From assembly GCA_020853775.1 (NCBI GenBank), contig JADYYH010000111.1, positions 1-60,338 on the forward strand: a stretch of 60,338 nt of DNA. The letters run 5' to 3'. Both the position numbers and the translations under genes were made by a program. Within the stretch, counting starts at the first letter, position 1. Every line of letters starts with the position of its first letter. Shown piece by piece: positions 1-60,338 of this stretch. Source of the DNA: Nitrospira sp. GTDB taxonomy: Bacteria > Nitrospirota > Nitrospiria > Nitrospirales > Nitrospiraceae. Below the pieces are notes generated by a model. The model did not search any database. It saw only the letters and a list, made by a program, of their open reading frames with translations, and was not told the DNA's origin.

Positions 1-250
1 CAAATCCGCAGTGATGGAGAAAATAGGCGAGTGGTCGATGATAGGTGCCGGTGGCTTCAAATCCGATACGGACCGGGGCCTGAAAGGCCTGCAGGCGCTG
101 GCGTAGCAGGTCGAAATCCCGCTGACAATTCACCATGCGCCACCGCTGGCGGCCTCCCGTTGGGGGCTCAATCAGCACCTCATGGATTTGTTTCGCCACG
201 TCGATCGCCACGAAGAGGACTCCTGTCGCGGACTCGGCCTTGGGGATCAT
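1..250 (-). CDS. IS110-family transposase, N-terminal part (cut by window edge)
   Basis: The minus strand reads an open frame from ATG at 250 to the window edge (83 codons). The start has a good ribosome site (AGGAGG, 8 nt upstream). The protein begins MIPKAESATGVLFVAIDVAK and contains GFEATGTYH. These match the first two acidic positions (D17 and E65) of the RuvC-like DEDD catalytic domain of IS110-family transposases. The rest, including the C-terminal transposase_20 region with its serine, lies outside the window, so integrity cannot be judged. The family acts without typical terminal inverted repeats, and none was seen. Confidence 0.8.
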   Translation of the reverse strand, partial: MIPKAESATGVLFVAIDVAKQIHEVLIEPPTGGRQRWRMVNCQRDFDLLRQRLQAFQAPVRIGFEATGTYHRPLAYFLHHCGF

Positions 251-318
251 AGGCGGTTCCTCCTGCTAAAGTGAGTGGGCACCTGCATTCTAGAGGAGAG
301 ATGCACTGCGTATGGCTC

Positions 319-606
319 TGCTTCCGCATATACTACGGCAAGGAGTTCGCCGGACACCGAGCCACTGCCCAGCGCCTATGTGCCAGGTCTTTTTGGGCCA
401 CGCCCTATCATGCATGGGAACGGGGCGTGAATGAGAACACGAACGGGCTCATCCGGGACTTCTTCCCCAACGGCACGGACTTCACGACAATCCATCCGGC
501 GACGGTGGCAAAGGTGGCGCGCCTGCTCAATCGGAGACCCCGCAAATCGCTCGGCTTTCACACGCCCAACGAGGTCTTTCACACGTTGGCTAACCGGGGC
601 TCGTGA
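319..606 (+). pseudogene. IS30-family transposase, 3' remnant
   Basis: About 95 residues in one frame resemble the C-terminal end of an IS30 transposase catalytic core: YYGKEF, then PYHAWERGVNENTNGLIRDF with the last catalytic Glu, then LNRRPRKSLGFHTPNEVF and a stop at 606. The helix-turn-helix and first catalytic Asp regions that should precede it are absent; the sequence upstream belongs to the leader of the IS110 gene. It is therefore a truncated, inactive copy, probably cut by the neighbouring insertion. The longer open frame begins at 271 but its first 16 codons have no family resemblance. Confidence 0.75.
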
Positions 607-628
607 TGGACTGGGAAGTTGACTCTGC

Positions 629-1243
629 GTGATGAACAAAACGCGTGACATCGCAATTCTCACTGATCGCCTCCAGAATTTCTCGTCCGAGCTTCGAGCC
701 CAGTCACCGGAGTGGGCTGATCGTCTTGAACAGGCCACGACGGAGCAAGATCTTCGCAATCTCGTGTGCGATCTGTTCAACCTCTCCCATGCCCTCCCGT
801 CCGATAGAAAGTCTACCCGTGAGGCAAACACGCTGGCCGGACGCATCACCCGGTTCATCAACGAAACCCTCCATCGTGGACTGACACGCAAAGTCCTGGC
901 AGATCTCCTCGGCTACCCGGCGAAATATTGCTCTGATCTGTTTTACCGCATCATGGGTGAATCGTTTTTCGGGCACATGAGACGCCATCGGGTCGAACGG
1001 GCTAAATCACTCCTCACCACAACCGCGCAGACGTTGGCAGAAGTTGCAGCAGCGGTGGGGTTCAGCGATCAATTTGCCTTCAGCCATTCTTTAAAACGCG
1101 CGACCGGGCGTTCTCCCATTGGGTTTCGGGCTCAGCAGAGTCGCCGGCCCCAGCGGCAACCCACATCTACGCCGCACAACCGTCCAACCCATGGCCGCAG
1201 AAACATTCCCTTCTCACCCCGCCTCACGCGGGATGCCGGGTGA
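629..1243 (+). CDS. AraC-type helix-turn-helix protein
   Basis: This is a 204-residue protein. Residues 70-168 form an AraC/XylS-type DNA-binding domain with two HTH units, roughly 86-110 (LTRKVLADLLGYPAKYCSDL) and 135-165 (TLAEVAAAVGFSDQFAFSHS), followed by the family-typical ATGRSPIGFR. The first 70 residues are polar and helical and do not resemble an arabinose-binding cupin, so no ligand is suggested. The last 35 residues are Arg/Pro-rich and look like low-complexity tail. It sits between transposase fragments, so it may be cargo or a stranded regulator. Likely a transcription regulator; target unknown. Confidence 0.7.
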   Translation: MMNKTRDIAILTDRLQNFSSELRAQSPEWADRLEQATTEQDLRNLVCDLFNLSHALPSDRKSTREANTLAGRITRFINETLHRGLTRKVLADLLGYPAKYCSDLFYRIMGESFFGHMRRHRVERAKSLLTTTAQTLAEVAAAVGFSDQFAFSHSLKRATGRSPIGFRAQQSRRPQRQPTSTPHNRPTHGRRNIPFSPRLTRDAG

Positions 1244-1389
1244 TAGCATAGTTGGCATGAGCAATCGCTCAAAGAGGCACGAAGGAGATACATCATGACG
1301 ACCACTGATCGGCTCTTGCATTCTGTCTCCAGGACTGCCCCTGGAGAAAATGTTCATGGTGCAAACGCGATTGAGCGCAGCGGTAAAGA
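1244..1389. other. Short gene-free stretch beside IS remnants
   Basis: No convincing gene is seen. A possible start (ATG at 1294 after GAAGGAG) opens a 50-codon frame ending at the TAA at 1446, with no recognisable product. It is probably part of the decayed IS630 copy that follows. Confidence 0.4.
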
Positions 1390-2155
1390 AGCGTGTACGA
1401 GCCTGGCGCATACGACTGACAGGCCAATGGGCCTACGGACGTTGTAACGGGCCTTAGGAGTGGCCCGCCAAACCCTATACAAACGGAAGGCGCTGCTCAA
1501 TGAGGGCAGGGTCTATGCACAGCGATACAGGTCCGAGCGCGATCAGCCGGCCCGGCTTGATGCGGCGCAATTGGGATCGGTTTGAGCCGCCGTTTTGCAA
1601 AGCCCCACGAAGCATGGTTTGGGCACCGGATTGTGGTCCCTCAGACGTGTGAGTGCCGTCGTCAAGCGCCAGCACGGCGTGCGCTTGAGCAGACGCCGGT
1701 TCGGCGCATTCTGGGCAGCCTAGGACTCAGTCCGCAAAAGCCTGAGAACGATGCGATCGCGCAAGACGAAAAGGCGGCGGGGCATTGGACGCTTGGCACA
1801 TGCCTGCGCGAAAAAAAGCTCCGAGAGAAGGCCGACGAATAGTCTTCATCGTACAAGTCGGGGATCAGCGAGCGCCGTACCTGAGGCCTCAAGGGCCAAC
1901 CACCCCTTATCCAGTTTCATATCAACTGAAATCAAGTCTCGATCATTAACGCTCTTACGGCGCGCCTGACGCAGCCACTGCAGATCATCTGGGATGGGTT
2001 GCCAGCCCGCCCCAGTCATCTGGACGGACTACCTGAACGGCCTGGCCGGCCACATCCTCGCTAAACTGCAGGTCACCGCTTGCAACAAGCTCAAGAGCGC
2101 ACAGAAGCGGCCCTCGATACTCGCCGCATGCTGGAAGCAGGCTACGTTGTGGTGA
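1390..2155 (+). pseudogene. IS630-family transposase, decayed by frameshifts and stops
   Basis: Pieces of an IS630-type transposase appear in order but in different frames. GVARQTLYKRKALLNEG (about 1457-1507) matches the N-terminal HTH. LGLSPQKPE (about 1720-1746) followed by RRILGSLG-like context matches the segment before the catalytic core. Around 1842-1880 a broken GISERRT stretch sits where the DES/G motif is expected. LTQPLQIIWDG (about 1967-2000) matches the second catalytic Asp region, and LAGHILAKLQVTACNKLKSA (about 2040-2100) the C-terminal helix. Several in-frame stops and frameshifts separate them, so no active enzyme can be made. Confidence 0.65.
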
Positions 2156-2221
2156 TGTCCTGATTGGCGGAAAGCTCCGTAGGGAGCAGTAGAAATGTCG
2201 GACCCGACTGGGGCCGGCCCC

Positions 2222-2255
2222 AGCCAGCCACTCGCTATGAGTATGCTGGCTGGCT
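2222..2255. repeat. Inverted repeat downstream of bacterioferritin
   Basis: AGCCAGCCA at 2222-2230 pairs with TGGCTGGCT at 2247-2255. A shorter hairpin, TCAGTCG/CGACTGA, lies at 2267-2287 and overlaps the stop codon of the first bacterioferritin gene. Neither is followed by a U-run on the minus strand, so they may slow or end transcription of the bfr pair but are not standard terminators. Confidence 0.4.
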
Positions 2256-2286
2256 CTGATATGGATCAGTCGGCTAAAACGACTGA

Positions 2287-2751
2287 TTATATCTGCTCGG
2301 CCAGATACGCCGCTAACCCGACCTGCTTGATCGTGCGCAACTGCGTCTCGAACCAATCGATATGCTCTTCGGTATCGATGATCATATGCTCCAGCAGATG
2401 TCTCGTCGTAAAATCTCCCACCTTCGAACAATGGGCGATTGCTTCGCGCAACAACTCCGCATCTTCAAGTTCAAAGCGAAGATCCGCCTCCAGCAAGTCC
2501 GCGACCGACCGGCCCCCCGCGACCGTATCCACCTGCTCAACCTGTGGGGCCCCCTCCAGATAGAGGATGTGATCGATCAAACCGGATGAATGCCCCACCT
2601 CCTCCTGCGCCAAGTGGCTAAAATGTTCGTGCAGGCGTTGATATCCCCAATTCTTACACATGGCCGCATGCAGCAAATACTGGTGAACCGCCGTGAGTTC
2701 AGCCGTGAGCACTTTCCCGACGTAGTCGAGCACCTTTTCTTTGGCTAACAT
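2287..2751 (-). CDS. bfr: Bacterioferritin, ferroxidase-type subunit lacking the haem Met
   Basis: This 154-residue four-helix-bundle protein of the bacterioferritin family should form a 24-subunit iron-storage shell. By alignment with the known E. coli numbering it has E18, E51, H54, E94 and H130 of the di-iron centre, but Thr at 127 where Glu is usual (DTEEHIDW). Position 52, the Met that binds haem between subunits, is Val (EEVGH). It lies 41 bp downstream of a second bacterioferritin gene on the same strand, and the two sets of changes are complementary. They probably co-assemble as in two-subunit bacterioferritins (a known arrangement in several Proteobacteria). Confidence 0.92.
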   Translation of the reverse strand: MLAKEKVLDYVGKVLTAELTAVHQYLLHAAMCKNWGYQRLHEHFSHLAQEEVGHSSGLIDHILYLEGAPQVEQVDTVAGGRSVADLLEADLRFELEDAELLREAIAHCSKVGDFTTRHLLEHMIIDTEEHIDWFETQLRTIKQVGLAAYLAEQI

Positions 2752-2792
2752 CGCATCTCCATTACTCGACGTAAGTACCCGAAGCAGATCCG

Positions 2793-3269
2793 CTAACTGT
2801 CTTTCTTGATCTGTTCGGCCAGATAATTTTCCAATCCCACCTGTTTAATCGTCTCCATCTGCGTCTCAATCCAATCGATGTGCTGATCCACGTCTTTGAC
2901 CATATCTTCGAACATGTGACGGGTCGTAAAGTCGCCCACCTTCGTGCAGTGCACCACCCCGTCGCTCAACAACGTGAGCATCTCCTGCTCAGCCTTGAGA
3001 TCGAGCTTCAACTGTTCAGGAACAGTTTCTCCGACCTGTACTGTATTCATGCGCTGAACATTCGGCACTCCTTCCAGGTACAAAATGTGGCCGATCAGTT
3101 CGTCCGCGTCTTTCATCTCATCGATGCTACGCTCTCTGACTTTGTGGTGAAGCCGCTCATAGCCCCAGTTGTCGCACATCTTCGCATGCACGAAATATTG
3201 ATTGATGGCGGTAAGATCCGCCGTCAACACTTTATTCAGCAACTCAATAACGCCTTGCTTTGCCTTCAT
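2793..3269 (-). CDS. bfr: Bacterioferritin, haem-binding-type subunit with degenerate ferroxidase site
   Basis: A 158-residue bacterioferritin-family protein starting MKAKQGVIELLNKVLTADLT, with a strong ribosome site (GGAGGAGGGGG) before the ATG at 3269. It keeps Met52 (IDEMKDAD), the residue that ligates haem at the dimer interface. The di-iron residues are altered: Asp18 for Glu, Asp54 for His and Val127 for Glu; E51, E94 and H130 remain. It is first in a two-gene unit with the other bacterioferritin. The natural reading is that this subunit carries haem for electron release and the partner oxidises Fe(II). A Fur-like palindrome lies about 165 bp upstream. Confidence 0.92.
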   Translation of the reverse strand: MKAKQGVIELLNKVLTADLTAINQYFVHAKMCDNWGYERLHHKVRERSIDEMKDADELIGHILYLEGVPNVQRMNTVQVGETVPEQLKLDLKAEQEMLTLLSDGVVHCTKVGDFTTRHMFEDMVKDVDQHIDWIETQMETIKQVGLENYLAEQIKKDS

Positions 3270-3572
3270 ATCCCCCTCCTCCGGCCATAACGGAACTCGG
3301 CCTATGGATTGTTACCTGGTTTAGTCGCTACGCGGTTCCTGCTTATCGATTATTGTACTCCTTACTTAGAGATTCTCGAAAGGCTTGTCAACCATTGATA
3401 TACGTATTTATGAGGGCAGTTCTCAACATCGCCGAGAATGCTTCTCATTGCTCTGATCAGAAAATGCGTCCGAGGGGGGGCGAGAACGGAACTTCTGGTG
3501 AAGACTCGGTGGATCTGGACTAACGAGCAAGGTAGGCAAGAAGGAAATATGAGGGCAAAACCTGCGCTGCAA
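3270..3572. other. Gene-free regulatory gap between the bfr pair and topA
   Basis: About 300 bp with no convincing gene. It should hold the promoter for the minus-strand bfr pair. A Fur-box-like palindrome is at 3433-3447. Possible minus-strand promoter elements (TTGAGA with TATATC 18 nt on, and TTGACA further down) are weak, so the start site is not fixed. No terminator for topA was recognised. Confidence 0.4.
3433..3447. promoter_or_regulatory. Fur-box-like palindrome
   Basis: CGAGAAT-G-CTTCTCA forms a 7-1-7 inverted repeat close in shape to the Fur operator (TGATAAT-G-ATTATCA type). It stands upstream of two bacterioferritin genes, where iron control would make sense. A smaller GAGATTCTC palindrome lies at about 3369. 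Sequence match only. Confidence 0.35.
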
Positions 3573-5912
3573 TTATCCGGCTTCGCGGTAACCGCACGTA
3601 TCTTCATTGCGGCACTGCACCGAACGACCGGCCTGCTTACTGACTTTCTCGATGAGAAACGGTGCCTGACACTTGGGACAGGGCTTATTAAGCGGTCGAT
3701 CCCAGAGCGCAAATTCACACTCCGGATAGCGGCTGCACGAATAAAAGTTCCGTCCTTTTTTCGTGCGCTTTTGTATCAGATCCCCGCCGCATGCAGGTTG
3801 CGGGCATTTCACCCCCAAGGCAATGGCCTTGGTCGTTTTACATTCGGGATACGCAGAACAGGCCAAAAACTTTCCGAAGCGACCGGATTTGACCACCATG
3901 GGACTTGAACATTTCTCACATTTTTCGTCGGTCGTCTCCTCCAGCTTGGGCACGATCTTGATCGTCCCGTCGGGCAGTTTTTCAAAATTCTGAGTATTTT
4001 TGCAGGGAGGATCTTCCTTATATCCGGGGCAGGCCAAAAACTTTCCGTTTCGCCCCCACTTGATCTCCAACATGCGGCCGCACTTTTCACAAGGCAGGTT
4101 GGTCGGTGGCTCAACGATGTCTTTGGGTCCGGGAATACTTTGCGCCAGTTCCATTTCCTTGACAAAGGGGGCATAAAACTCCCTGACCGCCGAGACCCAC
4201 GGCTTCGTCCCCTCTTCCACTTCATCCAGCTGCTCTTCCATATGGGAGGTAAACTCCGTGTCCAGCAGATCCGGAAACCCCTTCAGCAAAAAGTCGTTGA
4301 CCGTCCGACCCGTTTCGGTTGGCAGAAAGCGGCCTTCAATTTTCTCGACATATTTCCGATCCTGAATCGTGGAAATAATGGCCGCGTAGGTGGATGGGCG
4401 ACCGATGCCCTTTTCTTCCAGTTCACGGATCAACAGCGCCTCATTGTACCGGGGTGGCGGCTGAGTGAAATGCTGCTTCGAGGTCAAGCCCGGCAGGGTC
4501 TGCTTCTCCTGGTCGACAAGCTGCAGCGATTCTCCTTCACGAAGCACGGGAAGCTGCCGGTCCGATTCGTCCTCTGACTCCTGCTCACTCTTGGGTTTCT
4601 GTGACGGCAATTCCTTGTCGGTCCCCTCCAGGTAGACGGCCGTATGGCCAGGGAATTTGACGACGGTGCCGCTCGTGCGAAACACGTAGCGTTCAGGTAT
4701 GCCAACGGGACTGGAATCGACCCGCGTCACATCCAGGATCGCCGGAACCATCTGTGACGCAATGAAGCGATTCCAGATCAGCTTATACAGATTGTATTGA
4801 TCTTGCTCCAGAAATTGTCGGATGGATTCAGGATCGCGAGCCGCCATCGTCGGACGAATGGCTTCGTGCGCTTCCTGCGCCGCCTTTTGCGTCTTGTACA
4901 CGTTGGGAGTGGCGGGCAAATACTCCTCGCCGAAACGCTCCCGAATCACCACCCTCGCATCCTCGGTGGCCTCTTGGGAGATTCTCGGCGAATCGGTTCT
5001 CATATACGTAATGAGGCCCATCGGACCTTCCGAACCGATTTCCACGCCTTCATACAGTTGCTGCGCCAACGTCATGGTCTTCTTGGGCGTGAAATGCAAC
5101 TTTCTGGCAGCTTCCTGCTGAAGTCGGCTGGTGATGAAGGGCGCGACGGGGTTCCGTTTCTTTTCTTTGTGCTCTATCGATTGAACAACAAACGCCTTCC
5201 CCTGCACGGCATTGAGAACATGCTGGGCCTGCTCGCTCGTTCCAATGTCGGCATCCTGTCCGTTGACGGAATGTAACTTTGCCTCGAAGGCCGGCGGATT
5301 CTCTCCCCGCAACAGCGCGACAATGGACCAATATTCTTCGGCTCTGAACTTTTCGCGTTCCTGTTCCCGGTCGCAAATAAGCCGCACTGCGACGGACTGA
5401 ACGCGTCCCATGCTGAGACCGCGTCGCACCTTTTTCCACAACAACTGACTGCCCTGGTATCCCACAATCCGGTCAAGCACTCGCCGCGCCTGCTGGGCCT
5501 GAACCAGCTTCATATCGATTTCGCCCGGAGACTTCAGCGCGCGCTTGATCGCCGACTCGGTGATTTCGTTAAAGAGGACACGATAGACCTTGCCGTCTTT
5601 CTTCTTCCCCTTGCCGTGCAGTTCCTGTGCGATATGCCAGGCAATCGCCTCCCCCTCACGATCAGGGTCCGGCGCTAAAAAGACCGTATCCACCTGCTGA
5701 GCTTTTTTCTTGATGTCTGCAAGGACTTTGGATTTGCCCTTGATTGTGACGTACTGGGGCTCAAAGTCATGCTCCAGATCGACGCCCAGTTTACTGGTCG
5801 GCAAATCTTTGACATGCCCGACGGAGGCCATGACGGAATACCCTCGACCAAGATACTTGGTGATGGTTCGCGCCTTGGTCGGCGATTCAACGATGATCAG
5901 CGATTTCGCCAT
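3573..5912 (-). CDS. topA: DNA topoisomerase I (type IA)
   Basis: This 779-residue enzyme relaxes negative supercoils by a 5'-phosphotyrosine intermediate. The N-terminal Toprim domain shows E9 (IIVESPTKA) and the DxDxE metal motif at D82-D84-E86 (APDPDREGEA). The active tyrosine is in GLITYMRTDSPRIS near residue 305. From about residue 600 there are C4 zinc-ribbon modules: CEKCGRMLEIKWGRNGKFLAC, then CEKCSSPMVVKSGRFGKFLAC, then two more ending CGYREAG. Length and domain order are normal for a multi-zinc-ribbon TopA. dprA lies 96 bp upstream on the same strand. Confidence 0.97.
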   Translation of the reverse strand: MAKSLIIVESPTKARTITKYLGRGYSVMASVGHVKDLPTSKLGVDLEHDFEPQYVTIKGKSKVLADIKKKAQQVDTVFLAPDPDREGEAIAWHIAQELHGKGKKKDGKVYRVLFNEITESAIKRALKSPGEIDMKLVQAQQARRVLDRIVGYQGSQLLWKKVRRGLSMGRVQSVAVRLICDREQEREKFRAEEYWSIVALLRGENPPAFEAKLHSVNGQDADIGTSEQAQHVLNAVQGKAFVVQSIEHKEKKRNPVAPFITSRLQQEAARKLHFTPKKTMTLAQQLYEGVEIGSEGPMGLITYMRTDSPRISQEATEDARVVIRERFGEEYLPATPNVYKTQKAAQEAHEAIRPTMAARDPESIRQFLEQDQYNLYKLIWNRFIASQMVPAILDVTRVDSSPVGIPERYVFRTSGTVVKFPGHTAVYLEGTDKELPSQKPKSEQESEDESDRQLPVLREGESLQLVDQEKQTLPGLTSKQHFTQPPPRYNEALLIRELEEKGIGRPSTYAAIISTIQDRKYVEKIEGRFLPTETGRTVNDFLLKGFPDLLDTEFTSHMEEQLDEVEEGTKPWVSAVREFYAPFVKEMELAQSIPGPKDIVEPPTNLPCEKCGRMLEIKWGRNGKFLACPGYKEDPPCKNTQNFEKLPDGTIKIVPKLEETTDEKCEKCSSPMVVKSGRFGKFLACSAYPECKTTKAIALGVKCPQPACGGDLIQKRTKKGRNFYSCSRYPECEFALWDRPLNKPCPKCQAPFLIEKVSKQAGRSVQCRNEDTCGYREAG

Positions 5913-6008
5913 GTGGCTCCACGTTCCTCAGTACCTGCGCCCAGACTACCACACCCACTATAACAAATATCGAGACCCTGTCAGCCTGAATCTCTGAATG
6001 AATGGCAA

Positions 6009-7130
6009 TCAGGGACGCACATACTCGTTGCCGGGCAATTGACGAACACAATTTTTCAATTCCAAGGAGAGCAACAACGCGGCAACCTGCGCGGCCGGAA
6101 GCCCGCTGCGTCGAATGACATCATCGACCGATTGCGGCAACACCGATACGGCATCATACACTATCGCCTCTTCAGGCCCTAGTTGCATAGCCGGTCGCGC
6201 GACGTTCGCACCGTGGCCGAGCCGTTCTCGAAACGTGGCATCCAACTGAGGCAACAATTCATCCAGAACATCCTGCGCCGACTCGACCAGCCTCGCGCCG
6301 TCTTTCAGCAGGCTATTGGGGCCGCGACTATTTTCGGCTTTCACGAAACCCGGCACCGCAAATACTTCCCGCCCTTGCTCGCCGGCTAATCGTGCGGTAA
6401 TGAGGGACCCGCTCTCAACCGCCGCTTCGGTCACCACCACGCCTAACGACAGCCCGCTGATAATGCGGTTCCGGCGAGGGAAGTGGTAGCTGTGGGGCGC
6501 GGATCCGAGCGGCAGCTCCGAAAGCACCGCTCCTTGCCGCTCGATCTGCGCCCGAAGCGGACCATGATCGGCTGGATACGTACGATCCAACCCGCACCCC
6601 ATCACAGCAAGCGTCCGTCCCTTGCCGGCGAGAGCACCGCGGTGCGCGGCAGCATCAACTCCGCGGGCCAATCCGCTGACAATGGTAAAACCCATACCGG
6701 CCAACTCACTGGCCAATTCTTCGGCCAATACCCGGCCGGCGGAACTGACTTTCCTCGTTCCGACTATTGCCACGGCTTGTCGATCACACTCCAGGAACGT
6801 TCCCTGGAAGTAGAGCAGCGGTGGAGGATCCGGAATCGTCTTGAGAGCCGCAGGATACTGCGGATCGAGATACGTCAACAGGGTGATCTGACGCTGCTGC
6901 AACGCCGCCAGTTCCCGGTCAAGCTCTTTGACCGCGCTTGCATGAGGTCCCCGGCGAATGGCTTCGATCAACGGCGGCCGGCACCCGAGGTCTTCCAACT
7001 CTGCCCGGGTCGCCGACAACACTGCATCCGGAGACCCAATCGCCTGCACCAGCTTGAGCAGAATGGCATCGCCCACACCGGGGATTGCACGGAGCATCAG
7101 CCAAGGGCGGAGGGATCGACTATTCACCAT
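6009..7130 (-). CDS. dprA: DNA-processing protein DprA
   Basis: A 373-residue protein with an N-terminal helix-hairpin-helix-like region (LRAIPGVGDAILLKLVQAIG), a central Rossmann-like DprA fold from about residue 110 (VAIVGTRKVSSAGR, then FTIVSGLARGVDAAAHRGAL and PRRNRIISGLS) and a C-terminal winged-helix domain from about 310 (VYDAVSVLPQSVDDVIRRSG). The family loads RecA onto incoming single-stranded DNA during natural transformation. No other competence gene is in the window, so its role here is inferred from the family. It is followed by topA, a common neighbour in bacteria. Confidence 0.95.
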   Translation of the reverse strand: MVNSRSLRPWLMLRAIPGVGDAILLKLVQAIGSPDAVLSATRAELEDLGCRPPLIEAIRRGPHASAVKELDRELAALQQRQITLLTYLDPQYPAALKTIPDPPPLLYFQGTFLECDRQAVAIVGTRKVSSAGRVLAEELASELAGMGFTIVSGLARGVDAAAHRGALAGKGRTLAVMGCGLDRTYPADHGPLRAQIERQGAVLSELPLGSAPHSYHFPRRNRIISGLSLGVVVTEAAVESGSLITARLAGEQGREVFAVPGFVKAENSRGPNSLLKDGARLVESAQDVLDELLPQLDATFRERLGHGANVARPAMQLGPEEAIVYDAVSVLPQSVDDVIRRSGLPAAQVAALLLSLELKNCVRQLPGNEYVRP

Positions 7131-7240
7131 CGTCCGAGTTCATCAGGCATGGTCGGTCCGGCTCAGCGACCGTGGTGCTGGAAGGCGCTGGCAGAGACGG
7201 GACTGTCGCATGGAGTCAGCGAGGCCGGCGCCTTGCGGCA

Positions 7241-8752
7241 TTACATCACGACTAAATCGAACTGTTCGAGGTGCAGCCGATCATCCGGCGTCACGAGAAT
7301 CTTCGCGCTATACCGCCGCTCAAGTTCTTCCACCCCCGGCTGTTCCTGTTCCTGCAACAGCAGGGCGACAGCGGGATGCGCACCGACGACGACACGTTGC
7401 TGCTCGATTTCGTGGCCGAGCCGCCGCACTTCCCGGAAAATTTCGTAGGCCACCGACATAGGGGATTTCGTATATCCGCGCCCATCGCAGTAGTGGCAGG
7501 GTTCGGAAAGAGAACGAAGCAGATCCTCTCGCACCCGTTCACGGGAAATTTCGATCAATCCCAGGTCAGAAACTCGGGAAATTCTGGTCCTCGCCTTGTC
7601 CGATGACATGGCATCCACCAAGGCGTGATACACCTTATCGCGGTTCTTCTCCCGCTCCATGTCGATGAAATCGACGATGATGATCCCGCCGATCCCCCGC
7701 AACTTGACCTGGTAGGCAATCTCCCGCGCCGCTTCCAGGTTGTTGCGCAGAATGGTTTCTTCCTGATCGCGTTTACCGACAAACCGGCCGGTATTCACAT
7801 CGATCACCGTCATCGCTTCGGTGTGATCAATCACCAAGTACCCGCCGGACTTCAGCCACACTTTACGGCTCATCGCGCGCGCGATTTCCTGTTCGACCCC
7901 CAAGTAATCGAACAGACTTTCTTCCTTGTCATAGAAGTGAATACGCGAGGTCTGTTCGGGAGAAAACCGTTGCACGAACCCTTTGATCGCGTTGTATTCT
8001 TCGCGCGAATCAATCAATAACCGATCGACTCGGCGGCCGAAGAGATCCCGCACCACACGGAAGCTCAAGCTCAAATCGCTATGCAAGAGGCTCGGGGCAG
8101 GCTGTTGATCACGCTTGGTCAGGACGTCCTGCCAGAGGACATGCAGAAACTCGACGTCCGAGCGCAATTCTTCTTCCTTCACCCCTTCGCTCACCGTCCG
8201 CACGATGTAGCCGAACCCGGGGCGCCGCGCCCGTTTCATAATTTCTTTCAAGCGCGCGCGTTCCTCATCGCGAGGAATCCGGCGGGATACGCCGATATGC
8301 TCCACCGTCGGCATGAATACCAGATACCGGCCGGGCAACGACACATAGGTCGTCACTCGCGAGCCCTTCGTGCCGATCGGACCTTTGGAAATCTGCACCA
8401 TGACTTCCTGTCCTTCGGACAACAACTCCTCGATCGGCTTCGAACTTTGCCGTTTGGGCTTGGGGACCTCGGAATCCTTATTGTCTTCGTCGTCGCCTTC
8501 GACTAAGGTGTCGCCCGACTCGATATCGATGGACAGATCGGAGACGTGCATGAACGCCGCCTTTTCCAGCCCGATATCGATGAAGGCGGCCTGCATACCT
8601 GGCAACACTTTCGCCACCCGCCCTTTATAAATGTTGCCGACGTAATCCTGATCCTTGGCGCGGTCTCCATAGAGATCCGTGACGACACCATTATCCAGGA
8701 CGGCAACGCGGGTTTCTTCCCGCGCGATACTGATTGCGATCTCCACACCCAT
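7241..8752 (-). CDS. rng: Ribonuclease E/G family (RNase G type)
   Basis: An endoribonuclease of 503 residues. ATG at 8752 is preferred over the upstream GTG at 8758 because AAGGAG ends 5 nt before it. Near the N terminus is an S1 RNA-binding domain (VGNIYKGRVAKVLPGMQAAFIDIG) with a Glu/Asp-rich insertion at about 78-95, and then the catalytic region with the metal site in MTVIDVNTGRFVG (Asp near residue 300). The zinc-link CHYCDGRGY near 405 replaces the usual CPxC pattern with a CxxC pair that should still bridge two subunits. It lacks the long C-terminal degradosome scaffold of RNase E, so RNase G-like 5S/16S processing and mRNA decay are likely. Confidence 0.93.
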   Translation of the reverse strand: MGVEIAISIAREETRVAVLDNGVVTDLYGDRAKDQDYVGNIYKGRVAKVLPGMQAAFIDIGLEKAAFMHVSDLSIDIESGDTLVEGDDEDNKDSEVPKPKRQSSKPIEELLSEGQEVMVQISKGPIGTKGSRVTTYVSLPGRYLVFMPTVEHIGVSRRIPRDEERARLKEIMKRARRPGFGYIVRTVSEGVKEEELRSDVEFLHVLWQDVLTKRDQQPAPSLLHSDLSLSFRVVRDLFGRRVDRLLIDSREEYNAIKGFVQRFSPEQTSRIHFYDKEESLFDYLGVEQEIARAMSRKVWLKSGGYLVIDHTEAMTVIDVNTGRFVGKRDQEETILRNNLEAAREIAYQVKLRGIGGIIIVDFIDMEREKNRDKVYHALVDAMSSDKARTRISRVSDLGLIEISRERVREDLLRSLSEPCHYCDGRGYTKSPMSVAYEIFREVRRLGHEIEQQRVVVGAHPAVALLLQEQEQPGVEELERRYSAKILVTPDDRLHLEQFDLVVM

Positions 8753-8894
8753 ACACACTCCTTTAACCCCAGATCGATCGGATCGGCAGACGCACGCGGA
8801 CGGATGTCCGGGTTCTCTCGTCTCGCCGGCAGTCCGGCACCTATCTGGTTCACATGGTTATTTCACAACAAGTCGGCCCCTGTCCAGGCATAGC

Positions 8895-10016
8895 CTAGTA
8901 AAACAGGGTCAACCGACGTCGCTTCACATTCAATAACAAACCCAAGGACGCCATCGTCATGATGGTCGCGCTGCCCCCATAACTCACCAGAGGAAGCGGA
9001 ATCCCGACGATGGGAAACATCCCTGCGGTCATGCCGATATTGACCACCACGCAAAAACACAACATGGCAACAATACCTGCCGCGAGTAACGCCCCGAGCG
9101 TATCCTTCGCACGCGCGGCTATTTCCAATGACACCCATATCAGCGCGATAAACAGCGCCAGCAGGACCAGGACACCGACAAAGCCCCATTCCTCCGCATA
9201 GACGGCGAACACGAAATCGGTATGGCCCTCGGGCAGGAACTTCAGCTGACTTTGTGTGCCGCCGTACAGACCCTTCCCCGAGAGTTCTCCGGAACCGATG
9301 GCAATTCTCGATTGCAGCGCATGATACCCCTTGCCTCCCGGATCATAATCGGGATCCACGAAGGCCATGACGCGTTCGCGCTGATAATCGTGCAATGATG
9401 CCCAGACCACTTCCCACACAAACGGGAAGAGCATGACGGAGAGCAGCAAAATGATGCCCAACGCCTTCGACCGGACACCGACCATCAATAACATGGCCGC
9501 ATAGACCGCCAAGAAGCTCAATCCACTGCCCAAATCCGGCTGCTTCAGGATCAACAACAAACCCGGCAATACAATGAGTCCCGGCAACACCACCCGGTGC
9601 AACCACCCCACACGCGAGGCACGGGAGTAATAGTTGGCCAGGACCAGAACCAGGACCAATTTCGCAAATTCAGACGGTTGAAACGCAAATGGCCCGATCG
9701 GAATCCATCGCTGCGCCCCGCGGCTCGATTTCCCCATGAACAACACGACCGCGAGCATGATCAAAATAACCGCGTAGGTCGGATAGGCCAGTCGCGCAAT
9801 CTTGTGATAATCGGAGAGATACATCACCAGAAACGCGACGGTTCCCAGCACAATCCAGACCAGTTGTTTGAGATAAAAGGGGAAGGCGGTGTCCTGAGAA
9901 TGCGTCACGCTGTAGATCGACAGCACCCCGACCGACAGGATGACGGCGATCAGCCCCATGAAACGAAGATCGAAACTATCCAACCCTCGACTGTCGATCA
10001 CCCGATCAATCATCAC
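8895..10016 (-). CDS. rodA: Rod-shape peptidoglycan glycosyltransferase RodA (SEDS)
   Basis: A 373-residue polytopic membrane protein of the SEDS family with about ten hydrophobic segments. Typical motifs are GAQRWIPIGPFAFQPSEFAK near residue 100 and the periplasmic loop GYHALQSRIAIGSGELSGKG near 230, with HTDFVFAVYAEEWGF after it. It polymerises lipid II glycan chains in the elongasome together with PBP2. The start codon overlaps the stop of mrdA by 4 bases, which fits translational coupling of the two partners. Confidence 0.96.
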   Translation of the reverse strand: MMIDRVIDSRGLDSFDLRFMGLIAVILSVGVLSIYSVTHSQDTAFPFYLKQLVWIVLGTVAFLVMYLSDYHKIARLAYPTYAVILIMLAVVLFMGKSSRGAQRWIPIGPFAFQPSEFAKLVLVLVLANYYSRASRVGWLHRVVLPGLIVLPGLLLILKQPDLGSGLSFLAVYAAMLLMVGVRSKALGIILLLSVMLFPFVWEVVWASLHDYQRERVMAFVDPDYDPGGKGYHALQSRIAIGSGELSGKGLYGGTQSQLKFLPEGHTDFVFAVYAEEWGFVGVLVLLALFIALIWVSLEIAARAKDTLGALLAAGIVAMLCFCVVVNIGMTAGMFPIVGIPLPLVSYGGSATIMTMASLGLLLNVKRRRLTLFY

Positions 10017-11896
10017 GTCTTCGGCCGCGCATCGACCGGCACGGCAGGCGACTTTGCCCGCCCGTTGGCCGGAGCCCCCTGCAGCACATGGGGATAGGCT
10101 TTCACATAGGCTTCAATGACATCCTTCGCCAAGGGCGCGGCAGCCGACCCACCATGCCCCATGTGCTCGGCGAGGACGACGACGGCAATGCGCGGCGCCT
10201 CCACCGGAGCAAAGGCCACAAACCACGCGTGGTCGCGGAGTTTTTTGGGGATATCCTTCTCAGGCCCCGTGCGTAACGCCGCCGTCTGCGCGGTCCCGGT
10301 TTTCCCCCCGATCGTCACCAACGGGGACTTGGCGCGCGTCGCCGTTCCTTTGGTCACCACGTCGGCCAGCGCGGACTTGATGAGTGCAAGGGTCGCCGGC
10401 TTGACCGCCACTTTTCCCCGCACTGTGGGTGGAAACTCGGCCCGGTCTCCGGTCATGCGGTTCATCACGGCCTGCACCAGGCGCGGCTTGATCGACAGGC
10501 CGTCGTTCGCCACCGTTCCGATCACACTGGCCATCTGCAAGGGCGTCACCGTGACATACCCCTGTCCGATTGCAGCGGAAATGGTTTCTCCGGGGTACCA
10601 GGGCTGATTGCGCGCCTTCTGTTTCCATGTGGTCGACGGCACGATTCCCACACGTTCTGACGGCAATTCGACGCCCGTCTCTTGGCCGAGCCCAAATTGC
10701 TTCGCATATTCGGCAATCGTGTCGATGCCCATGCGTTGGCCGACGGTATAAAAATACACGTCACAGGAGTGAATCAACGCTTCATTCATGTCCACGGATC
10801 CATGCCCGCCTTGTTTCCAGTCACGAAACAATCGATTGCCGAACTGATAGCCCCCATTGCACCGCACCATCGTCGAAGGCGTCACCGTGTTCGATTCGAG
10901 GGCGGCCGCCGCCATGACGACCTTGAATGTCGATCCGGGAGGATATTGACCTTGTGTTGCTCGATTATTCAGCGGCCGCCGTTCATTCTGAACGATCTCC
11001 ACCCATTGTTTGTTCGTCAATTCTTTGGACAACACATTCGGGTCGAACCCAGGGCGACTGGCCATCGCCAGAATATCGCCGTTCGTCGGATCCAGGGCCA
11101 CGATGGCGCCTGACTCCTCCCCCAAGAGGTCCTCAGCAATTTTTTGCAGCTTGGCATCAATGGTCAGATAGAGATCATCGCCCGCGAGGGGCTTATCGGA
11201 CACAATGGCGCGTTTTTCATGGCCGAGCGCATCCACTTCGACACTCTTTTGCCCGGCGCGACCGCGTACCTGCCGGTCGAACCATTTTTCCACGCCGTAC
11301 TGCCCGACGATGCTGCCCTGATGAAGATCTGCAAAATCCGGCTTTTCAAGTTGATCGGCTGACACTTCCCCGACATACCCCAACAAGTGCGCCGCCACAT
11401 CCCCCGCGGGATAGTTCCGTTGCGATTCCACCTGAATCATCACGCCCGGCAAGTCCAACCGGTGGGACTCGATCAGGGTCGCCTCGCGCAACGTCAGCCG
11501 GTCCTTCACCTTGCGAGGCTGCAATTTGCCGCCCCTTCCGGTCGACAGTTTTTTCTGAATCACTTCAGGGTCGAGGGTCAGGAGCGAGGCCAGTTGCCCG
11601 ACTAACGCCTGTCGATCCTTCACGTCTTCCAGCGTCACATACAAAGCAAAACTCGGCACATTGTTCGCCAGCAACACGCCGTTCCGGTCGAAAATCAGTC
11701 CACGCGCCGGTTCCAGCACCACGGAACGCGTCCGATTATTCTCGGACAAATCTCGATAATAGGGGCCTTCCCGAATCTGGAGATGCCACAAACGCAAGGC
11801 AAGCAACGCCACGACCAGCAGCAGCCCCACACGCAGGATGACCAGCCGCCGCTGAAGATCCAGGAGATCGGAATCGTTGAATCCTACCGTCGCCAT
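10013..11896 (-). CDS. mrdA: Penicillin-binding protein 2 (elongation transpeptidase)
   Basis: A 627-residue class B PBP. One N-terminal membrane anchor (about 18-38) is followed by the pedestal domain containing RNYPAGDVAAHLLGYVGEVS and by the transpeptidase domain. Active-site motifs are SxxK in YPPGSTFKVV (about 325), SCDVYFY (SxD, about 385) and KTGTAQ (about 533). It crosslinks peptidoglycan for side-wall growth and partners with RodA, whose gene overlaps it. It sits directly after mreBCD, the usual elongasome order. The tail after residue 600 is Pro/Ala-rich and variable. Confidence 0.96.
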   Translation of the reverse strand: MATVGFNDSDLLDLQRRLVILRVGLLLVVALLALRLWHLQIREGPYYRDLSENNRTRSVVLEPARGLIFDRNGVLLANNVPSFALYVTLEDVKDRQALVGQLASLLTLDPEVIQKKLSTGRGGKLQPRKVKDRLTLREATLIESHRLDLPGVMIQVESQRNYPAGDVAAHLLGYVGEVSADQLEKPDFADLHQGSIVGQYGVEKWFDRQVRGRAGQKSVEVDALGHEKRAIVSDKPLAGDDLYLTIDAKLQKIAEDLLGEESGAIVALDPTNGDILAMASRPGFDPNVLSKELTNKQWVEIVQNERRPLNNRATQGQYPPGSTFKVVMAAAALESNTVTPSTMVRCNGGYQFGNRLFRDWKQGGHGSVDMNEALIHSCDVYFYTVGQRMGIDTIAEYAKQFGLGQETGVELPSERVGIVPSTTWKQKARNQPWYPGETISAAIGQGYVTVTPLQMASVIGTVANDGLSIKPRLVQAVMNRMTGDRAEFPPTVRGKVAVKPATLALIKSALADVVTKGTATRAKSPLVTIGGKTGTAQTAALRTGPEKDIPKKLRDHAWFVAFAPVEAPRIAVVVLAEHMGHGGSAAAPLAKDVIEAYVKAYPHVLQGAPANGRAKSPAVPVDARPKT

Positions 11897-11935
11897 CGCT
11901 GTTCTGCCGGTCCCTTCTTAGAGACCGTGTCTCCG

Positions 11936-12436
11936 TTAGAGGGCTCCCTCCGTCACCATACGATCATCAGACCAACGTTGACGAAACACCAGATACAGTC
12001 CCGCGCCGACGGCCGCGTCGAGCCCAGCCTGCACCAGCACGGTCGACCGCACGCCCAGCCATACCTCATCCAGACCAGCCGGATTCATGGAATACAGAAA
12101 GACCGCGCTCGACAGGCAGGAAATGATCGCGAGGCCGGCTGTCATGACGGCGGGAGTGATATGCGCCATATGCCGCCCCGCCAGACCGGCGAGAAACCCG
12201 CTTCCGCCCTTCGTCATCACATTGATCCACAAATCTCCCGCAGACAACATGTCTTGAAAACATCCAAGAATGAGGCCGAGAATCAAACCATCAAGCTCTC
12301 CACCGAGAAACCCGACAAGACACGCCGCGATAAGGCCCAGGTCCGGACGCACACCAAATAGGCTGGCGTAATGCAACAAAGTCGTTTGCAAGGGGACCAC
12401 CACCAGCGCCAACAGCAGGTACAACAGAAACTTCAT
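11936..12436 (-). CDS. mreD: Rod-shape-determining protein MreD
   Basis: A 166-residue membrane protein with about five hydrophobic spans (starting MKFLLYLLLALVVVPLQTTL) and the loop FLGGELDGLILGLILGCFQD typical of MreD, which contacts MreC and PBP2/RodA in the elongasome. Sequence conservation in this family is low, so the call rests on the membrane pattern, length and position. Its start overlaps the mreC stop by 4 bases, and mrdA follows after 39 bp. Confidence 0.9.
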   Translation of the reverse strand: MKFLLYLLLALVVVPLQTTLLHYASLFGVRPDLGLIAACLVGFLGGELDGLILGLILGCFQDMLSAGDLWINVMTKGGSGFLAGLAGRHMAHITPAVMTAGLAIISCLSSAVFLYSMNPAGLDEVWLGVRSTVLVQAGLDAAVGAGLYLVFRQRWSDDRMVTEGAL

Positions 12437-13320
12437 GGCTTCTTTCTGTCTCCATGAATGGCCTGAAGCAGCTTCTGCGCCGCATCGGCATCCTCATAGG
12501 GAGCGGTGATGATAAGCACTTCGTCCAGCTTCGAGAGATCGACCTCCGGTTCGATTTCGGCGGACTGAAAGAGATCCCCTTCCGACTTTTCGACCTGAAT
12601 CAGGCTTCCGATAGCCAACCCTCGAGGAAACGCCCCGGTCAGACCCGAGGTCACCACACGATCGCCGGCCTGAACTCTCGATAACAGCGGAATGTACTTG
12701 AGTCGCGCGCGACCATGACTGGTACCTTCGACGATTCCCTCATCGCGAGTCCGCTGCACGACGCCGGCGATCGCATTGTTCGGGTCCGTGACTAATAACA
12801 CCACCGACGAGGTCGAATTGGTTTTCACCACCCGACCGACAACACCCGCGGGAGTGATCACACCCATTTCAGTCCGCACCCCGTCACCCTCGCCTTTATT
12901 GAGGATCATCCCTCGATACCAGTTGGTGGCATCGCGCCCGATGACCTGCGCCGCCAGGGTCTGCGACGGTGATTGCTGTTTAAAGTTCAGCAAGGCCTCA
13001 TAGCGTTGCACGGCCGTCACCGATTCGCGCAGCTGATTATTCTGCCCTTTGAGCAACTCGATGTCGCGATGCAGCTGCCGGTTTTCTTCGTGGACGCTCT
13101 GCAAGGCGACATAGCCGTTCCACATGTCGGCAAGGCCATGATCGACGGAGGAAAATGCGGCGAGCGGAAGACTGAGGACCTGCCCCAGTGGCCCGCCGAC
13201 ATACTGCAGCAACCTCTGGCTTTGACTAGGAAGAAGAAAGAGGGCGACGAGCAGACAGGCGAACAAGACGATGGCGAGACGCCGGGTGCCGTATGTTGAG
13301 CGCGATATAGCCATCCACAC
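12433..13320 (-). CDS. mreC: Rod-shape-determining protein MreC
   Basis: A 295-residue inner-membrane protein. It has a short cytoplasmic N terminus, one membrane span (about 14-31, LAIVLFACLLVALFLL), a coiled coil (about 70-105, VHEENRQLHRDIELLKGQ) and a periplasmic beta-barrel-rich region with RDATNWYRGMILNKGEGDGV and VVTSGLTGAFPRGLAIG. MreC links the MreB filament to PBP2 in the periplasm. It lies 12 bp after mreB and overlaps mreD, so the three are one unit. Confidence 0.95.
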   Translation of the reverse strand: MWMAISRSTYGTRRLAIVLFACLLVALFLLPSQSQRLLQYVGGPLGQVLSLPLAAFSSVDHGLADMWNGYVALQSVHEENRQLHRDIELLKGQNNQLRESVTAVQRYEALLNFKQQSPSQTLAAQVIGRDATNWYRGMILNKGEGDGVRTEMGVITPAGVVGRVVKTNSTSSVVLLVTDPNNAIAGVVQRTRDEGIVEGTSHGRARLKYIPLLSRVQAGDRVVTSGLTGAFPRGLAIGSLIQVEKSEGDLFQSAEIEPEVDLSKLDEVLIITAPYEDADAAQKLLQAIHGDRKKP

Positions 13321-13332
13321 TCGGGATGGAGG

Positions 13333-14412
<1,080 letters not shown>

Positions 14413-14430
14413 TCAGCAGTATCAAGGCAT

Positions 14431-14889
14431 TCAGTCCGATACATCCAGCTGCCCGCTCTCCAGCACTTGCGTCTTGGCAATTTCATCGCCCAACCGACGG
14501 CCTTGTTCGTTCCCGATGACCAACAACCCTTCCAGCGACAGTACCGCGCCCCACCCGATCCAACCCACATACGGAATTTCAAACGCCAGCTGTGCCAAAC
14601 CGCAGGGGAGATTACGAATAATCGACTCCCGGAATCCCGCCGGGTCCCGCGTGCGGGGGACGATGGTTTGAAGTCCGATCAACCGCTTTCCGACACTGCG
14701 ACCACCACCAAACCCGTCGGCCAACAGGAGATAGGCAAGTCCGGCCAGGACACCGATTGGAGAGACCAGTTTGCTCACCGCTGCAACGATCAGAAGATCG
14801 ATCATTTTTGCGATGAAGCGATTCAGCACCTGGGCCTTGGGATAGACGCCCAGTTCGACCGGGCCGCGCCCGATTGCCTCCTCCGCCAC
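14431..14889 (-). CDS. RDD-family membrane protein
   Basis: A 152-residue protein with the RDD signature: NRFIAKMIDLLIVAAV near the N terminus, GGRSVGKRLIGLQTI mid-protein and two to three hydrophobic spans. The frame stays open up to 15048, but a good sigma70 promoter (TTGTGC-17-TATAGT, 14914-14942) lies inside that extension. GTG at 14889 with GGGGAG 7 nt upstream is therefore the likely start. RDD proteins are poorly understood; some are implicated in ion exchange or in membrane assembly. Its place just before mreB may be a shared transcript rather than a shared job. Confidence 0.75.
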   Translation of the reverse strand: MAEEAIGRGPVELGVYPKAQVLNRFIAKMIDLLIVAAVSKLVSPIGVLAGLAYLLLADGFGGGRSVGKRLIGLQTIVPRTRDPAGFRESIIRNLPCGLAQLAFEIPYVGWIGWGAVLSLEGLLVIGNEQGRRLGDEIAKTQVLESGQLDVSD

Positions 14890-14913
14890 CGGAAATCTCC
14901 CCAATTCTTCGAC

Positions 14914-14942
14914 ACTATAGCAAATCTCGTTGACCTGCACAA
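14914..14942 (-). promoter_or_regulatory. Sigma70 promoter for the RDD-mre cluster
   Basis: On the minus strand, TTGTGC (14942-14937), a 17-nt spacer and TATAGT (14919-14914) lie 25-53 nt upstream of GTG 14889. It is the only good promoter noticed ahead of mreB and may drive the whole shape cluster. Confidence 0.5.
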
Positions 14943-15051
14943 ACAAAGTCGCAATCTTCTCCCACCCGCGCTCCACGCACTTCTTCCTCTTGCCTTTGTT
15001 GTCGTCGCCTGAGTAGAATCCGCGAAACCCTGCCGAGAAGAGGCGCATTCG

Positions 15052-15750
15052 ATGATCAAATTATTACGCGAAGCTGCACACGACTATCCGTGGTTCCTGA
15101 AGTCCATCATGGGCACGCTTGCCCTGGCGTTCGTCATTACGATGGGCTGGTGGGGATTCGGCGACCAAGCCGGCAATGTGGTGGCGTCGGTCGGGGATCA
15201 AGTCGTGCCGCTGGATGAATATCGTCGCGCCTATGAAAATACGTATCGTTTTTACAAAGACAAAGGCCAGAACGACATCAAGGATGAATTCCTCAAGCAG
15301 TTTGTGCTCGAACAACTGATCGATAACCGCATGTGGCTGCACGTGGCGAAGGAAATGGGGCTCACGGTCTCCGACGAAGATTTGCGGAAGGCCATCACGC
15401 AGCGAACAGAGTTTCAAAAGAACGGCAGTTTCGACCCTGAGTCCTATCGTCGGCTGCTGGCGGCCAATCGCTTGACCCCCGCATTGTTCGAGGCCATGGA
15501 AGCCAAAGACATTCTCACCAATAAAGCCCGGCTGGTCATCATGGACGCCGTAGCCCTGACACCGGCTGAACATGCAGAGGCTCAGACCCTGGTGGCGCGC
15601 GAAGGTGAATCTGATCCGGCCAAAGCCGCCCTTGCAAAGGAACGGGTCTTCCAGAACCTACTGTTCCAAAAACAGCAGCGGGCATTAATGGCCTATTCGG
15701 AATCGATGAAGAGCAAAGTTCCCGTGAAGATTCACAAAGAGCTCATGTAA
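15052..15750 (+). CDS. PpiD/SurA-N-like membrane-anchored chaperone without PPIase domain
   Basis: A 232-residue protein with a short cytoplasmic N terminus and one membrane span (about 17-38, SIMGTLALAFVITMGWWGFG), then a SurA/PpiD N-terminal-type helical domain (ASVGDQVVPLDEYRRAYENT, then QLIDNRMWLHVAKEMGLTVS and FDPESYRRLLAANRLTP). The architecture matches the first third of PpiD, but the parvulin domains are missing and the gene ends cleanly at 15750. It may act as a periplasmic holdase only. It diverges from the RDD gene, and its end overlaps the convergent queA by 8 bases. Confidence 0.75.
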   Translation: MIKLLREAAHDYPWFLKSIMGTLALAFVITMGWWGFGDQAGNVVASVGDQVVPLDEYRRAYENTYRFYKDKGQNDIKDEFLKQFVLEQLIDNRMWLHVAKEMGLTVSDEDLRKAITQRTEFQKNGSFDPESYRRLLAANRLTPALFEAMEAKDILTNKARLVIMDAVALTPAEHAEAQTLVAREGESDPAKAALAKERVFQNLLFQKQQRALMAYSESMKSKVPVKIHKELM

Positions 15751-16783
15751 CGGTAGGCACTCCCCTCGCGATCAACATCGCATCCCCGTAACTATAGAAC
15801 CGATATCGTTGAGCCACTGCCGCTTCGTAGGCAGCTCGAAGCGGTTCCAATCCCACAAACGCAGAGACCAGCATGAGTAGCGTCGTCCGCGGCAGGTGAA
15901 AATTCGTCACCAGCGCGTCGACGACCTGAAATTCAAACCCCGGTGTGATGAATAATTCGGCCGGTCCCTGAAACGGCTCGATACCGCGACCGCCACGACC
16001 CGCCGTCTCCAGCGCGCGCACGACTGTCGTCCCGACCGCCACCACGCGATTCCCTCGCTGTTGCGCCAGGCGAATCTGCTCGACCGTGCGCGCCGTCACA
16101 TCAACTTGCTCAGCCAGCATCCGGTGCTCTTCGATTCGATCGCTTTTCACGCTGCGAAAGGTGCCGGGGCCCACGTGCAACGTCACCTGCGCCAACTCAA
16201 TACCCTTGGCGACCAGAGCGTCCACCAACTGAGCCGTAAAATGAAGTCCCGCAGTCGGTGCCGCAATGGCACCCTCCTGCTGGGCAAACATCGTCTGATA
16301 CCATTGCTGATCGTCCTGCGAAGGCTCGCGCTTGATATAGGGAGGAAGCGGCATCGTCCCGGTCGCATGCATGAGGTCATAGACGCTCGTGACACCGGTT
16401 ACCTTCACAGTCGTCCTGGCCTGACTGCGCTCGACGATTTCCCCACAGCCGCCGCCTGAAAAATCAATCAGCGCTCCCGGCTTGAACCGTCCTTTGATCA
16501 GCACTTCCCACAGGCCCTGCCCCAGATCCTGCACAAACAGCAGGTCGAGCAGTTTCCCCGTCGGGCGCGTCCGGCCCGGCACTCGCGCCGGCATGACCTT
16601 GGTGTTGTTCACGACAATGAGATCCCCGGGTTGGAGTAGCAATGGAAGATCCGCCACCCGGCGATGCATCCGCGCGTGACTGCCGCGATCCATAACCAGC
16701 AACCTCGCATCATGGCGAGGCATCACCGGATGGTCGGCCACAAGCGCCGGATCAAATGGGAAATCGAACTCGCTGAGCAACAT
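15743..16783 (-). CDS. queA: S-adenosylmethionine:tRNA ribosyltransferase-isomerase
   Basis: A 346-residue enzyme of queuosine synthesis. It transfers and rearranges the ribosyl group of SAM onto 7-aminomethyl-7-deazaguanine at position 34 of tRNA to give epoxyqueuosine. Family landmarks are FDPALVADHPVMPRHDARLLVMDR at the N terminus, DLIVVNNTKVMPARV, PTAGLHFTAQLVDAL near 190, HVGPGTFRSVKSD, and NFHLPRTTLLMLVSAF near the end. Its ATG overlaps the stop of the spoIID-like gene by one base (TGATG), so it is the last gene of the leu-asd unit. Confidence 0.97.
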   Translation of the reverse strand: MLLSEFDFPFDPALVADHPVMPRHDARLLVMDRGSHARMHRRVADLPLLLQPGDLIVVNNTKVMPARVPGRTRPTGKLLDLLFVQDLGQGLWEVLIKGRFKPGALIDFSGGGCGEIVERSQARTTVKVTGVTSVYDLMHATGTMPLPPYIKREPSQDDQQWYQTMFAQQEGAIAAPTAGLHFTAQLVDALVAKGIELAQVTLHVGPGTFRSVKSDRIEEHRMLAEQVDVTARTVEQIRLAQQRGNRVVAVGTTVVRALETAGRGGRGIEPFQGPAELFITPGFEFQVVDALVTNFHLPRTTLLMLVSAFVGLEPLRAAYEAAVAQRYRFYSYGDAMLIARGVPTVT

Positions 16784-17991
16784 CAGGGGGTTGGAATGAC
16801 CGGCATCATCAACTGCGATACGGCCGAATTACGTAATTCAGTTCCAGGATAGTAATACTGCAGAATACTATTGTACGAATATCCGAGTTCAGCCAATTCT
16901 TTAGCGCCCCACTGGCACAGTCCCACTGCATGGCCTGCGCCGTAGCCGGCGAATACCACCTCGGCGCCGATCGATTCCACCTCGAATTGGGTGCTCGGAA
17001 TGACGGTATACCCCGCCGCCTTGCGAAGATCTTCGCCCCGTAACAGCGTCTCTCCGCCGGAATGCAAAATCCGCAAGCGCGCGACTCTCCCCGCACGACT
17101 GAAGGCGATGGGCGTAATCGTCGCGATGGTTCCCACCGCGAATCCCTGGTGGCGCAGATTTTTCTCGAGCTGTTCTATCTTCACACTGGCCTTCCACTGA
17201 TAATAGGGCGACTCCAGATCGAAGGGACACTCGACCCCCTTGAGGTACGGGAGATCTTTATTGGTCCAGACATTCACCGCATCTTCCGTCGGTCCGGCTG
17301 CGGTGGAAGAGAACGCGGCATAGATCGGCGCCTGCTGGTGCGTGACGACAATGCCTCTGGTCGATTCGACGGCATCTTCAACTCGATGATCGACCCCGGT
17401 GCGCCCCCGATACACCTGATCTTGAATGGTGGCCATGACGTCATAGTCCCGCGCGGCACTGAGCATTTTGTTATACAATGCGTAGGTCCGCGCTGCCACC
17501 GCCTGCACCTTCAACATTTCCGGATGCCAGGCAGAACTGACTTCCGACGGCACCACGCCTTTCACGTATTCCTCCAGATCCACCTGATTGACGACAACGA
17601 CCGCGTGCCCTTTTCGCGACACCCGCACGGTTCCGCTGATCGGAAGTGGGGTGCCTACGCCCCCTCCTTCTTTCCCTACGACCAGGGTCAGATTGTTCCG
17701 AAGGGAGCGGATAAGCACCTGCCCCCCCAGGATCCGTCGGCCGTCGATCTGTAATCCGTCGGCTCGCGCCGTGAGATGGATCGGTCCATGCAGCGTCTTC
17801 GTGTCGCCCGTCTCCGTTACCAGAGCCAGCTGGCCGTCCGATCGCACATCGACGAACGGCGCTTCCTGCACGAGTAAGACGCGAATGGATTCGGCTGACG
17901 CAGCAGGCGCGCAGACGAGGCCAACGAGCGCCATGACTCCGGCTGCGACGAGACTGATAACACGATGTGGAATCAGCGGCGAAAGATCCAT
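16783..17991 (-). CDS. SpoIID/LytB-domain exported protein
   Basis: A 402-residue protein with an N-terminal signal peptide (hydrophobic 11-30, ending ASAESIRV). The SpoIID domain spans about 120-370: YVKGVVPSEVSSAWHPEMLK with the putative catalytic Glu, then VQAVAARTYALYNKM, TEDAVNVWTNKDLPYLKGVE, and GYGAGHAVGLCQWGAKELAE near the end. In endospore formers SpoIID is a lytic transglycosylase. In non-sporing Gram-negatives such proteins are probably cell-wall amidase or lytic enzymes of unknown role. It overlaps DUF2905 upstream by 19 bases and queA downstream by one. Confidence 0.85.
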   Translation of the reverse strand: MDLSPLIPHRVISLVAAGVMALVGLVCAPAASAESIRVLLVQEAPFVDVRSDGQLALVTETGDTKTLHGPIHLTARADGLQIDGRRILGGQVLIRSLRNNLTLVVGKEGGGVGTPLPISGTVRVSRKGHAVVVVNQVDLEEYVKGVVPSEVSSAWHPEMLKVQAVAARTYALYNKMLSAARDYDVMATIQDQVYRGRTGVDHRVEDAVESTRGIVVTHQQAPIYAAFSSTAAGPTEDAVNVWTNKDLPYLKGVECPFDLESPYYQWKASVKIEQLEKNLRHQGFAVGTIATITPIAFSRAGRVARLRILHSGGETLLRGEDLRKAAGYTVIPSTQFEVESIGAEVVFAGYGAGHAVGLCQWGAKELAELGYSYNSILQYYYPGTELRNSAVSQLMMPVIPTP

Positions 17992-18227
17992 GAAAGGATA
18001 TAGAACACGACGCTCAACAGAATGCTGAGCACAAGACTGGTTGCAATCGGCACGTAGAGACTGAATCGCTCTCGCGTAATCGACAGGTCACCGGGCAACC
18101 GACCAATCCATCCGAAGGCCGCGCCGGCACTGGGCCATCGTTCAACCAGCGTCAGCAGCACTCCAACGCCGGCCAGGACCAGTCCTGCGATGATGAACAG
18201 CCGACCGATCCCGTTCCAGGCATCCAT
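17973..18227 (-). CDS. DUF2905-family small membrane protein
   Basis: An 84-residue protein with two hydrophobic spans (about 9-27 and 61-81) around the diagnostic loop IGRLPGDLSITRERFSLYVP. The family is widespread, short and of unknown function. It lies 3 bp after asd and overlaps the spoIID-like gene by 19 bases, so it is tightly coupled in this operon. Confidence 0.85.
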   Translation of the reverse strand: MDAWNGIGRLFIIAGLVLAGVGVLLTLVERWPSAGAAFGWIGRLPGDLSITRERFSLYVPIATSLVLSILLSVVFYILSWIFRR

Positions 18228-18230
18228 AGT

Positions 18231-19253
18231 TCATTGTATCAAACATTCGGCAATTTGAACGGCATTCAGCGCGGCGCCCTTCCGGAGGTTGTCGCTGACG
18301 ACCCACAGATTCAATCCATTCGCGATCGACTCATCGACTCGCACCCGTCCGACATAGACCTCGTCTTTGCCGGAGACATCGAACGGCATCGGATAGAGCT
18401 TCTTCACCGGATCGTCATAGACAACCACCCCTGGCATCTCGGCGATAGCCGCCCGGGCATCGTTGGCTTTCAACGGACGCTCGAGTTCCACGTTGATCGC
18501 TTCGGAATGGCAGCGCAGCACCGGGACACGCACGGTGGTCGCGGTGACTCGGAGCGAGGGCATGTCCAGAATCTTCCGCGTCTCCTGGACAATCTTGACC
18601 TCCTCCGAACAATCCCCGCCGTCCCCGAACGACCCAACTTGCGGCAAGAGGTTAAAGGCGATCTGATAGGGGTAGACCTGCACCTTCACATCCTGAAAGG
18701 AAATCAGCGCCTTGGTCTGGTCCACCAATTCATCCATGGCGGCCGAGCCGGTCCCGGACACGGACTGAAAGGTGGTCACAACGACCCGTTTGATCCCCGC
18801 AACATCGCGCAACGGCTTGAGGGCCATCACTAATGGAGTGGTCGTGCAGTTGGGAATGGCCACGATCCCGCGCGACATGGATCGGAGCGCCGAGGCATTG
18901 ACCTCCGGCACAACAAGAGGCACATTCGGATCCATTCGGAAAACCGCGCTGTCGTCAATCACGACGACCCCCGCCGCACCCAATCGAGCCCCATAGTCCC
19001 GGCTGATGGCGTCGGTGGCGGAGATAAAGGCAATGTCCACTCCGGCAAAGGAAGAGGCCTCCGTCAGCTCCTCTACCTTGTACTCTTTGCCCTGACACGT
19101 GAGCACGTCGCCGGCCGAACGCTTCGACGCAAAGAGCCGCAGCGACTCGATCGGAAAATTGCGTTCTTCCAGAATCTCGAGACTTTCTTTTCCGACCGCC
19201 CCGGTTGCTCCGAGCACCGCCACCGTATAGGCCTGTTTTTTCTTCAACATCAT
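18231..19253 (-). CDS. asd: Aspartate-semialdehyde dehydrogenase
   Basis: A 340-residue enzyme that reduces aspartyl phosphate to aspartate semialdehyde for lysine, threonine and methionine synthesis. Motifs are the NADP loop VAVLGATGAVGKESLEILEE, the catalytic Cys in GIVAIPNCTTTPLVMALKPL (about 130) and a His/Arg segment at VRVPVLRCHSEAINVELERP (about 240). The frame is open to 19313, but AAGGA just before ATG 19253/19250 and the stop of the NHL gene at 19261 favour this start. Confidence 0.95.
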   Translation of the reverse strand: MMLKKKQAYTVAVLGATGAVGKESLEILEERNFPIESLRLFASKRSAGDVLTCQGKEYKVEELTEASSFAGVDIAFISATDAISRDYGARLGAAGVVVIDDSAVFRMDPNVPLVVPEVNASALRSMSRGIVAIPNCTTTPLVMALKPLRDVAGIKRVVVTTFQSVSGTGSAAMDELVDQTKALISFQDVKVQVYPYQIAFNLLPQVGSFGDGGDCSEEVKIVQETRKILDMPSLRVTATTVRVPVLRCHSEAINVELERPLKANDARAAIAEMPGVVVYDDPVKKLYPMPFDVSGKDEVYVGRVRVDESIANGLNLWVVSDNLRKGAALNAVQIAECLIQ

Positions 19254-19260
19254 GCTGTCC

Positions 19261-20475
19261 TTACGCAGTCGCGGTGAGAACCCTGATGCGGTGATTGAAG
19301 GTATCCGCCACATACACGGTTCCGTCCGTATCGACTGCTACACCGAATGGATAACTAAGACTCCCCGCCAACGCGTCCCCGCCGTCACCGCCGAACTGCG
19401 CGACACCGGTCCCTGACAGGCGCGTGATGGTTTTCGTGCGCCCGTTCCATACTCGAATCAAGTGACTGTCTGAATCCGTGAGATACACATTGCCATCGTG
19501 GCCGACAGCGATACCGGCCGGACGCGAGAGACTGGGTGAAGCAGGCTCTTCTGGGCCTTGATACCGGTAGGTGCCGCCGTCGCCCGCCACCGTGGCAATC
19601 TGCCCCGTCGCCGGATCGACCGACCGTATCCGGCTGTTGAAGGTATCCGCGACATACACCAGGCCATCCTCGCCCACAGCCACGCCGCTCGGCCCCGCCA
19701 AACTCGCCTGCCCCGCCGGCCCTTGCTCGCCACCGTAGGCCGCCGATCCATCGCCGGCTGCCGTGGTGATGATCCCGGTTGCGAAATCCACTCGCCGAAC
19801 GCGATTATTGCTTTGGTCAGCAATGTACAAGGCATCCTCGGTAACGGCTAATCCGGTCGGTTCATTGATCGCCGCCTGCCCCGCCGGCCCGCCATCGCCG
19901 GAATAACGCGCCTGTCCGGTGCCGGCGACGTGCGTGATGATTCCTGTGTTCGCATCGACCTTCCTGATCCGATGGTTCATGGTGTCGGCAATGTAGAGGT
20001 TGCCCTGACGATCTACGGCCACCGCACTCGGGAAATTCAGCCGCGCCCGGCGAGCCGGTCCGCCGTCTCCTGATTCCTGCTCAATCGTCAAACGTCCCCC
20101 GGTGACATAGCGGACCGTGCCGCTCAGATCCGTGACCTGCGTGTAAGCCTTGGTGCTGTCAGTGGAGGTGTCGGCAAAAGGATCCTCTTCTTCCTGCGGG
20201 GGCATCGCGGCAGGTTCCGGCGACATCATCGGCCCTGTCATCCCGCCAGGCCCCACTCCGGCAACCGTCGTAATCAGGCCTGTGTTCCGGTCGACACGAC
20301 GCACGACGTGATTCTCCGAGTCCGCGATATACACATTTCCTTCACGGTCGACACAGAGCCCTTTCGGCTCATTCAACGAGGCGGCTCCCGCAGGTCCCGC
20401 GTCGCCGGCATATCCGGGCTCGCCGTTCCCCGCCAGCGTGGCGATGATTCTGTATTGTGTGGCGCTGATCGTCAT
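19261..20475 (-). CDS. NHL-repeat beta-propeller protein
   Basis: A 404-residue protein built from about six NHL repeats with the pattern I.T.AG.G...GDGGPA..A.L..P.GVAVD..GN.YIADT.NHRIR.VD, which should form a six-bladed propeller. No signal peptide or membrane span is seen, so it is probably cytoplasmic. Between the first and second blades (about 75-135) there is a Met/Pro/Glu/Asp-rich insertion (PAAMPPQEEEDPFADTSTDS). It lies 3 bp after leuB and immediately before asd. Propellers of this kind usually bind proteins or RNA; nothing in the sequence gives a substrate. Confidence 0.85.
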   Translation of the reverse strand: MTISATQYRIIATLAGNGEPGYAGDAGPAGAASLNEPKGLCVDREGNVYIADSENHVVRRVDRNTGLITTVAGVGPGGMTGPMMSPEPAAMPPQEEEDPFADTSTDSTKAYTQVTDLSGTVRYVTGGRLTIEQESGDGGPARRARLNFPSAVAVDRQGNLYIADTMNHRIRKVDANTGIITHVAGTGQARYSGDGGPAGQAAINEPTGLAVTEDALYIADQSNNRVRRVDFATGIITTAAGDGSAAYGGEQGPAGQASLAGPSGVAVGEDGLVYVADTFNSRIRSVDPATGQIATVAGDGGTYRYQGPEEPASPSLSRPAGIAVGHDGNVYLTDSDSHLIRVWNGRTKTITRLSGTGVAQFGGDGGDALAGSLSYPFGVAVDTDGTVYVADTFNHRIRVLTATA

Positions 20476-20478
20476 GGC

Positions 20479-21555
20479 TCAGGCGGGAAGGTTCTTCACA
20501 ATCGCATCGCCCATCTCGGTGGTCCCGACCAACCGCATGCCTTCCGCATGAATGTCTTTGGTGCGGAATCCCAGCTCAAGGGTCTTCACAATTGCCTGCT
20601 CAATGGCCACCGCTTCCTTGTCCAATTGAAACGCGTAGGACAACATCATGGCACCGGAGGCAATCGTGGCGATCGGATTGGCAATATTCTTCCCGGCGAT
20701 ATCCGGCGCGCTGCCATGAATCGGTTCAAAGAGACCGACCTTGGCACCGACACTGGCGGAGGGCAGCATGCCGATCGACCCGGTGAGCATCGCGGCCTCG
20801 TCACTCAAGATATCGCCGAAGATGTTGTTGCAGAGGAGCACATCGAATTGACGTGGATTGCGCACCAATTGCATGGCGCAATTGTCCACGTAGATGTGAC
20901 TCAACGTCACGTCGGCATAGCTTGTGTGAACGTCCGTCACCACTCGCCGCCATAACTCGGAAGACTCCAGCACATTGGCCTTATCGACCGACATGACCTT
21001 CTTGCGCCGCTTGCGCGCCGCTTCGAACGCCACCACCGCGATGCGGCGAATTTCTTCAGTCGTATAGACTTCCGTATTAAACCCGCGCTCCCCACCGCCG
21101 GGCAGTTTTTCCACGCCCTTCGGTTTGCCGAAGTAGATGCCGCCGGTCAACTCGCGGATGACGAGCATATCGATGCCTTCGATCACCTCCCGCCGCAACG
21201 TGGAGGCATCGGCGAGCATGGGATAGAGTTTCGCCGGGCGTAAATTCGCATACAGGCCCAACTGTTCGCGGAGGCCGAGCAAGGCCCGCTCGGGGCGGAT
21301 ACTGTAATCCAGGCCTTCCCATTTGGGTCCGCCGACGGCTCCGAGCAAGACGGCATCGCTCTGCTTCGCGAGTGCGAGCGTCTCCGCAGGAAGCGGAACC
21401 CCGACTTTATCGATGGCATGACCGCCCACATCGGCCGCCTGAAATTCAAAGGTGTGCCCGAACCGCTCCGCGACCGTCTTTAAGACCTTGATCGCTTCGG
21501 GAACAATTTCACGGCCGACCCCATCTCCGGCCAGGACTGCGATTTTTGCTTTCAC
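20479..21555 (-). CDS. leuB: 3-isopropylmalate dehydrogenase
   Basis: A 358-residue NAD-dependent decarboxylating dehydrogenase, third step of leucine synthesis. It starts [20 protein letters not shown]. It has the substrate Arg segment [21 protein letters not shown], the [14 protein letters not shown] loop, the catalytic Lys/Asp region [17 protein letters not shown] and the nucleotide motif [20 protein letters not shown]. Length is normal. It lies 18 bp after the cupin gene and 3 bp before the NHL gene. Confidence 0.97.
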
Positions 21556-21573
21556 GTCGCGCTCTCCTCTCGG

Positions 21574-21936
21574 CTATTCAACGACTGCCTCATCTTCCGC
21601 CTTCCAGGCCGGATCGACCAGGCAGAGAAACTCGATCAATGCTGTTCCGGTATTGATCAGGGACTGCTTGGCGCCCGGCGGCACATAAATCACGGAGCCA
21701 GCCTGCACCGCCGTCGAGGCCTCTTCCACCTTCATGACACCACGCCCGGCGATGAAGTAGTACACCTCCGACGATTTCAGGCGATGCCACAGGGACTGCT
21801 GGCCCGGTTCGAGCAATCCATGAGCGAGGCTATAGCCTAACTTCAGCTCGGCCTTTCCCGGATGCAGCAATTCCCGCAACCTGGTATGGTCGCCCGCGAG
21901 AAATTCAGGGCATTGCTGAAGGTGTGTGCTGAACAT
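21574..21936 (-). CDS. Single-domain cupin protein
   Basis: A 120-residue cupin with the two conserved barrel motifs: motif 1 around GYSLAHGLLEPGQQSLWHRLKS and EVYYFIAGRGVMKVE, motif 2 around AGSVIYVPPGAKQSLINTGTA. Metal-ligand His is present in WHR but the usual second His is not obvious. It stands between leuA and leuB. A role in the leucine pathway is not known for the family, so the link is positional only. Confidence 0.8.
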   Translation of the reverse strand: MFSTHLQQCPEFLAGDHTRLRELLHPGKAELKLGYSLAHGLLEPGQQSLWHRLKSSEVYYFIAGRGVMKVEEASTAVQAGSVIYVPPGAKQSLINTGTALIEFLCLVDPAWKAEDEAVVE

Positions 21937-22038
21937 CGTGCGCCGATTCTGATGATGGGGGCAATGAAAGATAGCACCCCGCCCTGACCAACGCGGATAT
22001 GCTGACCAGGACGGAGGAATCTACCCTGCAGGTTGGGA

Positions 22039-23586
22039 TCAAATCAAGCTGACCTTCTGAATCCCTTCGGCTTGTTTGGCCGCAAAATACGCCAGCTTAT
22101 TGAGCGCATTCAGATACGCCCTGGCAGCCGCGGTGATGATGTCCGTATCCGCGCCATGACCGGAAACGGTCCGGCCATCTTCTTCGAGCCGCACCGAGAC
22201 TTCTCCTTGCGCGTCGGTCCCGCCGGTGATGGCATTCACCCCGAACATCAGCAGCTTGCTCTTGGTTTGCGTCATGGCGGCAATCGTCCGGTAGACCGCA
22301 TCGACCGGGCCATCGCCCGTGCCGCTGTGGGACACCGTCTTCCCGTCAATCTCCAGTTCGACCGTGGCTTTCGGCGTCTTATTGGTTCCACTTTCGACCT
22401 GAAACGACTTCAGGACGACTCGTTCGGACATCTTGGCCACTTCTTCGGAGATGATGACCTCGAGGTCTTCCTCGTAGATTTCTTTCTTTTGATCCGCCAG
22501 CCGCTTGAAGCGTTCAAAGGCGTGATTGACCTCGTCTTCCGTCAACTTGTATCCCAGGTCGTCCAGCCGTTGCCGGAATGCATGGCGCCCTGACAATTTG
22601 CCCATCACCAACTTGACCTGCTCCAGCCCGACCGACTCCGGCCGCATGATTTCATAGGTCGTCTTATCCTTCAGCAACCCGTCTTGATGAATGCCTGACG
22701 TATGGGCAAAAGCATTCGCGCCCACGATGGCCTTGTTCGGTTGAATGACCATACCGGTAATCTTGCTCACCAGGCGGCTGGTTTTGGAAATCTCTTCCGT
22801 CACCACCTTCGTGTCGGCTCCGTACCAATCTTTACGCGTCCGAAGACCCATCACAATTTCTTCCAGTGAGGTATTACCGGCTCGTTCGCCGATACCATTG
22901 ATCGTGCACTCCACCTGACCGGCTCCCGCCACGACTGCGGCAAGACTATTGGCCACCGCCATTCCCAAATCGTTATGACAATGGACCGAGATGATCGCCT
23001 GGCCGCTGTTCGGCACGGTGTCCTTAATTCGCTTGATCAGGCCACCGAACTCTTGCGGGACGGCATACCCTACGGTGTCGGGAATATTGATCGTCCCTGC
23101 GCCGGCCGCAATCACCGCCTCAATCACTTCGCAGAGATACGCCGGATCAGACCGGCTGGCATCCATGGGAGAAAACTCGACGTCATCGACGTAGGTGCGG
23201 GCCAGTTGCACCATCTCGACCGCCCGTTTCTTTGCTTCTTCCCGCGTCATCCGGAACTGATGCTTCAAGTGAATATCCGAGGTGGACAGAAACGTATGGA
23301 TACGGACCCGGGGCGCCCCCTTCAAGGCCTCCGAGGCTCGCGTAATATCTTCCGGCCTAGCCCGCGCCAGGCTGCATACCACTGGCCCCTCGACCTCCAA
23401 GGCGATCCGTCGCACCGCTTCGAAATCACCGGGTGAGCTATAGGCAAAACCAGCTTCAATAATATCCACGCCGAGGCGCGCCAGCTGCTTGGCGATCATA
23501 AGTTTCTCTTCGACGTTCATGCTCGCCCCTGGCGATTGCTCGCCGTCCCGCAACGTCGTGTCGAATATTCTGATCATCCGAGTCAT
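22039..23586 (-). CDS. leuA: 2-isopropylmalate synthase
   Basis: A 515-residue enzyme condensing acetyl-CoA with 2-ketoisovalerate, the committed step of leucine synthesis. The N-terminal TIM barrel shows FDTTLRDGEQSPGASMNVEEK, the Mg-binding HCHNDLGMAVANSL and the signature VECTINGIGERAGNTSLEEI. The C-terminal regulatory domain (from about 390) has GDGPVDAVYRTIAAMTQ, as expected for leucine feedback. The start has an ideal ribosome site (GGAGGAGG). A T-box leader lies upstream. Confidence 0.97.
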   Translation of the reverse strand: MTRMIRIFDTTLRDGEQSPGASMNVEEKLMIAKQLARLGVDIIEAGFAYSSPGDFEAVRRIALEVEGPVVCSLARARPEDITRASEALKGAPRVRIHTFLSTSDIHLKHQFRMTREEAKKRAVEMVQLARTYVDDVEFSPMDASRSDPAYLCEVIEAVIAAGAGTINIPDTVGYAVPQEFGGLIKRIKDTVPNSGQAIISVHCHNDLGMAVANSLAAVVAGAGQVECTINGIGERAGNTSLEEIVMGLRTRKDWYGADTKVVTEEISKTSRLVSKITGMVIQPNKAIVGANAFAHTSGIHQDGLLKDKTTYEIMRPESVGLEQVKLVMGKLSGRHAFRQRLDDLGYKLTEDEVNHAFERFKRLADQKKEIYEEDLEVIISEEVAKMSERVVLKSFQVESGTNKTPKATVELEIDGKTVSHSGTGDGPVDAVYRTIAAMTQTKSKLLMFGVNAITGGTDAQGEVSVRLEEDGRTVSGHGADTDIITAAARAYLNALNKLAYFAAKQAEGIQKVSLI

Positions 23587-23608
23587 GGCCTACCTCCTCC
23601 TGAGCTCC

Positions 23609-23732
23609 AGCATGCTCAAACGGGCTTTCCAACGCGGCCGCAGGCGCAGAAAACACCGGAGGCGTACCCTCTCGGGTACGTTGAGGATGTTTTCAAGCCG
23701 AGAACAATGTTGGAAGCCCGTTTCAGCATACT
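23609..23732. repeat. Nested 124-bp palindromic element in the leuA leader
   Basis: The outer arms are 23609-23633 (AGCATGCTCAAACGGGCTTTCC...) and 23709-23732 (GTTGGAAGCCCGTTTCAGCA...), complementary over about 24 bp with one bulge and few mismatches. Inside, CGTACCCTCTCGGGTACG at 23663-23680 makes a perfect 7-bp hairpin with a weaker extension. It falls between the T-box terminator and the leuA ribosome site, so it is transcribed only after antitermination. It has the look of an interspersed palindromic repeat, but only one copy was seen here. Confidence 0.6.
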
Positions 23733-23737
23733 GGCAA

Positions 23738-24000
23738 TAAAAAAGCCTCCGCCCCTGGACAGGGACGAAGGCCTTGCGAGCTTCGTGGTACCACCCTGAT
23801 TCAGTGCCGGATGAAGCAATCGTGCATCCGACACCCTCATTAGATCCGTGACGCGGATCATTCGGGACTCATTACCACCTCATTGTGGAGGCTTCACAAG
23901 TCCGGCTCGGAGGCGAGTTCAGGAGGCAACCGGCTGGTTCGCACCGTCCACCAGCTCTCTCGATTCGGCTAACGCTCCCTACTACTCCTCGTCAATGCCG
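23738..24000 (-). promoter_or_regulatory. T-box riboswitch (leucine) controlling leuA
   Basis: On the minus strand the leader shows the AGTA-type motif near 23985, the stem I GA-motif GAGAGAGCTGG near 23960, the specifier context TGAACTCGCC with CTC (Leu) at 23917-23915, and the conserved T-box AGGGTGGTACCACG at 23797-23784. A terminator follows (GCCTTCGTCCCTG pairing with CAGGGGCGGAGGC, then a U-run, 23773-23738). Uncharged tRNA-Leu(GAG) should pair at CUC and at the T-box bulge and stop the terminator forming. The leader begins right after the pssA stop codon, so transcription must enter from within or before pssA. Confidence 0.93.
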
Positions 24001-24804
24001 TTACGACTCTCTTGTCTCTGCCACCGGCCCGTCACCTTTCGCGACCGGCTTCCCTGCATTCTTGGCGATCATGGTCCAGAGACGCGCAATCGGACCTGAG
24101 ACCGCATAACCGGTGAACGTCACGAACAGCATAGCCTGAGGCCAGGCGACAATCAACATCACAGCCAAAATTCCCCAGACCAGATAGGTGAAGTGATCGC
24201 CGCGCCGGAACTTCATATCCTTGAAGCTGCGATACTTGATCGTACTGACCATCAGGAATGCCAGCCCAAACGTGATCACCAGAATGAGCAGGGGTTTGAC
24301 CTCCGAGCCCAGCTGGGTGATGTGGAGATCAAAGATGACCAGAGACGCAATGACACCTGCCGCCGCCGGGATGGCCAAACCTGTAAAGTACTTGCTGTCG
24401 GAGGTGCTCACAGTCGCATTGAATCGAGCGAGGCGCACAGCCCCCATCGCGACATACGCGAACATGACCGCCACACCGAACATGCCCTGTCCGCTCAGCG
24501 CATATGAGTAAATCAACACCCCCGGCGCGACCCCAAAGGACACCACATCCGAAAGAGAATCGTACTCGATACCGAACTGACCGGTGCTGTTCGTCAACCG
24601 CGCCAGCTTCCCGTCCAACATGTCGAAAATCATGCCGACAAGGATGGCGATGGCCGCCACCAAATGCTGCCCGTTGAACACTGACAGAATTGCAAACACG
24701 CCGCAAAACAGATTGCCCGTGGTACAGAGGTTGGGAATCAGGTACATCGCCTGACGTTTTCGATGCCCCTTCGCAAACGGAGGTCGCATGGCTGGTGATT
24801 TCAT
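24001..24804 (-). CDS. pssA: CDP-diacylglycerol-serine O-phosphatidyltransferase
   Basis: A 267-residue membrane enzyme making phosphatidylserine from CDP-diacylglycerol and serine. The CDP-alcohol phosphotransferase signature is present at about 61-85: FDMLDGKLARLTNSTGQFGI followed by EYDSLSD, with all the Asp residues that bind Mg. It has about seven hydrophobic spans. Its start overlaps psd by 4 bases, the usual pair for phosphatidylethanolamine synthesis. The leuA T-box starts at its stop codon. Confidence 0.95.
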   Translation of the reverse strand: MKSPAMRPPFAKGHRKRQAMYLIPNLCTTGNLFCGVFAILSVFNGQHLVAAIAILVGMIFDMLDGKLARLTNSTGQFGIEYDSLSDVVSFGVAPGVLIYSYALSGQGMFGVAVMFAYVAMGAVRLARFNATVSTSDSKYFTGLAIPAAAGVIASLVIFDLHITQLGSEVKPLLILVITFGLAFLMVSTIKYRSFKDMKFRRGDHFTYLVWGILAVMLIVAWPQAMLFVTFTGYAVSGPIARLWTMIAKNAGKPVAKGDGPVAETRES

Positions 24805-25451
24805 CGGAGTTCCCCCACGATGGTTTCTCCCCCTTTAACGCGATCACCCAAGGCGACGCAAATCTTCGACCCGAGCGGAAGAAACGTATCCATTCGCGAA
24901 CCGAACCGGATCAATCCGAACCGTTCACCACGCTGCACACAATCACCCTGCCCGACCCAACAGACGATCCGGCGGGCAATCAATCCCGCCACTTGCACAC
25001 ACAGCACTTTCGCCCCCGACTCGGTCTTCAGCATTACGGCATTCTGTTCGTTGTGCAGCGTCGCTTCCGGCTTGCTCGCCACCAGGAATTGGCCCGGTTG
25101 ATAACTCACCCCTTCGACCGTTCCGGCGCAAGGCATCCGGTTCACGTGCACATCAAACACATTCAGAAACACCGTGACGCGAATGCTTTTTTCCTTCAGA
25201 TACCGTGGTTCGAACTCTTCCTCAATGGCAATGACTTTTCCATCTCCGGACGAAACCACCACATTCGGCTGCTGTGGAATAGTCCGGCTGGGATTCCGGA
25301 AGAACCAGGCGGTGAAGATCAAAAAACCACCCGCCACGACCGTGGGAATGGTCCAGCCAGCCAATCCGGACAAGAGCGTCGCCGCGGCGAGGCCACCGAC
25401 AAACGGTAAGCCTTCTTTGACAATCGGTATTCCGACGGCTTGATCAGCCAT
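24801..25451 (-). CDS. psd: Phosphatidylserine decarboxylase (short, PSD-B/type II form)
   Basis: A 216-residue proenzyme that decarboxylates phosphatidylserine to phosphatidylethanolamine. The self-cleavage site is in LIRFGSRMDTFLPLG (about 182-190, Gly-Ser), where Ser becomes the pyruvoyl group. Also seen are the N-terminal membrane spans (about 15-50), SGDGKVIAIEE and VFLNVFDVHVNRMPCAGTVE. Length and FGSR motif fit the short family found in archaea and many bacteria rather than the E. coli LGST type. Confidence 0.95.
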   Translation of the reverse strand: MADQAVGIPIVKEGLPFVGGLAAATLLSGLAGWTIPTVVAGGFLIFTAWFFRNPSRTIPQQPNVVVSSGDGKVIAIEEEFEPRYLKEKSIRVTVFLNVFDVHVNRMPCAGTVEGVSYQPGQFLVASKPEATLHNEQNAVMLKTESGAKVLCVQVAGLIARRIVCWVGQGDCVQRGERFGLIRFGSRMDTFLPLGSKICVALGDRVKGGETIVGELR

Positions 25452-25500
25452 ACCCCTCCAGGCCCTCTATCATGCTACCACGAAGCATCCGCCGGCAGAG

Positions 25501-26517
<1,017 letters not shown>

Positions 26518-26581
26518 TCACTCCTGAATATTCATAGGGCACATGGATGGAAACGATTGATGCACAGAGAGGATGCGCGCG

Positions 26582-27100
26582 CTATTCTCGAGCGAGCTTC
26601 TTCGGTTGGCTGACGGCCGGCCGGATCGCCTCGCGCGCGATCGCCACTCTCCCAGTCCGGATCAGCTCCTTGATGCCGAGCGGCTGGAGCAAGTTGATGA
26701 TGGCCTCAAGCTTCTTCGGATCCCCCGTGACCTCGATGGTATAGGTCGACGGTGTGGAATCGATCACATTGGCGCGGAAAATATCCGCAATGCGCAGGGC
26801 TTCGGCCCGGTCTTCCGCCTTCGTATGAACCTTGATCAGCGCCGTTTCTCGAGAGACGAACTCGCTTTCGTTGAGATCCACAACCTTGATGACGTCGATC
26901 AGCTTGTTGAGCTGCTTAACGATCTGTTCCACGATTCGCTCGTCCCCTGACGTGACAATGGTCATCTGAGACATCGACGGATCGAGAGTGGGCGCGACCG
27001 ACAGACTTTCGATATTGAACCCGCGACCGCTGAACAACCCGGCCACGCGAGATAACACGCCGAACTTATTTTCTACGGTCACCGAAATAATGTGTTCCAT
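26582..27100 (-). CDS. ilvN: Acetolactate synthase small (regulatory) subunit
   Basis: A 172-residue subunit with an N-terminal ACT domain (HIISVTVENKFGVLSRVAGL, then GRGFNIESLSVAPT) that binds valine for feedback inhibition, and a C-terminal ACT-like domain with RTGRVAIAREA at the end. It activates the catalytic subunit encoded 104 bp upstream. The symbol ilvH would be equally fair. Confidence 0.95.
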   Translation of the reverse strand: MEHIISVTVENKFGVLSRVAGLFSGRGFNIESLSVAPTLDPSMSQMTIVTSGDERIVEQIVKQLNKLIDVIKVVDLNESEFVSRETALIKVHTKAEDRAEALRIADIFRANVIDSTPSTYTIEVTGDPKKLEAIINLLQPLGIKELIRTGRVAIAREAIRPAVSQPKKLARE

Positions 27101-27204
27101 GGAATCCTTATAAGTCCCACGACCGCGTCCCGCCTGGTCCGCAGAAGGCCTTCATGCCCTGAACTCGGATCTCGCGAGGTCACGCCGGCCGTCGACTCAT
27201 TCTC

Positions 27205-28983
27205 CTATGCTGTGAGAATCGTATCCTTGTTTTCGTCCGACCCCGTACTGGGCACGCCCGCCATTCGTCGTTTTAACTCCGGCGGATCTTCGAGAATCAT
27301 CTCGTGATTGCAGCCACCCGCTGGAATCATGGGATAACAATTCTCGTATGGATAGGTGGGCACATCAACGACCACCGGCTTATCGGTTGAAATAGCTTCC
27401 TTCAAGACCGCATCGAGGTCGCCTACCTTCCCGGCACGCAAACCGACCGCCCCATAGGCCTCGGCCAATTTCACGAAATCCGGCGTCGTGTCCAGATAGC
27501 TGGAGGCATAGCGCCCTTCATAGAACAAATCCTGCCACTGGCGAACCATGCCGTGGAAACGATTATTCAAGATGATGATTTTGACCGGGAGCTTCGACAC
27601 CACGGCGGTGGCCATCTCCTGCATATTCATCTGAATGCTGCCGTCTCCGGCCACGCAGAGCACCAACCGATCCCTGAAGGCGGCTTGAGCCCCCATGGCG
27701 GCAGGAAAGCCGAACCCCATCGTGCCCAACCCACCCGACGTCAACCAACGATTCGGTCGGGCGAGTTTAAAATACTGCGCCGTCCACATCTGATGCTGCC
27801 CCACATCCGTCGCCACGATCGGATCACGATCCTTCGTCAGTTCATACAACCGCTTGACGACATGCTGCGGCTTGATCGCTCCCTCGGGCTCTTGCTGGTA
27901 GGCCAGCGGATGCGCTTGCTGCCATTCACGGATCTGGTCCCACCAAGGTTTACGCAGATCCTTTTGATTGCCGTTGACCGTGGCGCGGAGGATTTGATTC
28001 AACTCCCGCAGCACCGCCTTGCAGTCACCCACGATCGGGATATCGACATGGATGTTCTTGCGGATCGACGTCGGATCGATATCGATGTGGATCACCTTGG
28101 CGAACGGGCAGAATTCGGAAACCTTGCCCGTTACCCGATCATCGAAGCGCGCGCCCACGGCAATCACCAGGTCGGAATAGTGCACCGCCATGTTGGCACA
28201 ATAGGTCCCGTGCATGCCCAACATTCCCATCGATTGCGGATGTTCGCCGGGGAACGCCCCCAGGCCCATCAAGGTCATATCCACGGGGATTTGGGTCATC
28301 TCCGCCAATTCAAGCAACTCTTTTGCCGCCTGCGAGAACACGACCCCGCCGCCGACATACAAAATCGGCTTCTTGGCCTTCATGATGGCTTCAGCGGCCT
28401 GCTTGATCTGCCACTTATTGCCCTCATACGTCGGGTTATACCCGCGAATCGCCACGGAGCTGGGATACGTGAATTCGGCTTTCGCCAACGAGACATCTTT
28501 CGGAATGTCCACCAGCACCGGTCCTGGACGCCCGGTCGTGGCGATGTAGAAGGCTTCCTTGATGGTGATCGCCAGATCGTTCACGTCCTTCACCAGGAAG
28601 TTGTACTTCGTGCAGGGACGACTCAGGCCGATGTTGTCCGCTTCCTGAAACGCGTCGTTGCCGATCAAACTCGTGGACACCTGCCCACTGATGCACACAA
28701 GCGGAACCGAATCCATATAGGCGTCGGCCAACGCGGTGATCACATTGGTCATGCCGGGACCGGAAGTCACTAAGCAGACGCCAGCCTTTCCGGTCGCCTT
28801 GGCATACCCTTCCGCCATATGCCCGGCACCCTGTTCGTGACGGGTCAAGACGACTTCAATATCGTTCTGCTGGTGCAGCATGTCGAAAATCTTCAACACG
28901 ACGCCGCCAGGCAAGGCGAAAATCGTTTTCACGCCTTCAGCTTTTAAGCATTCGATCAGGATTTCGGACCCTGTGAGCTTCAT
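27205..28983 (-). CDS. ilvB: Acetolactate synthase large (catalytic) subunit
   Basis: A 592-residue thiamine-diphosphate enzyme, first common step of branched-chain amino-acid synthesis. It has the catalytic Glu in TRHEQGAGHMAEGYAKATGK, the FAD-binding middle domain and the ThDP motif GDGSIQMNMQEMATAVVSKL followed by ILNNRFHGMVRQWQ. ATG 28983 follows GGAGGGGAGGGTGAT and gives the usual N terminus MKLTGSEILIECLK; the longer frame to 29007 is not needed. It heads the block that runs into psd, pssA and leuA. Confidence 0.97.
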   Translation of the reverse strand: MKLTGSEILIECLKAEGVKTIFALPGGVVLKIFDMLHQQNDIEVVLTRHEQGAGHMAEGYAKATGKAGVCLVTSGPGMTNVITALADAYMDSVPLVCISGQVSTSLIGNDAFQEADNIGLSRPCTKYNFLVKDVNDLAITIKEAFYIATTGRPGPVLVDIPKDVSLAKAEFTYPSSVAIRGYNPTYEGNKWQIKQAAEAIMKAKKPILYVGGGVVFSQAAKELLELAEMTQIPVDMTLMGLGAFPGEHPQSMGMLGMHGTYCANMAVHYSDLVIAVGARFDDRVTGKVSEFCPFAKVIHIDIDPTSIRKNIHVDIPIVGDCKAVLRELNQILRATVNGNQKDLRKPWWDQIREWQQAHPLAYQQEPEGAIKPQHVVKRLYELTKDRDPIVATDVGQHQMWTAQYFKLARPNRWLTSGGLGTMGFGFPAAMGAQAAFRDRLVLCVAGDGSIQMNMQEMATAVVSKLPVKIIILNNRFHGMVRQWQDLFYEGRYASSYLDTTPDFVKLAEAYGAVGLRAGKVGDLDAVLKEAISTDKPVVVDVPTYPYENCYPMIPAGGCNHEMILEDPPELKRRMAGVPSTGSDENKDTILTA

Positions 28984-29241
28984 ATCACCCTCCCCTCCGC
29001 ACATCATGGCGAAGGACGTGTGCCGTCACTGGAAACAGCAGCAACGCCGCGTCACTCTCGCGACACAGACTGCTACGATCTTTCTGAAAAATCAATGGGT
29101 AAGATGGCGGATCGTATCACCAGCCCGCAAGTGAGGTCAAGAGAGCCGAGACAGGAACTCGCTAAGGAACAGACTGGTGCCGCTCGCGCCCCCGTGTTAT
29201 ACGAACCTATCCGGATTCACACCGTAGTGCCGAGAAGGACT

Positions 29242-29538
29242 ATGCGCATCACGATCATGTCCCGCCCCGAATGTCACTTGTGCCATGTGGTGGCCCGCGT
29301 GGCTGCCCAGGTGCAGGAGGATCTCGCGTTTCAGTTGACGATCGTTGAGATCGATCGCGATGAACAGCTCCGGCAGCAATACGGTGATCGGATACCCGTG
29401 GTGCTGCTGGACAACCGGGAAATTCTTTCCGGCAAAATCACCGGGGGAGAGTTGCGGAAGGCAATCAAAAAAGCGCGTTGGAGAGACCCTATAAGCCGGA
29501 TTCTGTCCCGCGTGAAGCTTACGCTCACACGGGGGTGA
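29242..29538 (+). CDS. Glutaredoxin-like thioredoxin-fold protein
   Basis: A 98-residue protein starting MRITIMSRPECHLCHVVARV at ATG 29242 (AGAAGGA 3 nt upstream). The CHLC redox pair at 11-14, the cis-proline in GDRIPVVLLDNREIL and the following GG (KITGGELRKAI) fit the glutaredoxin-like DUF836 family. The last 24 codons run antisense through the terminator and 3' end of rnpB, giving a basic tail (RISRILSRVKLTLTRG-like). The frame upstream to 29020 has no ribosome site or similarity. Confidence 0.8.
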   Translation: MRITIMSRPECHLCHVVARVAAQVQEDLAFQLTIVEIDRDEQLRQQYGDRIPVVLLDNREILSGKITGGELRKAIKKARWRDPISRILSRVKLTLTRG

Positions 29539-29907
29539 TCATTTCTCTGGGACTCGAGTTGCCTCGAACCTCAAGCAACCTACCCGAAGATTTCGGCCGG
29601 GCCGGCCTTTCCGCTGAGCTCTTGCGAGCCCGCGGGCATCTCCCTATTTGGTCTTGCTCCGGACGACGCTTACCGTGCCGTTGATGTCGCCATCACCGCG
29701 GTGGGCTCTTACCCCGCCGTTTCACCCTTACCTGAGCCGCAGGGAGAGACCGAAGTCTCTCACGCGGCCATCGGCGGTTTGTTTTCTGTGGTGCTGGTGT
29801 CGGATCGCTCCGCCTGGACGTTATCCAGCGTCCTTGCCCTTGGAGTCCGGACTTTCCTCCCGTCGAGCACGCTCGACGAGCGAGCACCCGTGTCCCCCCA
29901 GCGCGCA
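29467..29907 (-). ncRNA. rnpB: RNase P RNA (bacterial type A)
   Basis: On the minus strand the conserved elements appear in order: GAGGAAAGTCCGGACTCC (CR-I), AGAAAACAAACCGCCGATGG, GGTAAGGGTGAAACGGCGGG and GTAAGAGCCCACCG (CR-II/III), GAGGTTCGAGGC and the 3' ACAGAATCCGGCTTATAGGG (CR-V). The 5' GCGCGCTGG (29906-29898) pairs with CCAACGCGC (29481-29473) as P1, followed by a U-run at 29472-29467. Length of about 435 nt is normal. It is the catalytic RNA that trims tRNA 5' ends. Confidence 0.97.
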
Positions 29908-29913
29908 GAGGAA

Positions 29914-29942
29914 AGTATACGGTCCAAGCACGCCTGTTTCAA
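29914..29942 (-). promoter_or_regulatory. Sigma70 promoter of rnpB
   Basis: TTGAAA (29942-29937), a 17-nt spacer and TATACT (29919-29914) on the minus strand place the start site near 29907, which agrees with the 5' strand of P1. Confidence 0.8.
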
Positions 29943-30253
29943 GATACCATCTCCATGGCGGGCGATATCGCACACGGCGCACCGATCAGTACCGCACGAT
30001 CATGTCGTAAGCCAACTCTCAGCAAGGGCTACTGCTCACCGTAGCCGTCCTATACCGCGCCGATCCTGCCAGATCCGACCGTGTACCCCAAACACGAACT
30101 CGCTCGATTTTTGCACTGACCTAGCGGCTTCGCGGGCCTTGCGCCAAAACTCTTGTGACAGGAGGTGCATCACTCACAGACCCATGTGTACACATGTTCA
30201 GACCAGAGACCTCTAGAGTCCCGAGTCACACCATTCATCTTACACCTAGGAGA
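29943..30253. other. Gene-free stretch before the porin gene
   Basis: About 310 bp without a convincing gene. The plus-strand frame open from 30155 is only an extension of the porin frame. No clear promoter, terminator or repeat was recognised. Confidence 0.4.
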
Positions 30254-31726
30254 ATGATGATGAGGGCTCAGCCGTTTCTCTGGATGATATTGTGTTTTTA
30301 TGCGGCGATCGTGACCCCAGCTATGGCCGAAGATATGGGGTTTGAAGAACGTATACGCAAGCTGGAGCAAAAACTGCGCGACATCGAGCAGGAACGTCCC
30401 CAACCACATGGGGCTACGTCACCCGCGGCCGAGTCGGCCGAATCATCGCCCACGTCGGGGGGAACAGCCCTTCCGGAGATTGGAAGGGATTTGCGTCGCC
30501 CCAAGCAGGCGCCCCTCTCCTTCAGTACCGGCGGTTCGGGCACCATGATATATGCTAAGCCGTTCGTATCGGCCCCCAAAGCTTTTGTCGGCGGCTATTT
30601 TGATCTCCAATACCGAAACCATAGAAAAGACGTCATCGACAATGGCGCGGGATCACCCGGAAGCAATCCCGGTATCGGATCGACAAACAGCTCCTTCGAT
30701 CAACAGCGATTCGTTCCGTTCATCTATGCCGACATCACGGAGCATGTGAAATTCGCATCCGAACTCGAAATCGAGCACGGCATTCGTGAAGGGACTGAGA
30801 CAGAGGTCAGCCTGGAGTTCGCCCACGTCGACTACTTGTTCAGCGAGCCGGTCAATCTTCGAGCCGGTATTATCCTTCTACCGGTCGGCAAATTTAATCT
30901 CCTCCACGATTCCCCTTTAAACGACCTGACCGACCGTCCGCTGGTCAACCAGTACATCATCCCCACCACACTATCCGAAGCAGGTGCCGGTTTCTACGGA
31001 ACTTTCTACCCGGGCCGTCAGGCCAAGATGGACTATGAATTCTATGTGACTCAGGGACCCAACGGATATCAGCCCGATGGGACCGCCAGAATCGGCGAGG
31101 CTAGCGGCCTCAAGAATTCTCGTCAGCGCAAGTCTTTAACCGACGATGGATTCGACAACAACCGAGGAAAAGCTGTCGTGGGACGGGTGGCCTACAGCCC
31201 TGTTTTGGGGGTCGAAATTGCGGGGTCGGGCTATCACGGCACCTATGATCCGGAAAGCAAACGATCCCTTTCAATCGTTGTCCTGGACTGGACTCTCCAA
31301 CGAGGCCCATTCGAATTGATCGGTGAAGCCGCCTGGGCGTACATGAAGAATAATTCCCGCAATCTGGACGGTACCCCTGCCATCGATCCTGATACCGGAC
31401 GCCTGCGCCCGCAGCGAATGAACGGTTACTACATTCAGGGGAACTATCATTTTATGCCGGAAGTCTTACGGCGCTGGCTGCCTCAACGCTTTTCGGAAGG
31501 ATCCACGATGACCGCAGTGGTCCGGTGGGACAAGATCAACACGAATCGAGATGCAGCAGGGGGATTCGGTGACCTTGAGCAGCTCAGCCTTGGATTGAAC
31601 TTCCGCCCGATTGAGGACACCGTATTCAAAGTCTCCTATCAATTCGGGACACGGGCATTCAATCCGAACACGAATCAACGCATTCACGACAATGCACTGG
31701 TCCTCTCTGCCGCCACGTACTTTTAG
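30254..31726 (+). CDS. Outer-membrane porin-like beta-barrel protein
   Basis: A 490-residue exported protein. The signal peptide (about 1-25, ending TPAMA-ED) is followed by a short coiled coil (FEERIRKLEQKLRDIEQERP), a Pro/Ser linker and a long beta-rich barrel that ends in an aromatic residue (LSAATYF), as outer-membrane proteins do. FVGGYFDLQYRNHR and the repeated aromatic alternation fit phosphate-selective porin O/P-like or related barrels. The start is one of three ATGs (30254, 30257, 30260) after AGGAG. Substrate unknown. Confidence 0.8.
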   Translation: MMMRAQPFLWMILCFYAAIVTPAMAEDMGFEERIRKLEQKLRDIEQERPQPHGATSPAAESAESSPTSGGTALPEIGRDLRRPKQAPLSFSTGGSGTMIYAKPFVSAPKAFVGGYFDLQYRNHRKDVIDNGAGSPGSNPGIGSTNSSFDQQRFVPFIYADITEHVKFASELEIEHGIREGTETEVSLEFAHVDYLFSEPVNLRAGIILLPVGKFNLLHDSPLNDLTDRPLVNQYIIPTTLSEAGAGFYGTFYPGRQAKMDYEFYVTQGPNGYQPDGTARIGEASGLKNSRQRKSLTDDGFDNNRGKAVVGRVAYSPVLGVEIAGSGYHGTYDPESKRSLSIVVLDWTLQRGPFELIGEAAWAYMKNNSRNLDGTPAIDPDTGRLRPQRMNGYYIQGNYHFMPEVLRRWLPQRFSEGSTMTAVVRWDKINTNRDAAGGFGDLEQLSLGLNFRPIEDTVFKVSYQFGTRAFNPNTNQRIHDNALVLSAATYF

Positions 31727-31729
31727 CCG

Positions 31730-31763
31730 GGAAGGGGCCTACCCCGACACGTAGGCCCCTTCC
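31730..31763. terminator. Strong hairpin between porin and M48 genes
   Basis: GGAAGGGGCCTAC (31730-31742) and GTAGGCCCCTTCC (31751-31763) form a perfect 13-bp stem with an 8-nt loop. There is no U-run on either side, but its place between convergent genes suggests a bidirectional stop or RNA 3' end. Confidence 0.6.
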
Positions 31764-31773
31764 AATCACTCGA

Positions 31774-32664
31774 TCAGTGCAATTGAGGCAACTCGCTATT
31801 CGGTGCAGGTGGCTTCGACCGATAAATCGGCATCGCCTCAGCCATCCATTCTTCAAGTTGTTGAATACGAGTTTCGTGGCTGGGGTGTGTGGACATGAAC
31901 TCGGACGGAGATTTGCCGCCGGACAATTCGCCCATTCGCGTCCAAAGTTGAATCGATTCCCGTGGATCGTACCCGGCATCCGCCGCAAGCAAGACGCCGA
32001 CATAGTCTGCCTCTGACTCGTGCTTGCGGCTGAACGGGAGCAACACGCCGACCTGCGCGCCGACACCCAACGCCGCCATTCCCGCTTGAGACAGAGCCGG
32101 ATTGGCGCCGCTCACCCCCAGCGCGATCCCGATGGCCTGCAGGGTAGTCTGCGCCAGCGTGTTCTGGCTCATCCGCTCTCCGCCGTGGCGGGCCAACGCA
32201 TGCACGACTTCATGGCCCATCACCGCCGCCAGTCCCGCTTCCGTCTTAGCTACCGGAAAAATCCCGGTGTAGACGGCGATCTTGCCGCCCGGGAGGGCAA
32301 AGGCATTCATGGTCTTGTCGTCCTTGATGACGGTCACTTCCCATTCGAATTGATTCGCCATCTCGCTGTACTTGGACCGCTTGGCGGCCTCGATCACGCG
32401 CGCGGCCACTCGCTTGACCGGCTCAATCTCCCGCGGATCGGTCGACGGCTTCATCTTCGGATCGTTCTTCACTTCGGCATAGGCCTGCGCGCCCATCTGC
32501 GTTTCCTGAGACATCGGCATCATCATGAGCTGCCATCGCCCCGTATAGGGATTGGTTTGACAGCCGGTCGTCACCAATAGGGGCACAACGCCGCAGACCA
32601 ACCACAGAATGTTCGACAGCCTCGCAGATCTCCGCCCGCCGCCCCGCTTGGATTCCATCTTCAT
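31774..32664 (-). CDS. M48-family zinc metallopeptidase, lipoprotein
   Basis: A 296-residue protein starting MKMESKRGGG at ATG 32664, which has GGAGGT 5 nt upstream; the longer frame is disfavoured. A lipoprotein signal ends at VTTGC (about 35). The peptidase domain shows the zinc motif HEVVHALARHGGERM, the third Glu ligand region SEADYVGVLLAADAGYDP and the C-terminal STHPSHETRIQQLEEWM. It belongs to the periplasmic BepA/LoiP-like group, which degrades or helps assemble outer-membrane proteins. A role beside the adjacent porin is possible but not shown. Confidence 0.9.
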   Translation of the reverse strand: MKMESKRGGGRRSARLSNILWLVCGVVPLLVTTGCQTNPYTGRWQLMMMPMSQETQMGAQAYAEVKNDPKMKPSTDPREIEPVKRVAARVIEAAKRSKYSEMANQFEWEVTVIKDDKTMNAFALPGGKIAVYTGIFPVAKTEAGLAAVMGHEVVHALARHGGERMSQNTLAQTTLQAIGIALGVSGANPALSQAGMAALGVGAQVGVLLPFSRKHESEADYVGVLLAADAGYDPRESIQLWTRMGELSGGKSPSEFMSTHPSHETRIQQLEEWMAEAMPIYRSKPPAPNSELPQLH

Positions 32665-32680
32665 CACACACCTCCGCAAA

Positions 32681-32709
32681 TTGACCAGTCTGGTGAGCTT
32701 TGCTAGATT
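32681..32709 (+). promoter_or_regulatory. Sigma70 promoter of rnhC
   Basis: TTGACC (32681-32686), a 17-nt spacer and TAGATT (32704-32709) lie in the gap between the divergent M48 and rnhC genes. The predicted start site near 32716 places any start codon at 32700 upstream of the transcript, so GTG 32751 is the likely start. Confidence 0.7.
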
Positions 32710-32750
32710 ATCGCGCCGCTCCACTCGTTTCCACCTGGGAGTTTCACCGA

Positions 32751-33410
32751 GTGCCCGCCACCACGACGCTCTCATCGCTGAATCGCATCGGAATCGACGA
32801 GTCCGGCAAAGGCGACTATTTCGGTCCTCTGGTCATTGCCGCTGTGTTTGTGACGCCGGCCTCGGAACAGGACCTGACGCTGATGCAGGTCCGCGACAGC
32901 AAGAAGATCTCTGATGGACGGATTCTGGAAATGGCGCCCGACATCCGCCTGGTCTGCCCCCACAGCATCGTGGCAATCGGACCGCAGCGCTATAACGAGC
33001 TCTACGCCAAGATCAAGAACCTGAATCGACTCCTGGCCTGGGGGCATGCCCGGGCGCTGGAAAACCTGCTCCAGCAAGTCGACTGCGACCTGGCCATTGC
33101 CGATCAGTTCGGCGATGAGCAGTTGATCCTCAATGCGCTCCAGGAGAAGGGCAAACGCATCCGGTTGGTGCAACGCACACAAGCCGAGACCGATCTAGCC
33201 GTGGCGGCCGCATCCATTCTTGCCCGCACGGAATTTCTGCTGCGCCTGCAACGGCTGTCGCAGGAATTACATACGACACTGCCTAAAGGGGCATCCCCCG
33301 CCGTGGAACTGGCCGGACGGATGGTGGTGAAGAAATATGGGCGGGATCGGTTGGGGACAGTCGCGAAGCTGCACTTCAAGACGACGAAGCAGGTACTCAG
33401 CCAAACCTAG
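32751..33410 (+). CDS. rnhC: Ribonuclease HIII-like, lacking the N-terminal domain
   Basis: A 219-residue RNase H type 2 enzyme that removes RNA from RNA-DNA hybrids. RIGIDESGKGDYFGPLVIAA carries the catalytic DE and the GKGDYFGP signature that separates RNase HIII from HII (which has GRG). Later motifs are VRDSKKISD, ADQFGDEQLI and QRTQAETDLAVAAASILAR. RNase HIII normally has an extra N-terminal TBP-like substrate-binding domain of about 80 residues; here it is absent. Start GTG 32751 follows GGGAG and fits the promoter. The end overlaps the convergent zinc-ribbon gene by 4 bases. Confidence 0.9.
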   Translation: MPATTTLSSLNRIGIDESGKGDYFGPLVIAAVFVTPASEQDLTLMQVRDSKKISDGRILEMAPDIRLVCPHSIVAIGPQRYNELYAKIKNLNRLLAWGHARALENLLQQVDCDLAIADQFGDEQLILNALQEKGKRIRLVQRTQAETDLAVAAASILARTEFLLRLQRLSQELHTTLPKGASPAVELAGRMVVKKYGRDRLGTVAKLHFKTTKQVLSQT

Positions 33411-34183
33411 ACGGATTCGCCGAGTTCAAAATCCTTCGCCTGGTCCTGGCCCAGAGGCCGCTTTCCTTCGGCAACGGGCTCCCCTTCCCAATACAACATT
33501 CTGTAACAGTAGGGGCAGGTGTGGACGTCATCTCCGCGCTTCACTTGGGAAATGAGTTGAGGCGGGACCTGGAGCCGGCACCCGACGCAAATACCATCCT
33601 TAATCAGCGCGAGGGCCTGGTCTTTCCGTGTGCTTTTCAGCCTGTTGTACCGCGCGAGGAGGCCCTTCTCCACTCGCCCGGACAACTGCTTCTGCTGGGC
33701 TTCCAATTCAGTAAGCTCCGCAGCGAGCCCGCGGTCCTTCTCATCGAGTACGGCCTTCTCTTTGGTGAAGAGCGCCTCCGACTCTGTGAGTTGTACCTGA
33801 GCAGAGGCGATCGTCCGTTGAGTCTGCTCGATCTGCTCCATCGCGAGAAGGATTTTCTCCTCGATTTCTCCGCGTTTCTTGTTGGCCAGCTCTACTTCGA
33901 ACAGGTGGGCCTGATATTCCTGATTGGTCTTCAACTGGGCGGCGCGATCTTTCATCTTGCCGATGCGATCTTCGTGCGCCTCTAGATCTTTCTCATGGCT
34001 TCGCCGTTCCTTGTTCAACGCCTCGACGGAGGCTGACGCGTCGTGAACCATCCGCCTCGCTTCCCGAAGGGGCGCCTCATTCACTTCAAGCCGTTCGGGT
34101 ATTTTCCGCCGTTGTTCTTTGATGTCGGCGATGCGGAGGTCCAGTTTCTGCAATTCGATAAGGGGGGACAGCTGTGAATTCAA
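33407..34183 (-). CDS. Coiled-coil protein with C-terminal C4 zinc ribbon (CT398-like)
   Basis: A 258-residue protein. Residues 20-180 are a long antiparallel coiled coil rich in Glu, Lys and Gln. A C4 zinc ribbon follows at about 200-228 (KDGICVGCRLQVPP, then VHTCPYCYRMLYW). This is the DUF164/CT398 group, conserved in many bacteria; a chlamydial member binds sigma54 and flagellar parts, but no general function is settled. It lies downstream of a tRNA and rpoD. Confidence 0.85.
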   Translation of the reverse strand: MNSQLSPLIELQKLDLRIADIKEQRRKIPERLEVNEAPLREARRMVHDASASVEALNKERRSHEKDLEAHEDRIGKMKDRAAQLKTNQEYQAHLFEVELANKKRGEIEEKILLAMEQIEQTQRTIASAQVQLTESEALFTKEKAVLDEKDRGLAAELTELEAQQKQLSGRVEKGLLARYNRLKSTRKDQALALIKDGICVGCRLQVPPQLISQVKRGDDVHTCPYCYRMLYWEGEPVAEGKRPLGQDQAKDFELGESV

Positions 34184-34260
34184 CGGGCTCCTTGTGGGTT
34201 GCGCGAGAGCAACGTCGGCATGACGCCTCTCGCACCGAAATCATCGTGAGGCGCTCAGGC

Positions 34261-34337
34261 TGGTGGGCCCACTAGGACTTGAACCTAGGACCAGCTGATT
34301 ATGAGTCAGCCGCTCTAACCACCTGAGCTATGGGCCC
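34261..34337 (-). tRNA. tRNA with anticodon CAU, probably tRNA-Ile2
   Basis: A 77-nt cloverleaf starting GGGCCCATAGCTCAG on the minus strand, with loop CTCATAA, T arm GGTTCAAGTCC and an encoded CCA end. The anticodon CAU could be elongator Met, but C4-G69 and C5-G68 in the acceptor stem are the pairs that favour lysidine modification by TilS, so Ile2 (reading AUA) is preferred. Confidence 0.9.
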
Positions 34338-34449
34338 AGCCCTGCCGGCCAGTGACCTGGCCTCAGCCTGCATCACGGCGCACCTGGTTCGAGCGGCCTG
34401 ATTCTAAAGCTGCGATCGGACAGAGTCAAACCAGTCCGGGCAATCAGCC

Positions 34450-36255
34450 TTAGAGACTCTCCACGAAACTACGCAGCTTCTTGCTACGGCTCGGATGCCG
34501 CAGTTTCCGCAACGCTTTCGCCTCGATTTGCCGAATGCGCTCGCGGGTCACTTCAAAATCCTGCCCCACTTCTTCCAGGGTGTGATCGGTCGCCTCGCCG
34601 ATGCCGAAGCGCTTCCGCAACACCTTTTCTTCCCGAGGGGTGAGCGTTTCCAGCGCGCCGTTGATCTGTCGCTGCAAGTCATACCGAATGGCCGCTTCTA
34701 ACGGCGAGACCGCCTTCTTGTCTTCGATGAAGTCCCCTAAATGACTGTCTTCCTCTTCGCCGATCGGGGTTTCGAGAGAAATCGGCTCGCGCGCGATTTT
34801 CAGGATCTTGCGCACTTTGTCCAGCGGCAAATCCATCCGTTCGGCAATTTCTTCCGGCGTCGGTTCGCGACCGAGTTTCTGCACCAGATGGCGCGAGGTC
34901 CTGATCAGCTTGTTGATGGTTTCGATCATGTGGACCGGAATACGGATGGTTCGGGCCTGGTCGGCGATGGCACGGGTAATGGCTTGCCGGATCCACCACG
35001 TCGCATAGGTACTGAACTTATAGCCCCGCTTGTATTCAAACTTATCGACGGCCTTCATGAGGCCGATATTGCCCTCTTGAATCAAATCCAGGAACTGGAG
35101 CCCTCGATTCGTGTACTTTTTCGCGATGCTCACCACCAAACGCAGATTGGCTTCGACCAACTCCGCCTTCCCACGCTTGACCTTTTCCTCCGCCACATCG
35201 AGATGCTTGACTGCATCCTTGATCTCTTCGGCAGAAATGAGAGCTTCTTCCTCTTCCAGTTGCCTGATACGGCCTTTGGCGGCTTGATAATGTTTCTTGA
35301 TGTCCTGAAGCACTTCTTCGGAGAGCCCAGTCCTGCGCTTCACCGCGAGCAAGTCTTTATGGGTTCGACACAACTTCCGCAGTAATTCAGCGCCGGCCTC
35401 GCCGCCGACACCGAGACGACGCTGGCAGCTCGTCACCTCGCGCTCCGACTGACGGAACAGGAGGTTGAGGTCGCGCACGCGCTGGGTCATGCGGTCTTTC
35501 AGGACGCCGTGCAGATTGACCGATTCCATCTTGTCGACAACCTGGCCGCGCACCGTGTCGATCTGCTTGCGCAGTTTCTTCTGTTTCTCAGGATCAGCCC
35601 CGACATGGCGAGCCTTGTCGTACAAATCTTTCAGCGAAGCGGACACCTTGCGAACGGCGTTCAAAGAGTCCAGCGTTTTCACCCGGAGCTCTTCATAATC
35701 CTTTTCAACGGCCTCTTCTTCAAAATCCTCTTCCGTCTCCACGACCGGCACGATCTCGCGCACATCGATCTTGCCGTTCTTCAGCTGATCGCGGAGATTC
35801 AGCACAAACTCCAGGGTCATCGGCAAGCCGTAGACGACCGTGGCGATATCCTTCTTTCCCTCTTCGATCCGCTTGGCGATTTCGATTTCGCCCTCGCGGC
35901 TCAGCAGGGCCACGCTGCCCATTTCTTTCAGGTAGAGCCGGACAGGATCATCGGTGCGGCTGAGCGCGCCAGGCGTCAGGTCGATTTCCTTTTCGTTCTC
36001 TTCCGAGGAGTCAGACTCTTCGCTTTCCTCGATTGCCTCTTCGCCTTCTGCGGCTTTCGGAGCTCGCTCCGTCTCAGCGGACTCCACAATCTCGATGTCC
36101 ATTTCGCCGAACATGGTCATGATCGTGCTGAACTGGTCCGACGAGACGACATCCGCCGGCAACGTGCTGTTGAGATCGTCGTACGTGAGGAAGCCCTTCT
36201 CTTTGCCGAGATTGATGAGCTTCTTCACCTCGCCGAGTAATTCTTGTTTCGGCAT
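34450..36255 (-). CDS. rpoD: RNA polymerase primary sigma factor (sigma70)
   Basis: A 601-residue sigma factor. Region 1.1 is at the N terminus ([20 protein letters not shown]), followed by an acidic linker (about 65-95), region 1.2 ([20 protein letters not shown]), a long non-conserved region, region 2 ([20 protein letters not shown], then [20 protein letters not shown]), region 3 and region 4 ([20 protein letters not shown]). It recognises TTGACA/TATAAT promoters, which match several promoters read in this window. It follows dnaG by 2 bp. Confidence 0.97.
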
Positions 36256-36257
36256 AC

Positions 36258-38102
36258 CTACTCCTTCACCGCAGACGTCAGCGCAACCGGCATCACACCG
36301 GCTTTCCGAATCCGCATATCGTTAATCAAACCGTTCAAGCGATGCACTTCATCTTCTCGCCGCTCGCGTTCCGCGATCTTCAATTCTTGAATCAAGAGGC
36401 CCATGGTCCGTTCGCGGCCTCGCCGCTCCAAGGTCTCCAAGCATCCGGCAATATGTGCCGGCACGTCGTCATAGTGCTGCTCCTGCATCGACAGTTCCGA
36501 CACTAAGGAACCGCAGACCTCATCCGTGATCAATACGTCCAGCAGGTTTCTGACGGATACCCTGCCATCCTCTGACAGATGCTGCAAGGCACATTCGATC
36601 AATTTTTGGTAGGCCGGCGTCGAAAACGCCTCCGGGGACAATTTCCGGAGATCCGCAGCGGATAAACTGCCATGCACGAGCAAATGCGCCAAGTCGCGCT
36701 CTTCAGGATTGGCCTTTATTTTAGCCGGCATTGAAACGGATGGCGTCTTAAGGGGTCGATCTGGGCGACGCTGGTCTTCCGAAACGAGCGTCGGGTAGCG
36801 GTCGATCAAGCGCTGCTGACTGAGTCCCAAGCGTTCCGCCACAAGCCGGATCCGCTCTTCCCGTTCAATCGGATGCGCGCTTTTCTGGAGAATGCGCAAG
36901 ACCGCATCTACGGCTCGAATCCGGTCCTCGACGCTTCCCGACTCAGCCGTGCGCAGACTCTGCTCGATGGCAAAATCCAACAGGCTTGGCGCCGCGCGAT
37001 GCAAGGCCGCAAATCCCTCGGCGCCATGTTTCCGGACATACGTGTCGGGATCGTCACCTTCGGGAAGCGAGACGACCTTGACGCTCAAACCGCTGTTGAC
37101 GAACAGATCCAGCGACCGCAATGCCGCCCGGACTCCCGCCTGATCCGGATCGAAGAGCAACACGATGTTCGAGGCGAACCGGCGGATGACCGTAATGTGC
37201 TCAGCGGTTAAGGCTGTTCCCAGGGTCGCCGCCACATGGCGAATGCCCGCCTGGTGCAACGCAATGGCATCGAAATACCCTTCGACGATGATCAGTGTTT
37301 GCTGCTGGCCCGCTGCTTCACGTGCTGCATCCAGCGCGAAGAGCGTCTGTCCCTTTTTAAACAACGGGGTCTCGGGGGAGTTCAAATACTTGGGCATCCC
37401 GTCGCCGAGAATCCGTCCGCCGAATGCCACCACCCGCTTTCGCAGATCTGTAATGGGAAACATGATTCGCGAGCGGAACCGGTCGTAATGGCCCGACACG
37501 GCAGTTTTTTGCGAGCCGCTTTGATCGCGTGGAATAGAGAGGCCGGCTGCGACGAGATCCGCCGGCGCAAACCCTTCTTTGAGCATGGCTTTAGTCAGCC
37601 CGTCCCATTCTGGCGGAGCATAGCCAATGTGGAATTGAGCGGTCGTGTGTGGCTGGAGGCCGCGACTGTCGAGATATACACGCGCCTGCGCACCGGCAGG
37701 CCCTTCCATCAACATACGCTGGTACCAGGCTCCCGCAGCTGCATTGAGGCGTTCCAGTCGACCAAGTTGCGTGCGCGCTTCAGTAGAATATCCGCCCGTC
37801 GATTCAGGAACATCCACCCCCACCTTCCGCCCCAAATCCCGAACGATTTCGGGGAACGCCGCTCCGGTCAACCTCATCAGAAACGTATACACATTGCCGC
37901 CGGCCCCGCAGCCGAAACAGTGGAAAATCTGCCGCGATGAGCTGACGGTGAAGGAAGGAGACTTCTCTTGATGAAAGGGACACAGGCCCTTGAGGTTCTG
38001 CCCGGCTCGAGTCAGCGCCACATGTTGGCCCACGATTTCCGCGATGTCCACTCGGTCTCTGATTTGGTTGATGACGTCGTCCGAAATCAGGCCTTGGCCC
38101 AC
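36258..38102 (-). CDS. dnaG: DNA primase
   Basis: A 614-residue primase making RNA primers at the replication fork. The CHC2 zinc finger ([11 protein letters not shown], then [14 protein letters not shown]) is at about 40-70, the Toprim domain shows [16 protein letters not shown] and [14 protein letters not shown] (about 260-310), and a C-terminal DnaB-binding-like region ends the protein. GTG 38102 with GAGGA 5 nt upstream is preferred to the GTG at 38135. The rpsU-dnaG-rpoD order is common; rpsU is absent here. Confidence 0.95.
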
Positions 38103-38186
38103 GGCGGTCCTCGCTAGTGCCCGCAGGGATCCCACCGGTCGATGCCCGGCTGGATGCCTTTGACGCGATTGAAAGTTGACCGTTCA

Positions 38187-38215
38187 CCCTAACAAACGGT
38201 CCGCATATGTGTCAA
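38187..38215 (-). promoter_or_regulatory. Possible dnaG-rpoD promoter with inverted repeat
   Basis: TTGACA (38215-38210) and TTAGGG (38192-38187) with a 17-nt spacer lie about 85-115 nt upstream of dnaG. The -35 is perfect and the -10 is poor. GACCGTT and AACGGTC (about 38178-38202) flank the -10 as a 7-bp inverted repeat that could be an operator. Confidence 0.35.
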
Positions 38216-38232
38216 TCAAGGAGCCGTGCGGA

Positions 38233-38577
38233 TTATCCCGGAGGCCAGGCCATGCGCCTTCCTCCGAGGACATGCAGGTGGAGATGAAACACCGTTTGCC
38301 CGCTGTCCGCTCCGGTGTTGGTGACAATGCGATAGCCGGACTCTGCCAGATTCTTCATCGCCGCGATCTTGGAACAGGTCAAGAGCAGATGCCCCAGCAA
38401 CGCCGCGTCTTCGCCCTGACAATCCTGCACCGCCGCCATGTGACGTTTCGGAATGACGAGGACATGGACCGGAGCTTGGGCATTGACGTCCTCGAATGCC
38501 AGGACGCGATCATCCTCGTGGACAATTTTCGCTGGGATAGCCCCATTGACGATACGACAAAAAATGCAGCTATCCAC
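38233..38577 (-). CDS. HIT-family nucleotide-binding protein
   Basis: A 114-residue histidine-triad protein starting at GTG 38577 (AAGGGG upstream). It has CIFCRIVNGAIPAKIVHEDD at the N terminus and the triad TVFHLHLHVLGGRRMAWPPG at the C terminus, as in HinT purine-nucleoside phosphoramidases. The gene overlaps the end of hisIE by 8 bases and closes the his operon. Confidence 0.93.
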   Translation of the reverse strand: MDSCIFCRIVNGAIPAKIVHEDDRVLAFEDVNAQAPVHVLVIPKRHMAAVQDCQGEDAALLGHLLLTCSKIAAMKNLAESGYRIVTNTGADSGQTVFHLHLHVLGGRRMAWPPG

Positions 38578-39265
38578 GCGTATCCCCTTCCGGCACCGGC
38601 CGAATCCCGGACTTGCCAAATCTGGCCCCAAGTTCCCGATATACTTCGCTCAACGTCACATCATGATACCCGAGAACCAGGAGGGTGTGAAAAAACAAAT
38701 CCGCCGTCTCGTAAATAATCTCGTCCCGTTTTTGGTTCTTGGCGGCAATAATGACTTCGCCGGCTTCTTCAGCCACCTTTTTGAGAATGCGATCGACATT
38801 GCCCTGCAGGAGCTTGGAGACATAAGAGTCGGGCTGCGGGGCGGCCTTCCGCGCCAGAATGGTTTGATAGAGCCGCTCGAGAATTCCTCCACCGGCGTCC
38901 TGCGTCTTGTTGACGTCCGCTCGTCCCTCGTCACTCATTCTGGAGAAAAAACAGGCGCGTTCCCCGGTATGGCAGGTTGGTCCGACAGGCTCCGCCTTCA
39001 CCAGAATGGTATCCCCGTCACAATCGACGAAGAGATCTTTCACCCGCAGCAAATGTCCTGAGGTTTCCCCTTTTTCCCATAGTTTCCGGCGGGAGCGACT
39101 CCAAAAATGAACGGATTTGGTGGCCAATGTTTTCATGAGGGCATCCTGATTCATGTACCCCACCATGAGCACGGTGCCATCAAACCAATCCTGAATCACG
39201 GCTGGGATCAACCCCTGTCCGTCAAATACCAGACTACGGCTATCGCTCGACATCACAGGCTCCAT
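38570..39265 (-). CDS. hisIE: Bifunctional phosphoribosyl-AMP cyclohydrolase / phosphoribosyl-ATP pyrophosphatase
   Basis: A 231-residue fusion for steps 2 and 3 of histidine synthesis. The HisI half (about 10-125) has MVGYMNQDALMKTLATKSVH, FWSRSRRKLWEKGETSGH and the metal motifs DCDGDTILVK and GPTCHTGERACFF. The HisE half (about 130-215) has SYVSKLLQGNVDRILKKVAE followed by EAGEVIIAAKN. It directly follows hisF with no gap. Confidence 0.96.
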   Translation of the reverse strand: MEPVMSSDSRSLVFDGQGLIPAVIQDWFDGTVLMVGYMNQDALMKTLATKSVHFWSRSRRKLWEKGETSGHLLRVKDLFVDCDGDTILVKAEPVGPTCHTGERACFFSRMSDEGRADVNKTQDAGGGILERLYQTILARKAAPQPDSYVSKLLQGNVDRILKKVAEEAGEVIIAAKNQKRDEIIYETADLFFHTLLVLGYHDVTLSEVYRELGARFGKSGIRPVPEGDTRG

Positions 39266-40036
39266 CTACGCCGCCCCCGGCCGAACCGGCACTCCGCGGT
39301 CACGCAAATAGGCCTTGGCCTCTTGAATGGTATGGGTCCGGTAGTGAAAAATCGACGCAGCCAGCACCGCCTCGGCCTTGCCTTTGACCAGCCCGTCATA
39401 GAGGTGTTCCAGGGTGCCCACTCCCCCCGAGGCAATCACCGGAATAGACAGGCTCTCCGACACAGCGGCCGTCAGTGCCAGATCATATCCGTTTTGGCGG
39501 CCATCCTGATCCATGCTGGTTAACAGAATTTCGCCTGCCCCGTAGCCTGCCATACGCTGCGCCCATTCAACCGCATCAAGTCCGGTCGCTTTTCGTCCGC
39601 CGTGAGTATACACCTGCCAATGTCCACCGGCCTCCGTTCGCTTGGCATCGATGGCCACCACAATGCATTGCGTGCCGAAACGCTGGGCTGCCTCACGAAC
39701 GAATTCCGGTTGCTGAACCGCGGTCGTATTGATACTGACCTTATCCGCCCCGGCGTTCAGCAATGTGCGAATATCATCCAGCGTGCGCACGCCTCCCCCG
39801 ACCGTCACGGGCATAAACACCCGGGCGGCAGTTCGCTCTACCACATCGATGATGGTCTTACGGTTTTCATGCGACGCCGTGATGTCCAGGAAACAGAGTT
39901 CGTCCGCGCCTTCACGATCATAGATGGTAGCTACCTCGACCGGATCGCCTGCATCGCGCAAATTGACGAAACTGACGCCCTTGACGACTCGCCCATCCTT
40001 CACGTCCAAACAGGGAATGATGCGTTTGGTCAACAT
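39266..40036 (-). CDS. hisF: Imidazole glycerol phosphate synthase, cyclase subunit
   Basis: A 256-residue TIM barrel that closes the imidazole ring using ammonia from HisH. Catalytic Asp11 is in [20 protein letters not shown] and Asp130 in [10 protein letters not shown]. Phosphate-binding loops are seen at [20 protein letters not shown] and [15 protein letters not shown]. Normal length; 71 bp after hisA. Confidence 0.97.
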
Positions 40037-40107
40037 ATGAATTCGTAACGCACGAAACAGGACACGCGAAACGACGCGATTCTACTTCTGCCCCTCGTAC
40101 GGCATGC

Positions 40108-40833
40108 TCAACGATTCCCGATGGCAGCAACCGCCGTCGCATAGTCCAACTTGCCGTCATACAGGGCCTTGCCCACAATGGCCCCCTCCACCCGATGGCC
40201 GAGTGCGCGGACCGCCAGCAGATCCTCCACCCGACTGATGCCGCCGGACGCAATGACGGGAAAGGATGAACAGTCGACGACCTCCCGTAACGCTGCAAGG
40301 TTCGGTCCATTCAGCATGCCGTCACGCGCAATGTCGGTATAGATCACCGCGCCCAGTTCATGGTCGGCGAGTTCACGGAGGAGGTCAATAGCCTTGGTCT
40401 CGGACACCGCGGTCCAGCCCTTGACCGCGACCTTGCCGTCCCGCGCGTCAAGGCCCAGCAAAATACGCTGAGGAAACTCCCGGCAAGCCTGCGCCAAAAA
40501 GGTGCGATCCGTGAGGGCAGCCGTTCCGAGGACGACCCGCGCGACTCCCGCGCGCAAATATTTTCGCACCGTCTCAATGGTTCGGATGCCACCCCCGACC
40601 TGCACGTTGACACTGACGGCCTTCATCGCTGCTTCGATCTGAGGAAGGTTTTTCGGCTCGCCATCAACAGCGCCGTTGAGATCGACGATGTGAATGAGAT
40701 CGGCCCCCTGCTCCTGCCAACGCCTTGCCACCGACGGGACGTCCTCGGAATACACGGTTTCCGCCCCCATATCCCCCTGTCGCAGCCGCACACAACGACC
40801 ATCCTTCAAATCGATTGCCGGAATTACACGCAT
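40108..40833 (-). CDS. hisA: ProFAR isomerase (HisA)
   Basis: A 241-residue TIM barrel that isomerises ProFAR to PRFAR. Asp8 is in VIPAIDLKDGRCVRLRQGD and the second catalytic Asp in IYTDIARDGMLNGPN (about 168-180). Loops GGGIRTIETVRKYLRAGVAR and IASGGISRVEDL bind phosphates. It follows a lipoprotein gene by 23 bp within the his operon. Confidence 0.97.
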   Translation of the reverse strand: MRVIPAIDLKDGRCVRLRQGDMGAETVYSEDVPSVARRWQEQGADLIHIVDLNGAVDGEPKNLPQIEAAMKAVSVNVQVGGGIRTIETVRKYLRAGVARVVLGTAALTDRTFLAQACREFPQRILLGLDARDGKVAVKGWTAVSETKAIDLLRELADHELGAVIYTDIARDGMLNGPNLAALREVVDCSSFPVIASGGISRVEDLLAVRALGHRVEGAIVGKALYDGKLDYATAVAAIGNR

Positions 40834-40856
40834 GCCCGCACCTGTTTCCTCACCCG

Positions 40857-41594
40857 TTATTTCCCTTCACCCGCTTCGCCGCCAAATGGAAACGCGTCCG
40901 CCAATTCGCTCGCACCATAGGCCGCCAACTCTTCAGCTGTCACGAATGTCCCATAGCGCTGAACGAATCCGAGAATATCTTCGGTCATCGGCCGCTGCTT
41001 TTCGTAGTAGTTGCCTTCCCACAAGACCATACCATCAGGAGCCACCAATTTTACCTCGAATCCCACGGCAGCCGGAGGATCCGCTCCCAGCCGACTTCCG
41101 ACACGTTCTTGATACACCAACACCTTCCCGCTGAGCGCGGCATCGGCCTTGAGGCGCTGCGCAATTTTGTGAGCCGGAATGGTCTCGGCAGAGGCGGCTC
41201 CTCCAGAAAGATCGCGTGCCGCCCCAATCGCGTCCTGAGGAGACAGGACGTGTAACCCCGGCTTGGCCTTGAGCCTCGACCACATGAGATCGGTAATCTT
41301 TTCGCCGGCATCGGGGGGCACAAGATGCGTTCGCCGGACAAACTGATCGGTTGTCGGAGGAAAGGTTGGCGCCACATCGGAGCGTCTGACGCCGGAAGGC
41401 ACAGGAAAGGATGGCCCGCTCGTGTCAATGGCCTGAGGCGTCGCCAACGTCTCAAAGGGAATCAGCACGATTTTGTGTACCTGATACTTTCCAGCTTGAG
41501 TAGAGGACTTGCTGGTAACTTTGGTTCCGCTGCATCCTGTGGTCAGCATGACAGCCAGCAGTATGAGCAAGATGCGTGAAGCGGTAGCTCTCAC
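40857..41594 (-). CDS. Lipoprotein of unknown function inside the his operon
   Basis: A 245-residue protein with a lipoprotein signal peptide (hydrophobic 8-19, lipobox LTTGC with Cys21). After a Ser/Pro linker there is an alpha/beta domain: KIVLIPFETLATP, then LMWSRLKAKPGLHVLSP, AQRLKADAALSGKVLVYQE and FEVKLVAPDGMVLWEGNYYE. This arrangement resembles the CsgG/LpoB/GNA1162-like group of small outer-membrane lipoproteins, but I cannot name it. It starts 4 bases inside the end of hisH (ATGA overlap), so it is translated with the pathway genes. No reason for this placement is visible. Confidence 0.8.
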   Translation of the reverse strand: MRATASRILLILLAVMLTTGCSGTKVTSKSSTQAGKYQVHKIVLIPFETLATPQAIDTSGPSFPVPSGVRRSDVAPTFPPTTDQFVRRTHLVPPDAGEKITDLMWSRLKAKPGLHVLSPQDAIGAARDLSGGAASAETIPAHKIAQRLKADAALSGKVLVYQERVGSRLGADPPAAVGFEVKLVAPDGMVLWEGNYYEKQRPMTEDILGFVQRYGTFVTAEELAAYGASELADAFPFGGEAGEGK

Positions 41595-42199
41595 GTCCAG
41601 GCACCGAAGTTCTTGATGACCTGAAGCCCGACGGCCTGACTCTTCTCAGGATGGAACTGGCAAGCGACGACATTGTCCTTCCACACAGCGGACGCGAATG
41701 GAAGGCCGTATTCCGTCACGGTCGCCACTACCGCGGGATCGGTGGGCTCGACGTAATAGGAGTGCACGAAATAACAATAACTGCCCGGTGCAATCCCGGA
41801 AAATGGAGGCGCGGGTCGCATGATGCGTATGTCGTTCCACCCCATATGCGGCACCTTCAACGAAGGATCCACGACAAACTTCTTCACGCGGCCGGGAATG
41901 ATTCCCAACCCTTTGTGTGTCCCGAATTCTTCACTCTCCGAGAACAGCAGTTGCAGTCCCAGACAAATACCCAAAAACGGTTTGCCGGATTGAATGGCGG
42001 TGTGAATCGGCGCAATCAGCTCATATCGCACCAGATTCCCCATGCAATCCCCAAAGGCCCCTACCCCCGGCAACACTACATGACTAGCATTCGCAATGAC
42101 GCGAGCCTCGCGCGTGACCACGGCCTGATGCCCCACGGCTTCAAACGCCTTGGAGACACTGCGCAAGTTACCCATGCCGTAATCAATGATGGCAATCAT
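41591..42199 (-). CDS. hisH: Imidazole glycerol phosphate synthase, glutamine amidotransferase subunit
   Basis: A 202-residue class I amidotransferase that supplies ammonia to HisF. The nucleophile is in KPFLGICLGLQLLFSESEE (Cys near 80), the oxyanion region is VVLPGVGAFGDCMGN, and the catalytic His-Glu pair is in VVACQFHPEKSQAVG (about 183-187). Normal length. Confidence 0.97.
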   Translation of the reverse strand: MIAIIDYGMGNLRSVSKAFEAVGHQAVVTREARVIANASHVVLPGVGAFGDCMGNLVRYELIAPIHTAIQSGKPFLGICLGLQLLFSESEEFGTHKGLGIIPGRVKKFVVDPSLKVPHMGWNDIRIMRPAPPFSGIAPGSYCYFVHSYYVEPTDPAVVATVTEYGLPFASAVWKDNVVACQFHPEKSQAVGLQVIKNFGAWT

Positions 42200-42259
42200 G
42201 TTGTATTCGTAGGCACACGTTGAGGGCCGCTACCGATTCCCGTCACACGGACGATTCCG

Positions 42260-42865
42260 CTAGAGGCTTCCCTTCGTCGAAAGAACTCTCCCCGACAGCC
42301 GCTCTTCCGGCATGGTGGCGTGATCCAGCGCCCGCGCCAACGCCTTGAAGATGGCTTCCATGATGTGGTGAGGATTCCGTCCATATTGAAGGTTCACGTG
42401 GAGATTGAGGCCGCCATGAGTGACGAAGGCCTGGAAAAAATCCTCGAAGAGCCCCAGATCGAACGTCTTGATCTTCCGGTCCGGCAAACTGACGTTATAG
42501 ACCAGATAGGGCCGGCCGCTAAGATCCACCGTAACCTGCGCCAGGGTTTCGTCGAGCGGCACGGAAGCCCACCCGAAGCGCTTGATCCCCGCCTTTTCTC
42601 CCAATGCCTGATGCAGCACCTTGCCCATGACGATGCCGACATCCTCCACCGTATGATGTTCGTCGATATCGATATCGCCCTTGGCCTGTACGGTGAGATC
42701 GAAAAACCCATGTTTGGCCAACAGATCCAACATGTGGTCAAAAAACCGAATAGACGTATCGATCTTCCCCTGGCCTGTACCGTCCAAGGTCCATTCGACG
42801 CGGATATCGGTTTCCTTCGTTGCGCGATGCAGCGAGGCCTGTCTGGGAGCTCCGGTGTGTTTCAT
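42260..42865 (-). CDS. hisB: Imidazoleglycerol-phosphate dehydratase
   Basis: A 201-residue monofunctional HisB. It has the family landmarks [39 protein letters not shown] and [20 protein letters not shown], with the metal-binding His clusters. There is no fused histidinol phosphatase domain. It overlaps hisD by 4 bases. Confidence 0.97.
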
Positions 42866-44145
42866 GAAAACCTGCTTTGAGCTGATTTAGCGTGCGCATC
42901 GAAGCCTTCGATATGCGCCAGTCTGACGATATGATCCTTGGCTTTCGTCAATTCTTCCCTGGTGTAATGCACGATATTGCTGACCTTCACGTAGTCATTG
43001 ACCGACAACGGCGAAAAGAACCGGGCGGTGGCGCCGGTCGGGAGCACGTGATTCGGACCGGCTACGTAATCCGCCACGGCAGGCGGCGTATAACGACCCA
43101 GAAACAGTGCGCCGGCATGGCGAATCTGCTCCAGATAATCAAACGGGCGATCCACCGATAAGGTCAAATGTTCAGGCGCAATGTCGTTCGCCACCTCAAT
43201 AGCTTCGTCCATCGTACCAACGACGAAAGCGACAAAGTGCCGCGCAATCGATTTGGCTGCGATTTTTTCTCGCTGCAACCCTTTCAACTGGGTCTGAATG
43301 AGGCGTACGACCTCTTTGGCCAGCGTTGCGGAGGTGGTCACCAGGTAGACCTGCGCATCTTCGTCATGTTCGGCTTCACACAACAAATCGGCTGCGACAT
43401 GCGCCGGCTTCGCCTCATCATCCGCGACTACCAACAGCTCGCTGGGCCCGGCCACCATATCGATCCCAACGGTGCCATAGAGCAACCGCTTGGCCGTCGC
43501 GACATACATGTTTCCCGGCCCCACAATCTTATCCACTTTGGCGATGCTCTTCGTCCCAAAGGCCATCGCGCCGATGGCCTGTACTCCGCCGACTCGATAG
43601 ATTTCATCGACACCGGCGATATCAGCCGCGACCAGCAAATACGGGTTGATCTCGCCCTTCGGCGTGGGCGTGCACATGACGATCCGTCGTACACCTGCCA
43701 CCTTTGCCGGAATCGCACACATCAGCACCGAGGACGGATAGACGGCTTTGCCACCCGGCACATACACGCCGACGGCATCGAGTGCGGTCACCATCTGGCC
43801 GAGCGTGGCGTTCTCCTCCTGGTACATCCAGGTTTTGGTGCGCTGCCGTTCGTGAAACTGCCGCACCCGGTCAGCAGCATACCGGAGCGAATCGCCCTCA
43901 TCTTTGCGAATATGGTAATAGGCGTCCTTGATTTCCTCCGGTGTCACACGGATCTGATCGAGCGTCAACGAGAGGCGATCGAACTTCTTGGTGTACCGCA
44001 GCACCGCACGATCTCCGCCTTTCTCCACCGCCCGAAGGATCGCGCGCACGCTTTTCTCGACACTTGCCGCTTGCGAACGCGAGCGGGTCGTGATTTTTCG
44101 TATGGCTTTGGCGAAGGCGCGATCGGTATGCTCGAGAATAGTCAT
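42862..44145 (-). CDS. hisD: Histidinol dehydrogenase
   Basis: A 427-residue zinc enzyme that oxidises histidinol to histidine in two NAD-dependent steps. It starts [15 protein letters not shown] at ATG 44145; the frame open to 44190 is Arg-rich and unlike the family. Motifs are [56 protein letters not shown] and the catalytic [12 protein letters not shown], with [20 protein letters not shown] near the end. It follows hisG by 84 bp. Confidence 0.97.
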
Positions 44146-44229
44146 GACATCCGTCCTGCCGCTGCGCCGCCTGTCGCGGCGTCGCATCATGGGAACCCAC
44201 GACCACCCGCGTGGGAAAGGTTGGCCGCG

Positions 44230-44904
44230 CTACGTCGCAGCCACGGCTGTGCGCAGCCGATCGATCAACACCTGTAACGGTTCATGTTTCAATTTGAGGC
44301 TGGCCCGATTGACGATCAACCGTGCAGTGGAGTGGGTGATGACCTCCACCTCTGCCAGATCATGGGCCCTCAAGGTGCTGCCCGTCTCAACCAGATCGAC
44401 AATGCGATCAGCGAGTCCAACAATCGGGGCCAGTTCTATCGACCCGTACAGTTTGACGATCTCAACCGGCATTCCGCGCTGATTGAAGTAGCGCTCGGTG
44501 ACGTTGGGATACTTCGTCGCCACCCGGATCTTCGATGACCACCGATCCGGTGACGGCTGCCCCTGCAACGCAGCGACCGAGATTCTACACGCTCCCACCT
44601 TTAAATCCAACGGCTCATAGACATCGCTGCCCTGCTCCAGCAAGACATCTTTCCCTACCACGCCGACATCCGCCGCTCCATGCTCGACATACGTTGGGAC
44701 GTCGGTCGGCCTCACGATCAGGAAGGTCGCATTATTGGCGGCACAGTCGAAGACCAGCTTCCGGCTTTCCACCGACAACCCCAGGCTATAGTAACCGGCC
44801 GCTTTCATGAGATCGAGCACCGGTCCGAGTAATTTCCCTTTCGACAGCGCGATCGTGAGTCCCTTCGGTGTTTCGTCTTGCGATCTCCTCGCCTTCACGT
44901 TCAC
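44230..44904 (-). CDS. hisG: ATP phosphoribosyltransferase, short form
   Basis: A 224-residue catalytic subunit for the first step of histidine synthesis. It shows [40 protein letters not shown] and the PRPP loop [16 protein letters not shown]. The C-terminal regulatory domain of the long form is missing, so by family rule it needs a HisZ partner for activity; no hisZ is in this window. It starts 4 bases inside the end of murA. Confidence 0.95.
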
Positions 44905-46157
44905 TTTCCCTTTCTCCGCTCGATGCTGGCCCCCAGGGTCCGGAACTTTTCCTCTAACCGCTCATAGCCGCGATCGAGATGATACACGCGCGACACCTCC
45001 GTGGTGCCTTCTGCCGCCAGGCCGGCGACGATCAACCCCGCGCTCGCGCGAAGATCCGATGCCATCACCGGCGCGCCCGTCAATTGCTCTTTGCCCGTAA
45101 TCACCACCCGGTTGCCCTCGACGCGAATATCCGCCCCCATGCGACGCAGTTCTTCCACATGCATGAACCGGCTCTCAAAAATCGTCTCGGTGACCACGCT
45201 GGTCCCTTCGGCCACCGCCATCAAGGCGACAAACTGCGCCTGCATGTCGGTGGGAAATCCGGGATGCGGGCTCGTTCGCACATTCGTCCCTTTTAATCGC
45301 CCGGTAACGGTAAGACGAACTCGTTCTTTTTCCTCAATTAGCTCAACACCACTTTCCCGCAGTTTCATTAAGAGCGGTTCCATGTGCTCAGGACGACACC
45401 GATCGACCACAATGTCGCCGCCGGTGATGGCGCCGGCCACCAGATACGTTCCGGCCTCGATGCGGTCGGGAATGACTTCATGATCGGCGCCATGCAATTC
45501 GGTCACGCCTTCGATCGTAATCATGTCCGTTCCTGCACCGGTGATGCGCGCACCGCGCTTGACGAGGAACGCCGCCAGATCGCTGATCTCGGGCTCCTTC
45601 GCGGCGTTCTCCAACACCGTCGTGCCCTCTGCCAGCACGGCCGCCATCATGAGATTCTCGGTACCAGTCACGCTGGGCGTATCAAAGTAAATGCGACTGC
45701 CTTGCAAACGACGCGCGGTCGCCTTGATGTATCCATGTTCGATTTCGACCGTGGCCCCCATTTTCTCCAGACCGGCCAGGTGAAAGTTCACCGGTCGAGA
45801 GCCGATCGCGCAGCCTCCGGGAAGCGAGACCTTTGCCTCGCCCAAACGAGCCACCAGCGGACCCAACACCAGAACCGATGCCCGCATGGTGCGGACTAAA
45901 TCGTATGGCGCTTCGGTAGAGGCAATGGCTTGGGCCTGGACAACCGTCTGGTCACCCTCCTGAGTGACGGCAATCCCCAACATGCGGAGCAGCTTCCCCA
46001 TGGTCAGCACATCGACCACTCCGGGCATGTTCGAGAGAACGCATTCGCCCCCGCCAAGAATGGTGGAGGCCAGAATCGGCAAGGCAGCGTTTTTTGCCCC
46101 GCTGGTGCGCACTTCGCCGTGCAGCCGCCGTCCACCTTGAATAAGAATTTGATCCAT
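44901..46157 (-). CDS. murA: UDP-N-acetylglucosamine 1-carboxyvinyltransferase
   Basis: A 418-residue EPSP-synthase-fold enzyme for the first committed step of peptidoglycan synthesis. It starts [20 protein letters not shown]. The loop [20 protein letters not shown] (about 111-130) holds the Cys targeted by fosfomycin. R/K and Asp active-site segments NAALPILAS and [17 protein letters not shown] are present. It heads the his genes, an arrangement seen in several bacteria. Confidence 0.97.
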
Positions 46158-46214
46158 AGCGTTCAGAGAGTCGATCGACGCATTACCGATTGCCCGCGGA
46201 TGAACTGAGGGGCA

Positions 46215-47123
46215 TCACGATCCTGCTTTGTTTTCAAAACATACGACACGGTCGATTCCGCCCTCATCCTGCAACACTGCATAGGTGCGGAACTGTCCAT
46301 ATTCCTCAGCCTGGCGACAGACAGCAGCCGCTTGGCCGAGTCCGACTTCCATCAAAAGGGCACCACCGGGCTTCAGATACGCGGGTGCCTGCGTGAGGAG
46401 CCGGCGATGCACCTCCATCCCGTCACACCCTCCCGCCAATGCCAAGCGTGGCTCGAAGTCCCTTACCTCGGGCTGAAGCGTCGCGACATCATCGTCCGCG
46501 ATATAGGGAGGATTGGAGACAATCACTTCCATCTGATTCGCTACGCCTTCCTGAGCGATCGCAGTCAGCAGGTCCCCATGGAAACACGAAATCCGCGAGC
46601 CAACCCCGTGCTGTACCATATTAGCTCGCGCAACCAGCAACGCATCGGCCGAAGCGTCAATCGCTAATACACGCGCCGTCGGCAGGGCCAATGCCAGGGA
46701 GACAGCCAAACAACCTGACCCGGTTCCCACATCCACAAGCGTCGCGCCCGGCGTCTGCGCACACCGACGGCCCGCTTCTTCAACCAACAACGCGCTTTCA
46801 GGACGAGGGATGAGGACTGATGGCGTGACGTAAAAATCGCGACCGAGAAACTCTTGCGTACCAAGTAGATACTGCAGCGGTTCACGGGTCACTCGCCGTG
46901 CAATCAGCGTCCGCACCTGCTCCCACTCTGCAACGGTGACCAGGCGTTCCGCGTTGACTCGCTGCATGAGCGGCGACAGGTTCAGAACATGTTCCACCAA
47001 CCAGGCGACTTCCAGAACAGGCTGGTCGATGCCCGCCGCACCCAGGCGAGATTCGAATTCCCTCAGGAGCGCGCCCAGACTCAGTACGGGAGAGGCGACG
47101 CTGGCAAACTGCGGCTGACTCAT
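46215..47123 (-). CDS. prmC: Peptide chain release factor N5-glutamine methyltransferase
   Basis: A 302-residue SAM-dependent enzyme that methylates the GGQ glutamine of release factors. The SAM motif is [20 protein letters not shown] and the catalytic NPPY is in [20 protein letters not shown]. The N-terminal helical domain ([40 protein letters not shown]) is intact. It overlaps prfA, its substrate gene, by 4 bases. Confidence 0.96.
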
Positions 47124-48202
47124 TTTGTGTCCAGACTGGCCAGATGTTCGTAGTGCGCTCTCAGTGCTTGCACGATCTCCTCCAAATCACCCGTCAACAC
47201 CTGATCAAGCTTGTGAACAGTCAGGCCGATGCGGTGGTCAGTGACACGGTTTTGGGGGAAATTGTACGTACGAATTTTTTCGCTCCGGTCACCCGTCCCA
47301 ACCTGTGACTTACGATCTTGCGCAATGGCCGCCTCCTGCTTTTCCCGCTCCGCGTCCACGATCCGCGCTCGCAACGTTCGCATGGCTTTCGTTCGATTTT
47401 TCAGCTGCGACCGCTCATCCTGACAACTGACGACGACGCCGGTTGGAATGTGCGTGATGCGAACGGCTGAATACGTCGTATTGACACTCTGTCCTCCGGC
47501 GCCTGAGGAGCAAAATGTATCGATGCGCAAATCTTTGGGATCGATGTGCACATCCACTTCATCCACCTCGGGCATGACCGCGACGGTCACGGTTGAGGTG
47601 TGTATTCTCCCGCTGGCTTCTGTAGTCGGTACACGCTGCACGCGGTGCACTCCGCTTTCATACCGCAGACGACCATAGGCGCCCTTTCCCTCCAGCAGAG
47701 CGATGACTTCACGATAGCCGCCGATTCCTGTCTCGGAGGCATCAACCACCTCGAGACGAAGGCGATTGCGCTCCGCATATTTGAGGTACATGCGGAAGAG
47801 ATCTCCCGCAAATAAGGCCGCCTCGTCTCCACCCGTTCCAGCCCGGATCTCGAGAAACACGTTCTTCTCGTCTCGCGGATCCTTGGGAGTCAGGAAATCT
47901 TTGGCTCGCGATTCGATATCCAACAACTGCTGGTTCAAATGCTCACGCTCTTCCGCAAAGAGCTGCTTCATATCGGCACCGGTCGAGGAATCCTGCAGCA
48001 TGGACGTTACTTCGTCGAGTTGCTTCTGGATTTGGGCATAGGCGGCAAACTCCTGAGCAGGTTCCTCTAATTCCGTTCGTTCTTTATTAAGCTTGTGAAT
48101 CATCCCCGGCTGATTGAGGACAGTCGGATCCATGAGCTGATTCGTCAGCTCCTGGAAACGCGCAGCCATCCCTTCCCATTTCTTGATCAGCCCATCTTCC
48201 AT
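47120..48202 (-). CDS. prfA: Peptide chain release factor 1
   Basis: A 360-residue release factor recognising UAA and UAG. The GGQ loop is in [20 protein letters not shown] (about 235) and the decoding domain includes [23 protein letters not shown] 48202 gives the standard length; the longer frame to 48259 would pass through the rpmE terminator and is rejected. prmC follows. Confidence 0.96.
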
Positions 48203-48235
48203 GTCTCGCCCATTCCGGCCATAGCCCTGAAGCCC

Positions 48236-48275
48236 AAAAAACAAGAGACCCTGCCCCAAAAGGAAGCAGGGTCTC
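48236..48275 (-). terminator. Rho-independent terminator after rpmE
   Basis: On the minus strand GAGACCCTGC (48275-48266) pairs with GCAGGGTCTC (48254-48245), with an A/T extension and a U-run at 48241-48236. It sits 20 nt past the rpmE stop and 34 nt before prfA. Confidence 0.88.
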
Positions 48276-48295
48276 CATGATGTCCTGACTGAGGC

Positions 48296-48502
48296 CTACT
48301 TGTCTTTTTTGGCGTACTTCTTTTTAAACCGTTCGACACGCCCTTCCGTATCGACGATCTTCTGGGTTCCGGTAAAGAACGGATGGCACCCTGCGCAAAT
48401 ATCGACCTTGATGTCACCAATAGTGGATCGGGTCTTGAACGTGTTCCCGCAAGCACAATGCACGGTAGCTTCACGGTAAACTGGATGAATTCCCTTTTGC
48501 AT
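48296..48502 (-). CDS. rpmE: Ribosomal protein L31 (zinc form)
   Basis: A 68-residue ribosomal protein of the 50S subunit. It keeps zinc ligands in [14 protein letters not shown] and [16 protein letters not shown], so it is the Zn-containing C+ type. The basic C-terminal tail ([13 protein letters not shown]) is typical. It has its own likely promoter (48560-48589) and terminator. Confidence 0.97.
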
Positions 48503-48559
48503 ACCTGCTCCTCTACTGACCTTGATTCGTTGACTCGTCCTGCTCGCCAGGGGTGCACG

Positions 48560-48589
48560 ACTTTACACTGGAGTGGCCTGCACTGGCAA
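48560..48589 (-). promoter_or_regulatory. Probable rpmE promoter
   Basis: TTGCCA (48589-48584) and TAAAGT (48565-48560) with an 18-nt spacer lie just past the rho stop codon and 58 nt upstream of the rpmE ATG. Confidence 0.45.
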
Positions 48590-48596
48590 GCGGCGC

Positions 48597-49844
48597 TTAC
48601 CGATTCATGGATTGCAAAAATTCCTGGTTGGTTTTGGTCCCGCCGATCTTGTCCATGAGGAACTCCATGGCTTCCATGGTGCCCAACGGGCTCAAGACCT
48701 TGCGCAAAATCCACATCTTGTTTAAGCGGTCGCGATCGACCAGCAGCTCTTCTTTGCGCGTGCCGGATTGACTGATATCGATGGCGGGGAAGAGCCGCTT
48801 GTCGGCCAACCGCCGATCCAAATGCACTTCCATATTGCCGGTCCCCTTGAACTCTTCGAAGATCACATCGTCCATACGGCTGCCGGTATCGATCAGCGCG
48901 GTGGCCATGATGGTCAAGCTGCCGCCGTTTTCAATATTCCGAGCCGCACCGAAAAACCGCTTCGGCCGCTGGAGGGCATTGGAGTCAAGACCGCCCGAAA
49001 GGACCTTTCCGCTGGGAGGGGCGATCGTGTTGTATGCCCGAGCCAATCGAGTGATGCTATCGAGCAGAATGACCACATCTTTTTTGTGCTCAACCAGGCG
49101 CTTGGCTTTCTCCAATACCATCTCAGCGACCTGCGCATGCCGCTGAGCCGGCTCGTCAAAGGTCGAGCTGATGACTTCAGCTTTCACCTGGCGCTGCCAA
49201 TCCGTAACCTCTTCCGGGCGCTCGTCGATCAAGAGCACGATAAGCGTGACTTCCTTATGATTCTTGAGAATAGCTCGGGCGATCGCCTGCAACAGCATAG
49301 TTTTTCCGGTTCGTGGGGCAGCGACAATCAAGCCGCGCTGGCCCTTGCCGATCGGCGTCGTAAGATCCATGACGCGCGTGCAATATTCTTCCCGGTCAAA
49401 CTCCAGATTTAAACGTTCTTCTGGATAGAGCGGGGTGAGGTTGTCGAAGAGTATCTTGTCACGCGCGACTTCCGGATCCTCATAGTTGACCTTTTCCACC
49501 TTGAGCAAAGCGAAATAGCGTTCGCTTTCTTTCGGTGGGCGGATCTGGCCCGACACGATATCCCCGGTCCTAAGATTGAAGCGGCGAATCTGTGACGGCG
49601 AGATATAGATATCGTCAGGCCCCGGCAAATAGTTGGAATCTGGCGCTCGAAGGAATCCGAAGCCGTCCGGCAACGTCTCCAAGACACCTTCGCCAAATAC
49701 CACGCCGTTTTTCTCAGTCTGCGCCTGTAAGATGGCGAAAATGAGCTCTTGCTTGCGAAGGTTCGCCGCGCCTTCAATCTTTAAATCCCGGGCCACCTCA
49801 TTCAGGTCGGCAATCGACTTCTGTTTGAGTTCCGCGAGATGCAT
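48597..49844 (-). CDS. rho: Transcription termination factor Rho
   Basis: A 415-residue hexameric RNA helicase. The N-terminal RNA-binding domain (about 1-125) includes [20 protein letters not shown] and [20 protein letters not shown]. The ATPase domain has Walker A in [20 protein letters not shown], Walker B around [18 protein letters not shown] and the R-loop [23 protein letters not shown] 49844 (GGGG AAGTT upstream) is the standard N terminus [10 protein letters not shown]. It has a long leader. Confidence 0.97.
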
Positions 49845-50155
49845 AACTTCCCCTTTAACCTGTGTCATACCTCTTCCCTATCAGGCTCTCAACCCGATAG
49901 CCCCCCAAATGAGAAAAACGATTTAGTACTCATGAACGAATTCACGGAAGTGATTTGTCTAGGTATCAACCTGTTGGTTGTTTATGGCAGGATCGCTTTG
50001 ATGAAGGCGCTGTTGATTGCAAACTTGCAGAAATGAAAGTAACCCCCCTGTTGCACACTCGACGCTCGACGACCTTGGGATTTTACGATTGGAATGGACT
50101 CGGAAGCTGATGCACAGAAGGTATTGCGTTTGCTCAGAATCGCGAAGTTATCGTC
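49845..50155 (-). other. Long 5' leader of rho
   Basis: From the promoter at 50156-50184 the transcript would run about 300 nt before the rho ATG. No gene is seen in it. Long rho leaders are known sites of Rho autoregulation in other bacteria; whether this one has C-rich unstructured loading sites was not tested. Confidence 0.5.
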
Positions 50156-50184
50156 ATTCTAGCGTCCAGCCTTCTCATTGTCAA
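50156..50184 (-). promoter_or_regulatory. Sigma70 promoter of rho
   Basis: TTGACA (50184-50179), a 17-nt spacer and TAGAAT (50161-50156) on the minus strand; five of six -10 bases and all -35 bases match consensus. Confidence 0.78.
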
Positions 50185-50343
50185 CAAATATCACCCCGTA
50201 AAACCGATCTCCCGTCCCACCTGACTATTGCCGAATGGGCGAGCGCGATCGTGCAACCTACTCCTGCCACCCCTGGAAACGGTTCCGGGACCTTCGGTTG
50301 CAGCCCAGCAACCATTATGCTAAAGATCGCAGGAGGAATTCTT
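50185..50343. other. Gap before the DUF2203 gene
   Basis: No gene is seen. A GGTTGCAGCCCAGCAACC hairpin (7-bp arms partly paired) sits 40-60 nt before the GTG start. It may be a leader structure, but no known riboswitch was recognised and no clear plus-strand promoter was found. Confidence 0.35.
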
Positions 50344-50757
50344 GTGGCAAAATCAGATCACGACACACCAGATCGTATTTTCACGTTGGCAGAAGCCAAC
50401 GAACTCCTTCCCCAGCTCAATCAACGGTTTGCTACCATACGGCGGGCCAAATCCGTCATTGCGAGCACAAAAGACGAAGTGAGCAAAGCCAGCTCAAAAG
50501 CCGCGTCGGGAGGTGGAAGCCCGGTTGGCGCACTTTACATTCGGGCACTCCATGAAATCAGCGGCAGTTTGCAAGCAATCCACGAATTGGGAGTCGTCAT
50601 TAAGGACGTTGACCAAGGACTCTGCGACTTTCCCTGCAAACTTGAAGGCCGAATCGTATACCTATGCTGGAAATTTGGCGAAGAAGAAATTCGCTGGTGG
50701 CACGAAGTATCTTGTGGATATAAGGACCGCCATCCTTTGGATGGCACCACCATATAA
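50344..50757 (+). CDS. DUF2203-family protein
   Basis: A 137-residue protein starting at GTG 50344, 7 nt after AGGAGG. It opens DRIFTLAEANELLPQLNQRF, has a helical middle with a Gly/Ser loop, and ends with the conserved GVVIKDVDQGLCDFPCKLEG and VYLCWKFGEEEIRWWHEVSC. This is the DUF2203 family, function unknown. It lies 11 bp before a YciI-like gene. Confidence 0.85.
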   Translation: MAKSDHDTPDRIFTLAEANELLPQLNQRFATIRRAKSVIASTKDEVSKASSKAASGGGSPVGALYIRALHEISGSLQAIHELGVVIKDVDQGLCDFPCKLEGRIVYLCWKFGEEEIRWWHEVSCGYKDRHPLDGTTI

Positions 50758-50768
50758 CAGGCCTCCCT

Positions 50769-51056
50769 ATGAAATTTGTCATCTTAGGATTTGACGGGCC
50801 TGAGGGACAGGCAAAGCGGAAAATCCACCGAGCGGCGCATCTGGCCAAGCTAGAACCGCTGGACCAGCAAGGAAGAGTCCTGCTTGCTGGCCCCTTCACT
50901 GACCTGGCTGGCAGCCTGATTATCATTGAAGCAGACTCCCTCGATGAGGCGAAGCAGATCGCGCAAGAAGACCCTTATACGGTCCATGGAATTTTCGAAC
51001 GCGTAGAGGTCCACCCTTTCACGCAAGTACTCCCCGATAAAACATCTTCCGCCTAG
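50769..51056 (+). CDS. YciI-like protein
   Basis: A 95-residue ferredoxin-like-fold protein with the YCII pattern: FVILGFDGPEGQAKRKIHRA, HLAKLEPLDQQGRVLLAGPF, SLIIIEADSLDEAKQIAQED and PYTVHGIFERVEVHPFTQVL. The conserved His and Asp of the family are present. The family is linked to small-molecule chemistry, but the substrate is unknown. Confidence 0.85.
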   Translation: MKFVILGFDGPEGQAKRKIHRAAHLAKLEPLDQQGRVLLAGPFTDLAGSLIIIEADSLDEAKQIAQEDPYTVHGIFERVEVHPFTQVLPDKTSSA

Positions 51057-51398
51057 GAAGACCGTAGCAGTCCTACTGGATCCTCCTGCACTCAGGCTTG
51101 TTAGCAAAGTGCTCACTGCGTCACCCTCGCAGCGAGCAACAACCGCGAGCCTTGTCAGATTGACAACTAAAAAGATCGCCACCTATAATGCGCACTTAGC
51201 GCTGTCTGGGAAGATGTGAGCCTTGTAGTTCAAAAGACCTAAGTGCCTTCTCACGCGCTGGCCCTTAATTTCCCCCAGGTGGGCCTTCTGCTGTATTGCA
51301 GAAAAACATCGAGAAAGCATAGAGTGACTTGACCCCACGCTTTAACCGAGGGTGTCCCTTCTCCAAGTTTGTTAACCCCAAAAAGAGAGCAGGTTCGA
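51057..51398. other. Promoter and about 200-nt leader of the oxidoreductase operon
   Basis: No gene is seen. The stretch holds the promoter at 51160-51189 and then about 200 nt of untranslated leader with short hairpins, including TTCTGC/GCAGAA near 51286-51303. No known riboswitch class was recognised. Confidence 0.45.
51160..51189 (+). promoter_or_regulatory. Consensus sigma70 promoter of the 2-oxoacid:ferredoxin oxidoreductase operon
   Basis: TTGACA (51160-51165), an 18-nt spacer and TATAAT (51184-51189): both hexamers match consensus exactly. It suggests strong basal expression of the five genes that follow. Confidence 0.85.
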
Positions 51399-52034
51399 AT
51401 GACTCAGTATCGCGTGTTACCAGGCCCAGAACACTTCCTGCCACCTGCCGCGGCTTCGATGGGGATCTATCTCCCCAATCCAGGCGAGGCACATATCAAC
51501 GGCGTCATCGTTCCGGAAGAAAAAGCCTACGAAGAAGCCGCGCGTCAATTTCTCATGGCTCAGGTGCCAACCATTTTCCCAGGGCCTCTGGTCCTCTGGG
51601 CCTGGAATGAAAAAGCGGCCAAGAAGGCTGCCGCGGTCCGCAGCCTCTACGAGACGTTGAAAGAGTGTGTGCAGCCCGGACAAAAGCCGATGCTCATTCC
51701 AATGCCGGACTATCGCCCCAAGTACCCGAAGATCAATCCGGAAGTCGAAATTAATCCTAACCATCCGAATCTCACCATCTGGCACAACAAGATCGACTGC
51801 TGCATGTTCATCGGCGTACACTGCCACCAGGCGAATTTATCCCTCAAGATTATACGCGGCGGGACATCGTGCTATACCGTTGCAATGTGCGCGCAAGCAG
51901 GCCATGAAGACGCCATGCTCTCCTTCAGAGATGCTTCAGTGGAAAAAATTCTGAAATTGGGTGAGTGGATTCGTAAATTGAAAGGCACCGTTAAACCACG
52001 GCTGACATCAGCTAAGACGAGCGCTTCCAACTAG
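51399..52034 (+). CDS. porE: 2-oxoacid:ferredoxin oxidoreductase, small extra (epsilon-type) subunit
   Basis: A 211-residue protein starting MTQYRVLPGPEHFLPPAAAS. It has no classic OFOR domain. Features are EEAARQFLMAQVPTIFPGPL, PGQKPMLIPMPDYRPKYPKI and a Cys/His-rich core (DCCMFIGVHCHQANLSLKII, then GGTSCYTVAMCAQAGHEDAM). It is first in an operon with alpha, beta, gamma and ferredoxin genes. Five-subunit enzymes with such an extra subunit are known from Hydrogenobacter and described for Nitrospira; assignment here rests on operon position. Whether the Cys residues bind metal is not shown. Confidence 0.7.
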   Translation: MTQYRVLPGPEHFLPPAAASMGIYLPNPGEAHINGVIVPEEKAYEEAARQFLMAQVPTIFPGPLVLWAWNEKAAKKAAAVRSLYETLKECVQPGQKPMLIPMPDYRPKYPKINPEVEINPNHPNLTIWHNKIDCCMFIGVHCHQANLSLKIIRGGTSCYTVAMCAQAGHEDAMLSFRDASVEKILKLGEWIRKLKGTVKPRLTSAKTSASN

Positions 52035-52076
52035 TGTGTTTGAAGCACTTCTAACGATTGAAAGGAGGCCGAGTCC

Positions 52077-53288
52077 ATGGCGGAAATAAAATCCCATATC
52101 GGGACACAGAATAAAAAGGGCCAGACCTACACAGATCCCTGGAAAATGATGCATGAGGCCCCTCGCAATCCATCTTTTTATACCGGGAGCGAGGTGATTA
52201 AAGAGGCCCTGAGGCGAGCCAGCTGCGATGTGATGATTGCTTATCCCATCACCCCGCAGAGCGAAGCAGCAGCTCTTATCGGTGAGTTATTTGCAGAAGG
52301 CTATATCGGTGATTATTTTCGCGGAGAGAGTGAGTTCGCGGTTATGTCGCAATGTGCCGGCGCGGCGTTTGGAGGAGCACGAGTCTTCACGACGACAGCG
52401 GGACCCGGAACGATGCGTGCCATGGAAAACTTTCCCATGTGGGCCGGGGCACGCCTACCGATCCAAATGATCGTCACCTGCCGGGGCATCAACTCGCCGC
52501 TGTCAATTCAGCCGGATACGATTGAAATTTCATACCTCCTGAACACCGGCATGTTGGTGTGGCATGCAGAGACGGCACAAGACTTTTTCGATTGGATCCT
52601 CAAAGGTTTCATGGTCTCTGAAGAGCCGGAAGTGCATTTGCCCCTAGCCTTGTGTTGTGACGGGTTCTTTGTGACCCATACCAAAGACGTCGTGAACCTG
52701 ACACCGACCGACATGTGCCTTCCTCCCTATGATCCCTATCGTTCCCCAGTGCCATGCATGGATATGGAATGCCCCCCTGTCCGTATGATGCGCGATCCCT
52801 TCATTATGAAGAGCAACTACATCAGCTATGCCACCCATGCTTCTTGGCAACAAGAAATTTGGGCAGCGGTCGAACGGTCACGCAAACACACGATCAAGTG
52901 GATCAATGGTTTAATCGATACTGAAAACACCGATGCAGAGGTCGTCATTGTTGCCTCGGGTACTGCCGTTTCCCAAGGGCGAGAGGCCATCCGTCTGCTG
53001 GAGGACGAAGGTGTACGGTGCGGGTTGATCAAAGTGAAATCGCTCCGTCCTTGGCCGGGTGAAGAGATTCGCGAAGCCACGAAGAATGCAAAACATATCT
53101 TTGTGCCCGAGTTCAATGTGACCGGATGGCTGGCAAAGGAAATTAAAGCCACGATTCCCAATAGTGAACGTGTCCATGCCGGTCCCCATGTCTGCGGCGG
53201 CATGACCATGCCACCAGAGATTATCGTCTCCGAAATTAAGACAGCCCTCGGCCTGCGTTCCGAATCGCTTGCCGGCAGAGGCAGCTGA
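52077..53288 (+). CDS. porA: 2-oxoacid:ferredoxin oxidoreductase alpha subunit
   Basis: A 403-residue subunit with the pyrimidine-binding domain (VMIAYPITPQSEAAALIGEL, then ESEFAVMSQCAGAAFGGARV and TTTAGPGTMRAMENFPMWAG) and the C-terminal transketolase-C-like domain (EVVIVASGTAVSQGREAIRL, HIFVPEFNVTGWLAKEIKAT). With beta it binds thiamine diphosphate between subunits and handles CoA. It reversibly joins acetyl-CoA or succinyl-CoA with CO2 using reduced ferredoxin. Pyruvate is favoured, but 2-oxoglutarate cannot be excluded from sequence alone. Confidence 0.9.
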   Translation: MAEIKSHIGTQNKKGQTYTDPWKMMHEAPRNPSFYTGSEVIKEALRRASCDVMIAYPITPQSEAAALIGELFAEGYIGDYFRGESEFAVMSQCAGAAFGGARVFTTTAGPGTMRAMENFPMWAGARLPIQMIVTCRGINSPLSIQPDTIEISYLLNTGMLVWHAETAQDFFDWILKGFMVSEEPEVHLPLALCCDGFFVTHTKDVVNLTPTDMCLPPYDPYRSPVPCMDMECPPVRMMRDPFIMKSNYISYATHASWQQEIWAAVERSRKHTIKWINGLIDTENTDAEVVIVASGTAVSQGREAIRLLEDEGVRCGLIKVKSLRPWPGEEIREATKNAKHIFVPEFNVTGWLAKEIKATIPNSERVHAGPHVCGGMTMPPEIIVSEIKTALGLRSESLAGRGS

Positions 53289-53353
53289 CATTGTTCCCCG
53301 TCGTTGTGACCTGAGCCATCATTTCGAGATCGCTAAGCCTTGAGGAGGCATAC

Positions 53354-54256
53354 ATGAGCAAAGAGCGAATCAAAATTTCGCCGGACCTATATGACATCAT
53401 GCCATCGGACTATCAGGATTTGGTCCAGAGTGCGACCTATGGCAAAGAAGACCGCGGCTGGAAGGATATTGGAACTTCCAAGGAACTGATTGAACAACAT
53501 TCCTTATGCGCCGGCTGCCCTGAGTCGATGGCATTCCGCTATATTTTGGCTTCCCTGCCCAATCCTGAAGATACAGTCATGGTTGGCTCGACGGGCTGCA
53601 CCAGCTTGGTGTTTCCCATGGTAGCCGTGCACAACATTCACTCTCTGTTCGGTAACCAGAATGCGATTGCATCCGGGTTGAAGCGGGCGCTCAGCGTGCG
53701 CTTCCCCGACCGAGTCAAGGATGTGGTCGTCCTTGCTGGCGACGGCGCTACTGTTGACATCGGACTTGATATGACCTTGCAGGCCTGGTTCCGGCAGGAG
53801 AAATTTACCACGATCTGTTTCGACAACGAGCTCTACGCGAATACTGGCGGCCAAGAAAGCGGTTTGATGCAAAAAGGGTTCGTCGCGAAAATGGCCCCTG
53901 TCGGCAAACTGTTTGACAAGGTTCGTTTACCTGAAATTGCTCGGGAGTCCGGTTGTCATTACGTAGTCAATTGCACCGTAAGCAAACCCTCACTGGTAGA
54001 AAAAGTCATACGCAACTCTGTTTTGATCGCGCGTGAGATTGGCCCGACGTACATCCAGCTCTATACGCCTTGCATTCTCGAAATCGGCAAGAACAGCATG
54101 GAAGGCCTTCAGGAAATGCGTGACTCTGAAAAGCCGACTGAGCGATTTGCCTACAAGGAATATGTCAGCGAGCCGGCGAAGCAGTTCCTGGCAGAGCTGG
54201 CCGCAAAAGACAAGGAACGCAAAGCTGCCGCCAAGCAGCTGGCTGGAAAAGCCTAA
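53354..54256 (+). CDS. porB: 2-oxoacid:ferredoxin oxidoreductase beta subunit
   Basis: A 300-residue ThDP-binding subunit. Cysteines for the proximal Fe4S4 cluster begin at HSLCAGCPESMAFRYI (about 52-57), with a further Cys at VGSTGCTSLVF. The ThDP motif is VVLAGDGATVDIGLDMTLQA followed by FDNELYANTGGQESG. It follows alpha by 65 bp with a GAGG ribosome site. Confidence 0.92.
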   Translation: MSKERIKISPDLYDIMPSDYQDLVQSATYGKEDRGWKDIGTSKELIEQHSLCAGCPESMAFRYILASLPNPEDTVMVGSTGCTSLVFPMVAVHNIHSLFGNQNAIASGLKRALSVRFPDRVKDVVVLAGDGATVDIGLDMTLQAWFRQEKFTTICFDNELYANTGGQESGLMQKGFVAKMAPVGKLFDKVRLPEIARESGCHYVVNCTVSKPSLVEKVIRNSVLIAREIGPTYIQLYTPCILEIGKNSMEGLQEMRDSEKPTERFAYKEYVSEPAKQFLAELAAKDKERKAAAKQLAGKA

Positions 54257-54273
54257 GGAACCGGAGGTCGTTC

Positions 54274-54981
54274 ATGATCAAGAAAAGACTCAACATTCGC
54301 ATGTCCGGCCTAGGCGGCCAAGGAGCCGTGACGGCAGCCCATGTCATGGCCATGGCTGCCAACAAGGACGGAAAATTCTCGATTTCAAACCCCTTCTTCG
54401 GCGCTGAAAAACGCATGGCGCCGGCGGAAAGTTATTGCCGGATCGGGATTGAGCGGATTTACGATCGAGGAGAACTGGTATTCCCGGATGTCATTGAAGT
54501 ATTTCATCCTCAGGTCATTACGATGGGCAAAAGCTACACCATGCCCTTCTATTCAGGCGTGAAAGAAGGCGGAGTCGTAATCATCAATTCCGCGCAACCC
54601 CTTCTCTCAGAGGAAGATATTACTCGCCTTAAGGATTTGAATGTTTCCCTGTTCTATATCGCGGGGACTGAACTGGCAATTGAAGTCGCAGGGACTGAGC
54701 TTTCGACGAACATGTCGATGATCGGATCTGTAGCAGGCATTACCAAATGCGTCTCGATGGAAGCCCTGGACGGTGCTCTACAGGAACGGTTTGGAAAGAA
54801 ATTTGTCGCATCCGGCGGAACGGCGTCCTTGGACGAAGCCATCAAGAAGAAATTCGCCAAAAAGGAAATGCTGCTGGCCAAAAATTTGGCGACGGTCAAA
54901 CGAGCATACGAGATCGCAAGCGAATGGGCCGAAAAGAATAAGGTCGAGTTGCGAGTCGGTAATCCTGCCGTTGCAGCTTAA
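54274..54981 (+). CDS. porG: 2-oxoacid:ferredoxin oxidoreductase gamma subunit
   Basis: A 235-residue subunit starting IKKRLNIRMSGLGGQGAVTA with the GLGGQG motif of the family, then NPFFGAEKRMAPAESYCRIG and NMSMIGSVAGITKCVSMEAL. The C-terminal 50 residues (EAIKKKFAKKEMLLAKNLAT) are a basic helical extension. It lies 17 bp after beta. Confidence 0.9.
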   Translation: MIKKRLNIRMSGLGGQGAVTAAHVMAMAANKDGKFSISNPFFGAEKRMAPAESYCRIGIERIYDRGELVFPDVIEVFHPQVITMGKSYTMPFYSGVKEGGVVIINSAQPLLSEEDITRLKDLNVSLFYIAGTELAIEVAGTELSTNMSMIGSVAGITKCVSMEALDGALQERFGKKFVASGGTASLDEAIKKKFAKKEMLLAKNLATVKRAYEIASEWAEKNKVELRVGNPAVAA

Positions 54982-55004
54982 CGAGAGAGAAGGAACCACG
55001 TCGC

Positions 55005-55283
55005 ATGTATAACGTAGCGCAAGTTATCGACGAGAAGTGCGTGGCAAAAAAGGGATGTCGCCTGTGCATCATGTACTGCCCTGAAGCCAACTGCCTGGAT
55101 CTCAACGTCACGAAGATGGTCGCAGAAGTCACGATCGATCGCTGCAAAGGATGCGAGCTCTGCGTCGTCGTGTGCAACGCCGCCAAACACGAGGCAATTG
55201 AAATGCAGGCGGTCAGCGCCACCGGGCAGCTCATGTCTCACAAATCCGAGTCTGCTGCCCTCGGGCAAGCTTATCAAGGATAA
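55005..55283 (+). CDS. porD: 2-oxoacid:ferredoxin oxidoreductase delta subunit (2[4Fe-4S] ferredoxin)
   Basis: A 92-residue ferredoxin domain protein with two cluster motifs: KCVAKKGCRLCIMYCPEANC (Cys 12, 18, 21 and 25, with an unusual C-x5-C spacing) and RCKGCELCVVVCNAAKH (the last Cys followed by Asn instead of Pro). It passes electrons between ferredoxin and the beta subunit cluster. It is the last gene of the operon, 20 bp before the terminator. Confidence 0.9.
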   Translation: MYNVAQVIDEKCVAKKGCRLCIMYCPEANCLDLNVTKMVAEVTIDRCKGCELCVVVCNAAKHEAIEMQAVSATGQLMSHKSESAALGQAYQG

Positions 55284-55303
55284 GTAGGCACTTCGTCTCA
55301 CAT

Positions 55304-55337
55304 AACCCCCATAGCGTCTTACGCTATGGGGGTTTTT
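55304..55337 (+). terminator. Rho-independent terminator of the oxidoreductase operon
   Basis: CCCCCATAGCG (55306-55316) and CGCTATGGGGG (55322-55332) form an 11-bp stem with a 5-nt loop, followed by TTTTT. Strong and well placed. Confidence 0.93.
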
Positions 55338-55363
55338 CTTGAGATGCGGAGCGGGGAGGTCTA

Positions 55364-55630
55364 ATGGAAGAAGATAACGTACTTGATGAGCTCCTCCGAA
55401 ACATAGCCGCCCTGTTGAGCGAATATCCTAAGGCTATTGAACGGCGAGCTGCTGTGATACACGCAAGCGGGAAGGACCCGGAACTGGCAGAAAAGCTTAT
55501 CAAAGCTGCTGACACGATGCGGGATAGTGGGAACCTTTATCTGACATGGGCAAAACATTTCGCCGCACAGGCGGAGGGCAATACGGATGCTTCATCGGAC
55601 GAAGACGAAACTGATGACTTTGGCATCTAA
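55364..55630 (+). CDS. Small helical acidic protein of unknown function
   Basis: An 88-residue protein, helical throughout (LDELLRNIAALLSEYPKAIE, then AEKLIKAADTMRDSGNLYLT), with an acidic Ser/Asp/Glu tail (ASSDEDETDDFGI). I do not recognise a family. The start is 5 nt after GGAGGTCTA. It stands alone between a terminator and tRNA-Asn, just outside the integrated element. Confidence 0.6.
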   Translation: MEEDNVLDELLRNIAALLSEYPKAIERRAAVIHASGKDPELAEKLIKAADTMRDSGNLYLTWAKHFAAQAEGNTDASSDEDETDDFGI

Positions 55631-55694
55631 AAAAGTCTCCCCCTTCGCACCTCAGTTTTGTTAGAATGCCTTCGATCATTCATTACATCCTCGT

Positions 55695-55770
55695 TCCCCG
55701 GTAGCTCAGTTGGTAGAGCAGCCGGCTGTTAACCGGCTGGTCGCAGGTTCGAGTCCTGCCCGGGGAGCCA
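55695..55770 (+). tRNA. tRNA-Asn (anticodon GTT), integration site of the mobile element
   Basis: A 76-nt cloverleaf TCCCCGGTAGCTCAG... with loop CTGTTAA (anticodon 55728-55730), T arm GGTTCGAGTCC and an encoded CCA end. The downstream serine recombinase gene runs antisense into its 3' half, so the tRNA 3' end is probably the attachment core of the element. Confidence 0.95.
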
Positions 55771-57273
55771 ACCTTTACGCTCCTGCGAACTCGTTCCCAT
55801 CTCGGCAAGTTCAAAGATATTAATGACGAGCTTGTCGGGGTGAACGATGATATCCCGCACCAAACACCGAAGTACTTCCATCTGCTCTTTCGGTAGCAAT
55901 GTCGCAAAGATCCTTTGAAAATCCTTCAGGTTTCGTAGAACGATCTCTGAATCATATTCCCTGGCCGAGTGCTCCTGAATCTGGCGTTGCACGGCCTGGT
56001 ACTGTGTTTCTAGGCTGTGCTGCTCTTTGTGCTGTCGATGCATCTCCGCTTCAAGGCGTTGAACCGAAACCGTCCCCTGCCCTACCCCTCGCACCAACCG
56101 ATCTATTTCTCGTTCTAGCCGGTCCAGACCTGCCCTGAGGCGAATGGCTTCCTGTTCCAGTGGTCGAACTCGCTCCTTTTGGTCTCGGTTCAACTCCTCC
56201 ACGGTCACCTTCACCCATTCAGCCTGCTGACTCAAGGTGGACAGGTATTCCACAACCTGTCGTTCTACCGCGTCGGCGTTGAGGGCCTTGACCGTACAGA
56301 CCGTATTGTTGTGCTGCATGGTCCTCGTGCAACGATAGTAGGCAATCCGGTTAATCGATTGATCCTTGCGGCGTTTCTGCGTGTAATGCGGGGTCATAGC
56401 CGACTGGCAGACACTGCATTTGAGCAACCCTTTGAGCAGAAACGTCCTCTGGATCTTCGTTTCGGCTCGCGTGTGCTCACGAGGCAATGACTGAACCTTG
56501 TGATACAACCCTTCTTCAATCAACGCCTCGTGGTCGCCTGGATAGAGTTGATCGTTGAATTGGATGCGCCCGCAATAGATGGGGTTCGTCAGGATATAGT
56601 CGAGCGTCATCTTTCCCCACGGCTTCCCGGTCCTGGAAAACCATCCTCTGCGCTGGAGCTCGGTACGGAGTCGGGTTAGCGATGGATCTTGGGCAAACTG
56701 CTGAAACATGAATTGGACGCAGGCCGCTTCCTCGGGATGCCTCACAAGGCGCTTATCCTCATTGCGATAACCAAAGGGAACATTCCCGCCATTCCACAGG
56801 CCCTTCGTCGCCCGCTGCTGCATTTTGTCTCGTGTGCGGTCGGCCGTCATCTCCCGTTCAAATTGGGCAAAGTCGAGCAGGATGTTTCGGAGCAGCCTCC
56901 CCATGGGATGGTGCGTATCGAGACTTTGGGTAATGGATACAAACTTGGCCCCATGGCGGTCGAACAAATCCATCAGGACATGGAAATCCTTGACCGATCT
57001 CGTCAATCGATCAATTTTGTACGCCAACACACAGGTAACCCGTCCAGCCCGAATATCCTGCAAGAGTTCCTTCAAGGCCGGTCGATTCATCGTATCCGCC
57101 GAAAAGCCAGCGTCTTCATAGACTCGATAAATGACGTATTGGTCCTGGCTCTTGCAGTAGGCCTCCAATTTTTCGCGTTGGGTTTCGAGGGAGCTATATT
57201 CGGTATCTGCCTGATTACGTGTGGAGACGCGCGTATAGAGGCCGCAGATTGTCGGGACAGGGGTAACCGCCAT
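55729..57273 (-). CDS. Large serine recombinase (element integrase)
   Basis: A 514-residue site-specific recombinase. The resolvase domain starts ICGLYTRVSTRNQADTEYSS with the nucleophile Ser17, then VLAYKIDRLTRSVKDFHVLM and LLDFAQFEREMTADRTRDKM. A recombinase domain follows (PFGYRNEDKRLVRHPEEAAC, LDYILTNPIYCGRIQFND), then a zinc ribbon (LKCSVCQSAMTPHY, YYRCTRTMQHNNTVC) and a coiled coil. Its last 13 codons and stop are antisense tRNA-Asn, the TAA lying over the anticodon loop. The start at 57273 overlaps the stop of the ImmA-like gene by one base (TAATG). Confidence 0.9.
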   Translation of the reverse strand: MAVTPVPTICGLYTRVSTRNQADTEYSSLETQREKLEAYCKSQDQYVIYRVYEDAGFSADTMNRPALKELLQDIRAGRVTCVLAYKIDRLTRSVKDFHVLMDLFDRHGAKFVSITQSLDTHHPMGRLLRNILLDFAQFEREMTADRTRDKMQQRATKGLWNGGNVPFGYRNEDKRLVRHPEEAACVQFMFQQFAQDPSLTRLRTELQRRGWFSRTGKPWGKMTLDYILTNPIYCGRIQFNDQLYPGDHEALIEEGLYHKVQSLPREHTRAETKIQRTFLLKGLLKCSVCQSAMTPHYTQKRRKDQSINRIAYYRCTRTMQHNNTVCTVKALNADAVERQVVEYLSTLSQQAEWVKVTVEELNRDQKERVRPLEQEAIRLRAGLDRLEREIDRLVRGVGQGTVSVQRLEAEMHRQHKEQHSLETQYQAVQRQIQEHSAREYDSEIVLRNLKDFQRIFATLLPKEQMEVLRCLVRDIIVHPDKLVINIFELAEMGTSSQERKGWLPGQDSNLRPAG

Positions 57274-57842
57274 TATGCCGTTCCTTTCGCTTGTAGACTC
57301 AATAGGGCCCGTTCTAGCCACTTGGCGAGGCGGATTCGCTGGTGATACCAGGCCACGTAGCAAATCACACGAAGTGCGCGCCATGCCATCCCTCGATTAT
57401 TGAGAACATAGAGAAAGACCTCGGCCTCAAGTCGCTCCTTGGGCAATGAGCCCATGAGCCAGACCAGGGCAAAGGCGTCTGCCTCGATGTCTCGGTGATC
57501 CGCCCGATCAAGTGAAAGCTGGGCGTCGGTCGCCCTCATGTCGGGAAGGTGCAAATGGACATGCCCCAGTTCGTGGGCGATGACAAATTGCCGATTTAAC
57601 GGGTTCAGTCCACGACGAAGCACAATCATGACCTGGCCCTCGTCCCGCGTCGTGATGCCCTCAATCTTGGGCCCAAACGAGGTTTCCAGGAGCTCTACCC
57701 CTTGGTTCGCGGCGGCTTCTTCTTGATTGTGAAATGGGACGGTTTGACAGTGGGGATAGACGGCTTGGAGTTTCTGAATAAAGCGTTCCGGTCGTCGCAA
57801 CCACTGAATCAATGCAGCGAGCAGACCGGAGACTGTCTTCAT
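57273..57842 (-). CDS. ImmA/IrrE-family metallopeptidase
   Basis: A 189-residue protein with the zinc protease motif VIAHELGHVHLHLP (H90-E91-H94) and the third ligand E120 in HRDIEADAFALVWLMG. Family members cleave an XRE-type repressor to release element excision or stress genes. Here it overlaps an XRE gene upstream by 4 bases and the recombinase downstream by one base. Repressor cleavage followed by recombinase supply is a natural reading. Confidence 0.88.
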   Translation of the reverse strand: MKTVSGLLAALIQWLRRPERFIQKLQAVYPHCQTVPFHNQEEAAANQGVELLETSFGPKIEGITTRDEGQVMIVLRRGLNPLNRQFVIAHELGHVHLHLPDMRATDAQLSLDRADHRDIEADAFALVWLMGSLPKERLEAEVFLYVLNNRGMAWRALRVICYVAWYHQRIRLAKWLERALLSLQAKGTA

Positions 57843-58219
57843 CGGCGCCCTCTCTTCTTCCGTTGATTGAGGATCACCGCCTGTAACTGCTTCATCGCCT
57901 CCTTCAGATCTGCCCTGGAGACTGCTTCGTGTGCACTCAACAGTGCCGGGAGCAGCATATCTGGGACGCGCTTCGCTTCGACAAGCAACCGTTCGGGCGG
58001 ATCGATGCGAAGGACCTCGGCTAGCTTGAGAATGAGGGTGTCGTCTGGCGGAAGTCCTCGTTCGCCCGATAATAGCCGCGAAAGATAGGCCGGCGAAATG
58101 CCGGCTTCGCTGGCCACGGTCCGGAGACTGAGGTTGACCGTTTCCATTTGCCTTTTAACCAAGGCACGAAATCCATGCGGGGCTTGAGGAGTCTCTCGAT
58201 TCATCTCTGGAGTATTCAT
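57839..58219 (-). CDS. XRE-family repressor-like protein (leftward arm)
   Basis: A 126-residue protein with an HTH_3 domain at about 18-75 (VNLSLRTVASEAGISPAYLS, then RLLSGERGLPPDDTLILKLA) and a C-terminal helical tail (HEAVSRADLKEAMKQLQAVI). It heads the XRE-ImmA-recombinase unit. The predicted start of its transcript is within about 2 nt of ATG 58219, which would make the mRNA leaderless; ATG 58204 is an alternative. It is the likely substrate of the ImmA-like protease. Confidence 0.85.
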   Translation of the reverse strand: MNTPEMNRETPQAPHGFRALVKRQMETVNLSLRTVASEAGISPAYLSRLLSGERGLPPDDTLILKLAEVLRIDPPERLLVEAKRVPDMLLPALLSAHEAVSRADLKEAMKQLQAVILNQRKKRGRR

Positions 58220-58227
58220 GGGACGAG

Positions 58228-58257
58228 TCTATACCTGAACTGTTGTCTTCCAGTCAA
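58228..58257 (-). promoter_or_regulatory. Leftward promoter with overlapping operator
   Basis: TTGACT (58257-58252) and TATAGA (58233-58228) with an 18-nt spacer on the minus strand. The inverted repeat CTGTTG-9-CAACAG (58240-58260) covers its -35 and part of the spacer, a natural repressor site. Confidence 0.7.
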
Positions 58258-58276
58258 CAGAAAATGCGTCCACATA

Positions 58277-58305
58277 TTGACCGTTGGGCAACGCCTCTCT
58301 ATAGT
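58277..58305 (+). promoter_or_regulatory. Rightward promoter with operator in the spacer
   Basis: TTGACC (58277-58282), a 17-nt spacer and TATAGT (58300-58305). The spacer carries CGTTG-GG-CAACG (58282-58293), which shares the GTTG/CAAC half-sites of the leftward operator. The start site would lie 14 nt before the XRE gene at 58326. Confidence 0.72.
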
Positions 58306-58325
58306 GCGCTGCACGGAGGACGAAG

Positions 58326-58592
58326 ATGATTAAGAACAACCTCAAAGAGTGGCGAGCCCGCCAAGCTCAACGCGGCATTTCTAAGGCTGCCCTCGCCCGC
58401 AGGATTCGGGTGAACCGTTCCTATGTCACAAAACTGGAGCAGGGAAAGGCAGTCCCGAGTCTGCAGGTCGCCCTGCAACTCGCTGAGTATTTCGGCTGCA
58501 CCGTGGATGAACTCTTTCAGTTACAGACCGAAACGACCGTCGAACTTTGCCGTACCGATATGTTGCCCAATGGGCATTCACATGAAGATTGA
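58326..58592 (+). CDS. XRE-family regulator (rightward arm)
   Basis: An 88-residue HTH_3 protein: LKEWRARQAQRGISKAALAR, then RIRVNRSYVTKLEQGKAVPS with the recognition helix, and LQLAEYFGCTVDELFQL. It is Cro-like in size. GGAGG sits 6 nt before ATG 58326. It faces away from the other XRE gene across a 106-bp operator region. Confidence 0.88.
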   Translation: MIKNNLKEWRARQAQRGISKAALARRIRVNRSYVTKLEQGKAVPSLQVALQLAEYFGCTVDELFQLQTETTVELCRTDMLPNGHSHED

Positions 58593-58776
58593 AATTCATT
58601 TCGTCCCAGTCGATCCGCAGGCACGTGTAGAACGCACCGACTTGCTGCGGTCGCTTCTACTCCAGGGCGCGCGACGACTCGCCACAAGTCCTGTCGATCT
58701 TCCTATGAACTGCACGGAGCCACCTGCATCGGCTCTCACGTCCCAACCCATGCCTCGGGAGTCTTTTCATGTCTGA
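58582..58776 (+). CDS. Short protein of unknown function, overlapping XRE and Rep-like genes
   Basis: A 64-residue frame, MKIEIHFVPVDPQARVERTD onward, overlapping the XRE gene end by 11 bases and the next gene start by 8. I see no family. Tight overlap on both sides in one strand suggests it is a true translated part of the element, but codon evidence is thin. ATG 58570 is an alternative start. Confidence 0.5.
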   Translation: MKIEIHFVPVDPQARVERTDLLRSLLLQGARRLATSPVDLPMNCTEPPASALTSQPMPRESFHV

Positions 58777-59515
58777 AGCCTACCCCTCCAGGTTCGAATC
58801 ACGTCCGCAAGCTCCGCGGTCCGGTGGTCGCCCTGTCAGACCGGAATGGTCGCGCAAACAAAAGCGTGGGTATCAACGGGTCCGTTCGCTCCTATGGTTT
58901 TGGGAAGCCCATCACTTCCAAGTGTTATGGGTCACCCTTTCCACGGCAGAGGGCGGTCAGGCCGACAAGCTGACCTATCACCACAAACAATTACGCCAGC
59001 GGATCGAACGGCAGCTCGGCTATCGAGGATTGGAGTACTACCAGGTTCGCACGGAAGAAGGTCACGGCGTGCTCCATATCTTCTGGGCTTGGCGAGTCCC
59101 GGATGGCGAGCGTCCTCGTCGGTTTTGGATCTCGCAGGAATGGCTCTCGGCGCAATGGGAAGCCCTCCACGGGGCTCCGGTGGTCTGGATCAAGGCTTAC
59201 AAGCCGGGGCATCGCTCCCGGAACCGCCTCAGCCGGTATGTCATCAGCCAATATGTCCAGGACCAATCGGGCTACGTGAATATGTGCTGGTCTTGGAAAC
59301 GGTCTCTCGGCTTTCCCATGAGTGCCTTATGGGAAGAGATGCGCAATCAATGGTCCAGCCGGAACGTGTTTCGTCGAATTCGAGGAGAGATCGAGATTCC
59401 CCGCGTCGTTCTCTTCAAAACCTGGGAAGACCTGCTCGCCGGGCATGCCATCTGGTTCAACGGATTCATTCTGCAACTGGTCCTGGGTAAAGGCCTCATC
59501 TGTGAGAAGCCATGA
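58769..59515 (+). CDS. Rep-like protein of the mobile element (tentative)
   Basis: A 248-residue basic protein rich in Trp and Arg. It has VLWVTLST (52-59) in the place of Rep motif I, GHGVLHIFW (H99, H103) in the place of the HUH motif and SRYVISQYVQDQ (Y157, Y162) in the place of the Tyr motif of rolling-circle initiators, with WSWKRSLGFP after it as seen in inovirus-type Reps. The HUH is incomplete (only one His in the core) and no Lys follows the Tyr, so catalysis is doubtful. I can support DNA-handling only weakly; no firm family call. Confidence 0.5.
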   Translation: MSEAYPSRFESRPQAPRSGGRPVRPEWSRKQKRGYQRVRSLLWFWEAHHFQVLWVTLSTAEGGQADKLTYHHKQLRQRIERQLGYRGLEYYQVRTEEGHGVLHIFWAWRVPDGERPRRFWISQEWLSAQWEALHGAPVVWIKAYKPGHRSRNRLSRYVISQYVQDQSGYVNMCWSWKRSLGFPMSALWEEMRNQWSSRNVFRRIRGEIEIPRVVLFKTWEDLLAGHAIWFNGFILQLVLGKGLICEKP

Positions 59516-59763
59516 GCCATAACACCTGTGTGCGAAAAGTTGAGTCTCTGTTTGGTCAGACCTGCTGCGGACGGCCTGGCCTGATCTATGATCGAGCCCG
59601 AAAGGGCTGGCTCTGCGCTGAACACAGTCAAGAACGCTTGTGCGAGTTCTGTCAGGCCGATTGGGTGTGGGGCCGCATTTGCTACCAAGCAGAAGGCGTG
59701 ACCCAAGAAATTCTGCTCTGCTCTGCCTGCGCTGGCCTCACCTTCCGCAAATCCCGTTACTAA
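59512..59763 (+). CDS. Cysteine-rich small protein, possible zinc finger
   Basis: An 83-residue protein with nine Cys: C6, C18, C19, C35, C44, C47, C57, C70 and C73, arranged as ERLCEFCQADW and LLCSACAGLTF pairs that fit treble-clef or ribbon zinc sites. It overlaps the Rep-like gene by 4 bases (ATGA), so the two are coupled. Family not recognised; a Rep accessory or DNA-binding role is a guess. Confidence 0.65.
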   Translation: MSHNTCVRKVESLFGQTCCGRPGLIYDRARKGWLCAEHSQERLCEFCQADWVWGRICYQAEGVTQEILLCSACAGLTFRKSRY

Positions 59764-60338
59764 CCTCTCGGTTTCCCTTACAACCAATCCATACCACCCT
59801 GTCACCCTGCTGGCCTCCAGGGGTGAGAGGGAAGTGTCAGAACGGCAGTTATCAAATGATGACGGCGATGCGCTAGCTTGGCCGTCCCCTTGGAAAGGCT
59901 TGGGCATCCTTATGGGAAGGACAGGGACTTACAGGACCACGGCGATTAATCGAAGAAGAACCCAACCCCACGAAGGCCCGCCGGCCGTTCCGGGTCACGC
60001 GGACCGGACGGCCGGGGGGCTCGGGGGCGCAGCCCCCGCTTCACTTGATTCATATGGTCATAATAGAACGACACTGTCTCTTTCGATTTCATCAGGCCAA
60101 TGTCCCCACTTCAGTCATATTCGCGGCTTTGAGTTTGGATGAATCGAGAGATTGCCTTTTCTCAAATTAAAGATTGGCCTCACCAGCTCTCTGGTTGGAT
60201 TTCTTCAGGTGACTTCGGGCATTCAGAGGGTGGTGATTCATTACCCCTACTGTTTTTATCAATCCTTGACGGATCTCAGTACTAGATAGTGTAGTCACGA
60301 GATATGGAGCCAAAGGGCAAGGCAACGGATTTGGACGG
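59764..60338. other. Non-coding hairpin-rich right end
   Basis: 575 bp without a convincing gene. It holds two GC-rich hairpins (59981-60015 and 60022-60038). A 48-codon frame at 60139-60285 and a GTG-started 102-codon frame at 59834 have no supporting signal. No repeat of the tRNA-Asn 3' end, which would mark the far attachment site, was seen. Confidence 0.5.
59981..60038. repeat. Two adjacent strong hairpins
   Basis: CCGGCCGT (59981-59988) pairs with ACGGCCGG (60008-60015), with further inner pairing TCCGG/CCGGA. Seven bases later CGGGGGC and GCCCCCG (60022-60038) form a 7-bp stem with a 3-nt loop. They lie 220 bp downstream of the Rep-like and Cys-rich genes. Confidence 0.6.

Follow-up and report, generated by a model that had tools for sequence, protein, structure and literature searches.

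The window, a 60,338-nucleotide stretch of a Nitrospira sp. contig, contains a 106-bp gap (58220-58325) between two genes for XRE-family regulators that are read away from each other. On the left, the operon order is xre1-M78 protease-serine recombinase. XRE1 (57839-58219, minus strand; 126 aa; Pfam HTH_31/HTH_3) is a candidate repressor, and the stop of its gene is overlapped by 4 nt by the gene of a candidate anti-repressor, an ImmA/IrrE/CapP-like M78 metallopeptidase (57273-57842, minus strand; PF06114, E = 2e-9). The third gene encodes a large serine recombinase, or integrase (55729-57384, minus strand; Pfam Resolvase/Recombinase/Zn_ribbon; PHROG integrase, E = 4e-118), whose true start may be internal. 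On the right, the order is xre2-ORF63-rep-ORF83. XRE2 (58326-58592, plus strand; 88 aa) is a small CylR2/Cro-like regulator (Pfam HTH_3, E = 1e-14; CylR2 in the PDB, E = 6e-10), followed by a small ORF read as 63 codons (58585-58776, plus strand) that belongs to no family and is 43-71% identical or truncated in relatives. A rolling-circle-type Rep of 248 aa (58769-59515, plus strand) and a small Cys-rich protein (59512-59763, plus strand), which adjoins nearly every Rep copy and likewise has no family, complete the series.

We identified a sigma-70-type promoter for each operon within the gap. The leftward promoter has the -35 box TTGACT (58257-58252, minus strand) and the -10 box TATAGA (58233-58228, minus strand) with a spacer of 18, and the rightward promoter has TTGACC (58277-58282, plus strand) and TATAGT (58300-58305, plus strand) with a spacer of 17. 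A preliminary description of this DNA, made from the sequence, had given these hexamers and spacers and the 106-bp length exactly as we find them. It had called the promoters face-to-face; from the coordinates of the hexamers they are divergent and lie back to back, the -35 boxes (58257 and 58277) being separated by 19 bp. Scored on both strands (120,624 positions) with an E. coli-style weight matrix of approximate values, the rightward promoter ranks 7th and the leftward 21st, and this is the sole divergent pair scoring that high in the window. A simple promoter scan reported only the rightward promoter, because its rule demands T at the last base of the -10 box. Rightward transcripts are predicted to start near 58312, ahead of a Shine-Dalgarno sequence GGAGG for XRE2 (58315-58319, plus strand) whose GGAG core is invariant in nine copies of the region. 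The predicted leftward start is at about 58219-58222. Since the leftward -10 box ends 8 nt from the XRE1 ATG (58219), and this ATG is invariant across the nine copies, the XRE1 message is likely leaderless. This agrees with the suggestion in the preliminary description that the leftward message starts near the repressor ATG, as lambda cI does from PRM.

Each promoter carries a candidate operator of 17 bp with the form RTTGNC-N5-GNCAAC. Operator 1 (58242-58258), GTTGTC-N5-GTCAAC, contains the leftward -35 box, and its half-sites are invariant in the nine copies except for inner bases; operator 2 (58276-58292), ATTGACC-N4-GGCAAC, contains the rightward -35 box, and its TTGACC and GGCAAC are invariant in all nine. 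The inner bases of the shared form differ in one or two copies. The two centres are 34-35 bp apart, or about 3.3 helical turns. Each operator overlies the -35 box of its promoter in the same orientation relative to that promoter, such that the half-site nearer the centre of the region doubles as the -35 box and the other half (TGTTG or GGCAAC) lies within the promoter spacer. Sigma-70 needs no sequence in the spacer, and the distal halves TGTTG and GGCAAC are not promoter elements. In an alignment of the nine intergenic regions, the blocks TGTTG, GTCAAC, TTGACC and GGCAAC are unchanged in 23 of 23 columns versus 8 of 62 for the other intergenic columns, a contrast that is descriptive and carries no formal probability, the blocks having been chosen after viewing the alignment. 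Divergence among the copies is large: synonymous distances from the window start at about 0.4 and exceed 1.5 at the upper end, and of 164 fourfold-degenerate sites just 8 are identical throughout the nine. In L019, the copy farthest diverged, the operators persist while the -10 boxes have drifted.

Conservation also tells which of the inverted repeats is the operator. The preliminary description had proposed two GTTG/CAAC inverted repeats overlapping the two promoters, and both are present in the sequence: CTGTTG-N9-CAACAG at 58240-58260 and CGTTGGGCAACG at 58282-58293. The overlap with the promoters holds, as the operators are superimposed on the -35 boxes, and the first repeat encloses operator 1. 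The second is mis-registered. In the left half of CGTTGGGCAACG just one column in five is invariant, most relatives having ATTAG, ATGAG or ACTAG, while TTGACC and GGCAAC are each invariant in 6 of 6; this palindrome has the wrong register and the wrong left half, and as an operator it is ruled out by conservation in favor of 58276-58292. The correction replaces a palindrome found by eye with one identified from its relatives.

The operator pair is specific to genomes that carry the neighboring genes. The window has 4 occurrences of the motif TTGNCN5GNCAA, where 1.2 would be expected, and a pair within 60 bp occurred in none of 200 simulated (Markov) windows. The complete pair is found once per genome in 9 of 175 family genomes, as against 0 for the reversed control, and these are exactly the nine genomes carrying XRE1, M78 and XRE2; the viral contigs searched do not contain it. 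Conserved palindromes over promoters could suit any dimeric regulator, and the blocks might accordingly be bound by a host protein, for example of the SOS or stress response, rather than by a protein of the element. We regard this as very improbable: none of the searched genomes that lack the element has the pair, and in genome-wide counts over 29 genus genomes the single motif is not markedly commoner than the reversed control, which argues against a regulator serving the host at large. The co-occurrence cannot tell XRE1 from XRE2 as the binder, because the same nine genomes carry both. XRE2, which always accompanies the operators, could bind them alone or with XRE1.

Properties of XRE1 and of its M78 neighbour fit a repressor and anti-repressor pair. 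Its HTH is nearly invariant even in the most divergent copy, and the M78 residues of the HExxH and EAD motifs (H90-E91-H94 and E120) are invariant in all nine. Values of dN/dS for XRE1, XRE2, M78 and Rep are mostly 0.03-0.15, indicating purifying selection. The structure model of XRE1 has a five-helix HTH followed by two C-terminal helices (87-99 and 105-124) joined near residue 100, the C-terminal part being of moderate confidence only (blocks of pLDDT 58-73). ImmR has 127 aa, and the bond cut by ImmA, F95-M96, falls between two helices predicted for its C-terminal region (PMC8960796). Structural matches to the model include the DNA-binding domain of ImmR (7t8i, Z 8.0), DdrO (6rnz, Z 8.2) and CapH (7t5u, Z 9.2), although such matches, at Z 8-11, are generic for XRE domains and the HTH fold is common to many XRE proteins. 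Of the defence-library matches of the protease capP is the best (PADLOC, E = 2e-11), and XRE1 has a weak match to capH (E = 0.003). No relatives of XRE1 were found among viral contigs and no match in phage and plasmid collections, so that no phage relative can be named. One distant XRE1 relative, in G055 (L010), lies in a separate element that has an XRE, an M78 and a recombinase of its own but not the motif.

The capP match, together with reports in which XRE-M78 pairs of some bacteria are described as modules of the toxin-antitoxin kind (PMC10538038), raises the alternative that XRE1 and M78 form a toxin-antitoxin pair or a defence regulator, the operators serving simple autoregulation. We find this improbable, if less so than a host regulator. 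In nine of nine copies the pair is flanked by the recombinase on one side and the rep operon on the other, the second operator would control xre2-rep, and ImmRA of TnSmu1, when tested, did not behave as a toxin-antitoxin system (PMC10233336).

The arrangement more closely resembles the ImmR/ImmA modules of integrative elements. We base this comparison on the M78 protein, which is closest to CapP and has intact catalytic residues, on the ImmR-like layout of XRE1, and on TnSmu1, where the same XRE/M78 pairing controls excision (PMC10233336). The preliminary description made no mention of the M78 gene overlapping the repressor gene, which is the ImmR/ImmA or CapH/CapP arrangement. As in ICEBs1 of Bacillus subtilis and the ImmRA module of TnSmu1, a repressor of about 127 aa is adjacent to an M78 gene, and a divergent promoter serves transfer or replication genes, with repressor sites (here predicted) in both promoter regions; as in ICEBs1, the integrase is transcribed on the same side. 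Unlike those elements, the locus has two operators rather than six and a serine rather than a tyrosine recombinase, and a second XRE gene and a plasmid-type Rep replace xis and the conjugation genes. CapH/CapP, which controls CBASS, and DdrO/PprI also join an HTH repressor to an M78 protease, and the CapH and DdrO domains are among the structural matches of XRE1, but those systems control defence or DNA-repair genes, whereas here the genes under control would be those of a recombinase and Rep.

We therefore think it probable that the gap serves a small integrative element of Nitrospira as its immunity and induction switch, an ImmR/ImmA-type module whose single repressor shuts off the int and the rep operons alike. 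In this circuit, XRE1 would be made from a leaderless message off the leftward promoter and would bind as a dimer to the two equivalent 17-bp operators, one at each -35 box. Given the like placement and orientation of the operators on the -35 boxes, one protein should repress both promoters, and XRE1 would thereby shut down the operon that encodes it (xre1-M78 protease-serine recombinase) together with the outward one (xre2-ORF63-rep-ORF83). On a signal, the M78 protease would inactivate XRE1, as ImmA does ImmR, and loss of XRE1 would free both operons together, allowing excision and Rep-driven replication at once. XRE2, as the product of the first gene of the freed operon, would probably act as a Cro-like modulator. 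The strict form of this scheme is a double lock, in which a single XRE protein silences the recombinase and the rolling-circle Rep through two equivalent -35 operators and a single protease cut opens both; we put it forward tentatively, as a fair candidate of which we are not yet persuaded. If true, it would represent ImmR/ImmA-like logic pared down to a pair of sites, with a second XRE gene joined to it, on a replicative and apparently non-conjugative Nitrospira element.

The preliminary description had instead read the gap as a lambda-like, bistable switch. The likeness to lambda OR (cI/cro, PRM/PR) is evident in the pair of HTH regulators with two divergent promoters between them, the overlapping operators and the probably leaderless repressor message. 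In a switch of the cI/Cro type, both operators would be contested by XRE1 and XRE2, whose preferences would be opposite, XRE1 shutting the rightward promoter and XRE2 the leftward, to give two heritable states. Such competition would suit the divergent XRE genes that flank the operators, the resemblance of small XRE2 to CylR2 and phage-type repressors, and the slight differences of inner bases between the operators (TTGACT..GACAAC versus TTGACC..GGCAAC), which are kept in most relatives. The architecture argues otherwise. Lambda OR has three sites, and here there are only two, 34-35 bp apart, with both -35 boxes within operators; given their identical placement, both promoters should respond alike. 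We see no sign of mutual exclusion, nor of activation. We found no third operator or activator site, although weak sites could have escaped detection, and the complete 9.3-kb relative described below contains no further motif match beyond the two in the switch. XRE1 also lacks a self-cleaving domain, and a dedicated protease that could inactivate it is encoded separately. We consider a bistable switch unlikely, and this part of the preliminary description unsupported.

The same description had assigned the switch to an integrated element rather than a phage proper, and this is borne out at the element ends. The end of the serine recombinase gene overlaps a tRNA-Asn (GTT) gene (55695-55770, plus strand; ARAGORN), and the attachment core (attL) is formed by the 3' end of that gene, CGGGGAGCCA. 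This core is directly repeated at both element ends, with right-end copies in three relatives (L063, L068 and L070), and empty sites are present in others (L079-L088). The attR of L063 runs on exactly into the empty-site sequence of L088, which delimits an element of 9.3 kb; that of L070 is 8.3 kb. The locus is a tRNA-targeting integrative element. In the window, the contig stops within the element, before attR. Searches identified the XRE1/M78/XRE2 module in eight further family genomes, nine in all, and it lies at tRNA-Asn in eight of the nine, the ninth (G145) having it in tandem with a neighboring element at that tRNA. Only decayed recombinase remnants are found at the tRNA in G246 and G141. 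The larger ORFs of this 9.3-kb L063 element include no recognised relaxase or conjugation gene.

Tandem elements occur at this tRNA-Asn (L108:2230-10930; L068 past attR): in G145 and G123 the element described here has as its neighbor a second, different one of the serine-recombinase kind, with the end AATCTAGACC. The assembly of the window also has a second tRNA-Asn locus (L105, G000:C34:17841-21307), apparently an empty site, which is 81% identical to the window flank; the bin, with a contamination of 4.56%, may mix two Nitrospira strains.

Rep is distantly related to that of the Thermotoga miniplasmids pRQ7/pRKU1 (27% identity, E = 4e-6), which, unlike the element, are free 846-bp plasmids without integrase or repressor. 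It has the conserved motifs GVLHIFW and YVISQYV and likely an HUH fold; its model is of low confidence (mean pLDDT 56), with 2x3g, which we take to be SIRV1 Rep, as the closest structure (Z 7.4). A profile search of Rep against solved structures returned nothing, and only one relative was found in viral contigs. There are up to six Rep copies per genome. The other copies inspected (L037, L041, L048 and L075) have a tyrosine recombinase and a CGNR-like zinc-finger protein, both named by eye from sequence, in place of the switch, and varied cargo. The regulatory and integration modules thus seem exchangeable around a common Rep core. Downstream of the right operon lies a GC-rich inverted-repeat block (59978-60065), a candidate replication origin or terminator that most Rep elements have kept. 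This block, which ends in GGGGGCGCAGCCCCCGCTTCACTTGAT, is nearly identical in more than 35 Rep-bearing loci of both element types (the window, L032, L041, L048 and others). An insertion of about 1.3 kb in ORF63, between xre2 and rep, is present in G145 (L065:8814-10100) and probably separates Rep from the switch promoter.

The switch is real and well conserved, and it is of an ordinary sort, probably the ImmR/ImmA-like immunity module of an integrative element in Nitrospira. Nitrospira are important nitrite oxidisers of wastewater treatment, and we know of no characterised mobile-element regulation in the genus; the gap offers a compact, testable regulatory circuit for a mobile-element family there. 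Since related copies carry a chlorite dismutase gene and a two-component system between attL and attR, the switch may govern the spread of that trait. In the L063 element (L063:9007-12159), the chlorite dismutase gene (Pfam, E = 8e-32) lies behind a response regulator and a histidine kinase. We observed the same trio in L068 and, after Rep, in L037, which is of the tyrosine-recombinase type, and the dismutase gene also in L070; in Nitrospira, the enzyme may be carried as cargo by mobile elements.
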